Positions 1-64,000 of a stretch of 64,000 bases of DNA are shown here, piece by piece. Position 1 is the stretch's first letter. Each line of letters starts with the position of its first letter. The notes beneath the pieces were generated by a model. That model saw only the letters and a list, made by a program, of their open reading frames with translations. It ran no database searches and was not told the DNA's origin. Made by a program: the position numbers and the translations under genes. The stretch comes from Saccharothrix sp. (GTDB lineage: Bacteria > Actinomycetota > Actinomycetes > Mycobacteriales > Pseudonocardiaceae): assembly GCF_031180885.1 (NCBI RefSeq), contig NZ_JAPSLK010000016.1:62001-126000 (forward strand). The letters run 5' to 3'.

Positions 1-2387
1 TCCTCCAGGACGTCACCACCAAGGAAGTCCGCGTCGACGTGGACGGTGACGGCGACTTCACCGAGCACGGCGCGATGATCGACTACAAGTACAAGAAGGA
101 CGTCGGCCACTTCGGCGCGGACAACCCGGCCACGCCGGTGCTGGACACCGTCGCCTTCGTGGTCCAGACGGACCGGTCGATCTACGACAACGCCGGCCAG
201 GCGTACGTCAACCTCGGCATCTCCGCCGCCCACGGCACGCACGTCGCGGGCATCACCTCCGCGCACGAGATGTTCGGCGGCCGGATGGACGGCGCGGCGC
301 CCGGCGCCAAGCTGATGGCGGTCAAGGTCTGCCTGACCACCCCGTCCTGCACCTCGTCCGGCCTGATCGACGGTGTCCTCTACGCGGCGCGCAACGGCGC
401 GGACGTCGTCAACATCTCGATCGGCGGCCTGCCGGCGCTCAACGACGGCAACAACGCCCGTGCGGAGCTCTACAACCGCACGATCGCCGAGTACAACATG
501 CAGATCTTCATCTCGGCCGGCAACAGCGGCGCGGGCGCGAACACGGTCGGCGACCCGTCGGTGGCCACCGACGCGATCTCCGTCGGCTCCTACATCACCA
601 GCGCGACCTGGCTGTCCAACTACGGTTCGGTCACCGCGCAGAAGGAGGGCCTGCACGGCTTCTCCTCCCGCGGCCCGCGCGAGGACGGTGGCTTCAAGCC
701 GAACATCGTCGCGCCCGGCTCGGCGATCTCGACCATCCCGCAGTGGCAGAACCCGGGCCCGGTCGCGGGCACGTACGCCCTCCCGGCCGGCTACGCCATG
801 TTCAACGGCACCTCCATGGCCGCCCCGCAGGCGACCGGCGCCGCCGCGCTGCTCGTCGGCGCGTACAAGGACGAGCACGACGGCCGGCGTCCCCCGGTGA
901 AGGAGCTGCGCGACGCCATCCACTCCGGCGCGCGCTGGGTGACCACGCTCAAGGCCTACGAGCAGGGCGCGGGTCTGTTCGACACCAAGCGCGCCTGGGC
1001 GCAGCTCGCCGCGCACCCGAACACCCAGAGCGTCACCACCTCGGTGACCGTCAGCACCGCGCTGTCGGCGCTGCTGAACCCGGCCCACACCGGTGTCGGC
1101 ATCCACGACCGCGAGGGCGTGCAGATCGGCAAGGAGTACACCCGCACCTACACCCTGACCCGCACCACGGGCCCGAACACCAACCAGGTGTTCTCCGTGC
1201 GCTGGCAGGGCAACGACGGCACGTTCTCCTCGAAGTCGTCGGTCAGCCTCCCGCTGAACACGCCGGTCAAGCTCGACGTCAAGGTCAAGCCGACCACCGC
1301 GGGCGTGCACTCGGCCGTGCTGAAGCTGGACAACCCGGCCACCCGCGGCACCGACGTGCTCACCCTGAACACCGTGTTCGCGGCCGACCAGTTCACCGCG
1401 GACAACAAGTACTCGGTGACCAAGACCGGTTCGGTCGCGCGCAACCAGACCCACAGCTACTGGGTGAACGTCCCGGCGGGCACCAGCGCGCTGAAGGTCG
1501 ACATGGTCGGCGGCGGCGCCGAGGCCGGCAAGGGCCAGGTCCGGTTCCTGCGCTACGACCCGTACGGCGTGCCGAACGACACCACGTCGTCCACCAACTG
1601 CTACAACCCCGACGCGGGCGCGGGCTGCGCCGGCGGCTCCCCGACGAGCCGCACGGTCAGCAACCCGATCCCGGGCGTCTGGGAGCTGGTGGTCGAGGCG
1701 CGCCGCACCTCCGACGCCGACACCGCGCCGTACACGCTGACCGCGTCCGTGCTGGGCACCTCGGTCTCGCCGAACCCCGACACGATCGCCTCGGCCACCC
1801 CGGGCGTCGGCATCGACCGCTCCTGGTCGGTGACCAACGCCCTGGCCGCGTTCAACGGCCGGCTCGTCGGCGGCGCGTTCGGCAGCGCCAAGATCGACCG
1901 CCCGACGATCGCCCACACCGCCCGCCAGACCTACGACGTGATCGTGCCCGCGGGCACCACGTCCCTGCGGGCGACCATCGGCAAGCCCGCCGACATCGCC
2001 GCCGACCTCGACCTGTTCGTCTACAACTGCACCTCCGGCACCTGCGTCATCGCCGGCCAGCAGGCGGACGGCGACTCGGAGGAGTCGGTGACGATCAACA
2101 ACCCGGCCGCGGGTCGTTGGCAGATCGCGGTGGACGGCTACGACGTGCCGGCCGGCACGACGGAGTACGACTACATCGACGTCTTCGCCGCTCCGGGCCT
2201 GGGCACCATCACCACGACGGACACCAACGCCGACCGCACCGCCGGCGCGACGTGGAACGTCTCCGGTGTCGTGACCGCACAGGCCGCGGCCGGTGAGGGT
2301 CGCGTCCTGCGCGGCGAACTGACCGTGCAGACCGCCGAGGGCGCCGTGGTGGGCCGCGGCGCGGTAATCGTGCAGAAGGTCGCCTGA
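1..2387 (+). CDS. S8 family serine peptidase (subtilisin-like), 5' end outside window
   Basis: Secreted endoprotease that probably digests extracellular protein. The frame is open from base 3 with no start, so the signal peptide, any propeptide and the catalytic Asp lie upstream. The catalytic His sits in HGTHVAG (His codon 231-233), the oxyanion Asn in SAGNSGAG, and the nucleophile Ser in FNGTSMAAPQ (Ser codon 813-815). After the catalytic domain, which ends near base 1020, come about 450 residues of beta-rich sequence, including a segment near 1920-2170 (LDLFVYNC) that resembles a bacterial pre-peptidase C-terminal (PPC) domain. The family call rests on the His and Ser motifs. A strong hairpin follows the stop, so the transcript probably ends before the next gene. 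Confidence 0.93.
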   Translation, partial: LQDVTTKEVRVDVDGDGDFTEHGAMIDYKYKKDVGHFGADNPATPVLDTVAFVVQTDRSIYDNAGQAYVNLGISAAHGTHVAGITSAHEMFGGRMDGAAPGAKLMAVKVCLTTPSCTSSGLIDGVLYAARNGADVVNISIGGLPALNDGNNARAELYNRTIAEYNMQIFISAGNSGAGANTVGDPSVATDAISVGSYITSATWLSNYGSVTAQKEGLHGFSSRGPREDGGFKPNIVAPGSAISTIPQWQNPGPVAGTYALPAGYAMFNGTSMAAPQATGAAALLVGAYKDEHDGRRPPVKELRDAIHSGARWVTTLKAYEQGAGLFDTKRAWAQLAAHPNTQSVTTSVTVSTALSALLNPAHTGVGIHDREGVQIGKEYTRTYTLTRTTGPNTNQVFSVRWQGNDGTFSSKSSVSLPLNTPVKLDVKVKPTTAGVHSAVLKLDNPATRGTDVLTLNTVFAADQFTADNKYSVTKTGSVARNQTHSYWVNVPAGTSALKVDMVGGGAEAGKGQVRFLRYDPYGVPNDTTSSTNCYNPDAGAGCAGGSPTSRTVSNPIPGVWELVVEARRTSDADTAPYTLTASVLGTSVSPNPDTIASATPGVGIDRSWSVTNALAAFNGRLVGGAFGSAKIDRPTIAHTARQTYDVIVPAGTTSLRATIGKPADIAADLDLFVYNCTSGTCVIAGQQADGDSEESVTINNPAAGRWQIAVDGYDVPAGTTEYDYIDVFAAPGLGTITTTDTNADRTAGATWNVSGVVTAQAAAGEGRVLRGELTVQTAEGAVVGRGAVIVQKVA

Positions 2388-2403
2388 TCACTCGGCAAGG
2401 CAT

Positions 2404-2438
2404 GGGCCGCTCCCGGCGCACTCAGCCGGGGGCGGCCC
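2404..2438 (+). terminator. Hairpin terminator after the S8 protease gene
   Basis: Two 14-base arms (2404-2417 and 2425-2438) pair at 13 of 14 positions around a 7-base loop, 17 bases after the stop. No clear T-run follows, as is usual for actinobacterial terminators. Confidence 0.7.
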
Positions 2439-2460
2439 TCGCCGTTCTAAGGTCGACCGG

Positions 2461-3219
2461 GTGGATCGACGCTCATCGACTGTGGTCGCGCTGCACGCCC
2501 ACCCCGACGACGAAGTCCTGCTCACCGGCGGCACCCTGGCCCGCGCCGCCGCGTCCGGTTGCCGGGTGGTGGTCGTCGTCGCGACCGACCGGATGTGGGA
2601 CGAACCGCCGACCCGCCTGGACGAGTTGCGGGCCGCTGCGGCGATCCTGGGGGTGCATCGGGTGGTGCACCTCGGGTACGCCGACAGCGGGCACGGCGCG
2701 ATCCTGTTCGACGACCCGCCGGGCCGGCAGCGGTTCGTCCGGGCCGATCTCGACGAAGCCGCCAGCCGCTTGGCCGCCCTGCTGGCGGAAGAGAACGCGG
2801 ATGTCCTGCTGAGCTACGACTCGAACGGCGGCTACGGGCACCGCGACCACGTCAAGGTCCACGAAGTCGGGCGGCGGGCCGCTGAGCTGACCGGAGTCCG
2901 GCTCCTCGAAGCGACCATGCCCCGGGACGCCGTCCTGCACATCGCGCGAGTCCTGAAAGCGCTGCGGACCCCGTTCCGCTACGAAGGGCTGGAACGCGCG
3001 TTCAGCCCCAGCAAAGCCATCACCCACCGCTTCAACGTCCGCCGGTTCGCCCGGCAGAAGCAAGCCGCCCTCGCCGCCCACCGCTCGCAGGTCGAGGGCA
3101 AAGGGCGGCTGTCGGCGGTCATGCGGTTGCTGGTGCGGCTGCCCACCCCGGTGTTCGGGTGGTTGACCGGGCGCGAGTGGTACGTCGAGCCGGTTAAGGG
3201 GTCGGGTCGGCGTTGCTGA
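2461..3219 (+). CDS. PIG-L (LmbE-like) family deacetylase
   Basis: Zinc-dependent N-deacetylase of the MshB/Mca/PIG-L superfamily, acting on an N-acetylated sugar or amide. The metal motif AHPDDE is near residues 12-17, and a downstream HRDH (near residue 127) fits the third-ligand region. At 252 residues it has normal length for a single domain. The GTG at 2461 is the only start that fits in front of the first beta-strand, and no convincing Shine-Dalgarno sequence precedes it. Its last 26 bases overlap the 3' end of the convergent lipoprotein gene. The substrate cannot be told: mycothiol-pathway, glycolipid and antibiotic deacetylases all share this fold. Confidence 0.88.
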   Translation: MDRRSSTVVALHAHPDDEVLLTGGTLARAAASGCRVVVVVATDRMWDEPPTRLDELRAAAAILGVHRVVHLGYADSGHGAILFDDPPGRQRFVRADLDEAASRLAALLAEENADVLLSYDSNGGYGHRDHVKVHEVGRRAAELTGVRLLEATMPRDAVLHIARVLKALRTPFRYEGLERAFSPSKAITHRFNVRRFARQKQAALAAHRSQVEGKGRLSAVMRLLVRLPTPVFGWLTGREWYVEPVKGSGRRC

Positions 3220-3625
3220 GGGGCTCGTCCACGTCCACCCGGCGCACGCCCTCCGTCGCCACCACCCGCTCGACGTCCGCGACCGGCACGGACACCCGGA
3301 TGTAGCCGATGGACGTGTCGGTGGCCTCGACCGTGGCGCCCAGTCCGCGCAGCGCCGCCGCCGTGCGCTCGGTGGCGTTCGCCTCCGTGGAGATCACCAG
3401 CACCACGTTCGGCACCCCGGACCGCTGCGCCCGCTCCAGCACCTCCTTGCCGTGCGGGCTGAGCTTCGCGGGCATCTGGACCTCCGAAGTAGTCGTGACG
3501 GTCGTGGTGGGCACGCTGCCCGGGGAGTTGGCGCCCGTGAAGTCAACCCCCGTGCCGCTGTCCCGCACCGGGGCGCCGCACGCCACCAGCGCGAAGCACG
3601 CCGCCACCACCACGATCCGTCTCAT
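3194..3625 (-). CDS. Lipoprotein resembling a free-standing S8 protease propeptide (I9-like)
   Basis: About 143 residues. The start at 3625 is chosen for its GGAGGG ribosome site five bases upstream; the longer open frame to 3664 lacks one. The first 20 residues form a lipoprotein signal ending in the lipobox LVAC|G. After a Thr/Ser-rich spacer comes one compact domain whose end, GYIRVSVPVADVERVV then VRRVDVDEPL, resembles the C-terminal part of subtilase propeptides (inhibitor I9-like). No catalytic residues are present. The S8 protease gene lies 0.8 kb away. A role as membrane-anchored chaperone or inhibitor of that protease is inferred from fold resemblance and position. Confidence 0.6.
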   Translation of the reverse strand: MRRIVVVAACFALVACGAPVRDSGTGVDFTGANSPGSVPTTTVTTTSEVQMPAKLSPHGKEVLERAQRSGVPNVVLVISTEANATERTAAALRGLGATVEATDTSIGYIRVSVPVADVERVVATEGVRRVDVDEPLSNADPTP

Positions 3626-3747
3626 GAACCCTCCAGAAGCCATCCTGGCACCAGGACGGACCAACCGGACCGAACGGTTGCGTCACACCCCGCAGCCCGC
3701 GGTCGACACCCCGCAGCTCACAGCCTGTCGGGCGCCGACCGCCCGTC

Positions 3748-4890
3748 CTACGCCGACCGCCCGTCCGGGCCGCTGAACGCCTGCACCCGCTCCTGACCAT
3801 CCTCGCTCTCCCCGAACACCCGGTTGTCCGACCCGGACGCCTCCGTCCCTGACGCATCCTTCTGGGCAACCGCCTGCGCCCGCGGCAGGTCCCGCACCCG
3901 CATCTGGGGCAACGCGCCCGGCTGGCGCGATCGCAGCCACGCCACCAGGTGCTCCCGCACCTCGCACCGCAGGTCCCACAGCCGTCCGGCGTCGGTCGCG
4001 CTGACCAGCGCGCGCACCCGCACGAACGCCCCCACCGCGCCGGTCACCTGGAGCACGCACACCCGCCCGTCCCACAGGTCGTCCGACTCCAGGAACTTCC
4101 GCAGCTCCTGCCGCATGTCCTCCACCGGCACGGTCCAGTCCACGTCCAGCTCGACGGTGCCCAGCAGCGCGGACTGCGTGCGCGTCCAGTTCTCGAACGG
4201 GGTCTTCAGGAAGTACGCCGTGGGCAGGATCAACCGCCGGTCGTCCCAAAGGTGCACGACCACGTAGGTCAGCGTGATGTCCTCGATCCGCCCCCACTGG
4301 TCCTCCACGACCACCACGTCGTCCAGCCGCAGCGCGTCGCTGAACGCGATCTGCACCCCGGCGAACACGTTTCCCAGCAACGACTGCGCCGCCAGCGCCG
4401 CGATCGCGCCGATGACACCGGCCGACGCCAGCAGGCTGGTCCCGGCCGCCCGCGCCTCGGGGAAGGTCATCAGCACCGACGCGAACGCCAGCACGCCCAC
4501 CACGACGACGGTCACCCGCCGCACCAACGTGATCTGGGTGTGCACCCGGCGCGCGTGCCGGTTGTCCGACACGTCCACCCGGATGCGGGCGAGCGTGGCG
4601 TCCTCGGCCACCACCAGCAGCGCGGCCAGCAGCCACGCGCCGGCGAGGATGAGCGCTATCCCCACGACGTGCAGGGCGACCGGCCGCCACTCGCCCCACC
4701 CGACCACGCCGATGGAGAACTGGACCGCGACCAGCACGGCGACGGCGAGCGCGGGCCGGTGGGCGTGCGCGGCGAGGCCGGCGAAGAGCGCGGACCGCCG
4801 ACCGATCCGCCGGACCACCCGGTGCACCGCGGCCACGACCGCGAGCGCGACCAGGACCGAACCGGTGAACGTGAGCACGGCGATGAGCAC
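3748..4890 (-). CDS. MscS-family mechanosensitive channel
   Basis: Small-conductance mechanosensitive or MscS-like ion channel in the cytoplasmic membrane, relieving osmotic pressure. The GTG at 4890 is preceded by AGGAGG with 7-base spacing; upstream in-frame codons lack a site. 380 residues: about four hydrophobic segments in the first 200, then the family pore/beta-domain signature (SLLGNVFAGVQIAF, followed by DDVVVVEDQWGRIEDITL) and a soluble cytoplasmic domain. The C-terminal tail is polar. Its stop codon sits in a short direct repeat (gaccgcccgtcc, twice at 3739-3766). Transcribed alone, convergent with nothing close. Confidence 0.9.
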   Translation of the reverse strand: MLIAVLTFTGSVLVALAVVAAVHRVVRRIGRRSALFAGLAAHAHRPALAVAVLVAVQFSIGVVGWGEWRPVALHVVGIALILAGAWLLAALLVVAEDATLARIRVDVSDNRHARRVHTQITLVRRVTVVVVGVLAFASVLMTFPEARAAGTSLLASAGVIGAIAALAAQSLLGNVFAGVQIAFSDALRLDDVVVVEDQWGRIEDITLTYVVVHLWDDRRLILPTAYFLKTPFENWTRTQSALLGTVELDVDWTVPVEDMRQELRKFLESDDLWDGRVCVLQVTGAVGAFVRVRALVSATDAGRLWDLRCEVREHLVAWLRSRQPGALPQMRVRDLPRAQAVAQKDASGTEASGSDNRVFGESEDGQERVQAFSGPDGRSA

Positions 4891-4973
4891 AGAACAACCT
4901 CCTGGTGTTCGGGGCATCCTCCGACCCGTACCCAGCCCGCCCGTCACCCATTCACCGCAGCGACCTTCTTCAC

Positions 4974-5040
4974 GATCGGCTCAGGCGTTGGGCAGTGCGA
5001 TCGGCTCAGGCGTCGGGCAGTGCTCTCAGCCGTTGGGCAG
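4974..5040. repeat. 25-bp tandem repeat copying the end of the TetR gene
   Basis: Two 25-bp copies (4974-4998 and 4999-5023) differ at one base and are followed by a partial third copy that is the real 3' end of the TetR gene. Read on the minus strand, each copy ends in a Leu-Pro-x-x-stop equivalent, so the last codons and stop of the regulator were duplicated downstream. Confidence 0.85.
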
Positions 5041-5643
5041 GAAGTGCGCCATGCGCCCCACGAACGCCACCAACCGCTCCGGCGGGAAGCGCTCCGGGTC
5101 GGTGATCGCGAGCCGCCCGGCCATCTCGGCCAGCGCCAGCATCGCGTGGCCCAGCAGCTCGGCGTCCAGCTCCGGCCCGCCCATCGCCTTCAACCCCAGG
5201 TCCGCCAACGCGTTGACCTGCTCGGTGACCTGCGCCCGCACCCGTTCCACCTGCTGCCGGAACTCGACGGGCGTGCCCTCCGGCGGCAGCAGCACCAGCC
5301 GCCAGCGGTCGGGGCTCTCCACCACCGCGTGCACGAACGCGCGCACGGTGTCCGTGTACAGGTCCTCCGGCGGGCGCTCGTCCAACCCCTCCGGGATGGC
5401 CTCCAGCACCTGGGCGGTGGCCCGTTCGGCTTCCCGTTCCAGCAGAGCGGAGATGACCTCGGCCCGGTTCGCGAATATCTCATATACGACTGGCTTCGTG
5501 ACACCGCACTGCCGCGCCACGGCTTCCATGGTCAGCACGTCGAACCCGCCCGCGGCGATCAGCGCCAGCGCACCGTCCAGCACCTGGTCCCGCCGCTGCG
5601 CCGCGGGGAGGCGGGGGGCGTACTTCCGGCGCGTTGTGCTCAC
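5026..5643 (-). CDS. TetR/AcrR family transcriptional regulator
   Basis: One-component repressor of 205 residues. The N-terminal helix-turn-helix lies at about residues 15-62 (TMEAVARQCGVTKPVVYEIF); the rest is a helical ligand-binding domain. GTG start at 5643. It is divergent from the truncated reductase gene, and the 70-bp spacer carries two near-identical palindromes, the obvious binding sites for this protein, which would control both directions. The ligand is unknown. In related actinobacterial loci such regulators control a ferredoxin-type reductase and an EphD-like hydrolase, as here. The gene's 3' end has been tandemly copied. Confidence 0.92.
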   Translation of the reverse strand: MSTTRRKYAPRLPAAQRRDQVLDGALALIAAGGFDVLTMEAVARQCGVTKPVVYEIFANRAEVISALLEREAERATAQVLEAIPEGLDERPPEDLYTDTVRAFVHAVVESPDRWRLVLLPPEGTPVEFRQQVERVRAQVTEQVNALADLGLKAMGGPELDAELLGHAMLALAEMAGRLAITDPERFPPERLVAFVGRMAHFLPNG

Positions 5644-5651
5644 CCGCCCAT

Positions 5652-5698
5652 ATTGCTACGGTGGCGTAGCTTTCACAAAGCTACGTTGGCGTAGCAAT
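5652..5698. promoter_or_regulatory. Twin TetR operators between tetR-like gene and reductase remnant
   Basis: Two 16-bp sites, GCTACGGTGGCGTAGC (5655-5670) and GCTACGTTGGCGTAGC (5680-5695), each have perfect 6-bp arms. Centres are 25 bp apart. Together they form a larger inverted repeat with 22-bp arms. The second site runs into the ATG at 5697, so bound repressor would block the start region of the reductase gene. Confidence 0.8.
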
Positions 5699-5714
5699 GG
5701 CGCGGGAGGTCGAG

Positions 5715-6245
5715 ATGGAGCCCGACAACCTCGTGTTGCAGCCCCTCGGTTCCGCGCGCCCCGAGTCGGGTGTGAACCGGGCACTGCGGCTGACCGTCGC
5801 GCAACGACGCCAAGAAGTCGACGATGTGGTGAGCCCGTTCCTGGACGAACTGCCGGAGCACGCCCACATCCGCCCGGACGACGAGTTCGGCCCGACCGAC
5901 CTGCACGAGATCGTCAGCACCTTCCCGGCCGACGGCTCGGTGTACTGCTGCGGTCCGACACCGATGCTCGACGCCGTCCGACACGCCTTCGCGTCCCGCC
6001 GCCTGCACTTCGAGCGCTTCCCACCACCGCCCATTGTGGACGGACGACTGTTCGCGATGGTGTTGCGCCGCAGCGGGGTCACGCTGCAAGTCCCGGCCGA
6101 CCGCTCGGCCCTGGACGTCCTCGAAGACCTGCGCCCGACCGTGCCCCACTCGTGCCGCCAGGGCTTCTGCGGCACGTGCGAGGTGGACGGCGTCCGGATC
6201 TGCGTCGCCCGTCCCGCGAACGACCGGCTCGTGCTCGACCTCTGA
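5715..6245 (+). pseudogene. PDR/VanB-type ferredoxin reductase with internal deletions
   Basis: Remnant of a phthalate-dioxygenase-reductase-type electron transfer protein (FMN, NAD and plant-type 2Fe-2S domains, usually about 310 residues); only about 176 remain. The ATG at 5715 has GGAGGT four bases upstream (an in-frame ATG at 5697 is the alternative). The N-terminal strand LRLTVAQRR is followed almost at once by FLDELPEH of the NAD domain and VYCCGPTPMLDAV, so most of the flavin domain is missing. In the ferredoxin part CRQGFCGTC is kept, but the loop before the fourth Cys (VRICVARP) is about 20 residues too short. Both deletions are in frame. It is unlikely to carry FMN; electron transfer is doubtful. 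Confidence 0.7.
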
Positions 6246-6278
6246 CCCCGCCGACCCCTGAAGCCCTTGGAGGGAACC

Positions 6279-7187
6279 GTGTTCGTCGAATCCGATGGCG
6301 TGCGGCTGTCCGTGTACGAGCGCGGCGACCGCTCCGCCCCCACGGTCGTCCTCGTGCACGGCTACCCCGACACCCACCGCGTGTGGGACGCCGTCGCCGC
6401 GATCCTCGCCGAGGAGTACCACGTCGTCACCTACGACGTGCGCGGCGCGGGCGCGTCCGGCAAGCCCCGCGACCTGGCCGGGTACCGGCTGCCGGTGCTG
6501 GCCCGCGACCTGTTCGCGGTCGTCGACGCGGTCAGCCCCGACCAGCCGGTGCACGTCGTGGCGCACGACTGGGGTTCCATCCAGGCGTGGGAGGCGGTGA
6601 CCACGCCCGGCGCGCGGATCGCCTCCTACACCTCGATCTCCGGCCCGTGCCTGGACCACGTCGGCCACTGGATCCGCCGCCGCCCGACCGTCAAGCACCT
6701 CAAGCAGTGGCTGCACTCCTGGTACATCCTCGCCTTCCACCTGCCGTTCCTCGCCCCGTTCGTGTGGCGGCGGGTGATCGGGCCGCGCTGGGCGAAGGTG
6801 TTGCGCCGCCTCGAAGGTGTGCAGGCGCACGTCCCGGACACCATCGTCGAGGACGGCGTCAACGGGATCTCCTTGTACCGCGCCAATTTCATCCCCCGGC
6901 TGAGCGCACCCCGGGTCCGGCGCACGGACGTCCCGGTGCAGATCATCCAGCCGCTCAAGGACAACTACGTCACCGATGGCGTCCTGGACGCGGCCACCCC
7001 TTGGGTGCCGAACCTGCGCCGCCGAGTGCTCGACGCCGGCCACTGGGCACCCGTCACGCACGCCAAGGTCGTCGCGCTCCTGGTCACCAACCACATCACT
7101 GCACACACCCCGTCGGGTGGAACTCCCGCAACGCCTCCCGCGCCCGGCTCCGCGCCAGGTTCCACGACCGCCAGTCGTCCTCGCTGA
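6279..7187 (+). CDS. Alpha/beta hydrolase, EphD/epoxide-hydrolase-like
   Basis: Probable epoxide hydrolase-type alpha/beta enzyme. The GTG at 6279 has GGAGGG five bases upstream; the in-frame TTG at 6267 is rejected. 302 residues. Motifs: oxyanion HGYPDTHRVWD near residue 32, nucleophile Asp in AHDWGS near residue 97, and catalytic His in DAGHW. In mycobacterial EphD and its relatives this domain is followed by a short-chain dehydrogenase domain; here the protein ends soon after the His with a Pro/Ala/Ser tail that is antisense to the 3' end of the next gene. The SDR half may have been lost. It follows the reductase remnant at 33 bp, so both were probably one TetR-controlled operon. Confidence 0.8.
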   Translation: MFVESDGVRLSVYERGDRSAPTVVLVHGYPDTHRVWDAVAAILAEEYHVVTYDVRGAGASGKPRDLAGYRLPVLARDLFAVVDAVSPDQPVHVVAHDWGSIQAWEAVTTPGARIASYTSISGPCLDHVGHWIRRRPTVKHLKQWLHSWYILAFHLPFLAPFVWRRVIGPRWAKVLRRLEGVQAHVPDTIVEDGVNGISLYRANFIPRLSAPRVRRTDVPVQIIQPLKDNYVTDGVLDAATPWVPNLRRRVLDAGHWAPVTHAKVVALLVTNHITAHTPSGGTPATPPAPGSAPGSTTASRPR

Positions 7188-8412
7188 CGTACCGGTACTG
7201 GAGGACGCACTGCCGCATCGGCTCGGGGAGCGTGGCCAGCACCGGGACGGCGTCGACGGACAACCGCCGCAGGTACTGGAGGTCGATCTTGCCGGTCTCC
7301 TGCCACCGGGCGATGTTGCGCTCCGCGGTGAACCGGTCCGGGTTGAGCACCGCCAACCCGACCAGCCCGACGAACCCGCTGGCCAGCACGGCCCGCGGCA
7401 GCCACCCGCCGCGCATCCGCACGCCCGCGACCAGCACCATCAGGTACACCAGCGCCAGCCACAGCTCGCACGCCGACACCAGCACCCGCAGCGTGGTGAA
7501 CCCGTAGGCCTGCTGGTAGATCCACATCCGGGCCAGCGCGGACGCCACGATCACCAGCGTGAGCACGGTCAACGCCCCCAGCAGGCCGCGCAGCCACGTC
7601 CGGTCGGCGTCGTCCGCGACCCGGGCGGCCACCGCGATCACGAGGAGCGTCAGCACCGCGACCGCCAGCAGCTGCCAGAACCCGCGCCGGGCGTACTCGG
7701 CGTATGTGACACCGGCGGTCCGGATGACGTAGTCGTCCCCGCCGAACAAGGTCGTGACCTGCACCCCGACGAACGCCGTGAACAACGCCACCAGCGCCCC
7801 GACCGGCATCGCCCAGTCCCGCAACGCCACCGTCCGGCGCTCCCCGGGCACCTCCTCCGGTTTCGGCGACCCCGCCAGCCGGCACGCCCCCACCACCCCC
7901 AGCCCGACCGCGAGGAACACCACGATCCACTGCCCGTCGACCTCGGGCACGGACTCGCCGAGCAGGTCCGCGAACGCCGCGTCCGCCCCGGCCAGCAGCG
8001 GCACGAACACCGCGAGCACCGCGGCGGTCAGCAGGACCGGCCGGGCCATCCGGCTGGACCCCGACGTCCTGACCCCGCGCGCCAGCCACGGCACCGCCGG
8101 CGGGATCGCCATCAGCACCGCGGCGGAGCCGAGCAGCAGCCCCTTCGCCGTCCGCCCGCCGACGACGGCCAGCGACCCGGCGGCGCACCCGGCCACCACG
8201 CACAGGGTGAACAGGTCCCCGTCGGCGACCAGCGTGCCGGTGGCGAACAGGAGCAGGCTGAGCGCGGCCCAGCCCGGTCTGACCTTCCTGATCAGGGCGA
8301 ACACGACCAGGGCGGCGAGCAGCCAGCCGAGCCCGGGTTCGTCGAGCGGGATCAGGACGGCGGCGCAGGCCCCGCCGAGGAGACCGGTGAGCAGGACGCG
8401 GTTGGGTGACAT
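7096..8412 (-). CDS. DUF4153/DUF4173-type polytopic membrane protein
   Basis: 438 residues with about 11-12 hydrophobic segments over the first 330 and a soluble C-terminal tail. Features such as YARRGFWQLL, NPDRFTAERNIAR and the following YLRRLS with DAVPVLATLP match the DUF4153/DUF4173 family, whose function is unknown. It lies 84 bp downstream of a histidine kinase on the same strand, so it is probably the third gene of the two-component operon. Its last 92 bases overlap the convergent hydrolase gene. An alternative assignment would be a generic sensor-associated membrane protein. Confidence 0.75.
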   Translation of the reverse strand: MSPNRVLLTGLLGGACAAVLIPLDEPGLGWLLAALVVFALIRKVRPGWAALSLLLFATGTLVADGDLFTLCVVAGCAAGSLAVVGGRTAKGLLLGSAAVLMAIPPAVPWLARGVRTSGSSRMARPVLLTAAVLAVFVPLLAGADAAFADLLGESVPEVDGQWIVVFLAVGLGVVGACRLAGSPKPEEVPGERRTVALRDWAMPVGALVALFTAFVGVQVTTLFGGDDYVIRTAGVTYAEYARRGFWQLLAVAVLTLLVIAVAARVADDADRTWLRGLLGALTVLTLVIVASALARMWIYQQAYGFTTLRVLVSACELWLALVYLMVLVAGVRMRGGWLPRAVLASGFVGLVGLAVLNPDRFTAERNIARWQETGKIDLQYLRRLSVDAVPVLATLPEPMRQCVLQYRYVSEDDWRSWNLARSRAREALREFHPTGCVQ

Positions 8413-8460
8413 GAGACCTTCCGAAAACGTTTGCGGCCCGAAAACGGGCGCGTTCGACCA

Positions 8461-8481
8461 AGGCGTGTGCTCGACACGCCT
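8461..8481 (-). other. Hairpin between histidine kinase and DUF4153 gene
   Basis: AGGCGTGT and ACACGCCT form a perfect 8-bp stem with a 5-base loop just after the kinase stop. There is no T-run. It could lower read-through into the membrane-protein gene or stabilise the upstream transcript end. Confidence 0.4.
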
Positions 8482-8496
8482 CTCAAAAGGGAAGCC

Positions 8497-9531
8497 CTAG
8501 GCCGTCGTGGCGGTCCGAATGCTGGGCAGGGTGGCCCGGATGCGACAGCCGGGGCCGTCGACCACCGCGATGCTGCCGCCGTGCAGGTCGATGATCCAGC
8601 GGGCGATGTTCAGCCCCAGGCCCGTGCCGCCCCCGCCGGCCCGCTCACCCCGGGTGAACCGCTCGAAGACCCGTTCCCGGTCCTCCGGTGCGATGCCGGG
8701 GCCGTCGTCGGAGACCTCCAGGACCAGGTCACGGGCCACCCAGGTCGCGGTCACCCGGACCTCGCCGCCGGACGGGCCGTGCCGGGCGGCGTTGTCCAGG
8801 AGGTTGACCAGGACCTGGTGGACGCGGGCCCGGTCGGCGACCACGGTCGCGGTCGGCGGGCGGACGTCCACCACGAATCTCGTCGCCGGGGACGCCACCG
8901 AGGCCTCCGCCACCACGTCGGCCAGCAGGGGCGCCACCGGGAACTCGGCCAGGGTCAGGCGGTGCGCGCCGGCGTCTATGCGGGACAGGTCCAGCAGCTC
9001 GGTCACCAGGCGGCCCAGGCGCTCGGTCTGGGCGAGGGCGGTGCGCATGGTCCGGGCGTCCGGGGCGGCCACGCCGTCGACCACGTTCTCCAGGACGTTC
9101 TGGAGGGCGGTGATGGGGGTGCGCAGCTCGTGGGAGACGTTGGCGATCAGCTCCCGGCGCTGCCGGTCGGCCGCCGCCAGGTCCGCCGCCATCTGGTTGA
9201 ACGCGCTGGCCAGCTCGCCCACCTCGTCGCGCGCGGTGGCCCGGACCCGCTTGCTGTAGTCGCCGCGCCGCATCGCGCGGGCCGCCGCGGTCATCTCGCG
9301 CAGCGGGCGGGTCATGCCGTGCGCCAGGACCTGCGAGGTCACCAGGGCGATGACCAGGGCACCCGTGGTCGTGCTGTAGGGCAGCCAGCCGATGCGGTAC
9401 CAGAAGAACGAAAACCCGGCCGCGCCCGACGAGACCAGCAGGATGCCCAGCTTAAGCTTGATCGAGCGGACCGGGTCCAGGGGTCTGGGCAGGAAGTCGA
9501 CGAACGCGCTGAACGCTGTCCGGAGCTTCAC
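8497..9531 (-). CDS. Sensor histidine kinase (BaeS-like)
   Basis: Membrane histidine kinase of 344 residues. Two hydrophobic segments (about 28-70) with only a short extracytoplasmic loop are followed by a HAMP domain, the dimerisation domain with phospho-acceptor His134 in NVSHELRTP, and an ATPase domain with N, G1 (DDGPGIAP) and G2 (GTGLGL) boxes. The GTG start overlaps the response regulator stop by GTGA, so translation is coupled. The small sensor loop suggests that it reads membrane or intramembrane stress. Partner: the regulator immediately upstream. Confidence 0.95.
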   Translation of the reverse strand: MKLRTAFSAFVDFLPRPLDPVRSIKLKLGILLVSSGAAGFSFFWYRIGWLPYSTTTGALVIALVTSQVLAHGMTRPLREMTAAARAMRRGDYSKRVRATARDEVGELASAFNQMAADLAAADRQRRELIANVSHELRTPITALQNVLENVVDGVAAPDARTMRTALAQTERLGRLVTELLDLSRIDAGAHRLTLAEFPVAPLLADVVAEASVASPATRFVVDVRPPTATVVADRARVHQVLVNLLDNAARHGPSGGEVRVTATWVARDLVLEVSDDGPGIAPEDRERVFERFTRGERAGGGGTGLGLNIARWIIDLHGGSIAVVDGPGCRIRATLPSIRTATTA

Positions 9532-10196
9532 CGCGGTGCCTCCAGGGCGTAGCCGACACCGTGGACGGTGCGGATCAGGTCCGTGCCGAGCTTGCGCCGC
9601 AGCGCCTTGATGTGGCTGTCCACGGTCCGGGTGCCGGTGCCCTCGTTCCAGCCCCAGACCTCGTTGAGCAGGCGTTCCCGGGACTGGACGGCGCGCGGCC
9701 GTTCGGCCAGGTGCACCAGCAGCTCGAACTCGGTCGGCGTGAGGTGCGCCTCGGCGCCGGCCCGCAGGACACGCCGTTCGGCGAGGTCGATCTCCAGGTC
9801 CGCGACGGTGATCCGGGTGGCGGAGGCGGCCGAGGACCGCTCCACCCGGCGCAGCAGGGCGTGCACGCGGGCGGCCAGCTCGCGGATGGAGAACGGCTTG
9901 GTCAGGTAGTCGTCCGCGCCGACCGCGAGCCCCACCAGCAGGTCCGTCTCGTCACCCCGGGCGGTGAGCATGAGCACGGGTACCGGCCGGTCGGCCTGGA
10001 TCCGGCGGCAGACCTCCAACCCGTCGAACCCCGGCAGCATGACGTCCAGCACGACGAGGTCCACGTCCCCCGCCTTGCGCACCGCCGACGGCCCGTCATG
10101 CGCCAACTCGACTTCGAACCCCTCGGCACGCAACCGCGCGGCCACCGACGAGGCGATCGTCAGGTCGTCCTCGACCACCAGAACCCGGCGTGTCAT
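9528..10196 (-). CDS. OmpR-family response regulator
   Basis: DNA-binding response regulator of 222 residues. The receiver domain (about 1-118) has the acidic pair at D10/D11, phospho-acceptor D51 in VVLDVMLPG and the conserved Lys in YLTKPFS. The winged-helix domain follows (about 130-220) and ends in the typical RTVHGVGY segment. First gene of the regulator-kinase-DUF4153 operon; the 117-bp spacer to the divergent recD2-like gene must hold its promoter. The target genes are not visible. Confidence 0.96.
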   Translation of the reverse strand: MTRRVLVVEDDLTIASSVAARLRAEGFEVELAHDGPSAVRKAGDVDLVVLDVMLPGFDGLEVCRRIQADRPVPVLMLTARGDETDLLVGLAVGADDYLTKPFSIRELAARVHALLRRVERSSAASATRITVADLEIDLAERRVLRAGAEAHLTPTEFELLVHLAERPRAVQSRERLLNEVWGWNEGTGTRTVDSHIKALRRKLGTDLIRTVHGVGYALEAPR

Positions 10197-10313
10197 GGCA
10201 CCGACTGTAGGTGTCGCCGGTGGAGAGCCTCGGTGAGAGTTGTGAACGTCGTGTGGAGGCCGCGCAGGAGGGCACGTGCCGCGCGTGGAGGTCCGGGCTT
10301 ATAAGTTGGCGGG

Positions 10314-12488
10314 ATGGCGGATGCGGTCCTCGAAGCAACCCTGGAGCGGATCACGTTCGCCAGCGAGGAGACCGGCTACACCGTGGCCCGCGTGGACACC
10401 GGGCGCGGCGGCGGCGATCTGGTCACCGTCGTCGGCTCGCTCTTGGGCGTGCAGCCCGGCGAGACGATCCGGATGCGCGGCCGGTGGGGCTCCCACCCGC
10501 AGTACGGCCGCCAGTTCGTCGTCGACGACTACACGTCCGTGCTCCCCGCCACCATCCAGGGCATCCGCCGCTACCTGGGCTCCGGCCTGATCAAGGGCAT
10601 CGGCCCGGTCCTGGCCGACCGGATCGTCACCCACTTCGGCCTCGACGCGCTGGACGTCATCGAGCACTCGCCGGAGCGCCTGATCGAGGTCCCCAAGCTC
10701 GGTCCGAAACGGACGAAGCTCATCGCTGCGGCGTGGGAAGAACAGAAGGCCATCAAAGAGGTGATGGTCTTCCTCCAGGGCGTCGGCGTGTCGACGTCTC
10801 TCGCCGTGCGGATCTACAAGCAGTACCAGGACCGGTCCATCGACGTCGTCCGGCAGGAGCCGTACCGGCTGGCCGGTGACGTGTGGGGCATCGGGTTCCG
10901 GACCGCGGACGTGATCGCGAAGGCGGTCGGCATCCCGCACGACAGCCCCCAGCGCGTGAAGGCCGGCCTGCAGTTCACGCTGTCCGAGGCGACCGGCGAC
11001 GGCGACTGCTTCCTGCCGGAGAACCAGCTGATCGCGGACGCCGTGCGCATCCTCCAGGTCGACGCGGGGCTGGTGATCGACTGCCTGGCCGAGCTGGTCG
11101 ACGAGGAGGGGGTGGTGCGCGAGGTCATGCCGGACGGGGAGGCGGCCGTGTACCTGGTCCCCTTCCACCGGGCCGAGGTGTCGCTGGCCGGGTCGCTGCT
11201 GCGGTTGCTGCGGACCGACGCCGAGCGGATGCCGGCGTTCCGCGAGGTGGACTGGGACCGGGCGTTCGGGTGGCTGGGCGCGTCGCTGGAGGAGAAGCAG
11301 CAGGAGGCCGTCCGGTTGGCCCTCACCCGGAAGGTGGCCGTGCTGACCGGCGGTCCGGGGTGCGGCAAGAGCTTCACCGTGCGGTCGATCGTGCGGCTGG
11401 CGGTGGCCAAGCGGGCGCGGGTGGTGCTGGCCGCGCCCACCGGGCGGGCGGCGAAGCGGCTGGCCGAGCTGACCGGGCACGAGGCGCGCACCGTGCACCG
11501 GCTGCTGGAGCTGAAGCCCGGCGGTGACGCCGCCTACGACCGCGACCGGCCGCTGGAGGCCGACCTGGTCGTGGTCGACGAGGCGTCGATGCTGGACCTG
11601 TTGCTGGCCAACAAGTTGGTGAAGGCGATCGCACCCGGGACGCACCTGCTGCTGGTCGGCGACGTGGATCAGTTGCCCTCGGTGGGGGCTGGGGAGGTGC
11701 TGCGGGACGTGCTGGCGCCCGACAGCCCCGTCCCGCACGTGCGGCTGACGCACATCTTCCGGCAGGCGCAGGAGTCCGGCGTGGTGACCAACGCGCACCG
11801 CATCAACTCCGGCGAGTACCCGCTGGTCCAGGGCCTGCCGGACTTCTTCCTGTTCCCCTGCGAGGACGCGGAGGAGGCGGCGGCGCTGACCGTGGACGTG
11901 GTGGCGTCCCGCATCCCGCGCAAGTTCGGCCTCGACCCGCGCACCGACGTGCAGGTGCTCACGCCCATGCACCGCGGCGCGGCGGGCGCGGGGGCGTTGA
12001 ACGTGGTGCTCCAGGAGTCCCTGACGCCGGCCGGGCCGAACGTGCCGGAGCGGCGGTTCGGCGGGCGCGTGTTCCGGGTGGGGGACAAGGTCACGCAGAT
12101 CCGGAACAACTACGACAAGGGCGCCAACGGGGTGTTCAACGGGACGCTCGGGGTCGTCACCGGGATCGACGTCGTGGACCAGAAGGTGACGGTTCGGACG
12201 GACGAGGACGAGGACGTGGACTACGAGTTCGCCGAACTGGACGAGCTGACGCACGCGTACGCCATGACGATTCACCGGTCGCAGGGCAGTGAGTACCCGT
12301 GCGTGGTCATCCCAATCACCACCAGCGCATGGCTGATGTTGCAGCGCAACCTGCTCTACACGGCGGTGACGCGGGCGAAGAAGCTCGTGGTGCTGGTGGG
12401 TTCGCGGAAGGCGATCGGGCAGGCGGTGCGGACGGTCGGCGCGGGCCGCCGGCACACCGCTCTCGACGTCCGGTTGAGTCAAACCTGA
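10314..12488 (+). CDS. recD2: RecD2-type SF1B DNA helicase
   Basis: 5'-3' ATP-dependent DNA helicase of the RecD2 family (a RecD homologue outside RecBCD), involved in DNA repair and replication. 724 residues, normal for the family. An N-terminal OB-like domain and helix-hairpin-helix region (LGSGLIKGIGPVLAD near residue 90) precede the helicase core: Walker A GGPGCGKS near residue 347, Walker B VVVDEASMLD near 424, and C-terminal motifs including THAYAMTIHRSQGSEYP. ATG start at 10314 with little Shine-Dalgarno sequence. Transcribed alone; the next gene starts 84 bp later with its own site. Confidence 0.92.
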   Translation: MADAVLEATLERITFASEETGYTVARVDTGRGGGDLVTVVGSLLGVQPGETIRMRGRWGSHPQYGRQFVVDDYTSVLPATIQGIRRYLGSGLIKGIGPVLADRIVTHFGLDALDVIEHSPERLIEVPKLGPKRTKLIAAAWEEQKAIKEVMVFLQGVGVSTSLAVRIYKQYQDRSIDVVRQEPYRLAGDVWGIGFRTADVIAKAVGIPHDSPQRVKAGLQFTLSEATGDGDCFLPENQLIADAVRILQVDAGLVIDCLAELVDEEGVVREVMPDGEAAVYLVPFHRAEVSLAGSLLRLLRTDAERMPAFREVDWDRAFGWLGASLEEKQQEAVRLALTRKVAVLTGGPGCGKSFTVRSIVRLAVAKRARVVLAAPTGRAAKRLAELTGHEARTVHRLLELKPGGDAAYDRDRPLEADLVVVDEASMLDLLLANKLVKAIAPGTHLLLVGDVDQLPSVGAGEVLRDVLAPDSPVPHVRLTHIFRQAQESGVVTNAHRINSGEYPLVQGLPDFFLFPCEDAEEAAALTVDVVASRIPRKFGLDPRTDVQVLTPMHRGAAGAGALNVVLQESLTPAGPNVPERRFGGRVFRVGDKVTQIRNNYDKGANGVFNGTLGVVTGIDVVDQKVTVRTDEDEDVDYEFAELDELTHAYAMTIHRSQGSEYPCVVIPITTSAWLMLQRNLLYTAVTRAKKLVVLVGSRKAIGQAVRTVGAGRRHTALDVRLSQT

Positions 12489-12572
12489 CGCAATTTCGCG
12501 GAAACTGCGACCACTTCCCGGTGTGCCCGGTGTCCATACCTGTGCGAGGACCACGGGTTGGGAGGGACCACC

Positions 12573-13673
12573 ATGCGACCGACACCCCAGGCGGGTGCCG
12601 ACGAACCGCTCGCGCGCGGCGGTGAACTGCTCGCGCTGGCGCGTGAGGGGGACGGTGACGCGTTCCGGGCGCTCGTCGAGCCGCACCGCGGTGAGCTGCA
12701 ACTGCACTGCTACCGCATCCTCGGGTCCGTCCAGGACGCGGAGGACCTGCTCCAGGAGACTTTGCCGGCGGCGTGGCGGGGCATCGGCGCCTTCGAGGGG
12801 TGGGCGTCGGTGCGGACGTGGCTGTACCGGATCGCGACCAACCGCTGCCTGAACGCGTTGCGCGCGGGCGACCGCAGGCCGTCGGCGGACTACCGGCCGG
12901 AGGTCCCGCTGCCCGAACCGTCCCACCTGCACGCGGAACCGGTCTGGCTGGAGCCCTACCCGGACGTCCTGCTGGACGGGATCGCCGACCACGCGCCCGG
13001 TCCCGAGGTCCGGTACGAGGTGCGGGAGTCGGTGTCGCCAGCGTTCCTGGCGACGCTCCAGCAGTTGCCGCCAAGGCAGCGGGTCGTGCTGGTGCTGCGG
13101 GACGTGCTGGGGTTCAGGGCCGCCGAGGTCGCGGCGATGCTCGACACGACCCCGGACTCGGTGAACGGGGCCCTGAAACGCGCCCGCGCCACCATGCCCG
13201 GCACTTTCCCGTCCGCGCACTCCGCGCCGCTCGCGCACGCTGCCCCGCTTCCGCACTCGGCCCCGTCCGCGCACTCCGCTCCGCTCCCGCACTCCGCTCG
13301 GGAACGCCGGGTGGTGGACGCTTTCGTTCGCGCGTTCGAGGCCGGGGACGTGGCCGCGGTGGTGGCCCTGCTCAGCGACGACGTCCGGCTGACCATGCCT
13401 CCGCTGCCCTTGGCGTACCAGGGATTGGCGGATGTCCGGAACTGTCTTGTGTCGGTCGCCATGCGCGACGGCAGGCGGCACCGGCTGGTGCCGACCCGGG
13501 CGAACGGGCAGCCGGCGTTCGGCGCGTACGTGCTCACCCCGATCCCGCGGGCGCACGGCGTGATCGTGCTGACGCCGGCCGGGGACCGGGTGCCGGCGGT
13601 GACCCGGTTCGTCGACAACGCGCTGCCGGCGGCGTTCGGGCTGCCCCGGTCGTTGCGGGGAGACCACCGGTGA
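12573..13673 (+). CDS. ECF RNA polymerase sigma factor with SnoaL-like tail (SigG/TIGR02960 type)
   Basis: Extracytoplasmic-function sigma factor of 366 residues. ATG at 12573 with GGGAGGG eight bases upstream. Region 2 is at about 20-90 (SVQDAEDLLQET) and region 4 at about 160-210 (LPPRQRVVLVLRDVLGF). Then comes a repeat-built linker of His-Ser-Ala-Pro hexads (13218-13298), then a C-terminal SnoaL/NTF2-like domain that in this group adjusts sigma activity without a classical anti-sigma factor. The stop overlaps the start of the exporter gene (GTGA), so the sigma factor and pump are co-made; the pump may be its target. Confidence 0.9.
   Translation: MRPTPQAGADEPLARGGELLALAREGDGDAFRALVEPHRGELQLHCYRILGSVQDAEDLLQETLPAAWRGIGAFEGWASVRTWLYRIATNRCLNALRAGDRRPSADYRPEVPLPEPSHLHAEPVWLEPYPDVLLDGIADHAPGPEVRYEVRESVSPAFLATLQQLPPRQRVVLVLRDVLGFRAAEVAAMLDTTPDSVNGALKRARATMPGTFPSAHSAPLAHAAPLPHSAPSAHSAPLPHSARERRVVDAFVRAFEAGDVAAVVALLSDDVRLTMPPLPLAYQGLADVRNCLVSVAMRDGRRHRLVPTRANGQPAFGAYVLTPIPRAHGVIVLTPAGDRVPAVTRFVDNALPAAFGLPRSLRGDHR
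13218..13298 (+). repeat. 18-bp coding repeat in sigma factor linker
   Basis: About four and a half copies of a six-residue unit (HSAPLP/HAAPLP/HSAPSA) lie between sigma region 4 and the SnoaL-like domain. The unit length is a multiple of three, so copy changes keep the frame. Confidence 0.8.
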
Positions 13674-15088
13674 CCGTGCGGCAGAGGTGGGTGTTGGCGC
13701 TGGCGTCCCTGGCGTCGTTCATGGTCGCCCTGGACAGCATGGTGGTGACGACCGCGTTGGCCACGATCCGGGAGGACCTGGGGGCGTCGGTCGAGTCGCT
13801 GGAGTGGACCGTCAACGCGTACAACCTGACGTTCGCGGTGCTGCTGCTGACCGGGTCGGCGCTGGGGGACCGGTTCGGGCGGCGGCGGGTGTTCGTGGTC
13901 GGGCTGGCGGTGTTCACGGCGGCGTCGGCGGCTTGCGCGTTGTCGCCGGACATCGGGGTGCTGATCCTCTCCCGGGCGGCGCAGGGGGTTGGCGCGGCGA
14001 TGGTGCTGCCGTTGTCGTTGACGCTGGTCAGCGCTGCGTTCCCGGCGGCGCAGCGGGGGCGGGCGATGGGGTTGTACCTGGGGTTGACCGGCTTGGCGAC
14101 GGCGAGCGGGCCGTTCGTCGGCGGGGTCGTGGTCGACGGGTTGGCGTGGCAGTGGATCTTCTGGCTGAACCTGCCGATCGGGGTGGTCGCGATCGCGCTG
14201 GCGACCCGCCGGGTCGACGAGGGTTTCGGCGCTCCGGCCCGGCTGGACCTGGTCGGGGTGCTGCTGGTGACCGCGGGTGCGTTCGGTGTGGTGTGGGGGT
14301 TGGTGCGGGCGAACGCGGCGGGGTGGCTGAGCGTCGAGGTGGTCGGGGCGTTGGCGCTGGGGGTCGCGCTGGTGGTGGTTTTCGTCCTGTGGGAACGGCG
14401 GACGCCGGCGCCCATGCTGCCGATGCGGTTCTTCCGGCTGCGGGCGTTCGCGACGGCGAACCCGGCGAACTTCTGCATGTTCGCGTCGTTGTACGGGACG
14501 TTGTTCTTCCTGGCGCAGTACTTCCAGGTGGCGCAGGGGGACACGCCGTTGGAGGCCGGGCTGCGGCTGGTGCCGTGGACGGGGACGTTGATGGTGTGCG
14601 CGCCGATCGCGGGGCGGTTGGTGGATCGTTACGGCGAGCGCACTTTCGTGGTCGGCGGGTTGTTGTTGCAGACCGTCGGCGCGGGTTGGATCGCGGCGAC
14701 GAGGGGCGGGGATTCCGGGTTGGCCGCGGCTCTGGGCGTGGGCTCGGGCTACGCGACTGTGTTGCCCGCGCTGGTGCTGGGCGGTGTGGGGATGACCATG
14801 GCGATGCCCGCGGCGCAGAAGGCGGTCGTCGGGGCCGTGGGGCCGGCGGAGATCGGGCAGGCATCGGGGGCGTTCATGATGCTGCGGATCTTGGGCGGGG
14901 TGTTCGGGGTGGCGGTGGCGGTCGCGGTGTTCGCGGGGTTCGGGGGCTACGAGTCACCGGCGGCGTTCTCGGCAGGCTTCACAGCGTCCATGACGGTGGT
15001 CGCCACTTTCGCCCTGGTCGGCGCCTTGATCGCCCTATCCATGCCCACCCGCCAACCCTCCACCTCCCACACCCCAGCCGCCGCCTAA
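13670..15088 (+). CDS. DHA2-family MFS drug exporter (EmrB/QacA-like)
   Basis: Proton-driven multidrug efflux pump in the inner membrane. The GTG at 13670 overlaps the sigma factor stop; 472 residues with about 14 hydrophobic helices. Motif A-like GDRFGRRRVF lies after the second helix, and the antiporter motif C region near residue 145 reads GLATASGPFVGGVV. The N-terminal MVALDSMVVTTAL is characteristic of the group. Operon partner of the ECF sigma gene. The substrate is unknown. A large GC-rich minisatellite begins about 40 bp after its stop. Confidence 0.92.
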   Translation: MTVRQRWVLALASLASFMVALDSMVVTTALATIREDLGASVESLEWTVNAYNLTFAVLLLTGSALGDRFGRRRVFVVGLAVFTAASAACALSPDIGVLILSRAAQGVGAAMVLPLSLTLVSAAFPAAQRGRAMGLYLGLTGLATASGPFVGGVVVDGLAWQWIFWLNLPIGVVAIALATRRVDEGFGAPARLDLVGVLLVTAGAFGVVWGLVRANAAGWLSVEVVGALALGVALVVVFVLWERRTPAPMLPMRFFRLRAFATANPANFCMFASLYGTLFFLAQYFQVAQGDTPLEAGLRLVPWTGTLMVCAPIAGRLVDRYGERTFVVGGLLLQTVGAGWIAATRGGDSGLAAALGVGSGYATVLPALVLGGVGMTMAMPAAQKAVVGAVGPAEIGQASGAFMMLRILGGVFGVAVAVAVFAGFGGYESPAAFSAGFTASMTVVATFALVGALIALSMPTRQPSTSHTPAAA

Positions 15089-15481
15089 AACCACCCCCGC
15101 CCCGCCGCCTACCCCTGCCCAGCCCGCCCAGCCCGTGCCCGCCCAGCCCGTGCCCGCCCAGCCCGTGCCCGCCCAGCCCGTGCCCGCCCAGCCCGTGCCC
15201 GCCCAGCCCGTGCCCGCGCGGCCCGCACCTGCCCAGCCCGCGCGGCCTGTGCCCGCCCAGCCGGCGCCCACGCGGCCCGCGCCCACGCTCCACAGCCCGC
15301 ACCCGCCGGCCCAACCCGCCCTCGGCCCTGTCCAGGCTGCCCTCCGCCCTCCCCGCGCCCACATCCCTACCCGGCCTCCCGCGCACCTCATCTACCGGGA
15401 CGCGCGAGTCGCCGGAAGGTCGCAGATCCTGCATGTCACACGATCGGGTGGCGTGCCGACAGCGCACGCCACCCCAACCGC
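15089..15481. repeat. Gene-free stretch with 15-bp minisatellite
   Basis: No gene supported. Six perfect head-to-tail copies of GCCCAGCCCGTGCCC occupy 15126-15215; degenerate copies continue to about 15290. All frames stay open because the unit has no stop, giving spurious Pro/Ala/Gln/Val and Gly/Thr/Trp ORFs. The remainder (15291-15481) is ordinary GC-rich spacer between the convergent exporter and MerR genes. Perfect identity of the core copies points to recent expansion. Confidence 0.85.
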
Positions 15482-16282
15482 CTACTTCACCGGGTACGCG
15501 ACGTCGCACACCTCGTCATCCGGCCCCGCCGAGTCCCAATCACCCCAGTACACCTCGCGCGGCGACCCGGCCTCCGCCAAGCCCTGCTCCTTGATCCACT
15601 CCGCCACCGCGTCGTAAGCCGACAGGATCTGCGGGTACTCGACCTCCCGCTTCTTCAGCCGGACGTACGCCTCCCGCCGAGCCGGCTCGACGCGCGCCGG
15701 CACCGTCGACGGGGCACGCTGGGCCGTGATGGGCATGCACACCTCCACCGGGCCGTCACTGTCCTCGTTCACCTCGCCGTGGTAGATCGCGAACGGGGCG
15801 TCGGAAACCCCGCCGAACTCGCCCGCCGCCTTCTCCACGCGGGTCATCGCGCCGACCATCCAGTCCACCAGTTCCGGCTGCAGCACGTGCCGCTGCTCGG
15901 TCAGCACGACCTGCTCGGGCACGTCCCGCACCTGGACCTCGTACATCTCCAGCAACCCCTTCCCTCCGGTCAACACGAAGTGGAGGTGCGCGGCCAGGTC
16001 CCGCTGCACCGCGAACCGCTGCTCGGCCCGCTCCCAGTACGCCGCGAGCACCGCCGCGCGGTCCGCCGCCGCGACCACCCGGGCGACCTCCGCCAGCGGC
16101 ATGTCGAGCCGGCGCAGCAGGGCCACCAGGCGGGCGTCCGCGAGCTGGTCCACGTGGTACCGGCGGTAGCCGTTGAACGGGTCCACCGTCGCCGGGCGCA
16201 GCAGGCCCTGCCGTTCGTACAGGCGCAACGCCTTGAGCGACAGCCGCGACCGCCGGGCGAACTCGCCTCGGGTGACCAGCAT
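15482..16282 (-). CDS. MerR-family regulator with GyrI-like effector domain
   Basis: Transcription activator of 266 residues. The ATG at 16282 is chosen because AGGAAG precedes it and because the helix-turn-helix begins at once (RGEFARRSRLSLKALRLYER); the open frame to 16432 has no site. The N-terminal MerR domain (1-75) and dimer helix are followed by a GyrI/BltR-type drug-binding domain (about 115-266). It resembles BltR/BmrR-like regulators of efflux. A MerR-type promoter palindrome lies about 30-50 bp upstream, so it is probably autoregulated. The convergent DHA2 pump 0.4 kb away is a possible target. Confidence 0.9.
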   Translation of the reverse strand: MLVTRGEFARRSRLSLKALRLYERQGLLRPATVDPFNGYRRYHVDQLADARLVALLRRLDMPLAEVARVVAAADRAAVLAAYWERAEQRFAVQRDLAAHLHFVLTGGKGLLEMYEVQVRDVPEQVVLTEQRHVLQPELVDWMVGAMTRVEKAAGEFGGVSDAPFAIYHGEVNEDSDGPVEVCMPITAQRAPSTVPARVEPARREAYVRLKKREVEYPQILSAYDAVAEWIKEQGLAEAGSPREVYWGDWDSAGPDDEVCDVAYPVK

Positions 16283-16303
16283 CCGCACTTCCTCCACGCG
16301 GTC

Positions 16304-16335
16304 GAGCCTCGGGCGTGCCCCAGGGGCACGGTCAA
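16304..16335 (-). promoter_or_regulatory. MerR-type promoter with palindromic operator
   Basis: Read on the minus strand: a -35-like TTGACC (16330-16335), then the perfect palindrome CGTGCCCCTGGGGCACG (16314-16330), then a -10-like AGGCTC (16304-16309). The roughly 20-bp spacing with a palindrome inside is the classical MerR arrangement. Confidence 0.7.
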
Positions 16336-16484
16336 GCGTCGCAGAGGACGAGGGTGTTGCGCCGGATGCACGCGGCACCTGTTGACAGCCGAGCCCACAA
16401 GCAACAGGTACGGCCGGTCGGAGGGTGTGCAAGGGTCCGGATTTGGCCCATCCTCCTGCTCAACCCTGCCTAGGAGGAACAACC

Positions 16485-18248
16485 GTGAAGTCGACCAGAC
16501 GTTCACTCGTGACACTGGCGATAGCCGGTGTCACCGCCGCCGCGGTGGTCAACGGCGGCGTCCCCGGCACCGCGGGCCCCGCACCCGAGGTGACCGCCGC
16601 CCCCGCCGGCCCCACGTACGTCTACAAGGTCCACGCGCCGCTGGGCAAAGCCGCCCAGGACCTGCTCGGCCGCGGCTTCGACGTGCTGGAGCAGCGGGAG
16701 GGCGACAACCTGTTCGTCCTCGGTGACTCGGCCACCGGCGACAAGCTGAAGAAGGAGGGCTTCACCTCGGTCATCGACGAGGTGCTGCCCGCCCCGCAGT
16801 GGGAGCCCCCGAAGCGCAAGTCGCAATCCCTGGACGCGGCGGCGCTGGAGGAGACCTATTACGGCGGCTACCGCACGGTCAACGCCCAGTACGCGCACCT
16901 CGACGCGGTCGGCACCCAGTACCCGTCGCTGACCACCGTGGTCGACTACGGCGACTCCTGGCGCAAGACCCAGGGCGCCGGCGGCTACGACCTGCGCGCC
17001 ATCTGCATCACCAAGAAGAACGCCGGCGACTGCGCGCTCAGCCCGACCGCGCCCAAGCCCCGGTTCTTCGTCATGGGCCAGCTGCACGCCCGTGAGCTGA
17101 CCACCGGCGACATGGCCTACCGCTGGATCGACCACCTGACCCAGTCCTACGGCACCGACGCCGAGGTGACCGCATTGCTCGACTCCACCGAGGTGTGGGT
17201 CGTGCCGATCGCCAACCCGGACGGCGTCAACATCGTGCAGCAGGGCGGGAACACGCCGCGCTACCAGCGAAAGAACGCCAACACCACCAACGGTTCCAAC
17301 TGCTCCGGCACGTCCTCGTCGCACATCGGCGTCGACCTGAACCGCAACACCGACTCGCACTGGGGCGGCGCCGGCACGTCGTCCAACCCGTGCGACCAGA
17401 CCTACAAGGGCCCTGCGGCCAACTCCGAGGTCGAGACCAAGGCGCTGCAGTCGTTGTGGCGCAACCTGTACAAGGACCGCCGCGGCACCGGCACCACCGA
17501 CGCCGCGCCCGCCGACACCACCGGTGTCGTGATCTCCATGCACAGCTACTCGAACCTGATCCTCTTCCCGTGGGGCTGGACCACGTCCTACAAGACCGGC
17601 AACGACGCCGCGCTCCGGGGCATGGCGCGGGACATGGCGAACATCGCGGGCGGTTGGCAGTACGGCCAGCCCGGCGAGGTGCTGTACAACGCCGCGGGCG
17701 CGACCGACGACTGGGTGTACGACGACCTGGGCACGGCCTCGTTCGTGTGGGAGATCGGCCCGGGTTCGGGCACGTGCAGCGGCTTCTTCCCGTCGTTCTC
17801 CTGCCAGGCGTCCACGTTCTGGCCGAAGGTCAAGCCGATGCTGACGTACGCGGCCAAGAAGGCGGCCAACCCGTACGGCGGCGGCGGTGGCACCCCCGGC
17901 GCCTGCCCGACCGCGACCAACGCGACCGACGTGAACATCCCGGACAACGGCGCGGCGGTCAGCAGCACCATCACCATCGCGGACTGCACCGGCAACGCGT
18001 CGGCGACGTCCGCGGTCGAGGTGCACATCAAGCACACCTACCGGGGTGACCTGGTCATCGACCTGGTGGCGCCGGACGGCTCGACGTACCGGCTGAAGTC
18101 GTCCAACAACGACTCGGCGGACAACATCGACACCACGTACACGGCGAACGTGTCGACCGAGGTGCGGAACGGGACTTGGAAGTTGCAGGTCCAGGACGTG
18201 TACTCGGCGGACACCGGGTACATCGACTCGTGGAGCCTGACCCTGTAG
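16485..18248 (+). CDS. Secreted M14 zinc carboxypeptidase with P-domain
   Basis: Exported metallocarboxypeptidase that trims C-terminal residues from peptides. The GTG at 16485 follows AGGAGG at 7 bases. 587 residues: signal peptide (about 1-35), a propeptide-like N-terminal segment, an M14 catalytic domain with zinc ligands H201 and E204 (GQLHARE) and H353 (ISMHSYS), and catalytic E423 (FVWEIGPG). A Gly-rich hinge near residue 465 leads to a C-terminal proprotein convertase P-domain (about 480-587; HTYRGDLVIDLVAPDG). It would act with the S8 protease in extracellular protein use. A strong hairpin follows the stop. Confidence 0.94.
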   Translation: MKSTRRSLVTLAIAGVTAAAVVNGGVPGTAGPAPEVTAAPAGPTYVYKVHAPLGKAAQDLLGRGFDVLEQREGDNLFVLGDSATGDKLKKEGFTSVIDEVLPAPQWEPPKRKSQSLDAAALEETYYGGYRTVNAQYAHLDAVGTQYPSLTTVVDYGDSWRKTQGAGGYDLRAICITKKNAGDCALSPTAPKPRFFVMGQLHARELTTGDMAYRWIDHLTQSYGTDAEVTALLDSTEVWVVPIANPDGVNIVQQGGNTPRYQRKNANTTNGSNCSGTSSSHIGVDLNRNTDSHWGGAGTSSNPCDQTYKGPAANSEVETKALQSLWRNLYKDRRGTGTTDAAPADTTGVVISMHSYSNLILFPWGWTTSYKTGNDAALRGMARDMANIAGGWQYGQPGEVLYNAAGATDDWVYDDLGTASFVWEIGPGSGTCSGFFPSFSCQASTFWPKVKPMLTYAAKKAANPYGGGGGTPGACPTATNATDVNIPDNGAAVSSTITIADCTGNASATSAVEVHIKHTYRGDLVIDLVAPDGSTYRLKSSNNDSADNIDTTYTANVSTEVRNGTWKLQVQDVYSADTGYIDSWSLTL

Positions 18249-18277
18249 CAGGTCCACGCGGTTGCGACCCACCGGCC

Positions 18278-18309
18278 AAGAGGCGGTCCGCGATGACGGG
18301 CCGCCTCTT
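18278..18309 (+). terminator. Hairpin terminator after M14 carboxypeptidase
   Basis: AAGAGGCGG (18278-18286) and CCGCCTCTT (18301-18309) pair perfectly across a 14-base loop, 29 bases after the stop; a TC-rich stretch follows. Confidence 0.75.
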
Positions 18310-18375
18310 CGCTTGCTCGCTCCGCCGTTCACGCAACGCGCTCCACGCGGGCCGGGAAAACCTTGTCGGGAATGG

Positions 18376-18413
18376 GGAAAGGCCCCGCTGGGAGACGTCC
18401 GCGGGGCCTTTCC
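18376..18413 (-). terminator. Hairpin terminator after chitinase
   Basis: Perfect 13-bp arms (18376-18388 and 18401-18413, core GGAAAGGCCCCGC) with a 12-base loop lie 14 bases after the chitinase stop on the minus strand. With the previous hairpin it insulates the two convergent secreted-enzyme genes. Confidence 0.85.
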
Positions 18414-18427
18414 GTTGGGAACCCGAG

Positions 18428-20059
<1,632 letters not shown>

Positions 20060-20102
20060 CGTGCTCCTCGTCAGGGAAGGAGTGCAGGGTTGTGAAGAAC
20101 AT

Positions 20103-20138
20103 GTGGTTCAGACCACTTCACGGTCAAGGTCTAGACCA
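20103..20138 (-). promoter_or_regulatory. Two DasR-like (dre) operators before chitinase
   Basis: GTGGTTCAGACCAC (20103-20116) and AGGTCTAGACCA (20127-20138) match the known DasR element ACTGGTCTAGACCACT closely; the second contains the perfect palindrome GGTCTAGACC. Centres are 23 bp apart, 44-80 bp upstream of the chitinase start. Confidence 0.8.
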
Positions 20139-20173
20139 CTTCTGTCACTCGAACGGACTAGTGGATCGGGCTG

Positions 20174-20186
20174 GGAAAGCGTTTCC
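20174..20186. promoter_or_regulatory. LacI-type operator-like palindrome
   Basis: GGAAAGCGTTTCC has perfect 5-bp arms around GCG. It lies 115 bp before the chitinase start and 139 bp before the serine hydrolase start, so either could be its target. The assignment to a LacI-family protein is a guess from the sequence type. Confidence 0.4.
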
Positions 20187-20324
20187 ACCGAGGTTCGACC
20201 ACTAAGGGTGGGTACGACTGAAGTAGCGCCCCGGTTCAGCCCTCGGAGGGTCGTGGCGGGAGGTCGTGGACCACCAGACTCGGGTTCCTCGGGCCGTCAG
20301 GGGGACGGCCGACTAGGAGGGGCA

Positions 20325-21425
20325 ATGCGCAAGAGGGGAATCGCCCTGGCCGCCGTCGTGGGGATGGCGGCGCTGGGCATCGGCGGCACGGCGGTCGCCG
20401 AGCCCGTCGAGGCGTCCGGGCGGATCGACCGCGAGGTGGTCCAGGCGGCGCTGGACAAGCTGACCACCGCGGGCGGTGCGGCGGGCGCGCAGGTCCGGAT
20501 CACCAACGGGCGGCAGCAGTTCACCGCGCGCAGCGGTGTCGCGGAGATCGGCAAGGACAAGCCGGTGCCGCCGGACGGCCGGTTCCGGGTCGGCAGCATC
20601 ACCAAGACGTTCGTGTCGACCGTGGTGCTGCAACTGGTCGGCGAGGGCCGGGTGGCGCTGGACGAGCCGGTCGGCACGTACCTGCCGGGTCTGGTCCCGG
20701 ACGGCATCACCGTGCGGCACGTCCTCCAGCACACCAGCGGCCTGCACAACTACACGGAGTCCGTGGCGCTGGACCCGGCCGGCTTCGAGAGGATCCGGTT
20801 CAAGCACTGGGAGCCGCGGGAGCTGGTGGCCCTCGCGACGGCCAAGCCGCTGGACTTCCCGCCCGGCACGTCGTGGAACTACTCCAACACCAACTACGTC
20901 GTGGCCGGCCTGCTGATCGAGGAGGTCACCGGCCGCCCGTACGGGGAGGCCGTCGAGAAGCGCATCCTGCGCCCGCTGGGCCTGCGCTCGACGTCCGTGC
21001 CGGGCGACCGGGTCGGCATCCCCGGCCCGCACGCGCACGGCTACTACCGGGTCGACGGCAAGGACGTGGACGTCACGCGCCTGAACCCGTCGGTGGCCTA
21101 CGCGGCCGGCGAGATGATCTCCACGACCGCCGACCTCGACCGGTTCGTCGACGCCCTGCTCGACGGCCGGGTCCTCGCGCCCGCGCAACTGGCCGAGCTG
21201 ACGAAGACCACGCCCGTCAGCAGCGAGTACGGCCTGGGCCTCGAGGTCAGTGAACTGCCGTGCGGCGTGACCGTGTACGGCCACAGTGGCGGCATCCCGG
21301 GGTACAGCAGCTTCCTGGGCAGCACCCGCGACACGAAGACCCGCCTGGTGGGCTCCTTCACGTCGTCCCCGGCCGGCGGCGACGGCGCGGGCGCGCAGGA
21401 ACTGCTGACCGAGGTGTTCTGCTGA
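20325..21425 (+). CDS. Secreted serine hydrolase of the beta-lactamase/DD-peptidase class
   Basis: Exported penicillin-recognising serine hydrolase resembling Streptomyces R61 DD-carboxypeptidase and class C beta-lactamases. ATG at 20325 after AGGAGG. 366 residues: signal peptide cleaved near TAVA (about 26), nucleophile motif SxxK (GSITKTF, about residue 92), second motif YSN (WNYSNTNYV), and third motif HSG near residue 324 (HSGGIPG). Whether it trims peptidoglycan or is a broader esterase/D-aminopeptidase cannot be decided. Transcribed alone, ended by a strong hairpin. Confidence 0.9.
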   Translation: MRKRGIALAAVVGMAALGIGGTAVAEPVEASGRIDREVVQAALDKLTTAGGAAGAQVRITNGRQQFTARSGVAEIGKDKPVPPDGRFRVGSITKTFVSTVVLQLVGEGRVALDEPVGTYLPGLVPDGITVRHVLQHTSGLHNYTESVALDPAGFERIRFKHWEPRELVALATAKPLDFPPGTSWNYSNTNYVVAGLLIEEVTGRPYGEAVEKRILRPLGLRSTSVPGDRVGIPGPHAHGYYRVDGKDVDVTRLNPSVAYAAGEMISTTADLDRFVDALLDGRVLAPAQLAELTKTTPVSSEYGLGLEVSELPCGVTVYGHSGGIPGYSSFLGSTRDTKTRLVGSFTSSPAGGDGAGAQELLTEVFC

Positions 21426-21439
21426 TCCGAGTCGACCGA

Positions 21440-21477
21440 CCGTCGCCCCCGGTGCCCTCCGAGGTGCCGGGGGCGAC
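21440..21477. terminator. Bidirectional hairpin terminator
   Basis: CGTCGCCCCCGG (21440-21451) and CCGGGGGCGACG (21466-21477) pair perfectly over 12 bp. The hairpin sits between the convergent stops of the serine hydrolase and UPF0303 genes and can serve both. Confidence 0.85.
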
Positions 21478-21481
21478 GCTT

Positions 21482-21943
21482 TCAGCGGGACGCCAGGAAC
21501 TTCTCCAACTGGGTCACCACGAACGCGTGGTCCTCGGCCTGGGGCAGGCCGGACACCCCGACCGTGCCGACCATGCCCACGCCCTCGACCAGCACCGGGA
21601 AGACGCCGCCGTGGGCCGCGTACTCGCGCGGGTCCAGCAGGGAGTGCTCCTCGAAGGTCTTGCCGGCCGCGCGGAAGGACTCGCCGACGCGGAACGAACT
21701 CCAGCCGTACCGGTCCACCACCCGCGACTTCCGGTCGATCCAGCCGTCGTTGTCGGCCGACGTGCCGGGCAGGGCCGCGTGGAACAGGCGTTGCTGCCCC
21801 CGGCGGACGGACACGACGACCGGCAGGCCCTCCGCGCGGGCCGCGTCGAGCAGGAACACGCCCAGGGCCAGGGCGTCCTCGTTGGTGAAGGAGCGGAACA
21901 GCAGCCTGGACTCCTGCTCCGCCAACGTCTCCAGCAGGCTCAC
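21482..21943 (-). CDS. UPF0303/heme-degrading-domain family protein
   Basis: 153 residues, full length for the UPF0303 (DUF336/GlcG-related) family often annotated as heme-degrading domain proteins; a biochemical role is not established. Conserved stretch AAHGGVFPVLVEGVGMVGTVGVSGLPQ (split here across residues 108-135) and the C-terminal HAFVVTQLEKFL are visible. No signal peptide. Its start overlaps the stop of the upstream Gfo/Idh/MocA gene by ATGA, so the two are co-translated and probably act in the same small catabolic unit, opposite a ROK repressor. Confidence 0.82.
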   Translation of the reverse strand: MSLLETLAEQESRLLFRSFTNEDALALGVFLLDAARAEGLPVVVSVRRGQQRLFHAALPGTSADNDGWIDRKSRVVDRYGWSSFRVGESFRAAGKTFEEHSLLDPREYAAHGGVFPVLVEGVGMVGTVGVSGLPQAEDHAFVVTQLEKFLASR

Positions 21944-22953
21944 GGCGTCACCACCTGCCCGGTCCGGGCCGACGTGAACGCCGCCTCGATGACCTCCAAA
22001 GCGGCAACGGCCGACTCCGGGTCGACGGGCAGCGGCCCGCCCTCGGTCAGGGCCGCCACCAGAAGTCGGTAGAACTCCAGGTAAGCGCCGGGCACACCGG
22101 GCACGGACGCAGTGGACGTGCCCAGGGTGAGCGTGGCACTTGTCGACAAATCGTCAAACGGCCGGCCAGCGGCCAAGGCGTCCTCCTGGCCGTCCAAGCC
22201 CTCGCTGACGAACGTCCCCCGCGAGCCCAGCGCCCGCAGTCGCGGACCGGGTTGGGCGGCGACTGCCGACGCCCACAGGTGCGAGCGGACCCCGGAGGCG
22301 TGGGTCAGGGCCACGAACACGTCGTCGTCCACCTCGACCCCCGGCCGCCGCCGGTCCAGTTCGCAGTAGACCGACCTCACCGGCCCGAACAGCTGCAACG
22401 CCTGGTCGACCAGGTGGGCGCCCAGGTCGTACAGCAGGCCGCCGGCCTCGTCGGGCGCGCCGAACTCGCGCCAGTTGTCCCACACCTCCGGCACCCACCG
22501 CTCGAACCGCGACTCGAACCGGGTCACCTCGCCCAGCGACGGCAGCACCGACCGCAGGGTGAGGAAATCGCTGTCCCACCGCCGGTTCTGGAACACCGTC
22601 AGCGGCACGTCCCGGTACTCGGCGGCCTTGAGCACGCGCCGCGCGTCGGCGACCGAACCGGCCAGGGGCTTGTCCACCACCACGGGCAGGCCGGCCTCGA
22701 TCGCGGCCAGGGCGAGCGGCACGTGGGTGCGGTTCGGGGTGGCGACGACGATGAGGTCCAGTTCGAGCGCGAACAGCTCCTCGACCGTCGGCACGACGGC
22801 GGTGGCCGGGTACCGGGTGAGGACGTCCGTCCGGCGGGTCTGGTCGGTGGTCACGACCGCCGCCAGGTCCAGGCCGGGGGTGGCCGCGATGAGCGGTGCG
22901 TGGAAGACCCGGCCGGCGATGCCGTAGCCGAGCAGTCCGGTGCGGAGTGGCAT
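21940..22953 (-). CDS. Gfo/Idh/MocA family NAD(P)-dependent oxidoreductase
   Basis: Sugar or inositol-type dehydrogenase of 337 residues. The Rossmann motif GLLGYGIAGRVFHAPL starts at residue 6; the catalytic EKP-like motif appears as DKPLAGSV near residue 94; a C-terminal alpha/beta domain follows with LYDLGAHLVDQ. The sequence is closest in look to the YdgJ/scyllo-inositol dehydrogenase-like group. First gene of a two-gene operon with the UPF0303 protein and divergent from a ROK repressor across 55 bp. The substrate is unknown. Confidence 0.92.
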   Translation of the reverse strand: MPLRTGLLGYGIAGRVFHAPLIAATPGLDLAAVVTTDQTRRTDVLTRYPATAVVPTVEELFALELDLIVVATPNRTHVPLALAAIEAGLPVVVDKPLAGSVADARRVLKAAEYRDVPLTVFQNRRWDSDFLTLRSVLPSLGEVTRFESRFERWVPEVWDNWREFGAPDEAGGLLYDLGAHLVDQALQLFGPVRSVYCELDRRRPGVEVDDDVFVALTHASGVRSHLWASAVAAQPGPRLRALGSRGTFVSEGLDGQEDALAAGRPFDDLSTSATLTLGTSTASVPGVPGAYLEFYRLLVAALTEGGPLPVDPESAVAALEVIEAAFTSARTGQVVTP

Positions 22954-22959
22954 GTCCGA

Positions 22960-22982
22960 AATTAAAGCAACAGTGTTTAGTT
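22960..22982. promoter_or_regulatory. AT-rich inverted repeat, likely ROK operator
   Basis: AATTAAA (22960-22966) and TTTAGTT (22976-22982) pair at 6 of 7 positions across 9 bases in a short, unusually AT-rich spacer between the dehydrogenase and ROK genes. AT-rich imperfect palindromes are typical of ROK repressors. Confidence 0.55.
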
Positions 22983-23008
22983 ATGGCCACCCGTGCCATG
23001 ATGCGAGC

Positions 23009-24049
23009 GTGCCCAACTTGCGCTTCCTGCGCGGATACAACGACGCCGTCGTGCTGGGGCTGGCCAGATCCGGCGCGGTCACCCGGGTCGACCTCGCGGA
23101 GCGCAGCGGCCTGACGCCGCAGGCGGTGTCCAAGGTGGTCGGCCGGCTGATCGGCGAGGGGCTGCTGGTCGAGTCCGGCACCCGCAACGTCGGCGTCGGC
23201 AAGCCCCGCACCCTGCTCAAGCTGGTCGCGGACAGCCGGTTGGCGCTGGGCGCCCAGGTCGAGCGGGACGAGCTGCGGGTGGTGCTCACCGACCTCGCCG
23301 GCGACGTGCTCGACCGGGCGGTGGCCCCGCTGCCGCCGGACTTCGACCCGCCCACCTTCGTCGCCGAGCTGACCCGCCTGGTCAACGGGATGCGCGACGA
23401 CAAGCTGCTGGGCGTCGGCCTGGGCTTCGTCGGCCCGCTGGACCACCGGACCGGCGTGATACATGACGCCACCGGCCTGGTGAAGTGGCACGACGTGCCG
23501 CTGCGCGAGCTGGCCGAGGACAGCCTGGCCCTGCCCGTGGTCCTGGACAAGGACACCAACACCGCGATCGTCGCCGAGGCCTGGCGCCGGGGCGAGCAGC
23601 TGCGCGACGCGGTGCTCGTGCTGGTCGGCACCGGCCTGGGCGTCGGGCTGCTGCTCGACGGGCAGGTCTACCGCGGCGCGCGCACCAACGCCGGCGAGTT
23701 CGGGCACACCACCATCCAGCTCGACGGGCCGCCGTGCGTGTGCGGGCGGACCGGGTGCATCGAGGCCGTGCACAACCTCGCCGCGCGGTCCGGCGACCTG
23801 GCCGGGGCCACCTCGATCGTGGGCCTGGCGGTCGCGGATCTGGTGCAGTTGCTGGACGTCGACCACGTCGTCCTCGCAGGTCGGGCGGTGCTCGCCGAGC
23901 CCGAGGCGTACCTGGCGGGGGTGCGCGCGAAGCTGCCGACCGACGACTGGCTGCCGGTCGAGGTCGAGGTGACGCCGCTGGGCGACGACGTGGTGGCGGC
24001 GGGCGCGGCGATGCTCGTGCTGAGCGAGTTCTACGGACGCCCCAGGTAG
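23009..24049 (+). CDS. ROK-family transcriptional repressor
   Basis: Sugar-responsive repressor (NagC/XylR group) of 346 residues. The GTG at 23009 is preferred because the winged helix-turn-helix begins there (AVTRVDLAERSGLTPQAVSK); upstream in-frame ATGs would run through the operator region. The ROK sugar-binding domain follows, with GTGLGVGLLLDG and the zinc motif CVCGRTGCIE. No kinase activity is expected, but some ROK repressors keep the fold. Divergent from the dehydrogenase/UPF0303 operon, which it probably controls. Confidence 0.88.
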   Translation: MPNLRFLRGYNDAVVLGLARSGAVTRVDLAERSGLTPQAVSKVVGRLIGEGLLVESGTRNVGVGKPRTLLKLVADSRLALGAQVERDELRVVLTDLAGDVLDRAVAPLPPDFDPPTFVAELTRLVNGMRDDKLLGVGLGFVGPLDHRTGVIHDATGLVKWHDVPLRELAEDSLALPVVLDKDTNTAIVAEAWRRGEQLRDAVLVLVGTGLGVGLLLDGQVYRGARTNAGEFGHTTIQLDGPPCVCGRTGCIEAVHNLAARSGDLAGATSIVGLAVADLVQLLDVDHVVLAGRAVLAEPEAYLAGVRAKLPTDDWLPVEVEVTPLGDDVVAAGAAMLVLSEFYGRPR

Positions 24050-24125
24050 GCCGTAGGAACCTGCCACCACCCGAAATCCCGGAGCGCTCGCCGCCGCTAC
24101 CCGTGCGGGTGATTCACTATTCGTC

Positions 24126-24884
24126 ATGTATGCGCTCCGCCACGCCGTCGGGACCGACCCCGGCCTGCGCCGAGAGGCGAACGAGGACTCGGTGTACTTC
24201 AGCGAGCGCCTGTACGCCGTCGCCGACGGCATGGGCGGTCACGCGTACGGGGAGGTGGCCAGCTCGATCGCGGTGGGCGTGCTGGCCGAGCTGGACCTGG
24301 AGGCCGACGACCCGCTGTCGCTGCTGGCCGACGCGACGCGGGAGATCGCCGTCCGGCTGACCGACCTGGCCGAGGAGAACTTCGACATGCGCGGCATGGG
24401 CACCACGCTCACCGCGCTGCTGTGGGACGGCTCGCGGTTCGCCGTCGGGCACATCGGGGACTCCCGGTGCTACCTGGTGCGCGAGGGTGAGCTGACCCAG
24501 ATCACCCGCGACCACACGATGGTCCAGGCGCTGGTGGACGACGGTCGGATGGCGGCGGAGCAGGCCGCCGAGCACCCCGGGCGGTCCATGCTCATGCGGG
24601 CGCTCCAGGCGGGGTCGGCGCACGACCCGGACCTGTTCTACCAGGAGGTCGAGGCGGGCGACCGGTACCTGATCTGCTCGGACGGCCTGTCGGACGTGGT
24701 GACCGCGGGCGAGATCGCCGAGATCCTGACCGCCGACGCGGACCGGGACCAGACCGTGCGGGCGTTGATCGCGGCGGCCAACGCGCGGGGCGGGCCGGAC
24801 AACATCACGTGCGTGGTGGTGGACGTGGTGCCGGCGGGGAACTCGTCGTGGCTGCCCAAGTGGCTACAGCGGGGCGAGTCCTAG
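24126..24884 (+). CDS. PP2C-type serine/threonine protein phosphatase
   Basis: Soluble Mn/Mg-dependent phosphatase of 252 residues. Family motifs: REANEDS near residue 20 (first metal Asp), ADGMGGHAYGE near residue 38, GHIGDSRCYL near 116, and SDGLSDVV near 185 with GGPDNIT near 222. Unlike PstP it has no membrane segment. No Ser/Thr kinase gene is adjacent, so it works away from the kinase cluster. Its last 21 bases overlap the convergent ArsR-like gene, so it lacks a separate terminator. Confidence 0.93.
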   Translation: MYALRHAVGTDPGLRREANEDSVYFSERLYAVADGMGGHAYGEVASSIAVGVLAELDLEADDPLSLLADATREIAVRLTDLAEENFDMRGMGTTLTALLWDGSRFAVGHIGDSRCYLVREGELTQITRDHTMVQALVDDGRMAAEQAAEHPGRSMLMRALQAGSAHDPDLFYQEVEAGDRYLICSDGLSDVVTAGEIAEILTADADRDQTVRALIAAANARGGPDNITCVVVDVVPAGNSSWLPKWLQRGES

Positions 24885-25538
24885 CAGGTCGCGCAGGGCT
24901 TTTTCGCCCTTTGGGGTGACCTTCACGGCGCGGCCGGTGCCGATGGGCTTCACCCAGCCGTTGGCGTGCAGGCGCGAGCAGATGTGCGCGCCCGCGGCGC
25001 CGGCGAGGTGGGAGCGGCGTTCGGTCCAGTCCAGGCAGGGTTTGGCGACCGGGCGGCGGGTCTTGGGCGGGGTGAAGCCGAGGGTGTCGGTGAGCCAGGC
25101 CAGGCCGTGGTCGGTGAGGGTCAGGTCGTCGTCCAGCAGGTTCCTGGCGGCCATGGCGTCGGTGATGGCCACGCCCAGGCGGCCGGCGAGGTGGTCGTAG
25201 CACGTCCGGCCGCGGGCCAGGGCGGCGGACGCGGTGGTGGCCTTGAGCGTCTTCGCGGGTTCGGCGGGGCCGAGGTAGGCGAGCAGGTGTTCCAGGAGGT
25301 CGGCTTCCTTCGGGCCGGCGAGCTGGACGTAGCGGTGGCGGCCCTGGCGGCGTTCGGCGAGGAAGCCCGCGCTGATCAGGCGGGTCAGGTGCTCGCTGGC
25401 GGTGGAGGCGGTCACGCCCGCGGCGGTGGCCAGTTCGCTCGACGTCCAGGCCCGGCCGTCGAGCAGGGTCAGGCAGAACCGGGCGCGGGTGCGGTCGGCG
25501 AGCAGGGCGGCCAGGTCGGCGAGCTTGTCGGCGGGCAT
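24864..25538 (-). CDS. ArsR-type winged-helix regulator
   Basis: 224 residues: ArsR-like winged helix at about 8-85 (SSELATAAGVTASTASEHL, then a wing reading RRQGRHRYVQL), then a long C-terminal domain of about 130 residues with scattered Cys residues, as in ArsR-like regulators that bind organic ligands. No canonical metal motif ELCVCDL is present. Divergent from the mini-P450/PEP-mutase fusion; the 65-bp spacer has a perfect 18-bp palindrome, its probable operator. Confidence 0.85.
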   Translation of the reverse strand: MPADKLADLAALLADRTRARFCLTLLDGRAWTSSELATAAGVTASTASEHLTRLISAGFLAERRQGRHRYVQLAGPKEADLLEHLLAYLGPAEPAKTLKATTASAALARGRTCYDHLAGRLGVAITDAMAARNLLDDDLTLTDHGLAWLTDTLGFTPPKTRRPVAKPCLDWTERRSHLAGAAGAHICSRLHANGWVKPIGTGRAVKVTPKGEKALRDLLGLAPL

Positions 25539-25561
25539 GGGGACATTGTGCGCGGGTGACG

Positions 25562-25579
25562 CTTCGGCGCGCGCCGAAG
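25562..25579. promoter_or_regulatory. Perfect 18-bp palindrome, likely ArsR operator
   Basis: CTTCGGCGCGCGCCGAAG is fully symmetric and lies midway between the divergent ArsR-like gene (start 25538) and the fusion gene (start 25604). Position and symmetry suit a dimeric winged-helix repressor. Confidence 0.7.
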
Positions 25580-25603
25580 TTTTCCGGGCTTAGCTTGTCG
25601 GGC

Positions 25604-26887
25604 ATGGATCACGACGTGCTGCTCGACGCTGGTTACACCGTTCCCGCTGTGCCGTTCGGAGAGGCCGGGGTGGCTTGGTTGCGCTCGCATGTGGCGCGGT
25701 TCAGCGAGGGTGCCGATCACGTGCGGCGGCGGGGGTTGGCGGAGTCGCTTCTGTCCACTGTGGATGTTGCCGAGCTGGAGCGGCCGGGGAACCCGGTGGC
25801 GAAGTTGGCGCACGCGTTGGGGTTGCCGCGGGATGTGGTGGCTGATGTGTCGGTGGTGGCTCGGTGCTATCAGCCGCATGTGCCGGTGACGCCGGAGGCG
25901 GACTTGGCTGTGGAGCGGCTGGTTGCGTTGTGCGGGGCGCGGGACGAGGTGGCAGCGGCTCGGATCGGGTTGCTGGTGCAGGCTTGTGACGCCACGAACG
26001 CGTTGATCGCCGGGAAGAACCCGCCCGTGCCTTTGACTCGGCGGGTGGCGCCTTCGGGGGAGGTGGTGGAGGTGTCGTTGGCTGATCGGCTCTTCGGGGA
26101 TGGGCGGCACGGGTGTCCGGGTCGGGCGCACGCGTTGGCGTTGGCGGCGGGGACTTTCCACTCGTTGCACCGCGGTCCTTCGCCGTTGGTGCTGCCGAAC
26201 GCGTGGGACTTCGCGTCGGCGGCGGCGTTGGTGCAGGCCGGATTCGCGGCGATCGGGACCACGAGCCTGGGCGTGGCGGCGGCGCACGGCATCCCGGACG
26301 CGGCCGGGTTGGCTCGGGCGGAGACGTTGGGGTTGGCGCGGAAGCTGGTGCGGTTGCCGGTGCCGATCACGGTGGACATCGAGGCCGGGTTCGGGGATGT
26401 GCGCGGGGTGGCGGAGGAACTGGCGGCGATGGGCGTGTGCGGGGTCAACATCGAGGACGGGCGGGGGGAGGGTTTGGAGGACCCGGTTGTGCAGGCGGGG
26501 TTGATCGCTGAGTTCAAGGCGGTCGCGCCGCACTTGTTCGTGAATGCGCGTGTGGATGCGCATTGGCTTCATGTTGAGGAGGGGAGCACCGTTGAGCGGG
26601 CTTTGCGGTACGTCGATGCGGGTGCTGATGGGGTGTTCGTGCCGGGGTTGAGGGAGGAGGGGGAGATCGAGAAGGTGGTGGAGGCGGTTCCGGTGCCGGT
26701 CAACCTGTTGGCGCAGCACGATGTTCGGCGGTTGGGGGAGCTGGGGGTGAAGCGGGTCAGCACCGGGTCTTTGCTGTTCCGGGCAGCTTTGGGGGCGACG
26801 GTTTCGACGGCTGTCGCTGTCCGGGACGGCCGTCCTTTGAGCCCTGTTCCTTCTTACGACGAGATTCAAGCCCTCGCTGGCCTTTAA
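25604..26887 (+). CDS. Fusion: mini-cytochrome-P450-like domain plus PEP mutase/isocitrate lyase-family domain
   Basis: 427 residues. The ATG at 25604 starts a 185-residue N-terminal domain with P450 hallmarks: an I-helix-like QACDATNALI, then NPPVPLTRRVA resembling the K-helix/beta region, then the heme-Cys loop FGDGRHGCPGR. It is under half the size of a P450 and lacks the substrate-binding helices. From about residue 190 (HRGPSPLVLPNAWD) a complete PEP mutase/isocitrate-lyase-like barrel follows, with IEAGFGD and GVNIEDG metal-site motifs. In relatives known to me these halves resemble two adjacent proteins; the fusion could be functional or result from loss of an intergenic stop. No reaction is assigned. 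Divergent from the ArsR-like regulator. Confidence 0.75.
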   Translation: MDHDVLLDAGYTVPAVPFGEAGVAWLRSHVARFSEGADHVRRRGLAESLLSTVDVAELERPGNPVAKLAHALGLPRDVVADVSVVARCYQPHVPVTPEADLAVERLVALCGARDEVAAARIGLLVQACDATNALIAGKNPPVPLTRRVAPSGEVVEVSLADRLFGDGRHGCPGRAHALALAAGTFHSLHRGPSPLVLPNAWDFASAAALVQAGFAAIGTTSLGVAAAHGIPDAAGLARAETLGLARKLVRLPVPITVDIEAGFGDVRGVAEELAAMGVCGVNIEDGRGEGLEDPVVQAGLIAEFKAVAPHLFVNARVDAHWLHVEEGSTVERALRYVDAGADGVFVPGLREEGEIEKVVEAVPVPVNLLAQHDVRRLGELGVKRVSTGSLLFRAALGATVSTAVAVRDGRPLSPVPSYDEIQALAGL

Positions 26888-27195
26888 CGCGCTGTCGCGC
26901 TGGGACTTGGACGCGCTGCGCGCTCTCAAGCAGACGCGCTGGCGCGCTCTCAAGATGAAAAGCGGGGCCTGGAGGCCCCCGGGGAGGGAGGGCTTCGGTC
27001 TTCCCCCCGCACGACTTGCCGGAGGCAACCACGCTTTGGTCTTCTCCGCAACCAGCTTTTCCGGTTGCGGAGAAGACCAAAGCGCGATTGGGCTTCGCCC
27101 AGGCCGTGCGGGGGGAAGACCGAAGCCCTCCCTCTGGTTTTGCAGCCGAGGCCGAGCCGCAAGCCGCGCTACGCGCGAAGCGCGTCAAAAGAAGG
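26888..27195. repeat. Nested-palindrome repeat element, copy 1
   Basis: No gene supported. Outer arms 26984-27013 and 27105-27134 are a perfect 30-bp inverted repeat; inside, 27032-27053 and 27063-27084 are a perfect 22-bp inverted repeat with a 9-base loop. The left flank (26910-26960) carries GCGCGCTCTCAAG twice. A homologous element with the same order of parts lies at about 37.8-38.1 kb in opposite orientation. It sits between two convergent genes, where it could also act as terminator. Confidence 0.85.
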
Positions 27196-28368
27196 CTAGC
27201 CGACGTTGGAGGCGTGAGTCAGGGTCTCCCAAGCGATGAAGAGCCGGTCGGTGCCGGCCGGTCGTTGCTGCTCGGTCAAACGCTGGGTGTTGGTCATGCC
27301 GATGCCCAACCGCGTGTGCAGCGCGTTGAAGGCCACCTCCGTCGTGGGACCCAAGGCCTGCTTGAAAGTGCCGCCGCACAGCCAAGAAGGCATGGGTTCC
27401 GTGCCCAACTGGTACTTGGCGTGGAGGCCATAGGCGTGGCGCAGGCGTTCTCGGACCTCCGACCACAGGTCCTGACCCTGGTGGCGAGCGGTCTCGGCGA
27501 TGTGGGCTGCCGCAGCGAGGCCGTAGCCGGTGTGGGTGAAGTCTCGGCAGGTTTCCTGGCTGACGCCGTTCACGAAGGTGCTTTGGTTGTGCCAGTACGA
27601 AATGATCTCGGCGCGGGTGTCGATGCCGCTGTTGGGCGGAGGCTTGGGCAGGTCGCCGTCGGTGGTCAGGTAGACGTAGGCGGGCATGCGGGTTCGGTAG
27701 ATGGAGACCGCTTTGTCGTACGCGGCACGGTCTTCGAGGAACACCGCGATGCCCAGGGAAGCCTCCATCATGGACAGTTCCCAGTTGCCGTTGGTGGTGG
27801 CGCGGCCGTTGGCGATCTCGGGCAGGTAGACGTTGCGGAGCATGGTGGCGAACCTGGGCGCGTTGGGCCAGTTGCCGTAGACGTGCTTGATGATCTCGGC
27901 CGCCCGTGGCCAGGACGAGCCGGCCCACGCGGTTTGCAGGGGTGCGTTGCTGTTCGTGTGGTCTTGGATGACGGCGGACCAGGCGTCCATGATCTGGATC
28001 GCCTTGGTGGCGTACCGGTTGTCGCGGGTGATGTACCAGGCCAGCGACAGCGTGTACGCGGCCAGGGCGTCTTCGCGTTCGTCGGTGCACCCGTGGTTGG
28101 GGTTGGAGTAGGACCCGCACTCGACGATCGCGCGCGGCTTCGGTGTGCGCGACAGGGACGCGAACGGGTGGGCCATCATCTGGTCGTAGGCGGCTTTCCA
28201 CGGCTGCGCGCCCGCGTTCACCTTGGCGCGCATGAAGTCCAGCTGTCCCTTGCTCACCAGGACACCGGGGTGGGTGAACGTGACCGGGGCCGCCGTCGCG
28301 GCGGGCGGGCCGGCCACCAGTCCGGCCGCCAGGACGACGGCCACCGAGAACACCGATTTCCCTCGCAT
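27196..28368 (-). CDS. Secreted alginate-lyase-family polysaccharide lyase
   Basis: Exported protein of 390 residues with a signal peptide ending at ATAA near residue 26. The body is an (alpha/alpha) toroid of the alginate lyase family (PF05426-like), with blocks HPGVLVS, TNGNWELSMMEASLGI and WHNQSTFVNG. The natural polymer is uncertain, since actinobacterial members may act on other uronate or hexosamine polymers. A DasR-like palindrome ends 12 bp upstream of the ATG, suggesting co-control with the chitinase and a substrate linked to amino sugars. The 3' end abuts the nested-palindrome element. Confidence 0.82.
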   Translation of the reverse strand: MRGKSVFSVAVVLAAGLVAGPPAATAAPVTFTHPGVLVSKGQLDFMRAKVNAGAQPWKAAYDQMMAHPFASLSRTPKPRAIVECGSYSNPNHGCTDEREDALAAYTLSLAWYITRDNRYATKAIQIMDAWSAVIQDHTNSNAPLQTAWAGSSWPRAAEIIKHVYGNWPNAPRFATMLRNVYLPEIANGRATTNGNWELSMMEASLGIAVFLEDRAAYDKAVSIYRTRMPAYVYLTTDGDLPKPPPNSGIDTRAEIISYWHNQSTFVNGVSQETCRDFTHTGYGLAAAAHIAETARHQGQDLWSEVRERLRHAYGLHAKYQLGTEPMPSWLCGGTFKQALGPTTEVAFNALHTRLGIGMTNTQRLTEQQRPAGTDRLFIAWETLTHASNVG

Positions 28369-28380
28369 GGCACCGAGGGT

Positions 28381-28396
28381 GTGTGGTCCAGACCAC
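28381..28396 (-). promoter_or_regulatory. DasR-like (dre) operator before alginate-lyase gene
   Basis: TGTGGTCCAGACCACA differs from a perfect palindrome only at the two central bases and matches the core TGGTCTAGACCA at 11 of 12. It lies 12 bases upstream of the start codon at 28368. Confidence 0.75.
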
Positions 28397-28411
28397 AGGT
28401 GTCAACGATTT

Positions 28412-29578
28412 TCACGGTGGTGAAGCGGGGGTGCGGTCCGGTTCCGGCACCTTCGCGCCGGACCGGGCCAGGAGGAGGGCGGTGAGGAGGACCCCGGCGG
28501 CCACGGCGGGCACCTCGCCGAGCGTCCAGGTCGCGTAGACGGCGTAGGCCGCGACCTCGCTGCCCAGGCCGGCGACCGAGGTGACGGTGGCGCGCGCCGG
28601 GCCGGTGATGTGCTGCTGGAGCCGGGTTTCCGCGACCACGAGCACGAGTCGGTACAGGCCGTAGGAGACCGCGACCAGGGCCAGGCCGGCGGGGTGGCGC
28701 AGGAAGCCGGCGAGCGCCAGGAGGAGCGCGGACAGGGCGAGCAGAGGGGCAATGCGGCGGCGGAATCCGGACGCGCCGGCCGCGCTGGGGGCACTGGCCG
28801 CGCCGGCGGGGCTGGCCGCGCCGGCCCTACCGGTCGCGCCGGCGGTACCAGCCAGGGCTGCGCCGGCGGCGCCGGCCAGTGGAATGGCGAGCACCGCGAT
28901 GGGCACCAAGGCCGTGGGCACGTGCCAGTCCTGGGCCATCAGGGGGAAGTACTCCTCCAACGCGTCGATCCCGGTCAACACAGCCACCGCGATCACCGCC
29001 CGACGCACCGCGGGCACCGCGGACGACTCGGCGAGCCCCGACCGCAGCGTGCCCAACCAACTCTCCGGCTCACCTTGAGGCGTCTCCGGCAGACGGGACG
29101 CGAGCAGCGCCGCCGCCAGGCACGTCGCCGCGCTCACCCAGCCGACCAGCGGATACCCACCACTGGCGAACAGGACGGTCGCAGCCAGCGCCGCCGGGAT
29201 CTGGGCCAACAGGCCGGCCGCCGTCACCCGACCCAACACCAAGCCGAAAGAGTCGGCCGCGCCCACCGCGGCCAACCCGTCGTGGAGGAGGGCTTCCAGC
29301 GCCCCGGACACCAAGGCCCCGCCCAACCCCCACAGCACGAAACCCGCCGCGAACGTCCAGAAGCCCGGCACAGCGGTCCACAGGGCATAACCGCACGCCT
29401 GGAGCACACCCGCAGTCACCAAAGCGCCACGACGCGAGAACCGGTCCGCCAAAGCACCGAACGGGACCTCGGCGACCACGGCCACCGTGGACCACACAGC
29501 GAACAGCAGCGAGATCTGCCCGTCCGACATCCCGGTGTCCGCGAACAGCAGCGCGTACAGCGGGTAGACGGGCACCAC
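28412..29578 (-). CDS. MFS transporter
   Basis: Major facilitator of at least 388 residues and about 11-12 helices. The cytoplasmic motif A reads GALADRFSRRGAL. The start is unclear: the GTG at 29578 cuts into the first helix, and the frame stays open 63 bases further to a TGA with only CTG-type codons, none with a ribosome site. The central loop (about residues 225-250) is a low-complexity Ala/Gly stretch encoded by repeated GCCGG-type DNA. The substrate is unknown. Transcribed alone between the alginate-lyase promoter and the PepSY gene. Confidence 0.8.
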   Translation of the reverse strand: MVPVYPLYALLFADTGMSDGQISLLFAVWSTVAVVAEVPFGALADRFSRRGALVTAGVLQACGYALWTAVPGFWTFAAGFVLWGLGGALVSGALEALLHDGLAAVGAADSFGLVLGRVTAAGLLAQIPAALAATVLFASGGYPLVGWVSAATCLAAALLASRLPETPQGEPESWLGTLRSGLAESSAVPAVRRAVIAVAVLTGIDALEEYFPLMAQDWHVPTALVPIAVLAIPLAGAAGAALAGTAGATGRAGAASPAGAASAPSAAGASGFRRRIAPLLALSALLLALAGFLRHPAGLALVAVSYGLYRLVLVVAETRLQQHITGPARATVTSVAGLGSEVAAYAVYATWTLGEVPAVAAGVLLTALLLARSGAKVPEPDRTPASPP

Positions 29579-29699
29579 ATCGGCCAGCAGCGCCCACCCG
29601 ACGACGAGTCGGGCCAGCGGCCGGGCCGGGGGCGGTGTGGAGCGTCAACCGAAAGGCATGGTCGAGCTTAGACCGCACCCGGCCCGGCCGGTCAACGCA

Positions 29700-30998
29700 T
29701 TACACCGGCTCTTCGGCGGGCTCGGGCTCCGCCGGCTTGGCGCGGCGGGTGGCCAACAACGCGTCGACCACCAGGAACGCCAGCAGGCTCAACCCGAACA
29801 ACGGCACGAACCAGCCGACCGCCGCCGCGACCACCAGCACCACCACGAGCTGCACCGGCGGCACCTTCCGCCACCGGCCGCGCGGCACCGGACGGCCGAA
29901 GCCGCGGGTCGGCCGGCGCCGCCACCACATCCGGTAGCCGAGGACGACCAGCGCGACCAGTCCGGCACCCAGCGCGAGCAGCAACAACTGGTTCACCCAG
30001 CCGAACAGGACGCCCATGTGCGCGTCGATGCCCCACCGGGTCAGCTTGGCCATCAGCGGGTAGTCGGCGAACCGGACCTGGTCCACGACCACACCGTGGA
30101 GCACGGCCACGGAGTCGACCTGGGTCGGCCACCCGCGCTCGACTTCGGCGACCTTCCACGCGCCGCCCTCGACTGGCAGGCCGATCTCGACGCTCTTCGC
30201 GTCGATCCCGGCGGCGCGGGCGACCGCCAGCACGGTGTCCACTTCGGACGGTGCGGTGGTCGGTGCCGACGTGCCGGGGGTGTGACCGGCGTGGTCGCCC
30301 GAGCCGGACACGTTCAACGACGGCGTGGTCCAGCCGAAGGCCTTGCGCAGGTCGGCGACGTTCTCGCCGGCGTACTTAGACCACGTCAACCCGGTGGCGG
30401 ACAGGAACAACGCCCCCACCAGCACCCACAGGCCGAGCACGGCGTGCCGCCGCACGGCCGGCTTCGGCCGCACGGCCCGCCGGCGGGCGAACCACAGGAA
30501 CACCCCGCCCAGCGCGACCACCCACAGCCAGGACGCGGCCAGCTCGCTGTAGAGCCGGCCGGCCTCGCCCAGCAGCAGGTCGCGGTGGAGGTTGTCGAGC
30601 GTGGTGCGCAGCGGCAGGACGCCGCTGGAGCCGTAGGCGACCAGGTCGCCGACGACCGCGCCGGTGCCCGGGTCGACGAACACGGCCAGGCGTTCGGACT
30701 CGCCGAGTTCCGGCGAGGTGAACAGGACCCGCGTGGTGGCACCCGGTTCGGGCGCGGGTCGGACGGCGGCGAGCGTGGCGTCCGGCTGGGCCGCCACCGC
30801 CGCCTCGACCTGCCGGGACAGCGGCACGGTCTGCTCGGACACGGGCACGCGCAACTGGTCGGAGTAGAGCCACGACTCCAGTTGCGGGGTCGCGGCGTAC
30901 AGCACGCCGGTCAACGCGGCGATGACGACGAACGGGCCGACGAGCACGCCCGCGTAGAAGTGGAAGCGCAGCACGAGGCCGCGCCAGGACTCGGTCAT
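29700..30998 (-). CDS. PepSY-associated TM protein (PiuB-like)
   Basis: Membrane protein of 432 residues with four main hydrophobic segments and large extracytoplasmic PepSY domains; relatives are linked to iron-siderophore or copper handling, often as ferric reductase-like proteins. The ATG at 30998 is chosen for GAGGAG upstream; the frame to 31043 lacks a site. Motifs: RFHFYAGVLVGPFVVIAALTG split over residues 11-31, LHRDLLLGE near 170, HMGVLFGW near 318. It probably follows the 174-residue membrane protein gene in one operon (69 bp gap). Confidence 0.85.
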   Translation of the reverse strand: MTESWRGLVLRFHFYAGVLVGPFVVIAALTGVLYAATPQLESWLYSDQLRVPVSEQTVPLSRQVEAAVAAQPDATLAAVRPAPEPGATTRVLFTSPELGESERLAVFVDPGTGAVVGDLVAYGSSGVLPLRTTLDNLHRDLLLGEAGRLYSELAASWLWVVALGGVFLWFARRRAVRPKPAVRRHAVLGLWVLVGALFLSATGLTWSKYAGENVADLRKAFGWTTPSLNVSGSGDHAGHTPGTSAPTTAPSEVDTVLAVARAAGIDAKSVEIGLPVEGGAWKVAEVERGWPTQVDSVAVLHGVVVDQVRFADYPLMAKLTRWGIDAHMGVLFGWVNQLLLLALGAGLVALVVLGYRMWWRRRPTRGFGRPVPRGRWRKVPPVQLVVVLVVAAAVGWFVPLFGLSLLAFLVVDALLATRRAKPAEPEPAEEPV

Positions 30999-31067
30999 GG
31001 CGAAAGCTCCTCTTGGGCAAGCGGTACTGCCACCGGTCCACAAAGGACGGTGGTGGGGGGACAGCGC

Positions 31068-31592
31068 TCAGCTCGGGAGGAGCGGTGGGCCGCGCCGCGG
31101 CACGGTCCGCCGGCGCAGCACCTCGGACAGCGGCTGCTCGGGGTGCCCGGCGATGGGGATGCGCAGCGGCGCGACGGCCGGCGGTGGCGTGAGCGGGCGC
31201 GGGAGCACCGACGCCAGGACCGCCGCCACGCGGAACACAGCGCGCTCCGCGCCCGTGAGTGCGCTGACGACGACGGCCGTCGCGAGCGCGTGGGCGAGGA
31301 GCATCGAAGGGGACGTCACCGGCTCGCGCGGGTGCCGGCTCAGCAGGGCCAGGAACACGTGCAGCGTGACCTGCACGGACACGACCAGTCCGAGGATCTC
31401 GCCGAGCCCGACCTGCCGGTCGGTCAACGGCCCGCACGCCCACCCCACCGCCGCCGCGAAGGCGAGGACGTGCGGCAGGGGCGGGAGGTGACCGCCCGCG
31501 CTCGCGTGCGCCACCACGGCGAGCAGCCCGGACGACAGCCCGATGACACCGCAGCGCGTCACGCGCAGGGCTCCCCGGGTCGGACTGGTCAC
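31068..31592 (-). CDS. Hypothetical membrane protein
   Basis: 174 residues, not recognised. Four hydrophobic segments fill residues 15-130, with His residues in and between them (VVAHASAGGHLPPLPHV; VTLHVFLALLSRH), which would suit metal or heme binding. The C-terminal 45 residues are a Pro/Arg-rich cytoplasmic tail. First gene upstream of the PepSY protein gene on the same strand; a shared role in metal handling is inferred only from that context. The ATG at 31592 begins close to the divergent FAD monooxygenase remnant. Confidence 0.7.
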   Translation of the reverse strand: MTSPTRGALRVTRCGVIGLSSGLLAVVAHASAGGHLPPLPHVLAFAAAVGWACGPLTDRQVGLGEILGLVVSVQVTLHVFLALLSRHPREPVTSPSMLLAHALATAVVVSALTGAERAVFRVAAVLASVLPRPLTPPPAVAPLRIPIAGHPEQPLSEVLRRRTVPRRGPPLLPS

Positions 31593-31628
31593 GCATCGCA
31601 GCGTAGTTCACCTACTAGCGTGACCGAC

Positions 31629-32710
31629 ATGACAAAGGCGCTGATCATCGGTGGTGGGATCGCCGGACCGGTCACCGCGCCGACGTTGCGCAAGGCGGGC
31701 ATCGACTCGGTCGTCTTCGAGGACTACCCGACGGGCGCGGACGACATCGGCGCGTTCCTCACGATCATGCACAACGGCCTGGACGCCTTACGGGCGATCG
31801 ACGCCGAGCGCGTCGTGGTGGACCACTCGTTCGCCGCCGACGGGGTGGACGTCTACACCGGTGACGGGACTGCTCAGCGAGAACCGGTGGAGCGACGGCA
31901 TCACCGGCCCGCGCACGCTGCGCCGCGCCGACCTGTACCGGGCGCTGCACGACGAGTTGCGCCGGCAAGGGATCGCCGTCGAGCACGGCAAGCGGCTGGT
32001 CGGGCTGGCGGACGGCGTCCGGGCGGTGTTCGCGGACGGGACGACCGCCGAGGGGGACCTGCTGGTCGGCGCGGACGGGCTGCACTCCGCGACCCGGCGG
32101 CTCATCGACCCGGACGCGCCGGAACCCCGTTACACGGGCCTGAACATCTTCTACGGCTACGCCGAGGGGCTGGGGCCGACGACCGCGCCCGGCCGGTACC
32201 ACATGATCGCCGGGTCACGAGGCTTTTCGGGCACAGCACCGCGCCGGACGGCACGACGTGGTGGTTCGCCCGGACCCCGGGTCCGGAGCGGCACGGGGGC
32301 ACACCCGCCGAGCACCGCGAACACGCCGCCGCGTTCTTCGCCGACGACGTCGCGATCGCGCGCGAGATCATCGCGGCCGAGGGGGGGTCCACGCGAGCAA
32401 CCCCTACGACGTCCCGACCACGCCCGTGTGGCACACCGACCGGGTGGTGCTGGTCGGGGACGCGGCACACGCCGCGTCCCCGGCAGCGGGTCAGGGTGCG
32501 TCGATGGCGCTGGAGGACAGCGTCACCCTCGCGCGGTGCCTGCGCGACCTGGCGGCGCCGCGCCGGGCGTTCGAGGTGTACGAGCGGTTGCGCTGGGAAC
32601 GGGTGGAAGCGCTGGTGGAGATGAGCGCCGGGTTGGGCGCGAACCGGTCGGTTTCGGCGAATTCTTTCTACGCGCACCACATCGAGTGGAATAATCCGGT
32701 TCAGTTGTAG
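31629..32710 (+). pseudogene. FAD-dependent monooxygenase with three frameshifts
   Basis: Would encode an aromatic-ring or antibiotic-type flavin hydroxylase of about 360 residues. The N-terminal ALIIGGGIAGP FAD site and C-terminal GDAAHAASP motif are both there but in different frames. The reading frame changes at the GGG run 31866-31868 (one extra base), at TTTT 32224-32227 (one missing; restores FFGHSTAPDG) and at the seven G run 32381-32387 (one missing; restores HASNPYDV). Each change is a single-base homopolymer indel. Start ATG 31629 (GTG 31620 possible). Real decay and sequence error cannot be separated from one sequence, but most neighbouring genes are intact. Confidence 0.8.
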
Positions 32711-32802
32711 GGCATTCCGCCGAGCGGGCTGGTGGCCGCCTGGGCGGCGGTCGTGAAAAACGTCACCAGCAGCACGGCGATGAGCACTCGTCCGATTCGC
32801 AT
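32701..32802 (-). CDS. Small secreted peptide opposite LAL regulator
   Basis: 33 residues. ATG at 32802 with GGAG seven bases upstream. Residues 1-22 are a textbook Sec signal (MRIGR, hydrophobic VLIAVLLVTFF, then AQA cleavage site), leaving a mature peptide of only 11 residues, ATSPLGGMPYN. It is divergent from the LuxR/LAL regulator gene across 161 bp, and its last 10 bases overlap the end of the monooxygenase remnant. Not recognised as any known family. Size, export signal and neighbour fit a peptide signal, but that role is inference. The alternative is a leader-like secreted fragment without function. Confidence 0.6.
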   Translation of the reverse strand: MRIGRVLIAVLLVTFFTTAAQAATSPLGGMPYN

Positions 32803-32963
32803 GCGCACTCCAGGGAAGAGTCGTCGTCGAGCGGTTTCGGCGCCGGGATCACGGTGGCAGCGGCGGGTGAAACGCGGAGGTGATCGCGGTGAACAAAAGA
32901 AGAACTGTGCGCGTGCGCGGATGATTCGAAATAGCGAAAGACCTTGTTAACCTGCTGTTTGCC

Positions 32964-35801
32964 TTGTATTCTCTCCGTGTGCGCGCCGTCACCCTGCGCC
33001 TCGTCGGCCGCGAGCGCGAGCTGGACCGCCTGCGGGCCGGGGTCGACGCCCTGGCCCGGGGGCGGGGTGCCGCGCTGGTCGTCGAGGGCGAGCCGGGCAT
33101 CGGCAAGACGGCGCTGGTCAAGGCGGTCTGCGAGGACGCCGCCGCGCGCGGGTTCCGGGTGTGCAAGGGCGCGGGTGACGAACTGGGCCGCTCGCTTCCG
33201 TTGTTACCCCTGCTGGACGCCCTGTCCGCGGCCCGCTCCGACCCCGGCGCGACGGCCACCGCCGAACGCCTGCTGGCGCGAGTGGACGACCTGTGCGCCA
33301 TCGGCCCGGTCGTGCTGGTGATCGACGACCTCCAGTGGGCCGACGCCGCGACCGTCGCCGTGTGGCGGAGGCTGGCCCGGCTGGTGCCCCAACTCCCGTT
33401 GCTGCTCATCGGCGTCCTGCGACCGTTGCCGCGCCGGGACGACCTGTCCGCGCTGCGCCAAGGCGTCGACAGGTTGACCGTGGGCCGCCTCGCCCCACCG
33501 GCTGTTGCCGAGTTGGTGGGGGCGCTCGCGGGCGGGACGCCGGACGAGCGGCTGGTCGCGCTCGCGGACGACGCCGGCGGCAACCCGCTGTTCTTGGTGG
33601 AACTGGTCGAGGCCCTGGTCCGCGGCGGCGCGATCGAAGTCGACGCCACCGGCACCGCCCGCCTCGCCGACGCCCCGCCGCGCGCCGCTGACGCCCCGCC
33701 GCGCACTGCCGACACCCCGCCGCGCGCCGGCGATGCCCCGCCCCGCGCTGCCGATGCCCGGCCGCTCCCCGCGGATGCCTGGCCCGCGGTCGCCGGCGGT
33801 GGGTGGGCAGGTGGTGGGCTTGGCCCGGGCGGGTTGCCTGCATCGCTCTCCGCCGCCATCAACGACCGGATCGCCTACCTCAGCGCGGATGTCCGCCGCG
33901 TGCTCGTCGCCGCCGCCCTGCTCGGCGTGTCCTTCCCGGTCGCGGACTTGGCCGCCGTGCTCGGCACCCGCGTGGTCGACCTGCTGCCCGCCATCCAGGA
34001 CGCGACCGTCGCCGGCGTGCTGGAGGACGGTCGGCTGGGCTTGAGCTTCCGCCACCCCCTCGTCCGCGCCGCCCTCTACGAGGACGTGCCGGAGTCCGCC
34101 CGCGGCGCCTGGCACGGTGAAGCGGCCCGCGCGCTGGCCGAGAGCGGCGCGGGCGTCGACCGGGTGACCCGGCAGTTGCTGGCCGCCGACGACCGGGTCC
34201 CCGAGTGGGTGGCGCGATGGCTCGACGAGCACGGCGCCACGCTCGTCGCCCACGCCCCCGAGGCCGCGGTGGACCTGCTCGGCCGGGTCGTCGTCGCACC
34301 GCACGCGACCCTGCGCCGGGGTGTCCTGCTCGCGCACCTGGCCGAGGCCCGGTTCCGGCTCGGCGACCACCACGGCGCGGAAGCGGTCGCGCTGGCGGGC
34401 CTCGAACACGGCACCCACGTCGACCTGCACTGGACGTTGGCGCAGTGCCGCAGCATGACGGGCCGGTCCGCCGAGACGCTCGCCGAGATCGACCGCGCCC
34501 TCGCCGTGCCCGGCCTGTCCGCCGGCGACCGCGCCCGCCTGCTCGTGCCGGCCGCCCGCGCGCACTGGGACGTCGGCTCGCTCGACGACGCCGAACGCCT
34601 CGCCATCACCGCGATGGAGGCCGACGATCGCCGCGCCACCAGCTGGGCGCTGCACGTCCGCACGATCGTGGCGATGGCCCGGGGCCGCATGGCCGAAGCG
34701 CTGCCGCTGTTCGACCGGGCGCTGGCGGTCGCGATGGGCGACCCGGCGACCGCGGACCTGCGGCTGCTGCTGCAGATCAACCAGGCCGTCACGCTCGGCG
34801 AACTGGACCGGGCCGAGGAGGCGATCGCGTCCGCCCGCGTCGTCCGGCACGCCGCCGACCAGACCGGCAACACCGTGCGGCTCGCTCAAGCGCAGAGCGC
34901 GCTGGGCCAGCTCCTGCTGGACGCGGGCCAGTGGGACGAGGCCCTGGTCGACGTGGACCTGCTGCCCGACGACCTCAAGCACCCGATGGTGTCCCGCTGC
35001 GACCACGGCGTCGCGGCCCTGGTCCGCCTGCACCGCGGCGACACGGCGGGCGCCCGGCGGCACCTGGACGCGGCCGGTGAGGCGGTGCCCGGCCACGTCG
35101 TCGGCTCCCTCGCGCTCGCCACCAGCCTGGAACTGGAGCAGGCCGGACGGGTCCGCGAGGCGCTGGCCGTGCTGCTCGACGGCATGGACTCGGTCGAGGA
35201 CCTGCTGCCCGACGCCGTCCGCCTGGCGGTCCAACTGGGCGACGACCCGTCGGCGGCCGTGGCGCGCGCCGAGGAGTTGGCCCGGGAACTGGACGTCCCG
35301 CACCGGCGCGCGGTCGCCGCCTACTGCCGCGCCCTGGCCGACGGCGACCCGGTGAACCTGCTGCGCGCCGCCGACGAGGGCGCGGGACGGCCGTTGCTGC
35401 GGGCGAAGGCGTTGGGCGCGGCGGCGGTGGCGTTCGCCGAGTCCGGGGACCGCACGTCCGCACGGGCCGCGTTGAGCCACGCCGTGGACGTGCTGGAGCG
35501 GCTGGGCGCCGAGTGGGACCTCAACGTGCTGCTGGCGCGGATGCGCGAACTGGGCATCCGCCGCGGCCCGCACGCCAAGCACCGGCGGGCCGCGCACGGC
35601 TGGGACAGCCTGACCCCGATGGAGCTGAAGGTCACCGAGCTGGTGGTGGCGGGCCTGTCCAACCGGCAGATCGCCGAACGCCTGTTCCTGTCCAGCCGGA
35701 CCGTGGCCACCCACGTGTCACACGTGCTGGCGAAGCTCGGGGTCCGGTCGCGCACCGACATCGCCCGCGAGGCCGTGCGCCACCGCGTCGCGTCGGGGTG
35801 A
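32964..35801 (+). CDS. LuxR-family AAA regulator (LAL type)
   Basis: Large ATP-binding transcription activator, 945 residues from TTG 32964; GTG 32979 is an equally good start and neither has a clear ribosome site. Walker A GEPGIGKT at about 42-49, Walker B VLVIDDLQWAD near 113, then TPR-like helical repeats and a C-terminal LuxR helix-turn-helix (about 875-940; LSNRQIAERLFLSSRTVATH). LAL proteins often switch on secondary metabolism or sugar use. A heptad repeat (DAPPRAA) has expanded after the NTPase domain. A tiny secreted peptide gene is divergent; the last 84 bases overlap a convergent membrane-protein gene. Confidence 0.9.
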   Translation: MYSLRVRAVTLRLVGRERELDRLRAGVDALARGRGAALVVEGEPGIGKTALVKAVCEDAAARGFRVCKGAGDELGRSLPLLPLLDALSAARSDPGATATAERLLARVDDLCAIGPVVLVIDDLQWADAATVAVWRRLARLVPQLPLLLIGVLRPLPRRDDLSALRQGVDRLTVGRLAPPAVAELVGALAGGTPDERLVALADDAGGNPLFLVELVEALVRGGAIEVDATGTARLADAPPRAADAPPRTADTPPRAGDAPPRAADARPLPADAWPAVAGGGWAGGGLGPGGLPASLSAAINDRIAYLSADVRRVLVAAALLGVSFPVADLAAVLGTRVVDLLPAIQDATVAGVLEDGRLGLSFRHPLVRAALYEDVPESARGAWHGEAARALAESGAGVDRVTRQLLAADDRVPEWVARWLDEHGATLVAHAPEAAVDLLGRVVVAPHATLRRGVLLAHLAEARFRLGDHHGAEAVALAGLEHGTHVDLHWTLAQCRSMTGRSAETLAEIDRALAVPGLSAGDRARLLVPAARAHWDVGSLDDAERLAITAMEADDRRATSWALHVRTIVAMARGRMAEALPLFDRALAVAMGDPATADLRLLLQINQAVTLGELDRAEEAIASARVVRHAADQTGNTVRLAQAQSALGQLLLDAGQWDEALVDVDLLPDDLKHPMVSRCDHGVAALVRLHRGDTAGARRHLDAAGEAVPGHVVGSLALATSLELEQAGRVREALAVLLDGMDSVEDLLPDAVRLAVQLGDDPSAAVARAEELARELDVPHRRAVAAYCRALADGDPVNLLRAADEGAGRPLLRAKALGAAAVAFAESGDRTSARAALSHAVDVLERLGAEWDLNVLLARMRELGIRRGPHAKHRRAAHGWDSLTPMELKVTELVVAGLSNRQIAERLFLSSRTVATHVSHVLAKLGVRSRTDIAREAVRHRVASG
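33669..33790 (+). repeat. 21-bp coding repeat in LAL regulator
   Basis: About six copies of a seven-residue unit (DAPPRAA, DAPPRTA, DTPPRAG, DAPPRAA, DARPLPA, DAWPAVA) form a Pro/Ala-rich insert between the NTPase region and the following helical domain; copies drift toward the end. Unit length keeps the frame. Confidence 0.85.
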
Positions 35802-36260
35802 CCGGGCCCGGTAGCGCAGCGGCAGCACGAACCACCAGAACCCGAACCAGGCCACCAGCCCGGACGTGATCCACACCGCCGGCCACAGCCCCAGCACCAC
35901 GTCCAGGATCAGCAGCAGGGCCGTGGCCAGGGCCAGTTTGAGCAGCACCAGACCGGCGAGCAGCAGCCGGCTCGACGCGCGGACCAGCTCGTGCTTGAGC
36001 CGGCGGCGGAACACCAGCCGGTGGAACGGCGCGGGCGCGATGAGCAGGGCCGTCGAGGTCGCGCCGAGGACCAGGCTCAGCACGTACACCTGGAGCTGGA
36101 ACAGGTCCAGGTGCACGAAGCGCGGGGTGAAGGCAAGGGTCAGCAGGAACGCCAGCAGCAGTTGGACACCGGTCTGGGCGACCCGCATCTCCTGGAGGAT
36201 CTCCGCGTAGTTGCGGTCCATGCGCTCGGCGGGGGTCTCGTTGCGTTCGGCGTTCGTCAT
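35718..36260 (-). CDS. DUF6328 family membrane protein
   Basis: 180 residues; the ATG at 36260 follows GAACGAAACG-type sequence without a strong site. A polar N-terminus (RMDRNYAEILQEMRVAQTGVQ) is followed by four hydrophobic helices, typical of DUF6328 proteins, whose role is unknown. The N-terminal half of the frame's open extension to 36911 is antisense to the AraC gene and is rejected. The 3' 84 bases are antisense to the DNA-binding end of the LAL gene, an unusually long overlap. Confidence 0.78.
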   Translation of the reverse strand: MTNAERNETPAERMDRNYAEILQEMRVAQTGVQLLLAFLLTLAFTPRFVHLDLFQLQVYVLSLVLGATSTALLIAPAPFHRLVFRRRLKHELVRASSRLLLAGLVLLKLALATALLLILDVVLGLWPAVWITSGLVAWFGFWWFVLPLRYRARSPRRDAVAHGLAGDVGARPDPELRQHV

Positions 36261-36326
36261 GGGTCCCACGGTGCTCGCCGCACGGGTGCGGAAACATCGG
36301 TCGGCATACGGAGGTTGGTCTGTGGC

Positions 36327-36989
36327 GTGGACATGAGCACGTGGGTGTCGGACATCGCCGTCGAGCGGTTCGAGGTCGACGAAACGCAGGCCCTCGGCCC
36401 GGACCCGGCCACCGCGCTGGTGTTCTGCTCGCGGTCGGAGGAGGCGTACGTCCTGGGGCCGCGCACGCGGGGCCGGTACTTCGACGGGGTCGACGCGCAC
36501 CGGCTGCGGGTGCGGCTTCGGCCCGGCATGGCGCGGGCCGTGCTGGGCGTGGGTGTTCGGGAGCTGGTCGACCAGGTCGTGCCGTTGCGCGAATTGTGGG
36601 GCGTTTCGGTCGGCCGTCCTTCGGACCTGCGTGCGGCCCTGGCGTCCCGCTTGTCGTCCCTGGACCCGCGCCACGACGCAGTGGTCGCGTCGGCTGCCGT
36701 TCTGGTGCCGTCGGTGGGGGTCGCCGGTGCCGCGTCGCGGTTGACCGTCAGCGAGCGGCACCTGCGAACCTTGTTCACCGAGGCGGTGGGCCTGCCGCCC
36801 AAGCAGTACGCGAAGGTCGAACGGGTGCGGCGCGCGGTGGCCACGGGCGGTGCCGGCGGCTGGACCCGGGTGGCCACGGAACTGGGCTACTACGACCAGT
36901 CCCACCTGCACGCCGAGTTCCGGGCGACCATGGGCGTGCCTCCGGGCGCCTTCGCCGCCGGCCGTTACCCGGAGACCTCGCCCTGTTAG
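36327..36989 (+). CDS. AraC-family helix-turn-helix regulator
   Basis: 220 residues from GTG 36327, with GGAGG at 36311-36315 (ATG 36333 is an alternative). The N-terminal half is a sensor-like domain with AYVLGPRTRG and RLRPGMARAVLG, as in AraC proteins that resemble the DUF6597 group. The C-terminal AraC domain (about 115-215) has LTVSERHLRTLFTEAVGLPPK and ATELGYYDQSHLHAEF. It is divergent from the DUF6328 gene. The targets and ligand are unknown. Confidence 0.88.
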   Translation: MDMSTWVSDIAVERFEVDETQALGPDPATALVFCSRSEEAYVLGPRTRGRYFDGVDAHRLRVRLRPGMARAVLGVGVRELVDQVVPLRELWGVSVGRPSDLRAALASRLSSLDPRHDAVVASAAVLVPSVGVAGAASRLTVSERHLRTLFTEAVGLPPKQYAKVERVRRAVATGGAGGWTRVATELGYYDQSHLHAEFRATMGVPPGAFAAGRYPETSPC

Positions 36990-37122
36990 AGCGGCTTGGC
37001 CAGGAAGAGCGCGAACTCACCCTCGGCCGGCGTGCCCGTGTAGACACTGTGCTGGTGGTGAAGGAGTCGTCCAGCGCGAGGTCGTCGCCAGGTCGGATCG
37101 GCCGGTAGCCGAGGTCGGTCAT
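36986..37122 (-). pseudogene. Short acetyltransferase-like remnant, frameshifted
   Basis: An ATG at 37122 overlaps the DinB stop (ATGA) and starts MTDLGYRPIRPGDD then LDDSFTT, which looks like the beginning of a GNAT-type acetyltransferase. After about 23 residues the continuation appears in another frame (HSVYTGTPAEGEFALFLA, stop at 36986). Together they make at most 45 residues, so this is a broken and shortened gene. The family call is weak. Confidence 0.4.
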
Positions 37123-37697
37123 CCCGCTGCTTCCCGGGCGACCCGTTCGAGCTTGTCCCGGTAGGCCGCCCACCACGCCGGATCACCCTCGGGCATGCTC
37201 GACACCCCGTTCCGAAGGCCGGCTTCGCCGTCGATGGTCTCCCGGACGATGTCGGCGTGCCCCGCGTGGCGGTTCGTCTCGGCGATCACGTGGACCAGGA
37301 GGAAGTGCAGGGTGACCGTCGCACGCTCGGCGGGCCACCACGGGACCCGTCCGGTCGCGCCGAGGTCCAGGGTCTCGATCGTGGCGTCGGAGTGCGCCCA
37401 GGTGCGGCGGTAGAGCGCCAGGATGTCCTCACGGGACTCGTCGGCGGTCGCCCACATGTCGGAGTTGACCTCGGCGTCGTCCTGCAACCAGGCGAAGGAC
37501 TCGGGGAACGGGCGGTCGAAGCAGTCCCCGAAGTAGCCGATCTCGACGCCCGAGAGGTGCTTCACCAGACCGAGCAGGTTGGTGCCGGTGGGGGTGAGGG
37601 GGCGGCGGGCGTCGTACTCGCAGAGGCCGTCGAGCTTCCAGACGATGGCGTCACGAGCGGTTTGCAGGTAGCGACGCAGCGTCGACTTCTGGTCCAT
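37119..37697 (-). CDS. DinB family protein (DUF664)
   Basis: 192 residues; the ATG at 37697 is chosen because the domain begins there (MDQKSTLRRYLQTARDAIVWKLDG), while the open frame to 38054 runs through repeat DNA. A four-helix DinB/DUF664 bundle with the conserved metal-type His residues in LVKHLSG (near 51), LHFLLVHVIAETNRHAGHAD (about 137-156). Related proteins serve as thiol-dependent transferases (mycothiol/bacillithiol), a plausible but unproved role. A broken acetyltransferase-like gene is translationally coupled behind it. Confidence 0.87.
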   Translation of the reverse strand: MDQKSTLRRYLQTARDAIVWKLDGLCEYDARRPLTPTGTNLLGLVKHLSGVEIGYFGDCFDRPFPESFAWLQDDAEVNSDMWATADESREDILALYRRTWAHSDATIETLDLGATGRVPWWPAERATVTLHFLLVHVIAETNRHAGHADIVRETIDGEAGLRNGVSSMPEGDPAWWAAYRDKLERVAREAAG

Positions 37698-38171
37698 AGG
37701 GGACAGTCTTCCAGCGCTGCACCGAACGCCCCACCCGATTAGCCCACGCGCCCCAGTCCGGCACGCACCACCTAGCTTTTCGCCGCGCAGCGGCTGCTTT
37801 TTGCGCCGCGCGGCGGGCCGGGCTCCCGGCCACAGGCGGGGCCTCGGTTCCCCCACCGTATGGCCTGCCCGAAGGGCTACCACGGATTCCCCGGGTGCGG
37901 CCAAGAGTTTTGCGAGGAACGAGCAAAAGTTTTTAGCGGCACCCGGGGAATCCGTGGTTGGCTTTGCCGGGCCATGCGGTGGGGGAACCGACGCCCTTCC
38001 TCCCCATCGGTGGTTCTCCAGGCCGCTTTTGATCTTGAGAGCGCGTCGACGCATCCGCTTGAGAGCGTGCCAGCGCGTTGCTTGAAGCGGCTTGGAGAGC
38101 TGACGAAGGAAAGCCCAAAAGCCAACCGCGCCGCGCGCGCCAAAGGTGTCGTCAGTGGCCGTGTGGGAGGC
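37698..38171. repeat. Nested-palindrome repeat element, copy 2
   Basis: No gene supported. Outer arms 37845-37865 and 37970-37990 pair at 20 of 21 bases; inner arms 37879-37898 and 37939-37958 are a perfect 20-bp inverted repeat. On the minus strand the flank reads CGCGCTCTCAAGATC then AAAAGCGG, CTGGAG and GGGGAGGAAGGGC, in the same order as in copy 1 (26.9-27.1 kb). The palindromic parts have different sequence but the same architecture. The rest of this 474-bp gap is GC-rich spacer. Confidence 0.8.
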
Positions 38172-39404
38172 TCAAGCGCAGGCGGCGGCTCGGTTGAGGA
38201 GGAGGGTGCGCTCGCGTTCGTTGCGGGTCATTTCGGCGGCTCGTTCGAATTCCTCCCGGGCTTCCGCCAACCGGCCCAGCTTGAACAGCAGGTCGCCGCG
38301 CACGCTCGGGAGCAGGTGGTAATCCTTCAAAGCGGGCTCGTCCAGGAGGTCGTCGACCAACTCAAGGGCCACCTCCGGGCCGAATGCGAAACCGATGGCC
38401 ACCGCGTGGTTCAGCGCGACGATCGGGGACGGCGCCACCAGTGCCAAAGCCTCGTACAGGCCCGCGATTCGCCGCCAGTCGGTGTCCTCCGGCGTGCGTG
38501 CCACGGCGTGGCACGCGGCGATTCGGGCCTGTAGCGAATACGGGCCGCTGCCGGCTTTCTCCAAAGACGCCAGACCGCGTCGGATCAGCAGTTGGTCCCA
38601 GCGGGCTCGGTTCTGGTCGAGGAGGAGGACGGGTTCGCCGTTCAAACCCACCCGGGCCCGGGCGCGGGATGCCTGGATCTCCAGCAGGGCGACCAGGCCG
38701 TGGACCTCCGGTTCCTTCGGCATGAGGCCGGCCAGGACGCGGGCCAGGCGGAGGGCGTCCGCGCACAGTTCGGGGCGGAGCCAGTCGTCGCCCGCCGTGG
38801 CCGAGTAGCCCTCGTTGAAGATCAGGTAGATCACGCTGAGCACGGACGCCAGCCGTTGCTCCCGCTCGTCCTCGGCGGGCACCTCGAACGGCACGTTGGC
38901 CTTGGCCAGCGTCTTCTTCGCCCGCACGATCCGCTGGGCGACGGTCGACTCCGACACCAGGAACGCCCGTGCGATCTCCTCGGTCGTGAGGCCGCCGAGC
39001 ATCTTCAGGGTGAGCGCGACCTGCGCCTCCACCGACAGGACCGGGTGGCACGCGGTGAACACCAGGCGCAACAGGTCGTCGTCGATGTCGCCCACGCGGG
39101 CGCCGGCGTCGGGGGCGGTGCGCTGCTCCTCGTCGCGGCCGATCTCCTCCAGCTTGCGCTGGTAGTTCTGCTGCCGTCGGATCTGGTCGACCGCCCGGTT
39201 CTTGGCCGCCGTCATCAGCCACGCGCCGGGGTTTCGCGGAACCCCGGTCTGGGGCCACTGCTCCAGGGCGCTGACCAGGGCGTCCTGGGCCAGTTCCTCG
39301 GCCAGTCCCACGTCGCGCACCATCCGGGCGAGCCCGGCGATGAGCCGCGCCGACTCGATCCGCCACACCGCCTCGACAGCGCGACGCGCATCGGAAGCTG
39401 TCAC
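38172..39404 (-). CDS. ECF42-type RNA polymerase sigma factor
   Basis: 410 residues: sigma region 2 at about 15-85 (DVGLAEELAQDALVSALEQWP), region 4 at about 120-175, then a long TPR-like C-terminal extension (about 190-410; EGYSATAGDDWLRPELCADA split over 195-225). That extension and the neighbouring YciI/DGPF-domain gene are diagnostic of the ECF42 group, which has no classical anti-sigma factor. GTG start at 39404 has no Shine-Dalgarno sequence and sits in the bulge of a large hairpin. Last gene of a doxX-yciI-sigma operon; such operons usually control their own DGPF gene. Confidence 0.9.
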   Translation of the reverse strand: MTASDARRAVEAVWRIESARLIAGLARMVRDVGLAEELAQDALVSALEQWPQTGVPRNPGAWLMTAAKNRAVDQIRRQQNYQRKLEEIGRDEEQRTAPDAGARVGDIDDDLLRLVFTACHPVLSVEAQVALTLKMLGGLTTEEIARAFLVSESTVAQRIVRAKKTLAKANVPFEVPAEDEREQRLASVLSVIYLIFNEGYSATAGDDWLRPELCADALRLARVLAGLMPKEPEVHGLVALLEIQASRARARVGLNGEPVLLLDQNRARWDQLLIRRGLASLEKAGSGPYSLQARIAACHAVARTPEDTDWRRIAGLYEALALVAPSPIVALNHAVAIGFAFGPEVALELVDDLLDEPALKDYHLLPSVRGDLLFKLGRLAEAREEFERAAEMTRNERERTLLLNRAAACA

Positions 39405-39438
39405 GGTCTGGGATCAGACCAGCTTCCGATGCGCGTCG
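39382..39438 (-). promoter_or_regulatory. Large RNA hairpin enclosing the sigma factor start codon
   Basis: CGACGCGCATCGGAAGCT (39382-39399) and its exact complement (39421-39438) form an 18-bp stem. Inside, GGTCTG (39405-39410) and CAGACC (39415-39420) form a second stem with a 4-base loop. The only unpaired bases between the stems are 39400-39404, which hold the GTG start codon (39402-39404). Half of the outer stem is sigma factor coding sequence. Confidence 0.75.
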
Positions 39439-39454
39439 GCAAGGCGAGCGGCGA

Positions 39455-39883
39455 CTACTTGGCCTGCTGCTGGGCCTTGATCTGCTCGGCGAGCGCGGCC
39501 TCGCGCCCCTTCAGCTCGTCGGACATCTCGAAGTCCTCGGGGGAGAAGACCTGGCGGATCTCGATCTGCGACTCCTCGCCGGTGGGGTTCGGCACCCGCT
39601 TCACCCACTCGATCGCCTCCTCCAGCGACTTCAGCTCCAGCAGCCAGAACCCGGCGATCAGCTCCTTGGTCTCCGCGAACGGCCCGTCCACAACGGACCG
39701 CTGGTCGCCGTTGAAGTACACCCGGGCGCCCTTGGAGCTGGGGTGCAGACCCTCGCCGGCGAGCATCACGCCGGCCTTCACAAGCTCCTCGTTGAAGGCG
39801 GTCATCGCGCTGATCATCTCTTCGCTCGGCATGACGCCGGCCTCGGTGTCCGCGGTCGCCTTGACGATCACCATGAAACGCAT
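39455..39883 (-). CDS. YciI/DGPF-domain protein
   Basis: 142 residues; ATG at 39883 with AAAGGGA upstream, preferred over the open frame to 39952. A YCII-related ferredoxin-like fold with MRFMVIVKA at the start and the hallmark DGPFAETKELIAGFWLLE. Function unknown; in ECF42 loci these proteins are the usual target and partner of the sigma factor, possibly enzymes or sensors. Second gene of the operon, followed 50 bp later by the sigma gene with a start-codon hairpin. Confidence 0.93.
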   Translation of the reverse strand: MRFMVIVKATADTEAGVMPSEEMISAMTAFNEELVKAGVMLAGEGLHPSSKGARVYFNGDQRSVVDGPFAETKELIAGFWLLELKSLEEAIEWVKRVPNPTGEESQIEIRQVFSPEDFEMSDELKGREAALAEQIKAQQQAK

Positions 39884-39970
39884 CTTCTTGTCCCTTTCGG
39901 AGTGCGATCCGCTCATCCTGGCGGAGTCGGTGGGGTGGTGCAGGGGTTTCAAGCCGGGGCTGTGATGGGG

Positions 39971-40437
39971 TCAGCGGCGGATCAGGCGGGTCAGCGTGTA
40001 GCGGCCCGGGCCGAGGACCGCGATCAGCAGGAAGGACCAGCTGTAGAGCGCGGCCAGCTCGCCCATGTTGTGCAGCGGCAGCAGACCGGTCGGCTGGTGG
40101 ACGACGAAGTAGGCGTAGGCCATCGCGCCGGACGCCAGCACGGCGGCGGGCCGCGCCGCCACGCCGACCAGCACCAGCACCGAGCAGACGAATTCGAGCA
40201 CGCTGCCCCACCAGCCGGGGAATGACCCGAACGGCACGGCGGTCCCCTGCCCGTCGATGCCGCCGAGGAAGCCGAAGCCCTGGAGGCCGTGGCAGGCGAA
40301 CAGGAACGACACCACGACCCGGAAGGCACCGAGGACGAGGTCGTTGCGCTTGGTCGACGGGGCGGTCGGGCGGGCGGCGGCGGTCTCGGGGCGGTCGGGC
40401 GGGCGGCGGCGGTCTCGGGGCGGGTGGTGGTGGTCAT
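39971..40437 (-). pseudogene. DoxX-family membrane protein, frameshifted by a 29-bp duplication
   Basis: Small four-helix DoxX-like membrane protein. The ATG at 40437 with AAGGAG upstream begins MTTTTRPETAAARPT, but two adjacent 29-bp copies (40361-40389, 40390-40418) shift the frame. Removing one copy restores a 145-residue protein running on to STKRNDLVLGAF and SFLFACHGLQGFGFLGG. As it stands, only re-initiation at an internal GTG near 40315 could give a protein of about 114 residues, which would still keep the helices. First gene of the ECF42 operon, so the lesion may also reduce coupling to yciI. Confidence 0.8.
40361..40418. repeat. Perfect 29-bp tandem duplication inside doxX
   Basis: Two identical, directly adjacent 29-bp units rich in GGC. 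Since 29 is not a multiple of three, gain or loss of one unit toggles the reading frame of the DoxX gene. Confidence 0.95.
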
Positions 40438-40832
40438 CTCTTCAACTCCTTCTCGGTGGTCTTGCCATGGCGACGAACGGCACCCCCGCCGGATCGACAC
40501 GTCCGCCGAACTTTTTTGAGATTTTCTGTTTCCACAGGTCAGCGAGCTGTGGGGTGGTGGAGGGGAGAGGAGGACGCGGAGAGGAGGAGGGGGCGAGGGG
40601 GCGGGCCGTGGCGCGGCGGGCAGGGCGGGCCGGGCGGCGGTGCGGTGGGTAAGGCGGCGGTGCGGTGGGCAGGGCGGGCCGGGCGGCGGTGCGGTGGGCC
40701 GGGGTGGCGGAGTGGTAGTGGGTGGTGGTTATTCCCGGGCCCGGTGCGATCTCACTAAGAGCCGGGGCGTCGCGGAGGGTCGTCGGCGGCACAGAATCCG
40801 GTGGGATCGAAGTGGAAGGGGCGCTGGGAACG
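40438..40832. repeat. G-rich gene-free stretch with compound repeats
   Basis: No gene supported. A 32-bp block occurs twice (40618-40649 and 40667-40698), and a third partial copy of its last 19 bases (core GGCGGCGGTGCGGTGGG) lies between them. From 40555 to 40730 the + strand is strikingly G-rich with little C, with many GGG/GGGG runs able to form G-quadruplexes. The stretch separates the doxX operon from the broken LLM monooxygenase genes. Confidence 0.75.
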
Positions 40833-41665
40833 ATGGGAACCGGACTGCACCTCGCCGTCGCGCTCGACGGGAACGGTTGGCACCCCCCGTACCCGACGGC
40901 GGTGCCCGTTTCACCCCTCACCACTGGGTGGACCTGGTCCGCGAAGCCGAACACGGACTGCTCGACTTCGTGACCTTCGAGGACGACCTCGGCCCGGTCG
41001 GCCGGCTGGACGCCGTGCTCGTCGCCGCCCGAGTCGCGCCCCTGACCTCGCGGATCGGCCTGGTGCCGACCATCATCGCGGCGCACACCGAGCCGTTCCA
41101 CCTCTCCAAGGCGATCGCGACCCTGGACTACGTCGCCACCGGCCGGTTCATCGACCGGGACAAGCTGCACCACATCGACTTCGTCGGCGAACGGTTCAGC
41201 GTCAAAGGACCCTCGATCACCCCGCGCCCGCCGCAGGACCAGCCGCCGGTCGCGGTCCTGTCGCACGGCCCCGCGGTGCACGCCCTCGCGCGCCGGTCCG
41301 CAGACATCGTCTTCACCACCCCGCACAGCGCCGCCGAGGTGCGGTCGATCGGGGCGGAGGTGGAGGGTGTACTTCAGTTCGCAGACGTTCTCGTAGATTT
41401 CGGGCCCGGAAATACGCCGGCGTCCGACGCCTTCACATACAGGGGTGGCCCCGCCGGGCTGGTCGAGCTGCTCCTGGACTGGCACGCGGCGGGGGCGTTC
41501 GGGTTCCGCCTGCGGCCCGCCGCACTGCCCGAAGACCTGCGGGTGATCACGCGTGAGGTGGTGCCCCTGCTGCAGGAACGCGGGGTTTTCCGGACCGGGT
41601 ACACCGCCTCCACCCTGCGCGGCCACCTGGGGCTGCCCCGTCCCGCCAACCGCTGCGCCGCCTGA
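40833..41665 (+). pseudogene. LLM-class flavin monooxygenase, frameshifted and internally deleted
   Basis: Remnant of an NtaA/SnaA/DszA-like FMN-dependent monooxygenase. The ATG at 40833 begins MGTGLHLAVALDGNGWHPP; the frame is lost at the C6 run 40883-40888 (one C missing) and resumes as PDGGARFTPHHWVDLV. Later, LDYVATGRFIDRDKLHH joins two parts that in the family are separated by about 60 residues, so an in-frame deletion has removed part of the barrel, perhaps between short TGR repeats. The C-terminus (PLLQERGVFRTGYT) is intact. Paired with a second broken LLM gene 8 bp downstream. Confidence 0.75.
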
Positions 41666-41673
41666 GGAGCGAG

Positions 41674-43004
41674 ATGAAGCAGATCCACCTCGCCGCGCAC
41701 TTCCCCGGCGTCAACAACACCACCGTCTGGAGCGATCCCCGCGCGGGCAGCCACATCGAGTTCGAGTCGTTCGTCCACTTCGCGCGGACCGCCGAGCGGG
41801 CCAGGTTCGACTTCTTGTTCCTGGCCGAGGGGTTGCGGTTGCGCGAGCAGAACGGGCTGATCTACGACCTGGACGTGGTGGGCCGGCCGGACACGTTCAC
41901 CGTGCTGGCCGGGCTCGCGGCGGTGACCACGCACCTGGGCCTGACGGGCACGATCAACTCCACCTTCAACGAACCCTTCGAGGTGGCCCGGCAGTTCGTG
42001 TCGCTGGACCACCTGTCCGGCGGCCGGGCGGCGTGGAACGTGGTGACCTCGTGGGACGCGTTCACCGGGGAGAACTTCCGGCGCGGCGGGTTCCTGCCCG
42101 AGGACCAGCGCTACGAACGGGCGCGGCGGTTCCTCGACGCGGCGACGACGTTGTTCGACTCGTGGCGGGACGGCGGGGAGTTCTCCCACCGGGACGAGCA
42201 CTTCGACATCGCCGGGCGGTTCGACCTGCCCCGGTCGCCGCAGGGTCGGCCGGTGATCCTCCAGGCGGGGGGACTCGGAGGAAGGGCGGGAGTTCGCCGC
42301 GGCCAAGGCGGACGCGATCTTCAGCCGGCGCGCGACCCTGGAGGCGGGGCAGGCGTTCTACGCCGACGTCAAGCGGCGGCTCGCGAAGTGCGGGCGGACG
42401 CCGGACCAGCTCAAGGTGCTGCCCGCGGCCACCTTCGTGCTGGGGACACCGACGCCCAGGCGCAGGAGCTGGCGCACGAGGTGCGGCGGCAGCAGGTCAG
42501 CGGGCAGACCGCGATCAAGTTCCTGGAGCAGGTGTGGAACCGGGACCTGTCGGCGTACGACCCGGACGGGCGTTGCCCGACGTCGACCCGGTGGTCGGCC
42601 GGCAGACCACCGCGCCCGGTCGGGCCGGCGTGCGGCAGCACCGCGATCCCGTCGCCACCGTGCGGGAGTGGCGGGAGTTGGCGGCGGTGAAGAAGCTGTC
42701 GATCCGTGAGCTGGTCGTCGAGAAGACGGCGCGGCAGACGTTCATCGGGTCGGCGGCCTCGGTGGCGTCGCAAATCGACGACTTGGTCCAGGCGGACGCC
42801 AGTGACGGGTTCATCCTGGTGCCGCACGTGACGCCCGGCGGTTTCGACGAGTTCGCCGACGCGGTGGTGCCGTTGTTGCAGGAGCGCGGGGTGTTCCGGG
42901 CGGACTACACCGGGCCGACCCTGCGCGAGCACCTGCTGACCCGACCGGCGAAGGCGCGGGTCAGGCGCCCGGGACCGGCAGGGGAGCGGGTTCGGCGGCG
43001 CTGA
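41674..43004 (+). pseudogene. LLM-class flavin monooxygenase with three frameshifts
   Basis: NtaA/SnaA/DszA-type FMN-dependent oxygenase, about 430 residues if repaired. ATG 41674 opens MKQIHLAAHFPGVNNTTVW and GGRAAWNVVTSWDAF is intact. One extra G at the G6 run 42267-42272, one missing G at 42442-42445, and one missing G near 42571 move the frame three times; the repaired text continues through FAAAKADAIFS, HEVRRQQVSGQT and PHVTPGGFDEFAD. The tail beyond about 42950 overlaps the ROK gene. It may have acted with the LLM gene before it on a sulfonate, chelator or xenobiotic. Confidence 0.8.
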
Positions 43005-44232
43005 GGTTCTCGGGGAGTTTCAGGCCTTCGGTCAGGGGCACCAGCTCGGACTGGAGGACCAGGGCAGCGGCGCCGATGGCCGACGCGGTGGCCGCGTGCC
43101 GGGAGAGGCGGACGTCCACCGGGTGGGCGGCGCGGGAGAAGAAAGCGCGTTCCAGCTCTTCGCGGACGATCGGGAGGTACACCGAGCCGGCGATGGCGAA
43201 GCTCGGGCCGGTCAGGACCAGGACCTCCAGGTCCATGACGTTGGCCAGGCTGCGGGCCGCCGCCGCGATGTAGCGGGCCGAGCGCTCCAGGATCGCCAGG
43301 GCCGAGGGATCTCCCCGTCTGGCCGCACGGCTCACCGCGGCGAAGTCGGCGGAAACCGAGCGGGACCGGCCGGTCAGGCCGGCGGCTCGGGACAGGGCCG
43401 TGTCGGCGCGGGCCGCCGCGACCACCGCCGCGGGGCCTGCCAGCACCTCCACGCAGCCGCGCGCGCCACACCAGCAGTCGGGACCGTTGGCGTCCACGCA
43501 GGTGTGGCCGATCTCGCCGGCGTTGCCGCTGGCTCCCCGGTAGGTGATGCCGTTGATGACCAGGCCCGCGCCGATGCCGGTGCCCATGTAGAGGGCCGCG
43601 GACAGGGCCGTCCCGCCGATGCCGCCCGACCAGTGCTCGCCCAGCGCGGCGGCGGTGGCGTCGTTGTCCAGGACGACGGGGAGGCCGGTGGCGCGCTCCA
43701 GCGCCTGGGCGAGGGGGTAGTCCTCCCACTTGCGCATGGCAGGCGGGGTGAGGCCCATCCCGGTGGTCGGGCTGAGCGGGCCGGGGGACACCAGACCGAC
43801 GCCGAGGACCCGCTCCCGCTCCACACCCACACCCTCGATCAGCGCGGTGACCTCGGCGGACATCCGGTCGACGACGGTGGCGGGCTCGGCCGCGCCCGCG
43901 CCGGCGCGCGAGATGCGGGCCACGACCGCGCCACCGAGGTTGGTCAGGACGTAGGTGATGCCGGCGTGGTCGAGGTGCACGCCCACCGCGTACCGGGAGG
44001 CGTGGTTGAGCTGGAGCAGCACGCGGCGCTTGCCGCCGGTCGACTCGGCGCGGCCGGTCTCCACGACCAGGCCCTCGTCGATGAGCCGGCGCACGACGGT
44101 GGAGATGGTCGCGCCGGTGAAGCCGGTCGCGTTGATCAGGCCGACGCGGCTGATGGTGCCCGCCGCCCGGATGACGTCCAGCACGGCCGCCTTGCTGGAC
44201 GCGTGCTGGGTCGCCCGTGCCGGTCCGCTCAT
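42961..44232 (-). CDS. ROK-family repressor of the oligosaccharide locus
   Basis: 423 residues. An N-terminal winged helix-turn-helix (about 10-65; TISRVGLINATGFTGATIST) precedes a ROK sugar-binding domain with the zinc motif CVDANGPDCWCGARGC (about 245-260) and MGTGIGAGLVING. ATG at 44232. Divergent from the substrate-binding protein gene of the ABC importer; a 13-mer shared with the GH36/GH2 promoter lies in the spacer. Likely repressor of both units, relieved by a galactose- or mannose-containing sugar (inference). Confidence 0.9.
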   Translation of the reverse strand: MSGPARATQHASSKAAVLDVIRAAGTISRVGLINATGFTGATISTVVRRLIDEGLVVETGRAESTGGKRRVLLQLNHASRYAVGVHLDHAGITYVLTNLGGAVVARISRAGAGAAEPATVVDRMSAEVTALIEGVGVERERVLGVGLVSPGPLSPTTGMGLTPPAMRKWEDYPLAQALERATGLPVVLDNDATAAALGEHWSGGIGGTALSAALYMGTGIGAGLVINGITYRGASGNAGEIGHTCVDANGPDCWCGARGCVEVLAGPAAVVAAARADTALSRAAGLTGRSRSVSADFAAVSRAARRGDPSALAILERSARYIAAAARSLANVMDLEVLVLTGPSFAIAGSVYLPIVREELERAFFSRAAHPVDVRLSRHAATASAIGAAALVLQSELVPLTEGLKLPENLSAAEPAPLPVPGA

Positions 44233-44330
44233 CGATCCCCCGCAAGTGCGCCGACGCGCGTCTTAGTTCGTTCGTCGGTCGAAGCGTAGCAACTTGGCCG
44301 CCAGATGACTGGGAGGTGTTGACTTCGTTT

Positions 44331-44343
44331 CTTCGTTGACTTA
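44331..44343. promoter_or_regulatory. Shared 13-mer, probable ROK operator (copy 1)
   Basis: CTTCGTTGACTTA lies 43 bases upstream of the importer start; the same half-site TTGACTT also occurs 12 bases earlier (44319-44325). An identical 13-mer is at 51853-51865 between the GH36 and GH2 genes. The element also contains a -35-like TTGACT. Confidence 0.7.
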
Positions 44344-44386
44344 ACAATCTGCCTCAACGCGGGACCGGCCACGAGAGGAATCGACG

Positions 44387-46060
44387 ATGTTCCTGAAGGC
44401 GAAGCGTTCACGGGCGGTGGCGGCGGGGGTGGCCGCGCTGGCCATGCTGGCCACGGCGTGCGGCGGGTCGGGCACGTCGGCCGGCGGGGACGGCACGCTG
44501 GTCGTCTACACCGGGCAGTCCGGCGACTGGCAGCTCAACTTCAACCCGTTCTCCCCGACCGCCCTGGAAGGCCCGGGGACGATCTTCGAGCCGCTGTTCT
44601 TCTTCAACAACATCCGCGACGTCGAGCCGCGCCCGCGCCTGGGCAAGACCTTCAAGTGGAACGCCGACGGCACCCAGCTCGACGTCGAGCTGCGCGACGA
44701 CGCCAAGTGGACCGACGGCCAGAAGTTCACCGCCGACGACGTCGTCTTCACCCTCGACATGATCACCAAGAACGCCGCGATGAACGGCACCGGCTACAAG
44801 GGCACCGCGACCGCCGTCGACCCGACGCACGTGTCGATCAAGTTCACCGAGCCGTCCTTCATGGAGGGCCCGCAGATCCTCGGCCGGATCTGGATGGTGC
44901 CCAAGCACAAGTGGTCGAGCCTGGCCACCCCCGCCACGGACGTGGTGCGCGAACCGGTCGGCACCGGGCCGTTCCAGCTCGACGAGTTCAAGCCGCAGGC
45001 GTTCACGCTCAAGGCCAACGCCTCCTACTACGCGGGCGAGCCGGCCCTGAAGAAGGTCCGCTACCTGGCGCTGTCGGGCAACCAGTCCGGTGAGGCCGCG
45101 CTCAAGGCCGGCCAGATCGACTGGCAGACCGGGCCGGTGCCGGACATCAAGAACGTCGAGAAGAACTACCCCGGCTACAAGGCCATCACCATCCCGATGA
45201 ACCAGACGGCCCTGTTCACCTGCTCGAACGCCGCTCTCGGCTGCGTGGGCCCGCAGACCGACGTGGCCGTCCGCAAGGCCATCTACTACGGCATCAACCG
45301 CACCCAGATCAACCAGCTCGCCTTCGAGAACACCTCCAGCGAGATCTCGCCCGGCGCCGCCCTGCTGGAGCGCGACCGCGACCAGGTGTCCAGCAAGCTC
45401 AAGGAGCGCACCGCGCCGATGCAGCCCGACGAGGCCAAGGCCACGGCGCTGCTGGAAGGCGCGGGCTACACCAAGGGCGCGGACGGCATCTACCAGAAGG
45501 ACGGCAAGCCGCTCGCGCTGACGCTCAAGGTCGTCGCCGGCTGGACCGACTACATCACCGCCGTCGACACGATGAGCCAGCAGCTGCAGAAGATCGGCAT
45601 CAAGATCACGCCGCAGCAGGTGTCCTGGAACGAGTGGTCCGACGCGCGCGGCCGAGGCCAGTACGAACTGCTGATCGACGCCCTGCACCAGGGTCCCGCG
45701 CCCGACCCGTTCTACAACGCCTCCTACTTCTTCAGCACCGCCACCACGGCCAGGGTCGGCGAGATCGCCAACCCCAACTTCGCCCGCGTCAGCGACCCGG
45801 CCATCGACACCGCGCTGGCGGCGCTCAAGGGCATCGACCCGAAGGACGACGCCAAGCGGCAGCCGCACTTCGACACCATCCAGACCCGCATCGAGGAGCT
45901 GATCCCCTACGTCCCCGTCCTCACCGGCGGCACCACCAGCGAGTACAACGCCAAGAAGTTCACCGGCTGGCCCACCAAGGAGGACCTGTACTCGTTCCCG
46001 GCCGTCTGGGCGCGCCCGGAGCACTCCGAGATCTTCCTGAAGCTCAAGCCGGCGAGCTGA
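44387..46060 (+). CDS. ABC transporter substrate-binding lipoprotein (family 5)
   Basis: Extracytoplasmic solute receptor of the oligopeptide/oligosaccharide class (DppA/OppA fold, SBP family 5), 557 residues. Signal peptide with lipobox LATAC|GG at about 20-26. The fold is complete: NFNPFSPTALEGPG at about residue 48, WTDGQKFTADDVVFTLD near 106, and a C-terminal lobe. ATG at 44387 with GAGAGGAA upstream. Although family 5 proteins often bind peptides, several actinobacterial members bind cello-, manno- or other oligosaccharides; the GH36/GH2 neighbours favour galactomannan fragments. Confidence 0.9.
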   Translation: MFLKAKRSRAVAAGVAALAMLATACGGSGTSAGGDGTLVVYTGQSGDWQLNFNPFSPTALEGPGTIFEPLFFFNNIRDVEPRPRLGKTFKWNADGTQLDVELRDDAKWTDGQKFTADDVVFTLDMITKNAAMNGTGYKGTATAVDPTHVSIKFTEPSFMEGPQILGRIWMVPKHKWSSLATPATDVVREPVGTGPFQLDEFKPQAFTLKANASYYAGEPALKKVRYLALSGNQSGEAALKAGQIDWQTGPVPDIKNVEKNYPGYKAITIPMNQTALFTCSNAALGCVGPQTDVAVRKAIYYGINRTQINQLAFENTSSEISPGAALLERDRDQVSSKLKERTAPMQPDEAKATALLEGAGYTKGADGIYQKDGKPLALTLKVVAGWTDYITAVDTMSQQLQKIGIKITPQQVSWNEWSDARGRGQYELLIDALHQGPAPDPFYNASYFFSTATTARVGEIANPNFARVSDPAIDTALAALKGIDPKDDAKRQPHFDTIQTRIEELIPYVPVLTGGTTSEYNAKKFTGWPTKEDLYSFPAVWARPEHSEIFLKLKPAS

Positions 46061-46062
46061 CG

Positions 46063-47052
46063 ATGCGGTACTACGCCCGCAAGCTCGCGTTCTACCTGGT
46101 CGCCTTCTGGGCCGCGCTGACGCTGAACTTCTTCATCCCGAGGCTCATGCCGGGCAACCCGGTGGACATCCTCATGGCCAAGCTCGCCCAGCGCGGCGGC
46201 ACCGTGGACCCGGCGGCCCGCCGGGCGTACGAGCTGCTGCTCGGCTCCGGGACGGACGAGTCGCTGCTCTCGCAGTACTTCTCCTACCTGGGCAACATGT
46301 TCCGCGGCGACCTCGGCGTGTCGGTCAGCTCGTTCCCGACACCGGTGTCGGACATCATCGCGGAAGCGCTGCCGTGGACGCTGGTGCTGGTCGGGATCGC
46401 GACGTTCCTGTCGTTCGCCCTCGGCGTCGTCCTGGGCACGCTGGTCGGCTGGCGGCGCGGCACCTGGCTGGACAGCCTGGTGCCCGCCACCACCGTCCTG
46501 GCGGCGGTGCCGTACTTCTGGCTGGCGCTGATCCTGGTGGCGCTGCTGGCGTCCGGCCTGGGGTGGTTCCCGCTGCTGGGCGGCTACGACGTGGTCCTGT
46601 CGCCGGGCTGGGACCTGGAGTTCATCGGGTCGGCCGTCTACCACGGGACGCTGCCCGCGCTGACGATCGTGCTGTCGTCGGTCGGCGGCTGGCTGTTGGG
46701 GATGCGCAACATGATGGTGTCCACCACGTCCGAGGACTACGTGCTCACCGCGCAGGCCAAGGGGTTGCGCGATTCCCGCATCATGATCCGGTACGCGGCG
46801 CGCAACGCCGTGCTGCCGTCCGTGGCGGGGTTCGCGATCTCGCTGGGTTTCGTGGTGGCCGGGTCGATCATCACCGAGCAGGTGTTCTCCTACCCCGGTA
46901 TCGGCTCGAAGCTGCTGCAGGCGGTGCAGAACAACGACTACGCCCTGATGCAGGGCATCTTCCTGGTGATCACGGTCGCCGTGCTCGGCGCGAACCTCGT
47001 GGTCGACCTGCTGTACGCCCTCATCGACCCGCGCACCCGCGTCAGCGGCTGA
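46063..47052 (+). CDS. ABC transporter permease (DppB-like)
   Basis: Inner-membrane permease of 329 residues and six helices. ATG 46063 lies two bases after the binding-protein stop, so expression is coupled. N-terminal signature FFIPRLMPGNPVD and the ATPase-contact EAA-type loop DYVLTAQAKGLRDSRIM near residue 225 identify the DppB/OppB group. It pairs with the permease half of the following fusion protein. Confidence 0.94.
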   Translation: MRYYARKLAFYLVAFWAALTLNFFIPRLMPGNPVDILMAKLAQRGGTVDPAARRAYELLLGSGTDESLLSQYFSYLGNMFRGDLGVSVSSFPTPVSDIIAEALPWTLVLVGIATFLSFALGVVLGTLVGWRRGTWLDSLVPATTVLAAVPYFWLALILVALLASGLGWFPLLGGYDVVLSPGWDLEFIGSAVYHGTLPALTIVLSSVGGWLLGMRNMMVSTTSEDYVLTAQAKGLRDSRIMIRYAARNAVLPSVAGFAISLGFVVAGSIITEQVFSYPGIGSKLLQAVQNNDYALMQGIFLVITVAVLGANLVVDLLYALIDPRTRVSG

Positions 47053-47066
47053 GCCAGGAGCGTGCC

Positions 47067-48835
47067 GTGACCAACCCCAGTGCTGTTCCCGCCGCCGCCC
47101 CGCGCGGGTGGCGCGCGATGCTGCCGCGCCGGTCGCCCAAGCTGCTCGTCGGCGTCGGCCTGATCGCCGTGATCGCCCTGTTCGGCGTGGTCGGGCCGCT
47201 GTTCGTGGGCGACCCGGCGACCATCCGCGACGTCGGCCTCACCCCGCCCGGCGGCGACTTCCCGCTGGGCACCACGTTGACCGGCCAGGACATCCTGGCC
47301 CAACTCGCCCACGCCACCCGGGGCTCGCTGTACATCGGCCTGCTGGTCGGCGTGATGGCGACGTTCCTGTCCGCGTTGTTCGGCATCGTCGGCAGCTACG
47401 CCGGCGGGTACGTGGACGAGGCGTTCTCCTTGTTCTCCAACGTGATGCTGGTGATCCCCGGCCTGCCGCTGGTGATCGTCATCTCCGCGTTCGTGCCCGC
47501 CGACCAGCGCGGGTCGTGGACCATCGCGGTGGTGCTGGCCATCACCGGCTGGGCCGCGTCGGCGCGGGTGCTGCGGGCGCAGACGTTGTCGTTGCGCAAT
47601 CGCGACTACGTGGCGGCGGCGCGAGTGTCGGGGGAGCCCGCGTGGCGGGTGATCGGCGTGGAGATCCTGCCGAACCTGTTGCCGCTGCTGGCTTCCCAAT
47701 TCGTGTTCTCGGTGGTGTACGCGATCCTGAGCGAGGCCGGGCTGTCGTTCCTCGGGCTGGGCGCGTCGAACTCGTCCACGCTGGGCACGATGCTGTACTA
47801 CGCGCAGAACGGGTTCGCGCTGCAACGCGACGCCTGGTGGTGGTTCGTGCCGCCGGGTCTGATCATCGCGTTGTTCGGGTGCGGCCTGGCGCTGGTGAAC
47901 TTCAGCATCGACGAGATCATCAACCCGAAGCTCCGCGACGTCCCCAAGCGCGGCAAGCAACAAAACCGAGCCCCACAACCAGCCGAACGCCCCGACGACG
48001 ACGTGGTCCTGACCGTCGACGGCCTGTCCGTGGTGTACCAGGTCGGCACTCCCGTGCACGCGGTGAAGGACGTGTCGATCACCCTCCGACGAGGCGAGAT
48101 CCTCGGCCTGGCGGGCGAATCGGGCTGCGGCAAGACAACCCTGGCCTACGCCGTGAACCGCCTCCACCGCCCACCCGCCGAGGTCACCACCGGCAAGGTC
48201 ACCTTCCACGACCGCGACGGCACCGACACGGACATCCTCGCCCTGAAACCGGCGGAACTGCGTGAATTCCGCTGGTCAAAGCTGTCGATGGTGTTCCAGG
48301 GCGCGATGAACGCCCTCAACCCGGTCATCACCGTGCAGGCGCAGCTGGAAGACGTCCTCACCACCCACCGCCCGGAGATGACGAAGGCACAGCGACGGGT
48401 GAGGTGCGAGGAGGTGCTGCGCTTGGTCGGCGTGGACGTCCGACGCCTGACGTCGTTCCCGCACGAACTGTCCGGCGGTATGCGCCAGCGCGTGATGATC
48501 GCGATGGCCCTGTTGCTGGACCCGCAGGTGATGATCATGGACGAGCCGACCACCGCGCTGGACGTGGTGGTGCAGCGGGGCATCCTGCGCGAGATCCTGC
48601 GGCTGCGCGACGAGATCGGCTTCGCCGTCCTGTTCATCACCCACGACCTGCCGCTGCTGCTGGAACTCGCCGACCGCATCGCCGTGATGAAGGACGGCGA
48701 GGTCGTCGAGTACGCCACGGCCGAGCAGGTCTACGCCGCGCCCGCGCACCCGTACACGCGCAAGCTGCTCGACTCGTTCCCCAGCCTGACCGGCGAGCGC
48801 GGCGCGTTCGTCCGCGAGACCTCCGGGAGTCCGCT

Positions 48836-48839
<4 letters not shown>
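47067..48839 (+). CDS. ABC transporter permease-ATPase fusion (DppC-DppD-like)
   Basis: 590 residues joining two subunits that are usually separate. GTG 47067 has AGGAG upstream. Residues 1-295 form a DppC-type permease with five to six helices and the contact loop RDYVAAARVSGEPAW. After a polar linker (about 298-315) comes an ATPase: Walker A GESGCGKTT near 350, signature LSGGMRQRV near 472, Walker B VMIMDEPTTALD near 490. Such fusions are known in actinobacterial oligopeptide-type importers. Overlaps the next ATPase gene by GTGA. Confidence 0.93.
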
Positions 48840-49673
<834 letters not shown>

Positions 49674-49684
<11 letters not shown>

Positions 49685-51809
49685 CGGTGGCGCGGAGCAA
49701 CACCAGTCGCTCCGGGTACAGGACCGGGGTCTGGACACCGGCCGAACCAAGCACCCGGCCCGGCAGCACCAGACCCTCCTCCCACCAAGGCAGGGCAACC
49801 CCCCAGTTGTGCGGGTTCCCGTCCGGCACGTCGCCGGGCGGCAAGGGGCGGACGTGGTAGGCGCGGTCCGGGTCGAGGCCGGGCAGCCGCGCGGCGCCGG
49901 TCGGGCACACGTCCGACGTCGCCGTCGAAACGATCGCGAACACCGCGTCCGCCCCGTCCCGGGCGACCACCCCGTGCACGGCGACAGCCGGGTCGGGGTG
50001 GTCGCCGTGCACCGACACGCCAGTGTGCAGCAACCCCCGGATCTCCTTGTACAGCGCAACCCACGCGGTCAGCCGCTCCAGCTCCTCGACCGACGCCGCC
50101 GTCAGGTCCCACTCGATCCCGAAGTGGCCGAACAACGCCGTCCCCGCCCGGAAGTCCACCTGGTGCTTCCGATGCGTCGTGTGCGAGGTGGCGGAGGCGA
50201 TGTGGCTGCCGATCAGCTCCAACGGCACCAGCACGTTCGTCCAGCGCTGGATGGACTGCCGCTCAAGGGCGTCGATGCAGTCCGACGCCCATACCCGGTC
50301 CGTGCGCTGCAAGACCTCCAAGTCCACCCGGCCGCCACCCGACGAGCACGACTCGATCTCCACCCCGGGATGCCGCCGGCGCAGCTCGTCCAGCAGCCGG
50401 TACACGGCAAGGGTCTGACCGTGCACGCCCGCACGCCCCTGGTGGCCGGCCTCCAGGAGATCCCGGTTGTGGTCCCACTTCAAGTACGAGATCGGGTATG
50501 TGGTCAGCAGGTCGTCCAAGCGCTCCAAGATGTACTCGTACGCCTCGGGAACGGCCAGGTCCAAGACCTGCTGCCAGCGCGTGCTCCGGGGCATCCGCCC
50601 GCCGGGACCCATGATCCAGTCCGGGTGGGCGCGGGCCAGCTCCGAGTCCTCGTTCAGCATCTCCGGCTCGACCCACAGGCCGAACTGCATGCCCAACCCC
50701 GTCACGTGGTCGATCAGCGGACCCAGGCCGTCGGGCCACACCTCGTCGGACACGTACCAGTCGCCCAGCCCGCTCCGGTCGTCGCGGCGGGACCCGAACC
50801 AGCCGTCGTCCAGCACGAACCGCTCCGCGCCCACCTCGGCGGCCTTGTCCGCCAACGCCTTGAGCCGCGCGAGGTCGTGGTCGAAGTACACCGCCTCCCA
50901 CGTGTTCACCACGACCGGCCGGGGCGCGGGCGGGTGCGTGGGGCGGGCGCGCAGCCACTCGTGGAACCGCGCGGACACGGCGTCCAGGCCCACGCCGTAG
51001 GACCCGAACTGCCAGGGTGACCGGTAGGTCTCGCCGGGCGCGAGCACGACCTCGCCGGACAGCAGCAGTTCTCCGGACCCGAGCAGGGACACCGAGTGCC
51101 GCGTGCGTTCGGCGAACGTCCGGTGGTTGCCCGACCAAGCCGTGTGGACGGCCCAGATCTCGCCGGACCGGTTGCCGAAGCCCTCGGTGCCCGCCGCCAT
51201 CAGGAACGCCGAGTCGAACCCGGTGCGCCCGGCCCGGTTCTCGCGCACCCGCAGGCCCTGGGTGAACCGGGTCCGCTGCGGGCTGCGCTCGCGGGTCCAC
51301 CGGCCGGTGAAGTCGAGGATCTCCACGGCCTCCGCCGGCACCGGCAGGGTCACCGACAGCGCGTCCACGGCGAAGTCGGTGTCCCCGGTGTTGGTCACCG
51401 ACGCCCGCTGCCGGACCAGGCCGGACGCCGTCAACTCGACCTCCAGCACCAACTCCAGCCCGGCGGCCTCGTCCACCGCCCGGTACGCGGCGCCTCCCGC
51501 CTCCGCAGCGCCCTCCGCCCCGGTGGTGACCTCCACCACCCGGAACGCGGTGGAGAAGTGCCGGCCGCCCCGGTTGCCGACCAGGCCCGGCGTGCCGAGC
51601 CACCCGGCGGACTGCTCGGGCACCACCGCCACCTCAACCGAACCGTCCACGGCGTACCCGTGCGGCTGGGGCGCGGACGCCAGGGCCAGGGCGTCGAGGT
51701 CCACCTCCCCCAGGTCGGCGCCCCAGTGCAGGACGCGGGGCAGCGTGCCCCCGCGGTGGTCGAGCACCAGGCTGACTCCCGCAGCGCGCAGGTGTGTCAA
51801 GTCGGCCAC
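49674..51809 (-). CDS. GH36 alpha-galactosidase
   Basis: Cytoplasmic (no signal peptide) alpha-galactosidase, 711 residues, normal for the large GH36 type. GTG 51809 with GAGAGGAA upstream; the much longer open frame to 54236 is antisense to GH2 and rejected. N-terminal beta-supersandwich (about 1-310), TIM barrel with FVLDDGWFG and nucleophile D446 in LKWDHNRD, acid/base near D510 in WASDCIDA, and SCSSGGGR before it. It would remove galactosyl side groups from imported galacto-oligosaccharides before the beta-mannosidase acts. Divergent from that gene. Confidence 0.95.
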
Positions 51810-51852
51810 GTCTGTTCCTCTCGGGTGGTACTTCGTTCCTCGGCTGGGCAAA

Positions 51853-51865
51853 CTTCGTTGACTTA
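51853..51865. promoter_or_regulatory. Shared 13-mer, probable ROK operator (copy 2)
   Basis: CTTCGTTGACTTA, identical to 44331-44343, lies in the 84-bp spacer between the divergent alpha-galactosidase (start 51809) and beta-mannosidase (start 51894). The surrounding AACTTCGTT...TTTAGTT is AT-rich for this genome. Confidence 0.7.
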
Positions 51866-51893
51866 CTTTAGTTGCTGGCGTAAGAATCGCCAT

Positions 51894-54335
51894 ATGATCC
51901 GGAGGACCTTGTTGCACGACGGCTGGCGGCTCCGCGCGGTGGGCGGCCCGATCCCGGAGCACATCGCGGACGTCGAGGTCCCCGCCCGGATACCCGGCAG
52001 CGCGCACCTCGACCTGCTCGCCGCCGGCCTCATCCCCGACCCGTACCTGGACCGCAACGAGGCCGACCTGGCATGGGCGCACCGCACCGACTGGCGGTTC
52101 ACGCTCGACTTCACCGCAGAGGCCGCGCGACCGGGCGAACGCGTCGAGCTGGCGTTCGACGGCCTGGACACGGTGGCCACCGTCGAGCTGAACGGCGCGG
52201 TCCTCGGCCACACCGCCAACATGCACCGCTCGTACCGCTTCGACGTGCGCGACCACCTCCGCGACGGGGCCAACCACCTCACCGTGACCCTCCGTTCGGC
52301 GCTGAACCACGCCGAAAACCAGGAACAACAACTGGGCTGGCGCGACCGCGCCTACAGCCACCCGTTCAACGCGATCCGCAAGATGGCCTGCTCCTTCGGC
52401 TGGGACTGGGGCCCCGACCTGCAGACCGCCGGCATCTGGCGGCCGGTCCGCCTGGAGCGCTGGGACACCGCCCGCCTCGCCCAGGTCCGCCCCCTGGTCA
52501 CCGTGGACGAAGACGGCACCGGCCGGGTAGAGGTCCACGTGACCGTCGACCGCGCCTCCAACGATCCCCTCACCATCCAGGCCACTGTGGACGGTCACTC
52601 GGAAAGCACAACCATCGACGGCGACCAAGCCGTCATCACCGTCATGGTGCCCAACGCCGACCTGTGGTGGCCCGCAGGCCACGGCGACCACCCGCTCTAC
52701 GACCTCGACGTCACCCTCCGCACCACGACCGAGGCCGACCGCCACCACCGCCGCATCGGCTTCCGCACGATCACCGTCGACACCACGCCCGACGACATCG
52801 GCGCCCCGTTCACCTTCGTCGTCAACGGCAAGCCGATCTTCGCCAAGGGCGCGAACTGGATCCCGGACGACCACTTCCTCACCCGGATCACCCGCGACCG
52901 GCTGGCCCGCCGGGTCGACCAGGCCGTGGCGGCGAACATGAACATGCTGCGGATCTGGGGCGGCGGGATCTACGAGTCCGAGGACTTCTACGACGTCTGC
53001 GACGAGCGCGGTGTCCTGGTGTGGCAGGACTTCCCGTTCGCCTGCGCGGCCTACGCCGAGGAGTCCCCGCTGTGGGAGGAGGTCGAGGCCGAGGCCCGCG
53101 AGCACGTCGCCCGTCTCACTTCGCACGCCTCGCTCGCCCTGTGGAACGGCAACAACGAGAACCTGTGGGGCTTCGCCGACTGGGGCTGGCCCGAACAGCT
53201 CCAGGGCCGCACCTGGGGCCTGCGGTACTACCGGGAGCTGCTCCCCGCCATCGTCGCCGAACTCGACCCCACCCGGCCCTACGCGCCGGGCAGCCCGTAC
53301 AGCCCGGGCGACCTGCACCCGAACCTCGACACCCACGGCACGCGTCACGAGTGGGAAGTCTGGAACCGGATCGACTACACGCGCTACCGTGATTTCACGC
53401 CCCGGTTCTGCTCGGAGTTCGGGTTCCAGGGTCCACCGACCTGGGCCACGCTCACCACGTGGATCCACGACGAGCCGCTGTCGCCCACCAGCCCGGCGTT
53501 CCTGCTGCACCAGAAGGCCGAGGACGGCAACGGCAAGCTGGCCCGCGGCCTGGCGCCGCACCTGCCGGTGCCCGAGGCGTTCGAGGACTGGCACTGGGCG
53601 ACCCAGCTCAACCAGGCCCGCGCGGTGGCGTTCGGGGTGGAGCACTTCCGGTCGCACTGGCCGCGCACGGCAGGGGCGCTGGTGTGGCAGCTCAACGACT
53701 GCTGGCCGGTCACGTCGTGGGCGGCCGTCGACAGCGAGGAGCGGCCGAAACCGCTGTACTACGCCCTGCGGCACGCCTTCGCGCCGCGCCTGCTGACCGT
53801 GCAGCCGCGGGACGGGCGGGACGTGCTGGTCGCCGTCAACGACACCGACGAGGTGTGGACCGGCGAGGTCACCGCCACGCGGCAGACGTTCGCGGGGGAG
53901 GAACGGGCGGCGGCTAAGCTCGTGCTGGACGTGCCCGCCCGGTCGGTGGCCGTCCTGGACCTGGCGCCGGAGCTGCTGACCCCGGCGGACGCGGAGCGGG
54001 AGGTGCTGGTGGCGACCACGGCGGACGCGCGTGCCGTGCACCTGTTCCGCGAGGACGTCGACCTGGCCTACGACCCGTCGCCGCTGACCGCGACCGCCGT
54101 CGCGGTGCCCGGCGGGTACCGGGTGGACGTGCGGGCCACGTCGTTCGCGCGGGACGTCGCCGTGCTGGCCGACCGGGTGGCGCCCGACGCCGAGACCGAC
54201 GACGCCCTGGTCACGCTGACCGCCGGCGAAACGCACTCGTTCACCGTCCGCACCGCCCGCGCCGTCGACCCGTCCGCGCTGACCGGTCCGCTGGTGCTGC
54301 GGTCGGCGAACAGCCTGTGCGCGGTGCGGGCATGA
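51894..54335 (+). CDS. GH2 beta-mannosidase
   Basis: Cytoplasmic exo-beta-mannosidase, 813 residues. ATG 51894 has no obvious ribosome site and may be near-leaderless. N-terminal galactose-binding-like domain (GWRLRAVGG; PGSAHLDLLAAGLIPDPYLD over residues 33-52), immunoglobulin-like domains, then a barrel with acid/base E422 (WNGNNENLWG) and nucleophile E508 (FCSEFGFQG). The NNE signature separates beta-mannosidases from beta-galactosidases. Together with GH36 it fully breaks down galactomannan fragments. Overlaps the LacI-like gene by ATGA. Confidence 0.94.
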   Translation: MIRRTLLHDGWRLRAVGGPIPEHIADVEVPARIPGSAHLDLLAAGLIPDPYLDRNEADLAWAHRTDWRFTLDFTAEAARPGERVELAFDGLDTVATVELNGAVLGHTANMHRSYRFDVRDHLRDGANHLTVTLRSALNHAENQEQQLGWRDRAYSHPFNAIRKMACSFGWDWGPDLQTAGIWRPVRLERWDTARLAQVRPLVTVDEDGTGRVEVHVTVDRASNDPLTIQATVDGHSESTTIDGDQAVITVMVPNADLWWPAGHGDHPLYDLDVTLRTTTEADRHHRRIGFRTITVDTTPDDIGAPFTFVVNGKPIFAKGANWIPDDHFLTRITRDRLARRVDQAVAANMNMLRIWGGGIYESEDFYDVCDERGVLVWQDFPFACAAYAEESPLWEEVEAEAREHVARLTSHASLALWNGNNENLWGFADWGWPEQLQGRTWGLRYYRELLPAIVAELDPTRPYAPGSPYSPGDLHPNLDTHGTRHEWEVWNRIDYTRYRDFTPRFCSEFGFQGPPTWATLTTWIHDEPLSPTSPAFLLHQKAEDGNGKLARGLAPHLPVPEAFEDWHWATQLNQARAVAFGVEHFRSHWPRTAGALVWQLNDCWPVTSWAAVDSEERPKPLYYALRHAFAPRLLTVQPRDGRDVLVAVNDTDEVWTGEVTATRQTFAGEERAAAKLVLDVPARSVAVLDLAPELLTPADAEREVLVATTADARAVHLFREDVDLAYDPSPLTATAVAVPGGYRVDVRATSFARDVAVLADRVAPDAETDDALVTLTAGETHSFTVRTARAVDPSALTGPLVLRSANSLCAVRA

Positions 54336-55168
54336 GCACCGGATCCATCGGCCTGGTCCTGGCCCGGCCCGCGCGGCTGCTGGGCACCGAGCCGTTCTTC
54401 ATGGAGTTCATCGCGGGCATCGAGGAGCGGCTGGCCGAGCGCGACCAGTCCGTGCTGCTGCACGTCGTGGGCGCGGAGGACGCGGAGATCGCGGCCTACC
54501 GGCGCTGGGCCGCGGGCGGCGTGGTGGACGCGGTGGTCGTGGTGAACCGGACCGCGGACGACCACCGCCCGGCCGTGCTGCGCGAGCTGGGCCTGCCCGC
54601 CGTGTACGTGGGGGAGCCCGACGACCTGGCGGTGCCGGCCGTGCGCACCGACGACGCCGGGCCGGTCCGCGAGGCCCTGTCCTACCTGCTGGAGCTGGGC
54701 CACCGCCGGATCGCCCGGGTCAGCGGCCCGGAGAACCTCCTGCACACCCGGGCGCGCACCGCCGCGCTGCTCGAAGGGTGCGCGGAGGCCGGGGTCGAGC
54801 CGGTGATCGTCGAGGGCGACTACTCGGAGGAGTCCGGCGCGAAGCTCACCGCCGCGCTGCTGGACGCCGCCGAGCCGCCGACCGCGATCCTGTACGACAA
54901 CGACGTCATGGCGGTCGCCGGCCTGGGCGCCGCCAAGTCCCGCGGCGTGGCCGTGCCCGACCGGCTGAGCCTGGTCGCCTGGGACGACTCCACGCTGTGC
55001 CGGCTGGCCTCGCCCGCGCTCACCACCATGAGCGTGGACGTGCACCAGTTCGGCGTGACGGTCGCCGAGTCCGTGCTGGAACTGATCGACGGCTCGCCGG
55101 TCACCGAGCGCTGGTCGCCGACCGCGACCCTGGTGCCGCGCGAGAGCACCACCGCACCTCCCCCCTGA
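54332..55168 (+). CDS. LacI-like sugar-sensor domain lacking the DNA-binding domain
   Basis: 278 residues covering the whole periplasmic-binding-protein-like core of a LacI/GalR regulator (start GSIGLVLARPARL; end SPVTERWSPTATLVPRES with DNDVMAVAGLGAAKSRGV near residue 190). The usual N-terminal helix-turn-helix of about 60 residues is absent: the ATG at 54332 overlaps the GH2 stop, and upstream DNA is coding for GH2. It may be a soluble sugar sensor, an anti-repressor-type partner of another regulator, or a fossil. The four-base overlap argues for real co-translation. Confidence 0.82.
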   Translation: MSTGSIGLVLARPARLLGTEPFFMEFIAGIEERLAERDQSVLLHVVGAEDAEIAAYRRWAAGGVVDAVVVVNRTADDHRPAVLRELGLPAVYVGEPDDLAVPAVRTDDAGPVREALSYLLELGHRRIARVSGPENLLHTRARTAALLEGCAEAGVEPVIVEGDYSEESGAKLTAALLDAAEPPTAILYDNDVMAVAGLGAAKSRGVAVPDRLSLVAWDDSTLCRLASPALTTMSVDVHQFGVTVAESVLELIDGSPVTERWSPTATLVPRESTTAPPP

Positions 55169-55176
55169 GGAGAACC

Positions 55177-56163
55177 ATGAGCCACACCGCCGCGCCGACC
55201 CGGTACGACGCCATGCCCTACCGCCGTTGCGGCCGCAGCGGCCTCAAGCTGCCGGCGGTGTCGCTGGGCCTGTGGCACAACTTCGGCCACGACAAGGCGC
55301 TGGACGGCCAGCGGGCGATCGTGCGCCGGGCGTTCGACCTCGGGGTGACCCACTTCGACCTGGCCAACAACTACGGCCCGCCGCCCGGTTCGGCGGAGGA
55401 GAGCTTCGGCCGGATCTTCGCCGACGACCTCAGCCGCCACCGCGACGAGATCCTGATCTCCACCAAGGCGGGTTACCACATGTGGGAAGGCCCCTACGGA
55501 GAGTGGGGCTCCCGCAAGTACCTGGTGTCCTCTTTGGACCAATCCCTGCGCCGCCTCAAGGTCGACTACGTCGACATCTTCTACCACCACCGCCCGGACC
55601 CGGACACCCCGCTCGAAGAGACGATGGCCGCGCTGGACCACGTTGTGCGGCAAGGCAAAGCTCTCTACGTCGGCATCTCGAACTACTCCGCCGACCAGAC
55701 CCGCGCCGCCGCCGCGCTCCTGCGCGACCTGGGCACGCCGCTGCTGATCCACCAGCCGTCGTACTCGATGGTCAACCGGTGGATCGAGGACGGCCTGCTG
55801 GAGGCGCTGGACGAGGTGGGCGCGGGCAGCATCGCGTTCTCCCCGCTGGCGCAGGGCATTCTGACCGACCGCTACCTCGGCGGCATCCCCGAGGGCTCGC
55901 GGGCGGCCGGTCCCAGCCCGTTCCTGGGCACCGCGAACCTCGACGAGGGCACCCTGGCCAAGGTCAAGGCGCTCAACGACATCGCGGCCCGCCGCGGCCA
56001 GACCCTGGCCCAGACGGCGATCGCGTGGGTGCTCCGCAGCGTCACCTCGGCCCTGGTCGGCGCGTCCAGCGTGCGCCAACTGGAGGACAACGTGGCGGCG
56101 ACCGGCAACCTCGACTTCACCGTCGCCGAACTGGACGAGATCGAACGGGCGCTCCGTGGCTGA
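55177..56163 (+). CDS. Aldo/keto reductase (YghZ/Gpr-like)
   Basis: NADPH-dependent aldehyde reductase, 328 residues. ATG 55177 follows GAGGAG, eight bases after the LacI-like stop. Catalytic tetrad region: DLANNYGP (Asp/Tyr), STKAGYHMW (Lys), YHHRPDPDTP (His); C-terminal NADPH site VLRSVTSALVGASS. Similar to L-glyceraldehyde-3-phosphate reductases and Kv-beta-like AKRs. In this locus it may reduce a sugar aldehyde; last gene of the GH2 operon. Confidence 0.92.
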   Translation: MSHTAAPTRYDAMPYRRCGRSGLKLPAVSLGLWHNFGHDKALDGQRAIVRRAFDLGVTHFDLANNYGPPPGSAEESFGRIFADDLSRHRDEILISTKAGYHMWEGPYGEWGSRKYLVSSLDQSLRRLKVDYVDIFYHHRPDPDTPLEETMAALDHVVRQGKALYVGISNYSADQTRAAAALLRDLGTPLLIHQPSYSMVNRWIEDGLLEALDEVGAGSIAFSPLAQGILTDRYLGGIPEGSRAAGPSPFLGTANLDEGTLAKVKALNDIAARRGQTLAQTAIAWVLRSVTSALVGASSVRQLEDNVAATGNLDFTVAELDEIERALRG

Positions 56164-56218
56164 ACCGCTTGCCCCGCCGGAGATTCCTGTCCTGTTTGTC
56201 ATCTTGCCCCGACCCTGC

Positions 56219-56230
56219 TTAATCGGTTAA
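56219..56230. promoter_or_regulatory. LacI-type operator-like palindrome
   Basis: TTAATCGGTTAA, with TTAA arms around a half-symmetric centre, lies 9 bases before the ROK kinase start. It resembles LacI/GalR operators. The LacI-like protein encoded nearby has no DNA-binding domain, so another regulator would be needed. Confidence 0.5.
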
Positions 56231-56239
56231 CTCGACGAC

Positions 56240-57175
56240 ATGGCCTCAGCACACGACCCGCTCGCGCTCGCCGTGGACGTCGGCGGCACGAAGCTCGCCG
56301 CGGCGCTGGTAGCCCCCGACGGCACGATCACCGCCCGCCGCACCACGCCGACGCCCGCGGGTGCCGGCGAGGTCGTGTGGCGGGCGTTGGCGGACATCGT
56401 CCGAGACCTGCTCGCCCTCGACCCGGTCCTGCTGGGCGCGGGCATCGCGTCCGCCGCGCCGATGGACCTGCGCACCGGCACGGTCAGCCCGGTGAACATC
56501 GCGGGCTGGCGCGGGTTCCCGATCGTGGATCGGGTCGGCGAGCTGGTGCCGGGCCTGCCGGTCCGGCTGGGCGGCGACGCGCAGTGCATGGCGCTGGCCG
56601 AGTACCACCACGGCACCGGCCGGGGGAGCCGGTGCCTGCTCGGCATGGTGGTGTCCACCGGCATCGGCGGTGGTTTCGTGTTCGACGGCAAGGCCCACTT
56701 CGGCACGTCCGGCAACGCCGGGCACGTCGGCCACTTCGTCGTGGACCCGGCCGGCCCGGAATGCCGTTGCGGCGCAAGGGGTTGCGCGGAGGCGATCGCC
56801 AGCGGCCCGTCCATGGTCCGCTGGGCGACCGACCAGGGCTGGCGGCCCGTCGGCCAGGCCGACGGCGTGGCACTGGCGGCGGCGGCCCGCGCCGGCGACC
56901 CGGTGGCGCGCGCCGCGTTCGACCGGTCCGGCAAGGCGGTGGCCCACGTGATCACCGTGGCGTCCGCGCTGTGCGAGATCGACCGGGTGGTGATCGGCGG
57001 CGGCGTGGCCCAGGCGTGGGACCTCTTGGAGCCCGCGATCACCGGTGCGCTGGGTCAGTGGCCGGGTCTGGAGTTCATGCGCGCGGTGGAGGTCCGCCCC
57101 GCGACCCTGGGCGTGGACGCCGGGCTCATCGGCGCGGCGGCACTGGTGGGGGACCGAACCCCGGCGGTGCTCTGA
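56240..57175 (+). CDS. ROK-family sugar kinase (glucokinase/mannokinase-like)
   Basis: ATP-dependent hexose kinase, 311 residues, without a helix-turn-helix. Phosphate motif DVGGTKLAAAL at residue 13, ATP/sugar site GMVVSTGIGGGFV, catalytic Asp in LGGDAQCMALAE, substrate EGHXGH-type GHVGHFVVDP and zinc motif CRCGARGC. It would phosphorylate mannose, galactose or glucose freed by the GH2/GH36 enzymes; the exact sugar cannot be read from sequence. Separate from the preceding operon by 76 bp with its own operator-like palindrome; ends in a bidirectional hairpin. Confidence 0.9.
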   Translation: MASAHDPLALAVDVGGTKLAAALVAPDGTITARRTTPTPAGAGEVVWRALADIVRDLLALDPVLLGAGIASAAPMDLRTGTVSPVNIAGWRGFPIVDRVGELVPGLPVRLGGDAQCMALAEYHHGTGRGSRCLLGMVVSTGIGGGFVFDGKAHFGTSGNAGHVGHFVVDPAGPECRCGARGCAEAIASGPSMVRWATDQGWRPVGQADGVALAAAARAGDPVARAAFDRSGKAVAHVITVASALCEIDRVVIGGGVAQAWDLLEPAITGALGQWPGLEFMRAVEVRPATLGVDAGLIGAAALVGDRTPAVL

Positions 57176-57234
57176 GTCGGCCTTCCTGCCCACGGCCGCA
57201 AGACCGAGGTGACCGGGCTCCGGCCAGGCCCGCT

Positions 57235-57270
57235 GGGCGACGACGGGCGCCTGAGCACCCGTCGTCGCCC
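57235..57270. terminator. Bidirectional hairpin terminator
   Basis: GGGCGACGACGGG (57235-57247) and its exact complement (57258-57270) form a 13-bp stem with a 10-base loop, placed between the convergent ROK kinase and LPMO genes. Confidence 0.85.
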
Positions 57271-57282
57271 TTACCCGAGCGG

Positions 57283-57948
57283 TCACTGGAAGATGACGTC
57301 ACTGCACAGGTAGTAGGCCTGGTCCATGTGGCTGGCCTGCCAGATCGTGAACACCACGTGTCGCCCGGTCCGGCTGCCCGCGTTGACCTGGGCCTGGTAG
57401 AGGCCCGTGGTCGGGTAGCGGCCGGTGGAGGCGACCAGCTCCAGGTTGCTCCAGCTCAGCGGCTGGGTGGTCGGGTTGAACCCCTGGCGCGTGATGTAGA
57501 TGCGCAGGTAGTCCGCACCGTGCCGGGCCTGGTCGGTGATGGTGAGCGTGAACTGGCGCGGCTTGGTCGCGGCCTGCCAGGCGCCGACGGCGTCCAGCGC
57601 CCGGTACCGGCCGCCCTCGGTGAGCCCGCCGCTGCACAGCTGGCCGTTGGGCAGCGCGCCCTGGTGGTTGCCGCCGACGCCGTTGCGGTACAGGCCGTTC
57701 CAGTTCCACATGGCGTTCGGGTCGGTCTTCCACGCCTGGGCGCACATCGGGTCGGTCTGGCCCATGTTCGGGTTCAGGTGGTCGCTGCCCCAGCGCTGCC
57801 AGCAGCCGTAGTTGCGCGACGGCGGGTCGGTGACCGACCCGTGCGCACCGGCCACGCCCGGCGTGAACAGCGCGACGAGCCCTGCGGCGAAGACCGCCAG
57901 TACCGCCGAAACGACACCGAGGCTCCGGAAACCGCGTCTGAAGGTCAT
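57283..57948 (-). CDS. Secreted AA10 lytic polysaccharide monooxygenase
   Basis: Copper-dependent oxidase that cuts crystalline chitin or cellulose. 221 residues, a single AA10 domain. The Sec signal ends GVAGA, leaving His36 as residue 1 of the mature protein (HGSVTDPPSRNYGC); the second copper His is H207 in WQASHMDQAYYLCSDV. These two form the histidine brace. No carbohydrate-binding module is attached. A perfect CebR box 32 bp upstream argues for control by cello-oligosaccharides and thus a role in cellulose attack, though many chitin-active AA10s look alike. Confidence 0.95.
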   Translation of the reverse strand: MTFRRGFRSLGVVSAVLAVFAAGLVALFTPGVAGAHGSVTDPPSRNYGCWQRWGSDHLNPNMGQTDPMCAQAWKTDPNAMWNWNGLYRNGVGGNHQGALPNGQLCSGGLTEGGRYRALDAVGAWQAATKPRQFTLTITDQARHGADYLRIYITRQGFNPTTQPLSWSNLELVASTGRYPTTGLYQAQVNAGSRTGRHVVFTIWQASHMDQAYYLCSDVIFQ

Positions 57949-57980
57949 GTGTGTCCTCCACGATGAGGATGTCCTCTGAC

Positions 57981-57994
57981 TGGGAGCGCTCCCA
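57981..57994 (-). promoter_or_regulatory. Perfect CebR-type operator before LPMO
   Basis: TGGGAGCGCTCCCA is the exact 14-bp palindrome known for CebR in Streptomyces. It ends 32 bases upstream of the LPMO start codon at 57948, a position suited to repression. Confidence 0.88.
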
Positions 57995-58084
57995 GTTCCT
58001 CAAGGTAGCGGAACCATCACCAACTGTGAACCCCAGCCGCCAGTCGAGACGCACCCGGGGAAGGCGATTCCGCAGCGCGCGGGC

Positions 58085-58522
58085 CTAGGGGTAGTACCCC
58101 GCCACGGGAACACGGGCTTCGTCGTACAAGTACGGCCCCTCCGTCGGCACCACCGGGAACCCGCCGGACGTCTTCAACCCGTTGAGCTGGTCGGCCGACA
58201 GCGCGAACACCACCCGCCCGATCCCCGACCGCGCCAACGCCCCCGCGCACATCCCGCACGGCTCGCAGCTGGTGTACATGGTCGTGCCGGCGGCCGTCTC
58301 GGCGTCCAGCTCCCGCCCCGCCCACCGCGCCAGCTTCAGCTCGGGGTGGGCGGTGATGTCCGAGTCCGTGATGCTGGAGTTCCGCTCCTCCACCAGCACC
58401 GACCCGTCCGGCCCGACCAGCAGCGACCCGAACGGCGGGTTCCCGCCCTCCCTCGCCTCCGCCGCCAGGGCGATCGCCCGCCGCAAGTGCCCTTCCGCCA
58501 CCGCACCGATCCCCGAACTCAC
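58085..58522 (-). CDS. Nucleoside/cytidine deaminase-family protein
   Basis: Zinc-dependent deaminase of 145 residues (CMP/dCMP and guanine deaminase superfamily). GTG 58522 overlaps the stop of the upstream oxidoreductase gene (GTGA) and has GGAG upstream; the frame to 58558 is not preferred. Zinc site: TAHPELKLAR, where HPE replaces the usual HAE, plus SCEPCGMC with two Cys ligands. The Pro in HPE is slightly unusual. The substrate is unknown: guanine, cytosine or a modified base. Confidence 0.87.
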   Translation of the reverse strand: MSSGIGAVAEGHLRRAIALAAEAREGGNPPFGSLLVGPDGSVLVEERNSSITDSDITAHPELKLARWAGRELDAETAAGTTMYTSCEPCGMCAGALARSGIGRVVFALSADQLNGLKTSGGFPVVPTEGPYLYDEARVPVAGYYP

Positions 58523-59319
58523 CGGATCTCCTTCCGCACCGTCGCCAACGCCTGCCAAGCCACCTCGGGGTGCCGGGTCTCGTCCGGATCTCCCACGAAC
58601 GGGTCCAGCACCACCGCCTCCACCCCGTCCTCCCGCAACGCCTCCAGATCCGCCACGACGTCCTCAATGGACCCTTCGCCCATCCGCCGATCCGCCCCCA
58701 CCGAATCGGTCAGCCGCAACAGGATCCGGGGCGCCAACGCGGGCATCGGCCGGTCCTCCGCCACCGCGACCGCCGCCAACCGGTCCACCCCTTCCCGCCA
58801 GGCCGACCGGGTGAGCCGCAACGGGTGCCACGCGTCGCCCAACCGCACCGTTCGCCGCAACGCCCCGTCGCTCTGCCCGCCGACCCACACCGGCACCCCG
58901 ACCTCGCGCAGGGCGGTCACCACCTCGTCCGTCAACCGCCCGCGAGCGGAGAACGGCACCCCCAGCGCCTCGAACTCCTGCCGAGCCCACCCGACGCCGA
59001 CCCCCATCACCAGCCGGTCCCCGCTCAACGCCCGCAGGTTCGCCGCCATCCGCGCCACCAGCAACGGGTGCCGGTAGGGCGCGATCAGGACGGTCGTCCC
59101 CAACGTGATCCGCTCGGTCACCCCGGCCAGCCAGGACAACGTGGTGAACGGCTCGTAGAACGGCTCCGGGTACTGCTCCGCCACGTCCGGCGTGACCACC
59201 ACGTGGTCGGACACCATGAGCAGGTCGAACCCGAGCCCCTCCACCGTCCGCGCCCAGTCGCGCAGCACCGCGGGGTTGGTCCCGGGCCCGAAGTTCGGGA
59301 CGTTCACACCGATTCGCAC
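58519..59319 (-). CDS. LLM-class F420-dependent oxidoreductase
   Basis: 266 residues; the GTG at 59319 is taken because the barrel begins there (RIGVNVPNFGPGTNP); no strong ribosome site. Luciferase-like barrel with LLMVSDHVVV, ITLGTTVLIAPYRHP and GDRLVMGVGVGW, typical of F420-dependent LLM enzymes (TIGR03619-like). Unlike the two LLM genes at 41-43 kb this one is intact. Co-translated with the deaminase gene downstream. The substrate is unknown. Confidence 0.9.
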   Translation of the reverse strand: MRIGVNVPNFGPGTNPAVLRDWARTVEGLGFDLLMVSDHVVVTPDVAEQYPEPFYEPFTTLSWLAGVTERITLGTTVLIAPYRHPLLVARMAANLRALSGDRLVMGVGVGWARQEFEALGVPFSARGRLTDEVVTALREVGVPVWVGGQSDGALRRTVRLGDAWHPLRLTRSAWREGVDRLAAVAVAEDRPMPALAPRILLRLTDSVGADRRMGEGSIEDVVADLEALREDGVEAVVLDPFVGDPDETRHPEVAWQALATVRKEIR

Positions 59320-59412
59320 GACCCCAACACTAGGCCCGCCAAACCGTGACCCAAAGGCAGAACTCACGGTCTGAAGCGGCCAACGCCGCAAAATCCACGG
59401 TAATCTCGGCCG

Positions 59413-59856
59413 ATGACCCTCGACCCCACCGACTGGGCGATCCTGACCGAACTCCAGTCCGACGGCCGGATCGCGCTCACCGAACTGGGCCGCCGGGTCA
59501 ACCTCAGCCCCTCCGCGACCACCGAACGGGTCAAGCGGCTGGAAGCCGCCGGCGTCATCACCGGCTACCGCGCCACCGTCGACCTGGCCAAGGCGGGTTA
59601 CGCGGTGTTGGCCGTGGTGCGCCTCAAGTACCCCGGCAACCGGCACGAACCCCTGCACCGGCTGCTCGCCGAACGCACCGAGGTGCTGGAGTGCCTGCGC
59701 GTCACCGGCGAGGACTGCTACACGCTCAAGGTCGCCGCCACCTCCATGCCCCACCTGGAGCGGGTGGTCAACGAGCTGACCGCGTTCGGCAGCACCACGA
59801 CCAACGTCGTCTACCGCGAGACCCTGCCCTACCGGGGCGTCGCCGACCCCGGTTGA
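59413..59856 (+). CDS. Lrp/AsnC-family regulator
   Basis: Amino-acid-responsive regulator, 147 residues. An N-terminal helix-turn-helix (DWAILTELQSDGRIALTELG split over 6-26; LSPSATTERVKRLEAAGVI) precedes a RAM ligand-binding domain (about 65-145). ATG 59413. Divergent from the F420-type oxidoreductase/deaminase pair across 93 bp, which it may control. The stop lies four bases from the convergent putative anti-sigma gene. Confidence 0.92.
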   Translation: MTLDPTDWAILTELQSDGRIALTELGRRVNLSPSATTERVKRLEAAGVITGYRATVDLAKAGYAVLAVVRLKYPGNRHEPLHRLLAERTEVLECLRVTGEDCYTLKVAATSMPHLERVVNELTAFGSTTTNVVYRETLPYRGVADPG

Positions 59857-59860
59857 CAAC

Positions 59861-60742
59861 TCACTTCCAGCGAGCGGCGGGTTCGCACTTCGTGGTGTCG
59901 TCGTCCTTCATGTTCCACGCGCCGAAGACGACCCGGTTGTCCGGCGCGACGAAGCACTTCTTCCCCAGGTCGACGCTCGACGCCAGCAGCTTCCCGTTCC
60001 GGTCGTACGCGCGCACCTCGAACCCCTCCGACTCGGGGATCGTCCAGTGGGTGGGGAAGATGTTGCGGGCGACGAAGGTGCCGTTGGCGATGGTGGCGTC
60101 CACGGTCTGGCCGTCGTAGGTGAAGGTCACCCGGCCGACCTCGGGGGTGACCCGGCCGCCGGCCGTCGCGGTGCCGTGCTGTCCCCGGTAGATCTCCTTG
60201 TTGCCCGGGACGTCACCGCCCGCGCTGCCGCCGTTGGTGTCGATCGCGATCGGGTTCGACATCCACTCCAGGTCGAAGCCGCTGGTGAAGCCCGCGTTGT
60301 AGGGCATCCCGGGTCCGTCGATGGTGCACAGCAGCGCGGCGTTCTCGGTGTAGATCAAGGCCCACTTGCCGGCCTCGTCCTCGCCGTACTGGTAGAGCGT
60401 GCCCTTGCCGGAGCCGGTGGAGATCTGGACGCAGCCCGCCTCGATCTCGGCGATCCGCTCGGGGGTCAGCCCGTGGACCACCGGCTTCGTCGGCGTGGGG
60501 GCCGGCGCGGAAGTCGGCACCGACGTCGTGGTCACCTGCTGGGCCGGGCCGACCGCCTCGGTCCGCTGCCACGGCTGGACGAACGCCACGACCGCGACCA
60601 CCGCGCCCACCGCGGTGACGGCCGTGACCAGGGGCGCGAAGCGGAACGGCCGGCGCGCGGTCACGGCGCGCTCGACCTCGGCGCGGATCTCGGCCCGGCG
60701 ACCGGGGGGCAGGTCGCGGGCCGGGGGGAGCGTGGTGTTCAT
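59861..60742 (-). CDS. Putative membrane anti-sigma or partner protein of ECF sigma factor
   Basis: 293 residues. ATG 60742 overlaps the sigma factor stop by ATGA, so the pair is co-made. An N-terminal cytoplasmic segment of about 35 residues (RRAEIRAEVERAVTARRPFRF), one membrane helix (about 38-57), a Thr/Pro-rich spacer and a roughly 200-residue extracytoplasmic domain with three Cys, not recognised. There is no zinc-binding anti-sigma motif (HxxxCxxC). A role in holding the sigma factor at the membrane rests on coupling and topology only. Confidence 0.65.
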   Translation of the reverse strand: MNTTLPPARDLPPGRRAEIRAEVERAVTARRPFRFAPLVTAVTAVGAVVAVVAFVQPWQRTEAVGPAQQVTTTSVPTSAPAPTPTKPVVHGLTPERIAEIEAGCVQISTGSGKGTLYQYGEDEAGKWALIYTENAALLCTIDGPGMPYNAGFTSGFDLEWMSNPIAIDTNGGSAGGDVPGNKEIYRGQHGTATAGGRVTPEVGRVTFTYDGQTVDATIANGTFVARNIFPTHWTIPESEGFEVRAYDRNGKLLASSVDLGKKCFVAPDNRVVFGAWNMKDDDTTKCEPAARWK

Positions 60743-61338
60743 CGGTCCTCCACGGTGAGAGCGGCGAGCGGTACGACCTCGGGACGCTGGGCGAACATCC
60801 GGCCGAGCCGAGCCTTGGCCTTGCTGACCCGGGACCGGACGCTGACCTCGGCGATGCCCAGCACGGCCGCCGCGTCCTGGTAGGACACGCCGGACCACAC
60901 GCACAGGGCCAGCGCCTCGCGCTCGCTGCGCGGCAACCGGTTCACGGCCTCCAGCAACTGCCGCATCCGGTGCTGGTCGTCGACCCGTTCGGCGACCAGG
61001 TCGGCGTGGTCGGGCACCCGGTCCTCCACCGGGACGCGGTGGAACAGCCGCAGCCGCCGCGCCGCCGAGCGCCGGTCGCTGCGCACCACGTTGGTGGCCA
61101 CGGCCAGCAGCCACGGCAGGGCCGAGTCGCGCTCCAGCCGCAGCCGGTCCCGCTTGCGCCAGGCCAGCAGGAACGTGGCCTGGAGGTGGTCCTCGGCGGC
61201 GGCCCAGGACGCGGTGAGCCGGAAGCAGTGGTTGTAGACCGCCTTGGCGTGCCGGTCGAACAGCACCCCGAAGGCGTGCCCGCTGCCCGCCGCGGCCTGG
61301 GCCCACAGCGCGCGGTCGTCGGGGTCTTCGGTCGTCAT
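60739..61338 (-). CDS. ECF RNA polymerase sigma factor
   Basis: 199 residues. ATG 61338 with GAAGAGG upstream. Sigma region 2 at about 25-95 (HAFGVLFDRHAKAVYNHCFRL split over 18-38; WLLAVATNVVRSDRR) and region 4 at about 125-180 (LPRSEREALALCVWSGVSYQ). It belongs to the SigE-like actinobacterial ECFs with a coupled single-pass membrane protein gene. The promoter would lie in the short spacer to the divergent DUF6891 gene. Confidence 0.93.
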   Translation of the reverse strand: MTTEDPDDRALWAQAAAGSGHAFGVLFDRHAKAVYNHCFRLTASWAAAEDHLQATFLLAWRKRDRLRLERDSALPWLLAVATNVVRSDRRSAARRLRLFHRVPVEDRVPDHADLVAERVDDQHRMRQLLEAVNRLPRSEREALALCVWSGVSYQDAAAVLGIAEVSVRSRVSKAKARLGRMFAQRPEVVPLAALTVEDR

Positions 61339-61405
61339 GCCTCTTCGTGCCCGCCGGGAGGGGATGTGTTGCCGCCCAGTTTCGTCGGTGCCGGTTTTGT
61401 CGGGG

Positions 61406-62005
61406 ATGGCCGGCAGGATTCCGCGGGTGGAGAACACGAACGACAAGCCGCTGCCCGAGGACGTCCGCGCCGAGGCGGTGGAGTTCGCCCTGGAACTGGT
61501 CCACGGCGGGTTCCGCTCCCGCGAGGAGATCGTCTTCAACGTGCTCGACCACGTAGAGGACGTGCTGCCGGAGTCGGAGGTGACCGCGACGGTGGACCGG
61601 CTGTGGGCGGCGCGGGTGGCCGAGCAGGCGGGCTGGCCCGCGACCACCGACGTCGACCGGCTGCTCACCGCCTTCGAGAAGCTGGACGTGCAGGGCGTGG
61701 TGGCGCGGGCGGACTTCGCGTGCTGCCGGTCGTGCGGGCTGGCCGAGATCGGGGACGAGGCCGGGCCGGGCGCCCGCGGGTTCGTGTTCTTCCACCAGCA
61801 GGACACCGTCCGGGCGGTCGCCGGCGGCGGGTTGTACCTGGCCTACGGGGCGCTGCCGGGCTCGCCGGACGACACCGCCGCGGTGGGCCGGGAGGTGGTC
61901 GCGGCGCTGCGGGCGGTCGGCCTGCCGGTGGAGTGGGACGGTTCGCCCGACACGCGCATCCACGTCGAGCCCCTGGACTGGCGGGCCCGGCTGCCGGTCG
62001 GCTGA
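61406..62005 (+). CDS. DUF6891 family protein
   Basis: 199 residues from ATG 61406; GTG 61427 with AGGA upstream is an alternative. Soluble, acidic protein with an N-terminal helical half (FRSREEIVFNVLDHVEDVL) and a C-terminal half containing CCRSCGLAEIGDE and FVFFHQQDT, characteristic of DUF6891. The CC-x2-C cluster might bind metal. Function unknown. Divergent from the ECF sigma factor. A 13-bp piece including its stop is repeated 27 bp downstream (61997-62009, 62024-62036). Confidence 0.75.
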   Translation: MAGRIPRVENTNDKPLPEDVRAEAVEFALELVHGGFRSREEIVFNVLDHVEDVLPESEVTATVDRLWAARVAEQAGWPATTDVDRLLTAFEKLDVQGVVARADFACCRSCGLAEIGDEAGPGARGFVFFHQQDTVRAVAGGGLYLAYGALPGSPDDTAAVGREVVAALRAVGLPVEWDGSPDTRIHVEPLDWRARLPVG

Positions 62006-62081
62006 GCGGCGGCGAGCGGCGCTGTCGGCTGAGCGGCCCAGTCCCGGTACGCGACCCGGAGTACCGAAACGCTGACCTGCG

Positions 62082-62095
62082 CGGAAACGCTCCCA
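62082..62095. promoter_or_regulatory. CebR-like half-site before GH3 gene
   Basis: CGGAAACGCTCCCA, read on the minus strand TGGGAGCGTTTCCG, keeps one perfect CebR half (TGGGAGCG) with a degenerate second half, 73 bases upstream of the GH3 start. A -35-like TTGACC follows at 62103-62108. Confidence 0.5.
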
Positions 62096-62168
62096 CGAAA
62101 CTCTTGACCGAGACAGTGGGGCCGATCAGGATCGGGCGCGACAAAGCCGTCGAGGAACGGACGAACCG

Positions 62169-64000
62169 ATGTCCCGCACACGTCGCAGACACCTGAGCGC
62201 CCTGCTCGCCGCCGCGGTCCTGACCTCGGTGACGTCGGCGGTCGCGACCGCCGAGCCCGAGTCGCGGCAGCCCGTGGTCGGCGAACCCCGCACCGAGCAC
62301 GGCTGCGCCCGGATCGAGAAGACCCTGCCCGCGCTGCCCGACTGGCCGAAGGTGACCAGCCGGGTCAAGTCGTCACCGGGCGACGAGCGCCGGATCAAGC
62401 AGATCGTCGAGGGCATGACGCTGGCCGAGAAGGTCGGCCAGATGACCCAGCCGGAGATCGGCGCGATCACCCCGGACGAGGTGCGCGAGTACCACATCGG
62501 GTCGGTCCTCAACGGCGGCGGCTCGTGGCCGAACCGGGACAAGCACGCCTCCCCGCAGGCGTGGCTGGACCTCGCCGACGCGTACTGGAACGCGTCCAAG
62601 GCCACCCGCACCGGCATCCCGGTGGTCTGGGGCATCGACGCCGTCCACGGCAACAACAACGTCTACGGCGCCACGCTCTTCCCGCACAACATCGGCCTGG
62701 GCGCGGCGCACGACCCGTGCCTGATCCGGGACATCTCGAAGGCGACCGCCGACCAGGTCCGGGCCACCGGCCAGGACTGGGCGTTCGCGCCGACCCTGGC
62801 CGTGGTCCGCGACGACCGCTGGGGCCGCACCTACGAGGGCTACTCGGAGGACCCGCGGATCACCCGCGCCTACGGCTACGAGGCCGTGAAGGGCCTTCAG
62901 GGCGACAGCCGCCGCCGGGTCGACGTGCTGGCCACCGCCAAGCACTTCATCGGCGACGGCGGCACGATCGGCGGCAAGGACCAGGGCGTGAACCCGTCGT
63001 CCGAGGCCGAGATGATCAACCTGCACGGCCAGGGCTACTACGGCGCGCTCGCGGCCGGCGCCCAGACCGTCATGGTGTCGTTCAACAGCTGGACCAACAC
63101 GGACCTGGGCATCAACGAGGGCAAGCTGCACGGCTCCAAGCTGGCCGTGAACGACATCCTCAAGGGCAAGATCGGCTTCGACGGCCTGGTGGTCTCCGAC
63201 TGGAACGGCCACGGCCAGGTCGCCGGCTGCACCAACGCCAGCTGCCCGCAGGCGGTCAACGCCGGCATCGACGTCTTCATGGTGCCCAACGACTGGAAGG
63301 CGTTCATCGCCAACACGATCGCGCAGGTCGAGGCGGGCGAGATCCCGATGTCCCGCATCGACGACGCGGTCACCCGCATCCTGCGCGTCAAGCTGCGCAG
63401 CGGCGTCCTGGACGGGGTCAAGCCGTCCGAGCGCGAGCACGCCGGGTCGCAGGACGCGTTGGAGGCCAAGCGACTCGCCCGCGAGGCGGTCCGCAGGTCC
63501 CAGGTGCTGCTGAAGAACAACAACCGCGTGCTGCCGCTTTCCCCGCGCGCCAAGGTGTTGGTCGTCGGCAAGAGCGCGGACAGCATGCAGAACCAGACCG
63601 GCGGCTGGACGCTGTCCTGGCAGGGCACCGGCAACACCAACGCCGACTTCCCCAACGGCACCACGGTTCTCGGCGGGCTGCGGGAGGCGCTGGGCGCGGA
63701 GAACGTGGTGTTCTCCGAGACCGGTGACGTCGACCCGGCGGGCTTCGACGCGGTGATCGCGGTGATCGGCGAGACCCCGTACGCCGAGGGCGTGGGCGAC
63801 ATCGGCAAGCGCTCGCTGGAGGCGGCCAAGCTGTACCCGCAGGACCTGGCCGTGCTGGACAAGGTCCGCGGCAAGGGCGCGCCGGTCGTCACCGTCTACA
63901 TCTCGGGCCGTCCGCTGCACGTCAACAAGGAACTCAACCGCTCCGACGCGTTCGTGGCGGCGTTCCTGCCCGGCACCGAGGGCGGCGGCGTGGCGGACCT
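62169..64000 (+). CDS. Secreted GH3 beta-glucosidase/exo-glucanase, 3' end outside window
   Basis: Exported glycoside hydrolase family 3 enzyme; 610 codons are present and the frame is open to the end of the window. ATG 62169. Signal peptide ends near VATA (about 28). The (beta/alpha)8 domain includes GIPVVWGIDAVHGNN, KHFIGDGGT and the nucleophile D344 in LVVSDWNGH; the second alpha/beta domain is under way (VLLKNNNRVLPL, TGGWTLSWQGTGN). This pattern matches secreted exo-1,3/1,4-glucosidases (ExoI-like). The CebR-like half-site and the nearby LPMO suggest a joint role in cellulose use. Confidence 0.93.
   Translation, partial: MSRTRRRHLSALLAAAVLTSVTSAVATAEPESRQPVVGEPRTEHGCARIEKTLPALPDWPKVTSRVKSSPGDERRIKQIVEGMTLAEKVGQMTQPEIGAITPDEVREYHIGSVLNGGGSWPNRDKHASPQAWLDLADAYWNASKATRTGIPVVWGIDAVHGNNNVYGATLFPHNIGLGAAHDPCLIRDISKATADQVRATGQDWAFAPTLAVVRDDRWGRTYEGYSEDPRITRAYGYEAVKGLQGDSRRRVDVLATAKHFIGDGGTIGGKDQGVNPSSEAEMINLHGQGYYGALAAGAQTVMVSFNSWTNTDLGINEGKLHGSKLAVNDILKGKIGFDGLVVSDWNGHGQVAGCTNASCPQAVNAGIDVFMVPNDWKAFIANTIAQVEAGEIPMSRIDDAVTRILRVKLRSGVLDGVKPSEREHAGSQDALEAKRLAREAVRRSQVLLKNNNRVLPLSPRAKVLVVGKSADSMQNQTGGWTLSWQGTGNTNADFPNGTTVLGGLREALGAENVVFSETGDVDPAGFDAVIAVIGETPYAEGVGDIGKRSLEAAKLYPQDLAVLDKVRGKGAPVVTVYISGRPLHVNKELNRSDAFVAAFLPGTEGGGVAD

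Follow-up and report, generated by a model that had tools for sequence, protein, structure and literature searches.

A Sec-type micropeptide gene divergent from a STAND/LAL regulator in Saccharothrix and related actinomycetes: a probable peptide pheromone and its receptor

The window, i.e. the whole stretch of 64,000 nucleotides of a Saccharothrix sp. contig that was analysed, carries a 33-codon micro-ORF and, divergently from it, the gene of a large LAL regulator (Table 1). The N-terminal part of the micro-ORF product has the traits that are common to the leaders of its relatives: an arginine near the start, a hydrophobic core and an alanine-rich end. The ribosome-binding site ends 5 nt upstream of the ATG, and within the intergenic box the hexamer GTGAAC is invariant in the alignment of 20 genomes. 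The FAD-dependent oxygenase gene on the peptide side is split over two reading frames, possibly by a frameshift or a sequencing error; among the 20 loci of the genus compared with 1.5 kb flanks, homologues at that place are otherwise found only in G023 and G007. In genomes such as G004, G010, G016, G017, G018 and G005 the peptide stop is followed by a short G+C stretch that resembles a hairpin (CCGGACAACGGAGTCCGG) and is possibly a terminator; the window copy is without it.

Table 1. Features at and around the peptide-LAL locus, with positions in the window
Feature	Position	Strand	Basis or remarks
FAD-dependent oxygenase, split over two frames	31651-32710	plus	
Peptide precursor micro-ORF MRIGRVLIAVLLVTFFTTAAQAATSPLGGMPYN*, 33 aa	32701..32802	minus	ATG start, TGA stop; in 20/25 genus genomes, coding-type substitutions
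C-terminal core PLGGMPYN, candidate signal	32704..32727	minus	P[FL]GG[ML]PYN in 20/20 copies
Sec-type leader MRIGRVLIAVLLVTFFTTAAQA, residues 1-22	32737..32802	minus	composition; cleavage site read by eye
Ribosome-binding site CTGGAG of peptide gene	32808..32813	minus	intact in 19/20 aligned intergenic regions, changed in G024
Conserved intergenic box GGTGAACAA (TTGTTCACC on the peptide strand), candidate operator	32888..32896		20-genome alignment
LAL promoter-like element TTGTTA-N17-TATTCT	32944..32972	plus	TTGTT and TATTCT kept in 20-genome alignment
LAL regulator, 940 aa	32979..35801	plus	AAA/STAND ATPase, winged helix, TPR superhelix ~409-857, LuxR HTH ~875-939
DUF6328 domain, convergent gene after LAL	35820..36242	minus	PF19853, 2.3e-51
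Oligopeptide ABC transporter set	44387-49684	plus	~12 kb downstream

An earlier note on this DNA, made from the sequence alone, had described a divergent LuxR/LAL ATPase regulator of 945 residues. The divergent regulator is confirmed, but judging from the sequence it most likely begins at the GTG at 32979, which gives 940 residues, rather than at the TTG at 32964. Across the genus the promoter-like element has the consensus TTGTT[AGC]-N17-TATTCT, and similar elements were seen by eye before the LAL genes of many other Pseudonocardiaceae. As the GTG begins 7 nt after the TATTCT element, the LAL mRNA is probably leaderless. Taken together, the GTGAAC box and the leaderless LAL promoter suggest that the peptide and the LAL are under joint control.

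The LAL has the features of its class, i.e. about 900-1000 residues, an N-terminal Walker ATPase and a C-terminal LuxR HTH, and a Pfam search returned AAA_16 (3e-21), GerE (1.7e-17) and weak TPR matches. An AlphaFold2 model calculated with 29 sequences (mean pLDDT 87, pTM 0.73) contains an all-helical stretch at about 409-857 and an HTH at the end. Foldseek placed the TPR-STAND protein 6mfv first and also returned the MalT complex 8bob of the maltose system, while most other matches are TPR proteins of many kinds; no RRNPP receptor is named among the best 50 of the 209 matches (E <= 0.001). In a sequence search of solved structures the LAL matched mainly LuxR HTH domains. The protein is predicted to be a TPR-sensor STAND in which the ATPase and winged helix are followed by a TPR superhelix. 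Residues ~233-283 of the window LAL form a run of DAPPRA-like repeats with pLDDT below 50, which is longer than in the other Saccharothrix LALs, except for a different insert in G024.

The 33-residue peptide used as a query gave matches with E < 1e-8 in 19 of 25 Saccharothrix genomes. The 20th carrier (G024, locus L021) has a different leader and was recognised by its PLGGMPYN* end, the full ending being APLGGMPYN*. All 20 copies end in the eight residues P[FL]GG[ML]PYN, while the residues before this end vary; in G007 and G024 they are missing altogether, so that a V-A or V-V-A end directly precedes the core. In G001 and G007, whose copies are of other lengths, the conserved leader and the conserved end still share one frame. 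A 27-nt DNA pattern written for P[FL]GG[ML]PYN* occurs in 19 of 390 genomes of the family, all of them Saccharothrix (one known carrier, G008, escapes it through codon choice), and the reversed pattern, used as a control, in 0 of 390.

The substitutions are of the coding type. Among the 17 equally long copies pN/pS amounts to 0.52, and to 0.54 for codons 2-33, as compared with a mean of 1.05 after column shuffling (3 of 200 shuffles were as low). In these 17 genomes a 70-codon segment of the LAL gene has a pN/pS of 0.28; overall, the ATPase is thus under stronger constraint than the peptide, whose constrained part is the tail. On the conservation and the codon pattern together, a chance ORF or non-coding DNA was rejected. 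The gene with its ribosome site proposed in the earlier note is therefore real, and the non-coding substitution pattern that would have spoken against it was looked for and its opposite found. The mature product ATSPLGGMPYN that had been read from the cleavage site holds in part: its last eight residues are conserved in all copies, but the 11-mer is not a conserved unit, since residues 23-25 (ATS) are variable or absent. The conserved unit is thus the last eight residues or fewer, and the 11-mer is probably not the active form; what is seen in the relatives agrees better with a core of about 4-8 residues. Searches of Pfam and NCBIfam (window peptide and four relatives) and PHROGs (window peptide and three relatives) gave no match above the cut-offs. 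Below them were DUF7096 (E 0.006) and weaker matches in Pfam, PHROG 30911 (E 0.055) and, on the Actinocrispum precursor, NCBIfam penta_MxKDx (E 0.00026, 20.9 of 41 bits).

At the nucleotide level, CGA is fixed at peptide residue 5 (17/17) and nearly fixed at residue 2 (15/17; both within 32788-32802, minus strand), and GGA is nearly fixed at residue 29 (16/17 copies), hinting at some nucleotide-level constraint on the peptide gene.

The pairing of the two genes is strict within the sampled genus: 20 of 25 genomes have both the peptide and the divergent LAL orthologue, and the other five have neither. The orthologues at the 20 loci are 72-93% identical to the window LAL, and the best LAL matches in the five remaining genomes are partial, at 45-53%. 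The genus loci were reached through the peptide; a search with the LAL sensor domain alone gives exactly the same 20 genomes. A lack of conservation beside LAL orthologues, which had been named as grounds for dropping the pair, was thus looked for and the reverse was seen. Outside this 25-genome set, S. coeruleofusca (L179) has a LAL without a recognisable peptide.

Other neighbours are less constant. Beyond the peptide gene, 16 of the 20 genomes have a small membrane gene (A) and a second gene (B, PepSY_TM in the window copy), both of which the other four lack there. In 13 genomes gene A is read in the same direction as the peptide gene, and its start lies about 120-170 nt beyond the peptide stop; in the window genome (G000), G007 and G023 it lies farther off, with the opposite-strand oxygenase gene in between. 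A downstream operon was accordingly rejected as a universal link for the peptide, the membrane gene and PepSY_TM being absent in 4/20 and distant in 3/20, though a tie between the peptide's role and the membrane-protein gene could conceivably exist as a local feature of those 13 genomes. On the other side, the DUF6328 gene adjoins the LAL in the window and in 9 of 19 other Saccharothrix stretches. By ORF similarity it was also found at loci of Lentzea, Solihabitans, Amycolatopsis, Actinocrispum, Kutzneria, Kibdelosporangium and Actinokineospora (Pfam was run on two), and it was not seen in the compared loci of Micromonosporaceae or Streptosporangiaceae. It is the most frequent other neighbour in Pseudonocardiaceae without being constant.

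This layout bears on the idea that the micro-ORF is a translated leader, i.e. an attenuator-type upstream ORF, or conserved non-coding DNA. The same-strand gene at a short distance in 13/20 genomes would suit it, as would the conserved rare codons and the low synonymous diversity (pS 0.22 in the peptide as against 0.28 in part of the LAL). In the other seven genomes, however, that gene is absent or lies distant behind an opposed gene, and the peptide is kept all the same. The flanking genes on the peptide side, including the one that follows it, change between genera while the peptide-LAL pair stays, and the repeats found in other genera are kept at the protein level, mostly with different codons. 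We consider this explanation hardly credible.

In the family as a whole, a search with the LAL sensor region found homologues in 76 of 386 genomes, in 8 of 46 genera. Ten further named genera have a LAL homologue (Amycolatopsis, Actinokineospora, Actinophytocola, Kibdelosporangium, Actinocrispum, Kutzneria, Lentzea, Solihabitans, Asanoa and Micromonospora), as do Streptosporangiaceae MAGs. We analysed 60 of the 63 LAL places outside the genus and 63 named loci reached by another route, the two sets overlapping; L191, L224 and L129 were set aside for want of a recognisable LAL start (L129 duplicates L206), and L188 as its start was misplaced. After removal of duplicates, a divergent Sec-type micro-ORF, with the leader judged by composition, faces the LAL at 76 of 99 distinct loci. 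The micro-ORF detector, whose limits differ slightly between runs, is passed by 75 of these, and L192, a clear precursor that fails one filter, was counted by eye. The other 23 comprise a paralogous clade of Amycolatopsis, with 20 loci and, provisionally in view of its misplaced start, L188, as well as L179 and L226, at both of which the LAL has no divergent peptide. One record, L205, is titled Rhodococcus rhodnii NRRL B-16535; it coincides with G217 and has a LAL that falls among those of Kibdelosporangium, and the title looks wrong.

Among other-genus loci chosen by LAL similarity alone, 39 of the 59 assessed were positive in the detector, as against 88 of 4000 random windows (2.2%), which were drawn from the same stretches and may include a few true peptides. 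When the best 30 of the 44 AAA_16 matches in this genome were treated in the same way, with gene starts estimated from the position of the domain and the AAA_16 proteins not all being LALs, the window LAL was positive and the 29 others gave none. Plasmids contained no LAL match at E 1e-100. None of the 395 other genomes in a wider sample of the phylum gave a match at E <= 1e-40; in those listed the five best candidates were scored, and with this limited scoring absence outside the families found is not established.

At most loci of the other genera the micro-ORF has 38-69 codons, and the tail behind the leader is in some cases no longer than about 8 residues. The tails diverge by lineage while the LAL stays conserved. 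Amycolatopsis precursors end in [DAGSN]EMGYN or SMGYN (2-3 copies), those of Kibdelosporangium and Actinocrispum in xMGY[DN] (3-4 copies), and those of Actinokineospora and Actinophytocola in xMTH[ND] or MTYN (2-3 copies). Kutzneria mostly has G[QMT]PY[DNE] (K. viridogrisea GGVWMT), Lentzea GTPYN and Solihabitans GVPYD. In Micromonospora the ends are VYHDM (NBRC 107566, 2 copies) and IAHHP (CPCC 205371), in a Micromonosporaceae MAG VFHDL (2 copies), in Asanoa LWHDM or VWLD[VI], and in G327 FPPNW. The Streptosporangiaceae and related MAGs show THFHG (3 copies), VHYGG, VFYHA, MFYHG, TYYHL and IIHMG. The C-terminal 5-mer is repeated with at most one mismatch in 35 of 72 distinct precursors; when the tails were shuffled 1000 times, the mean was 0.62 and the highest count 5. 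According to a motif list made by eye, 39 of 75 precursors have one core, 23 have two, 12 have three and one has four. The copies differ in synonymous codons in 27 of the 36 repeat-bearing precursors (identical-codon type 9/36), which argues that selection acts on the peptide.

The earlier suggestion that the arrangement resembles a peptide-signalling pair gains support here, as LALs chosen by sensor similarity mostly face a Sec-type micro-ORF, often with tandem cores. The same data can be set against three other explanations. The peptide might be an output, i.e. the LAL would sense something else and use the shared promoter region to induce a small secreted or membrane peptide with a surface, antimicrobial or hyphal function; the divergent layout suits a regulator and its target, and LALs without a peptide exist. 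Tails of down to about 8 residues, cores that change by lineage beside a conserved LAL, and tandem cores speak against this, features that are common among signals and uncommon in structural or toxic products. We therefore regard the output explanation as unlikely. A precursor of a RiPP, i.e. a modified natural product, with a Sec leader could also hold tandem cores, which occur in RiPP precursors too. The LAL is, however, the only gene common to the compared families, and none of 17 neighbouring ORFs from selected loci was recognised by Pfam as a RiPP modification enzyme, so that this origin appears very improbable. The third explanation is an intracellular or membrane inhibitor that holds the LAL without any cell-to-cell signalling. 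It would be in keeping with the tight peptide-LAL pairing and with MalT, which is held by inhibitory proteins according to PMC6468293. Sec-like leaders with alanine-rich ends and tails directly after them would be needless for an intracellular inhibitor, and we think this distinctly improbable.

The LALs without a peptide are mostly of one kind. On a tree of 99 LALs built by a quick method, with L192 coded by hand as present and L188 as absent, the presence or absence of the peptide needs three changes, the largest being a loss in one Amycolatopsis clade. This large peptide-less group is a single clade nested among peptide-bearing clades, and its paralogues (e.g. L131, L161 and L212) have no divergent peptide at 20 tested loci. 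A [DE]MGY[ND] end followed by TAA or TGA is absent genome-wide in 15 genomes that have only a LAL of the peptide-less clade, and present in 3/3 control genomes. The nested position and the missing end make it most likely, as far as sequences can tell, that the signal was lost there and the receptor retained; the remaining LAL is possibly an eavesdropper or has switched its ligand. Only three LAL columns separate this clade from the peptide-bearing LALs; for two control clades that have the peptide the numbers are 13 and 4, and dependence on the peptide thus leaves no clear mark on the receptor. Nothing follows from these columns about receptor residues lost in the peptide-less clade, and that candidate was abandoned.

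We conclude that the pair is probably an actinomycete peptide pheromone with a STAND/LAL receptor, at a rough probability of seven in ten. The gene, its conservation, the pairing, the shape of the leader, the tandem cores, the domain architecture and the predicted fold are the grounds on which we infer a signalling role for the peptide. Under this pheromone reading, the micro-ORF product would be a propeptide exported by Sec, from which signal peptidase, together with other proteases in the multi-copy precursors, would release a short linear C-terminal peptide, here approximately GMPYN to PLGGMPYN. The receptor is taken as cytosolic, hence import of the peptide must be assumed, and an oligopeptide ABC importer would be the most likely route. 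Inside the cell the peptide would bind the TPR superhelix of the divergently encoded LAL and open the ADP-locked STAND ATPase by an ADP-to-ATP switch; the LAL would then oligomerise, and its LuxR domain would activate target promoters, probably including the shared intergenic region. Sensors of STAND proteins hold the inducer site in several cases, and the ADP-to-ATP switch is known for STANDs and MalT, as described in PMC6468293.

The genome has 16 SBP_bac_5 matches, one of them within the window. In the ABC set downstream of the LAL, permease and ATPase domains are fused in a single ORF of 821 residues, the second gene of the set. SBP homologues occur in 12 of 18 downstream stretches of relatives, where a sigma-factor gene is at least as conserved; plain synteny therefore suffices to explain the SBP, no dedicated importer is implied, and these genes were rejected in that role.

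With more reserve, we lean towards a still broader view, namely that the pairs form a whole undescribed class of actinomycete pheromones. These would be C-terminal cores of 4-8 residues in 1-4 copies, read by one ancient STAND/LAL subfamily in at least three families and in lineage dialects (PYN, MGYN/MGYD, MTHN, THFHG, YHDM), with one paralogous receptor clade that lost its signal, retained the receptor and might hear the peptides of others. Micro-ORFs of this class are easily overlooked because they are so short. Within the open-access literature searched, at the level of titles and the beginnings of abstracts and with preprints and most subscription papers outside this scope, such a peptide-LAL pair is not described. 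If the reading is true, a gene-encoded short linear peptide would be a ready synthetic inducer for one LAL subfamily and a testable ligand for STAND transcription factors.

It remains to place the pair among known systems. LAL regulators control many antibiotic clusters, and to our knowledge their inducers are mostly unknown. The LALs of those clusters in actinomycetes share the size, the N-terminal AAA ATPase and the C-terminal LuxR HTH with the present subfamily; the difference is that the latter is tied to a divergent Sec-type micropeptide, as the 29 other AAA_16 loci of the genome are not. MalT and the TPR-sensor STANDs (6mfv, 8bob) have the same NOD, winged helix, arm and TPR sensor, and in MalT also a LuxR-type HTH, the comparison on our side being with a predicted fold. 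MalT responds to a sugar, and we know of no peptide gene as its partner. Precursors of the yeast alpha-factor type likewise combine a signal peptide with tandem copies of one short pheromone, but the receptor there is a GPCR; the likeness is one of design alone, and no sequence relation is claimed. Signals of actinomycetes are typically small molecules according to PMC10075063, and butyrolactones and cyclic or modified peptides are named as signals in PMC4748050.

The closest functional parallel is the RRNPP/RRNPPA group of Bacillota (Rap-Phr, NprR, PlcR-PapR, PrgX, AimR), in which a small propeptide gene also lies beside the gene of an intracellular TPR regulator and the signal is short and C-terminal (PMC11343458, PMC10075063); RRNPP propeptides can also hold several or duplicated putative pheromones (PMC11343458). 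Here too, a small propeptide gene with a Sec-type leader, by composition, adjoins the receptor gene. Uptake of the peptide and its binding in the TPR groove, further traits of RRNPPA systems, would apply here under the pheromone reading. The HTH(XRE)-TPR or Rap type of receptor is absent, and AAA_16 with a C-terminal GerE is found instead: the receptor is a STAND ATPase of 900-1000 residues with a C-terminal LuxR domain, the two genes are divergent, and the hosts are Actinomycetota. By this analogy the pair is best read as working like RRNPP systems without being a member of them, the receptor being unrelated; if so, it would represent a second, convergent design of exported peptide and TPR receptor, outside Bacillota.
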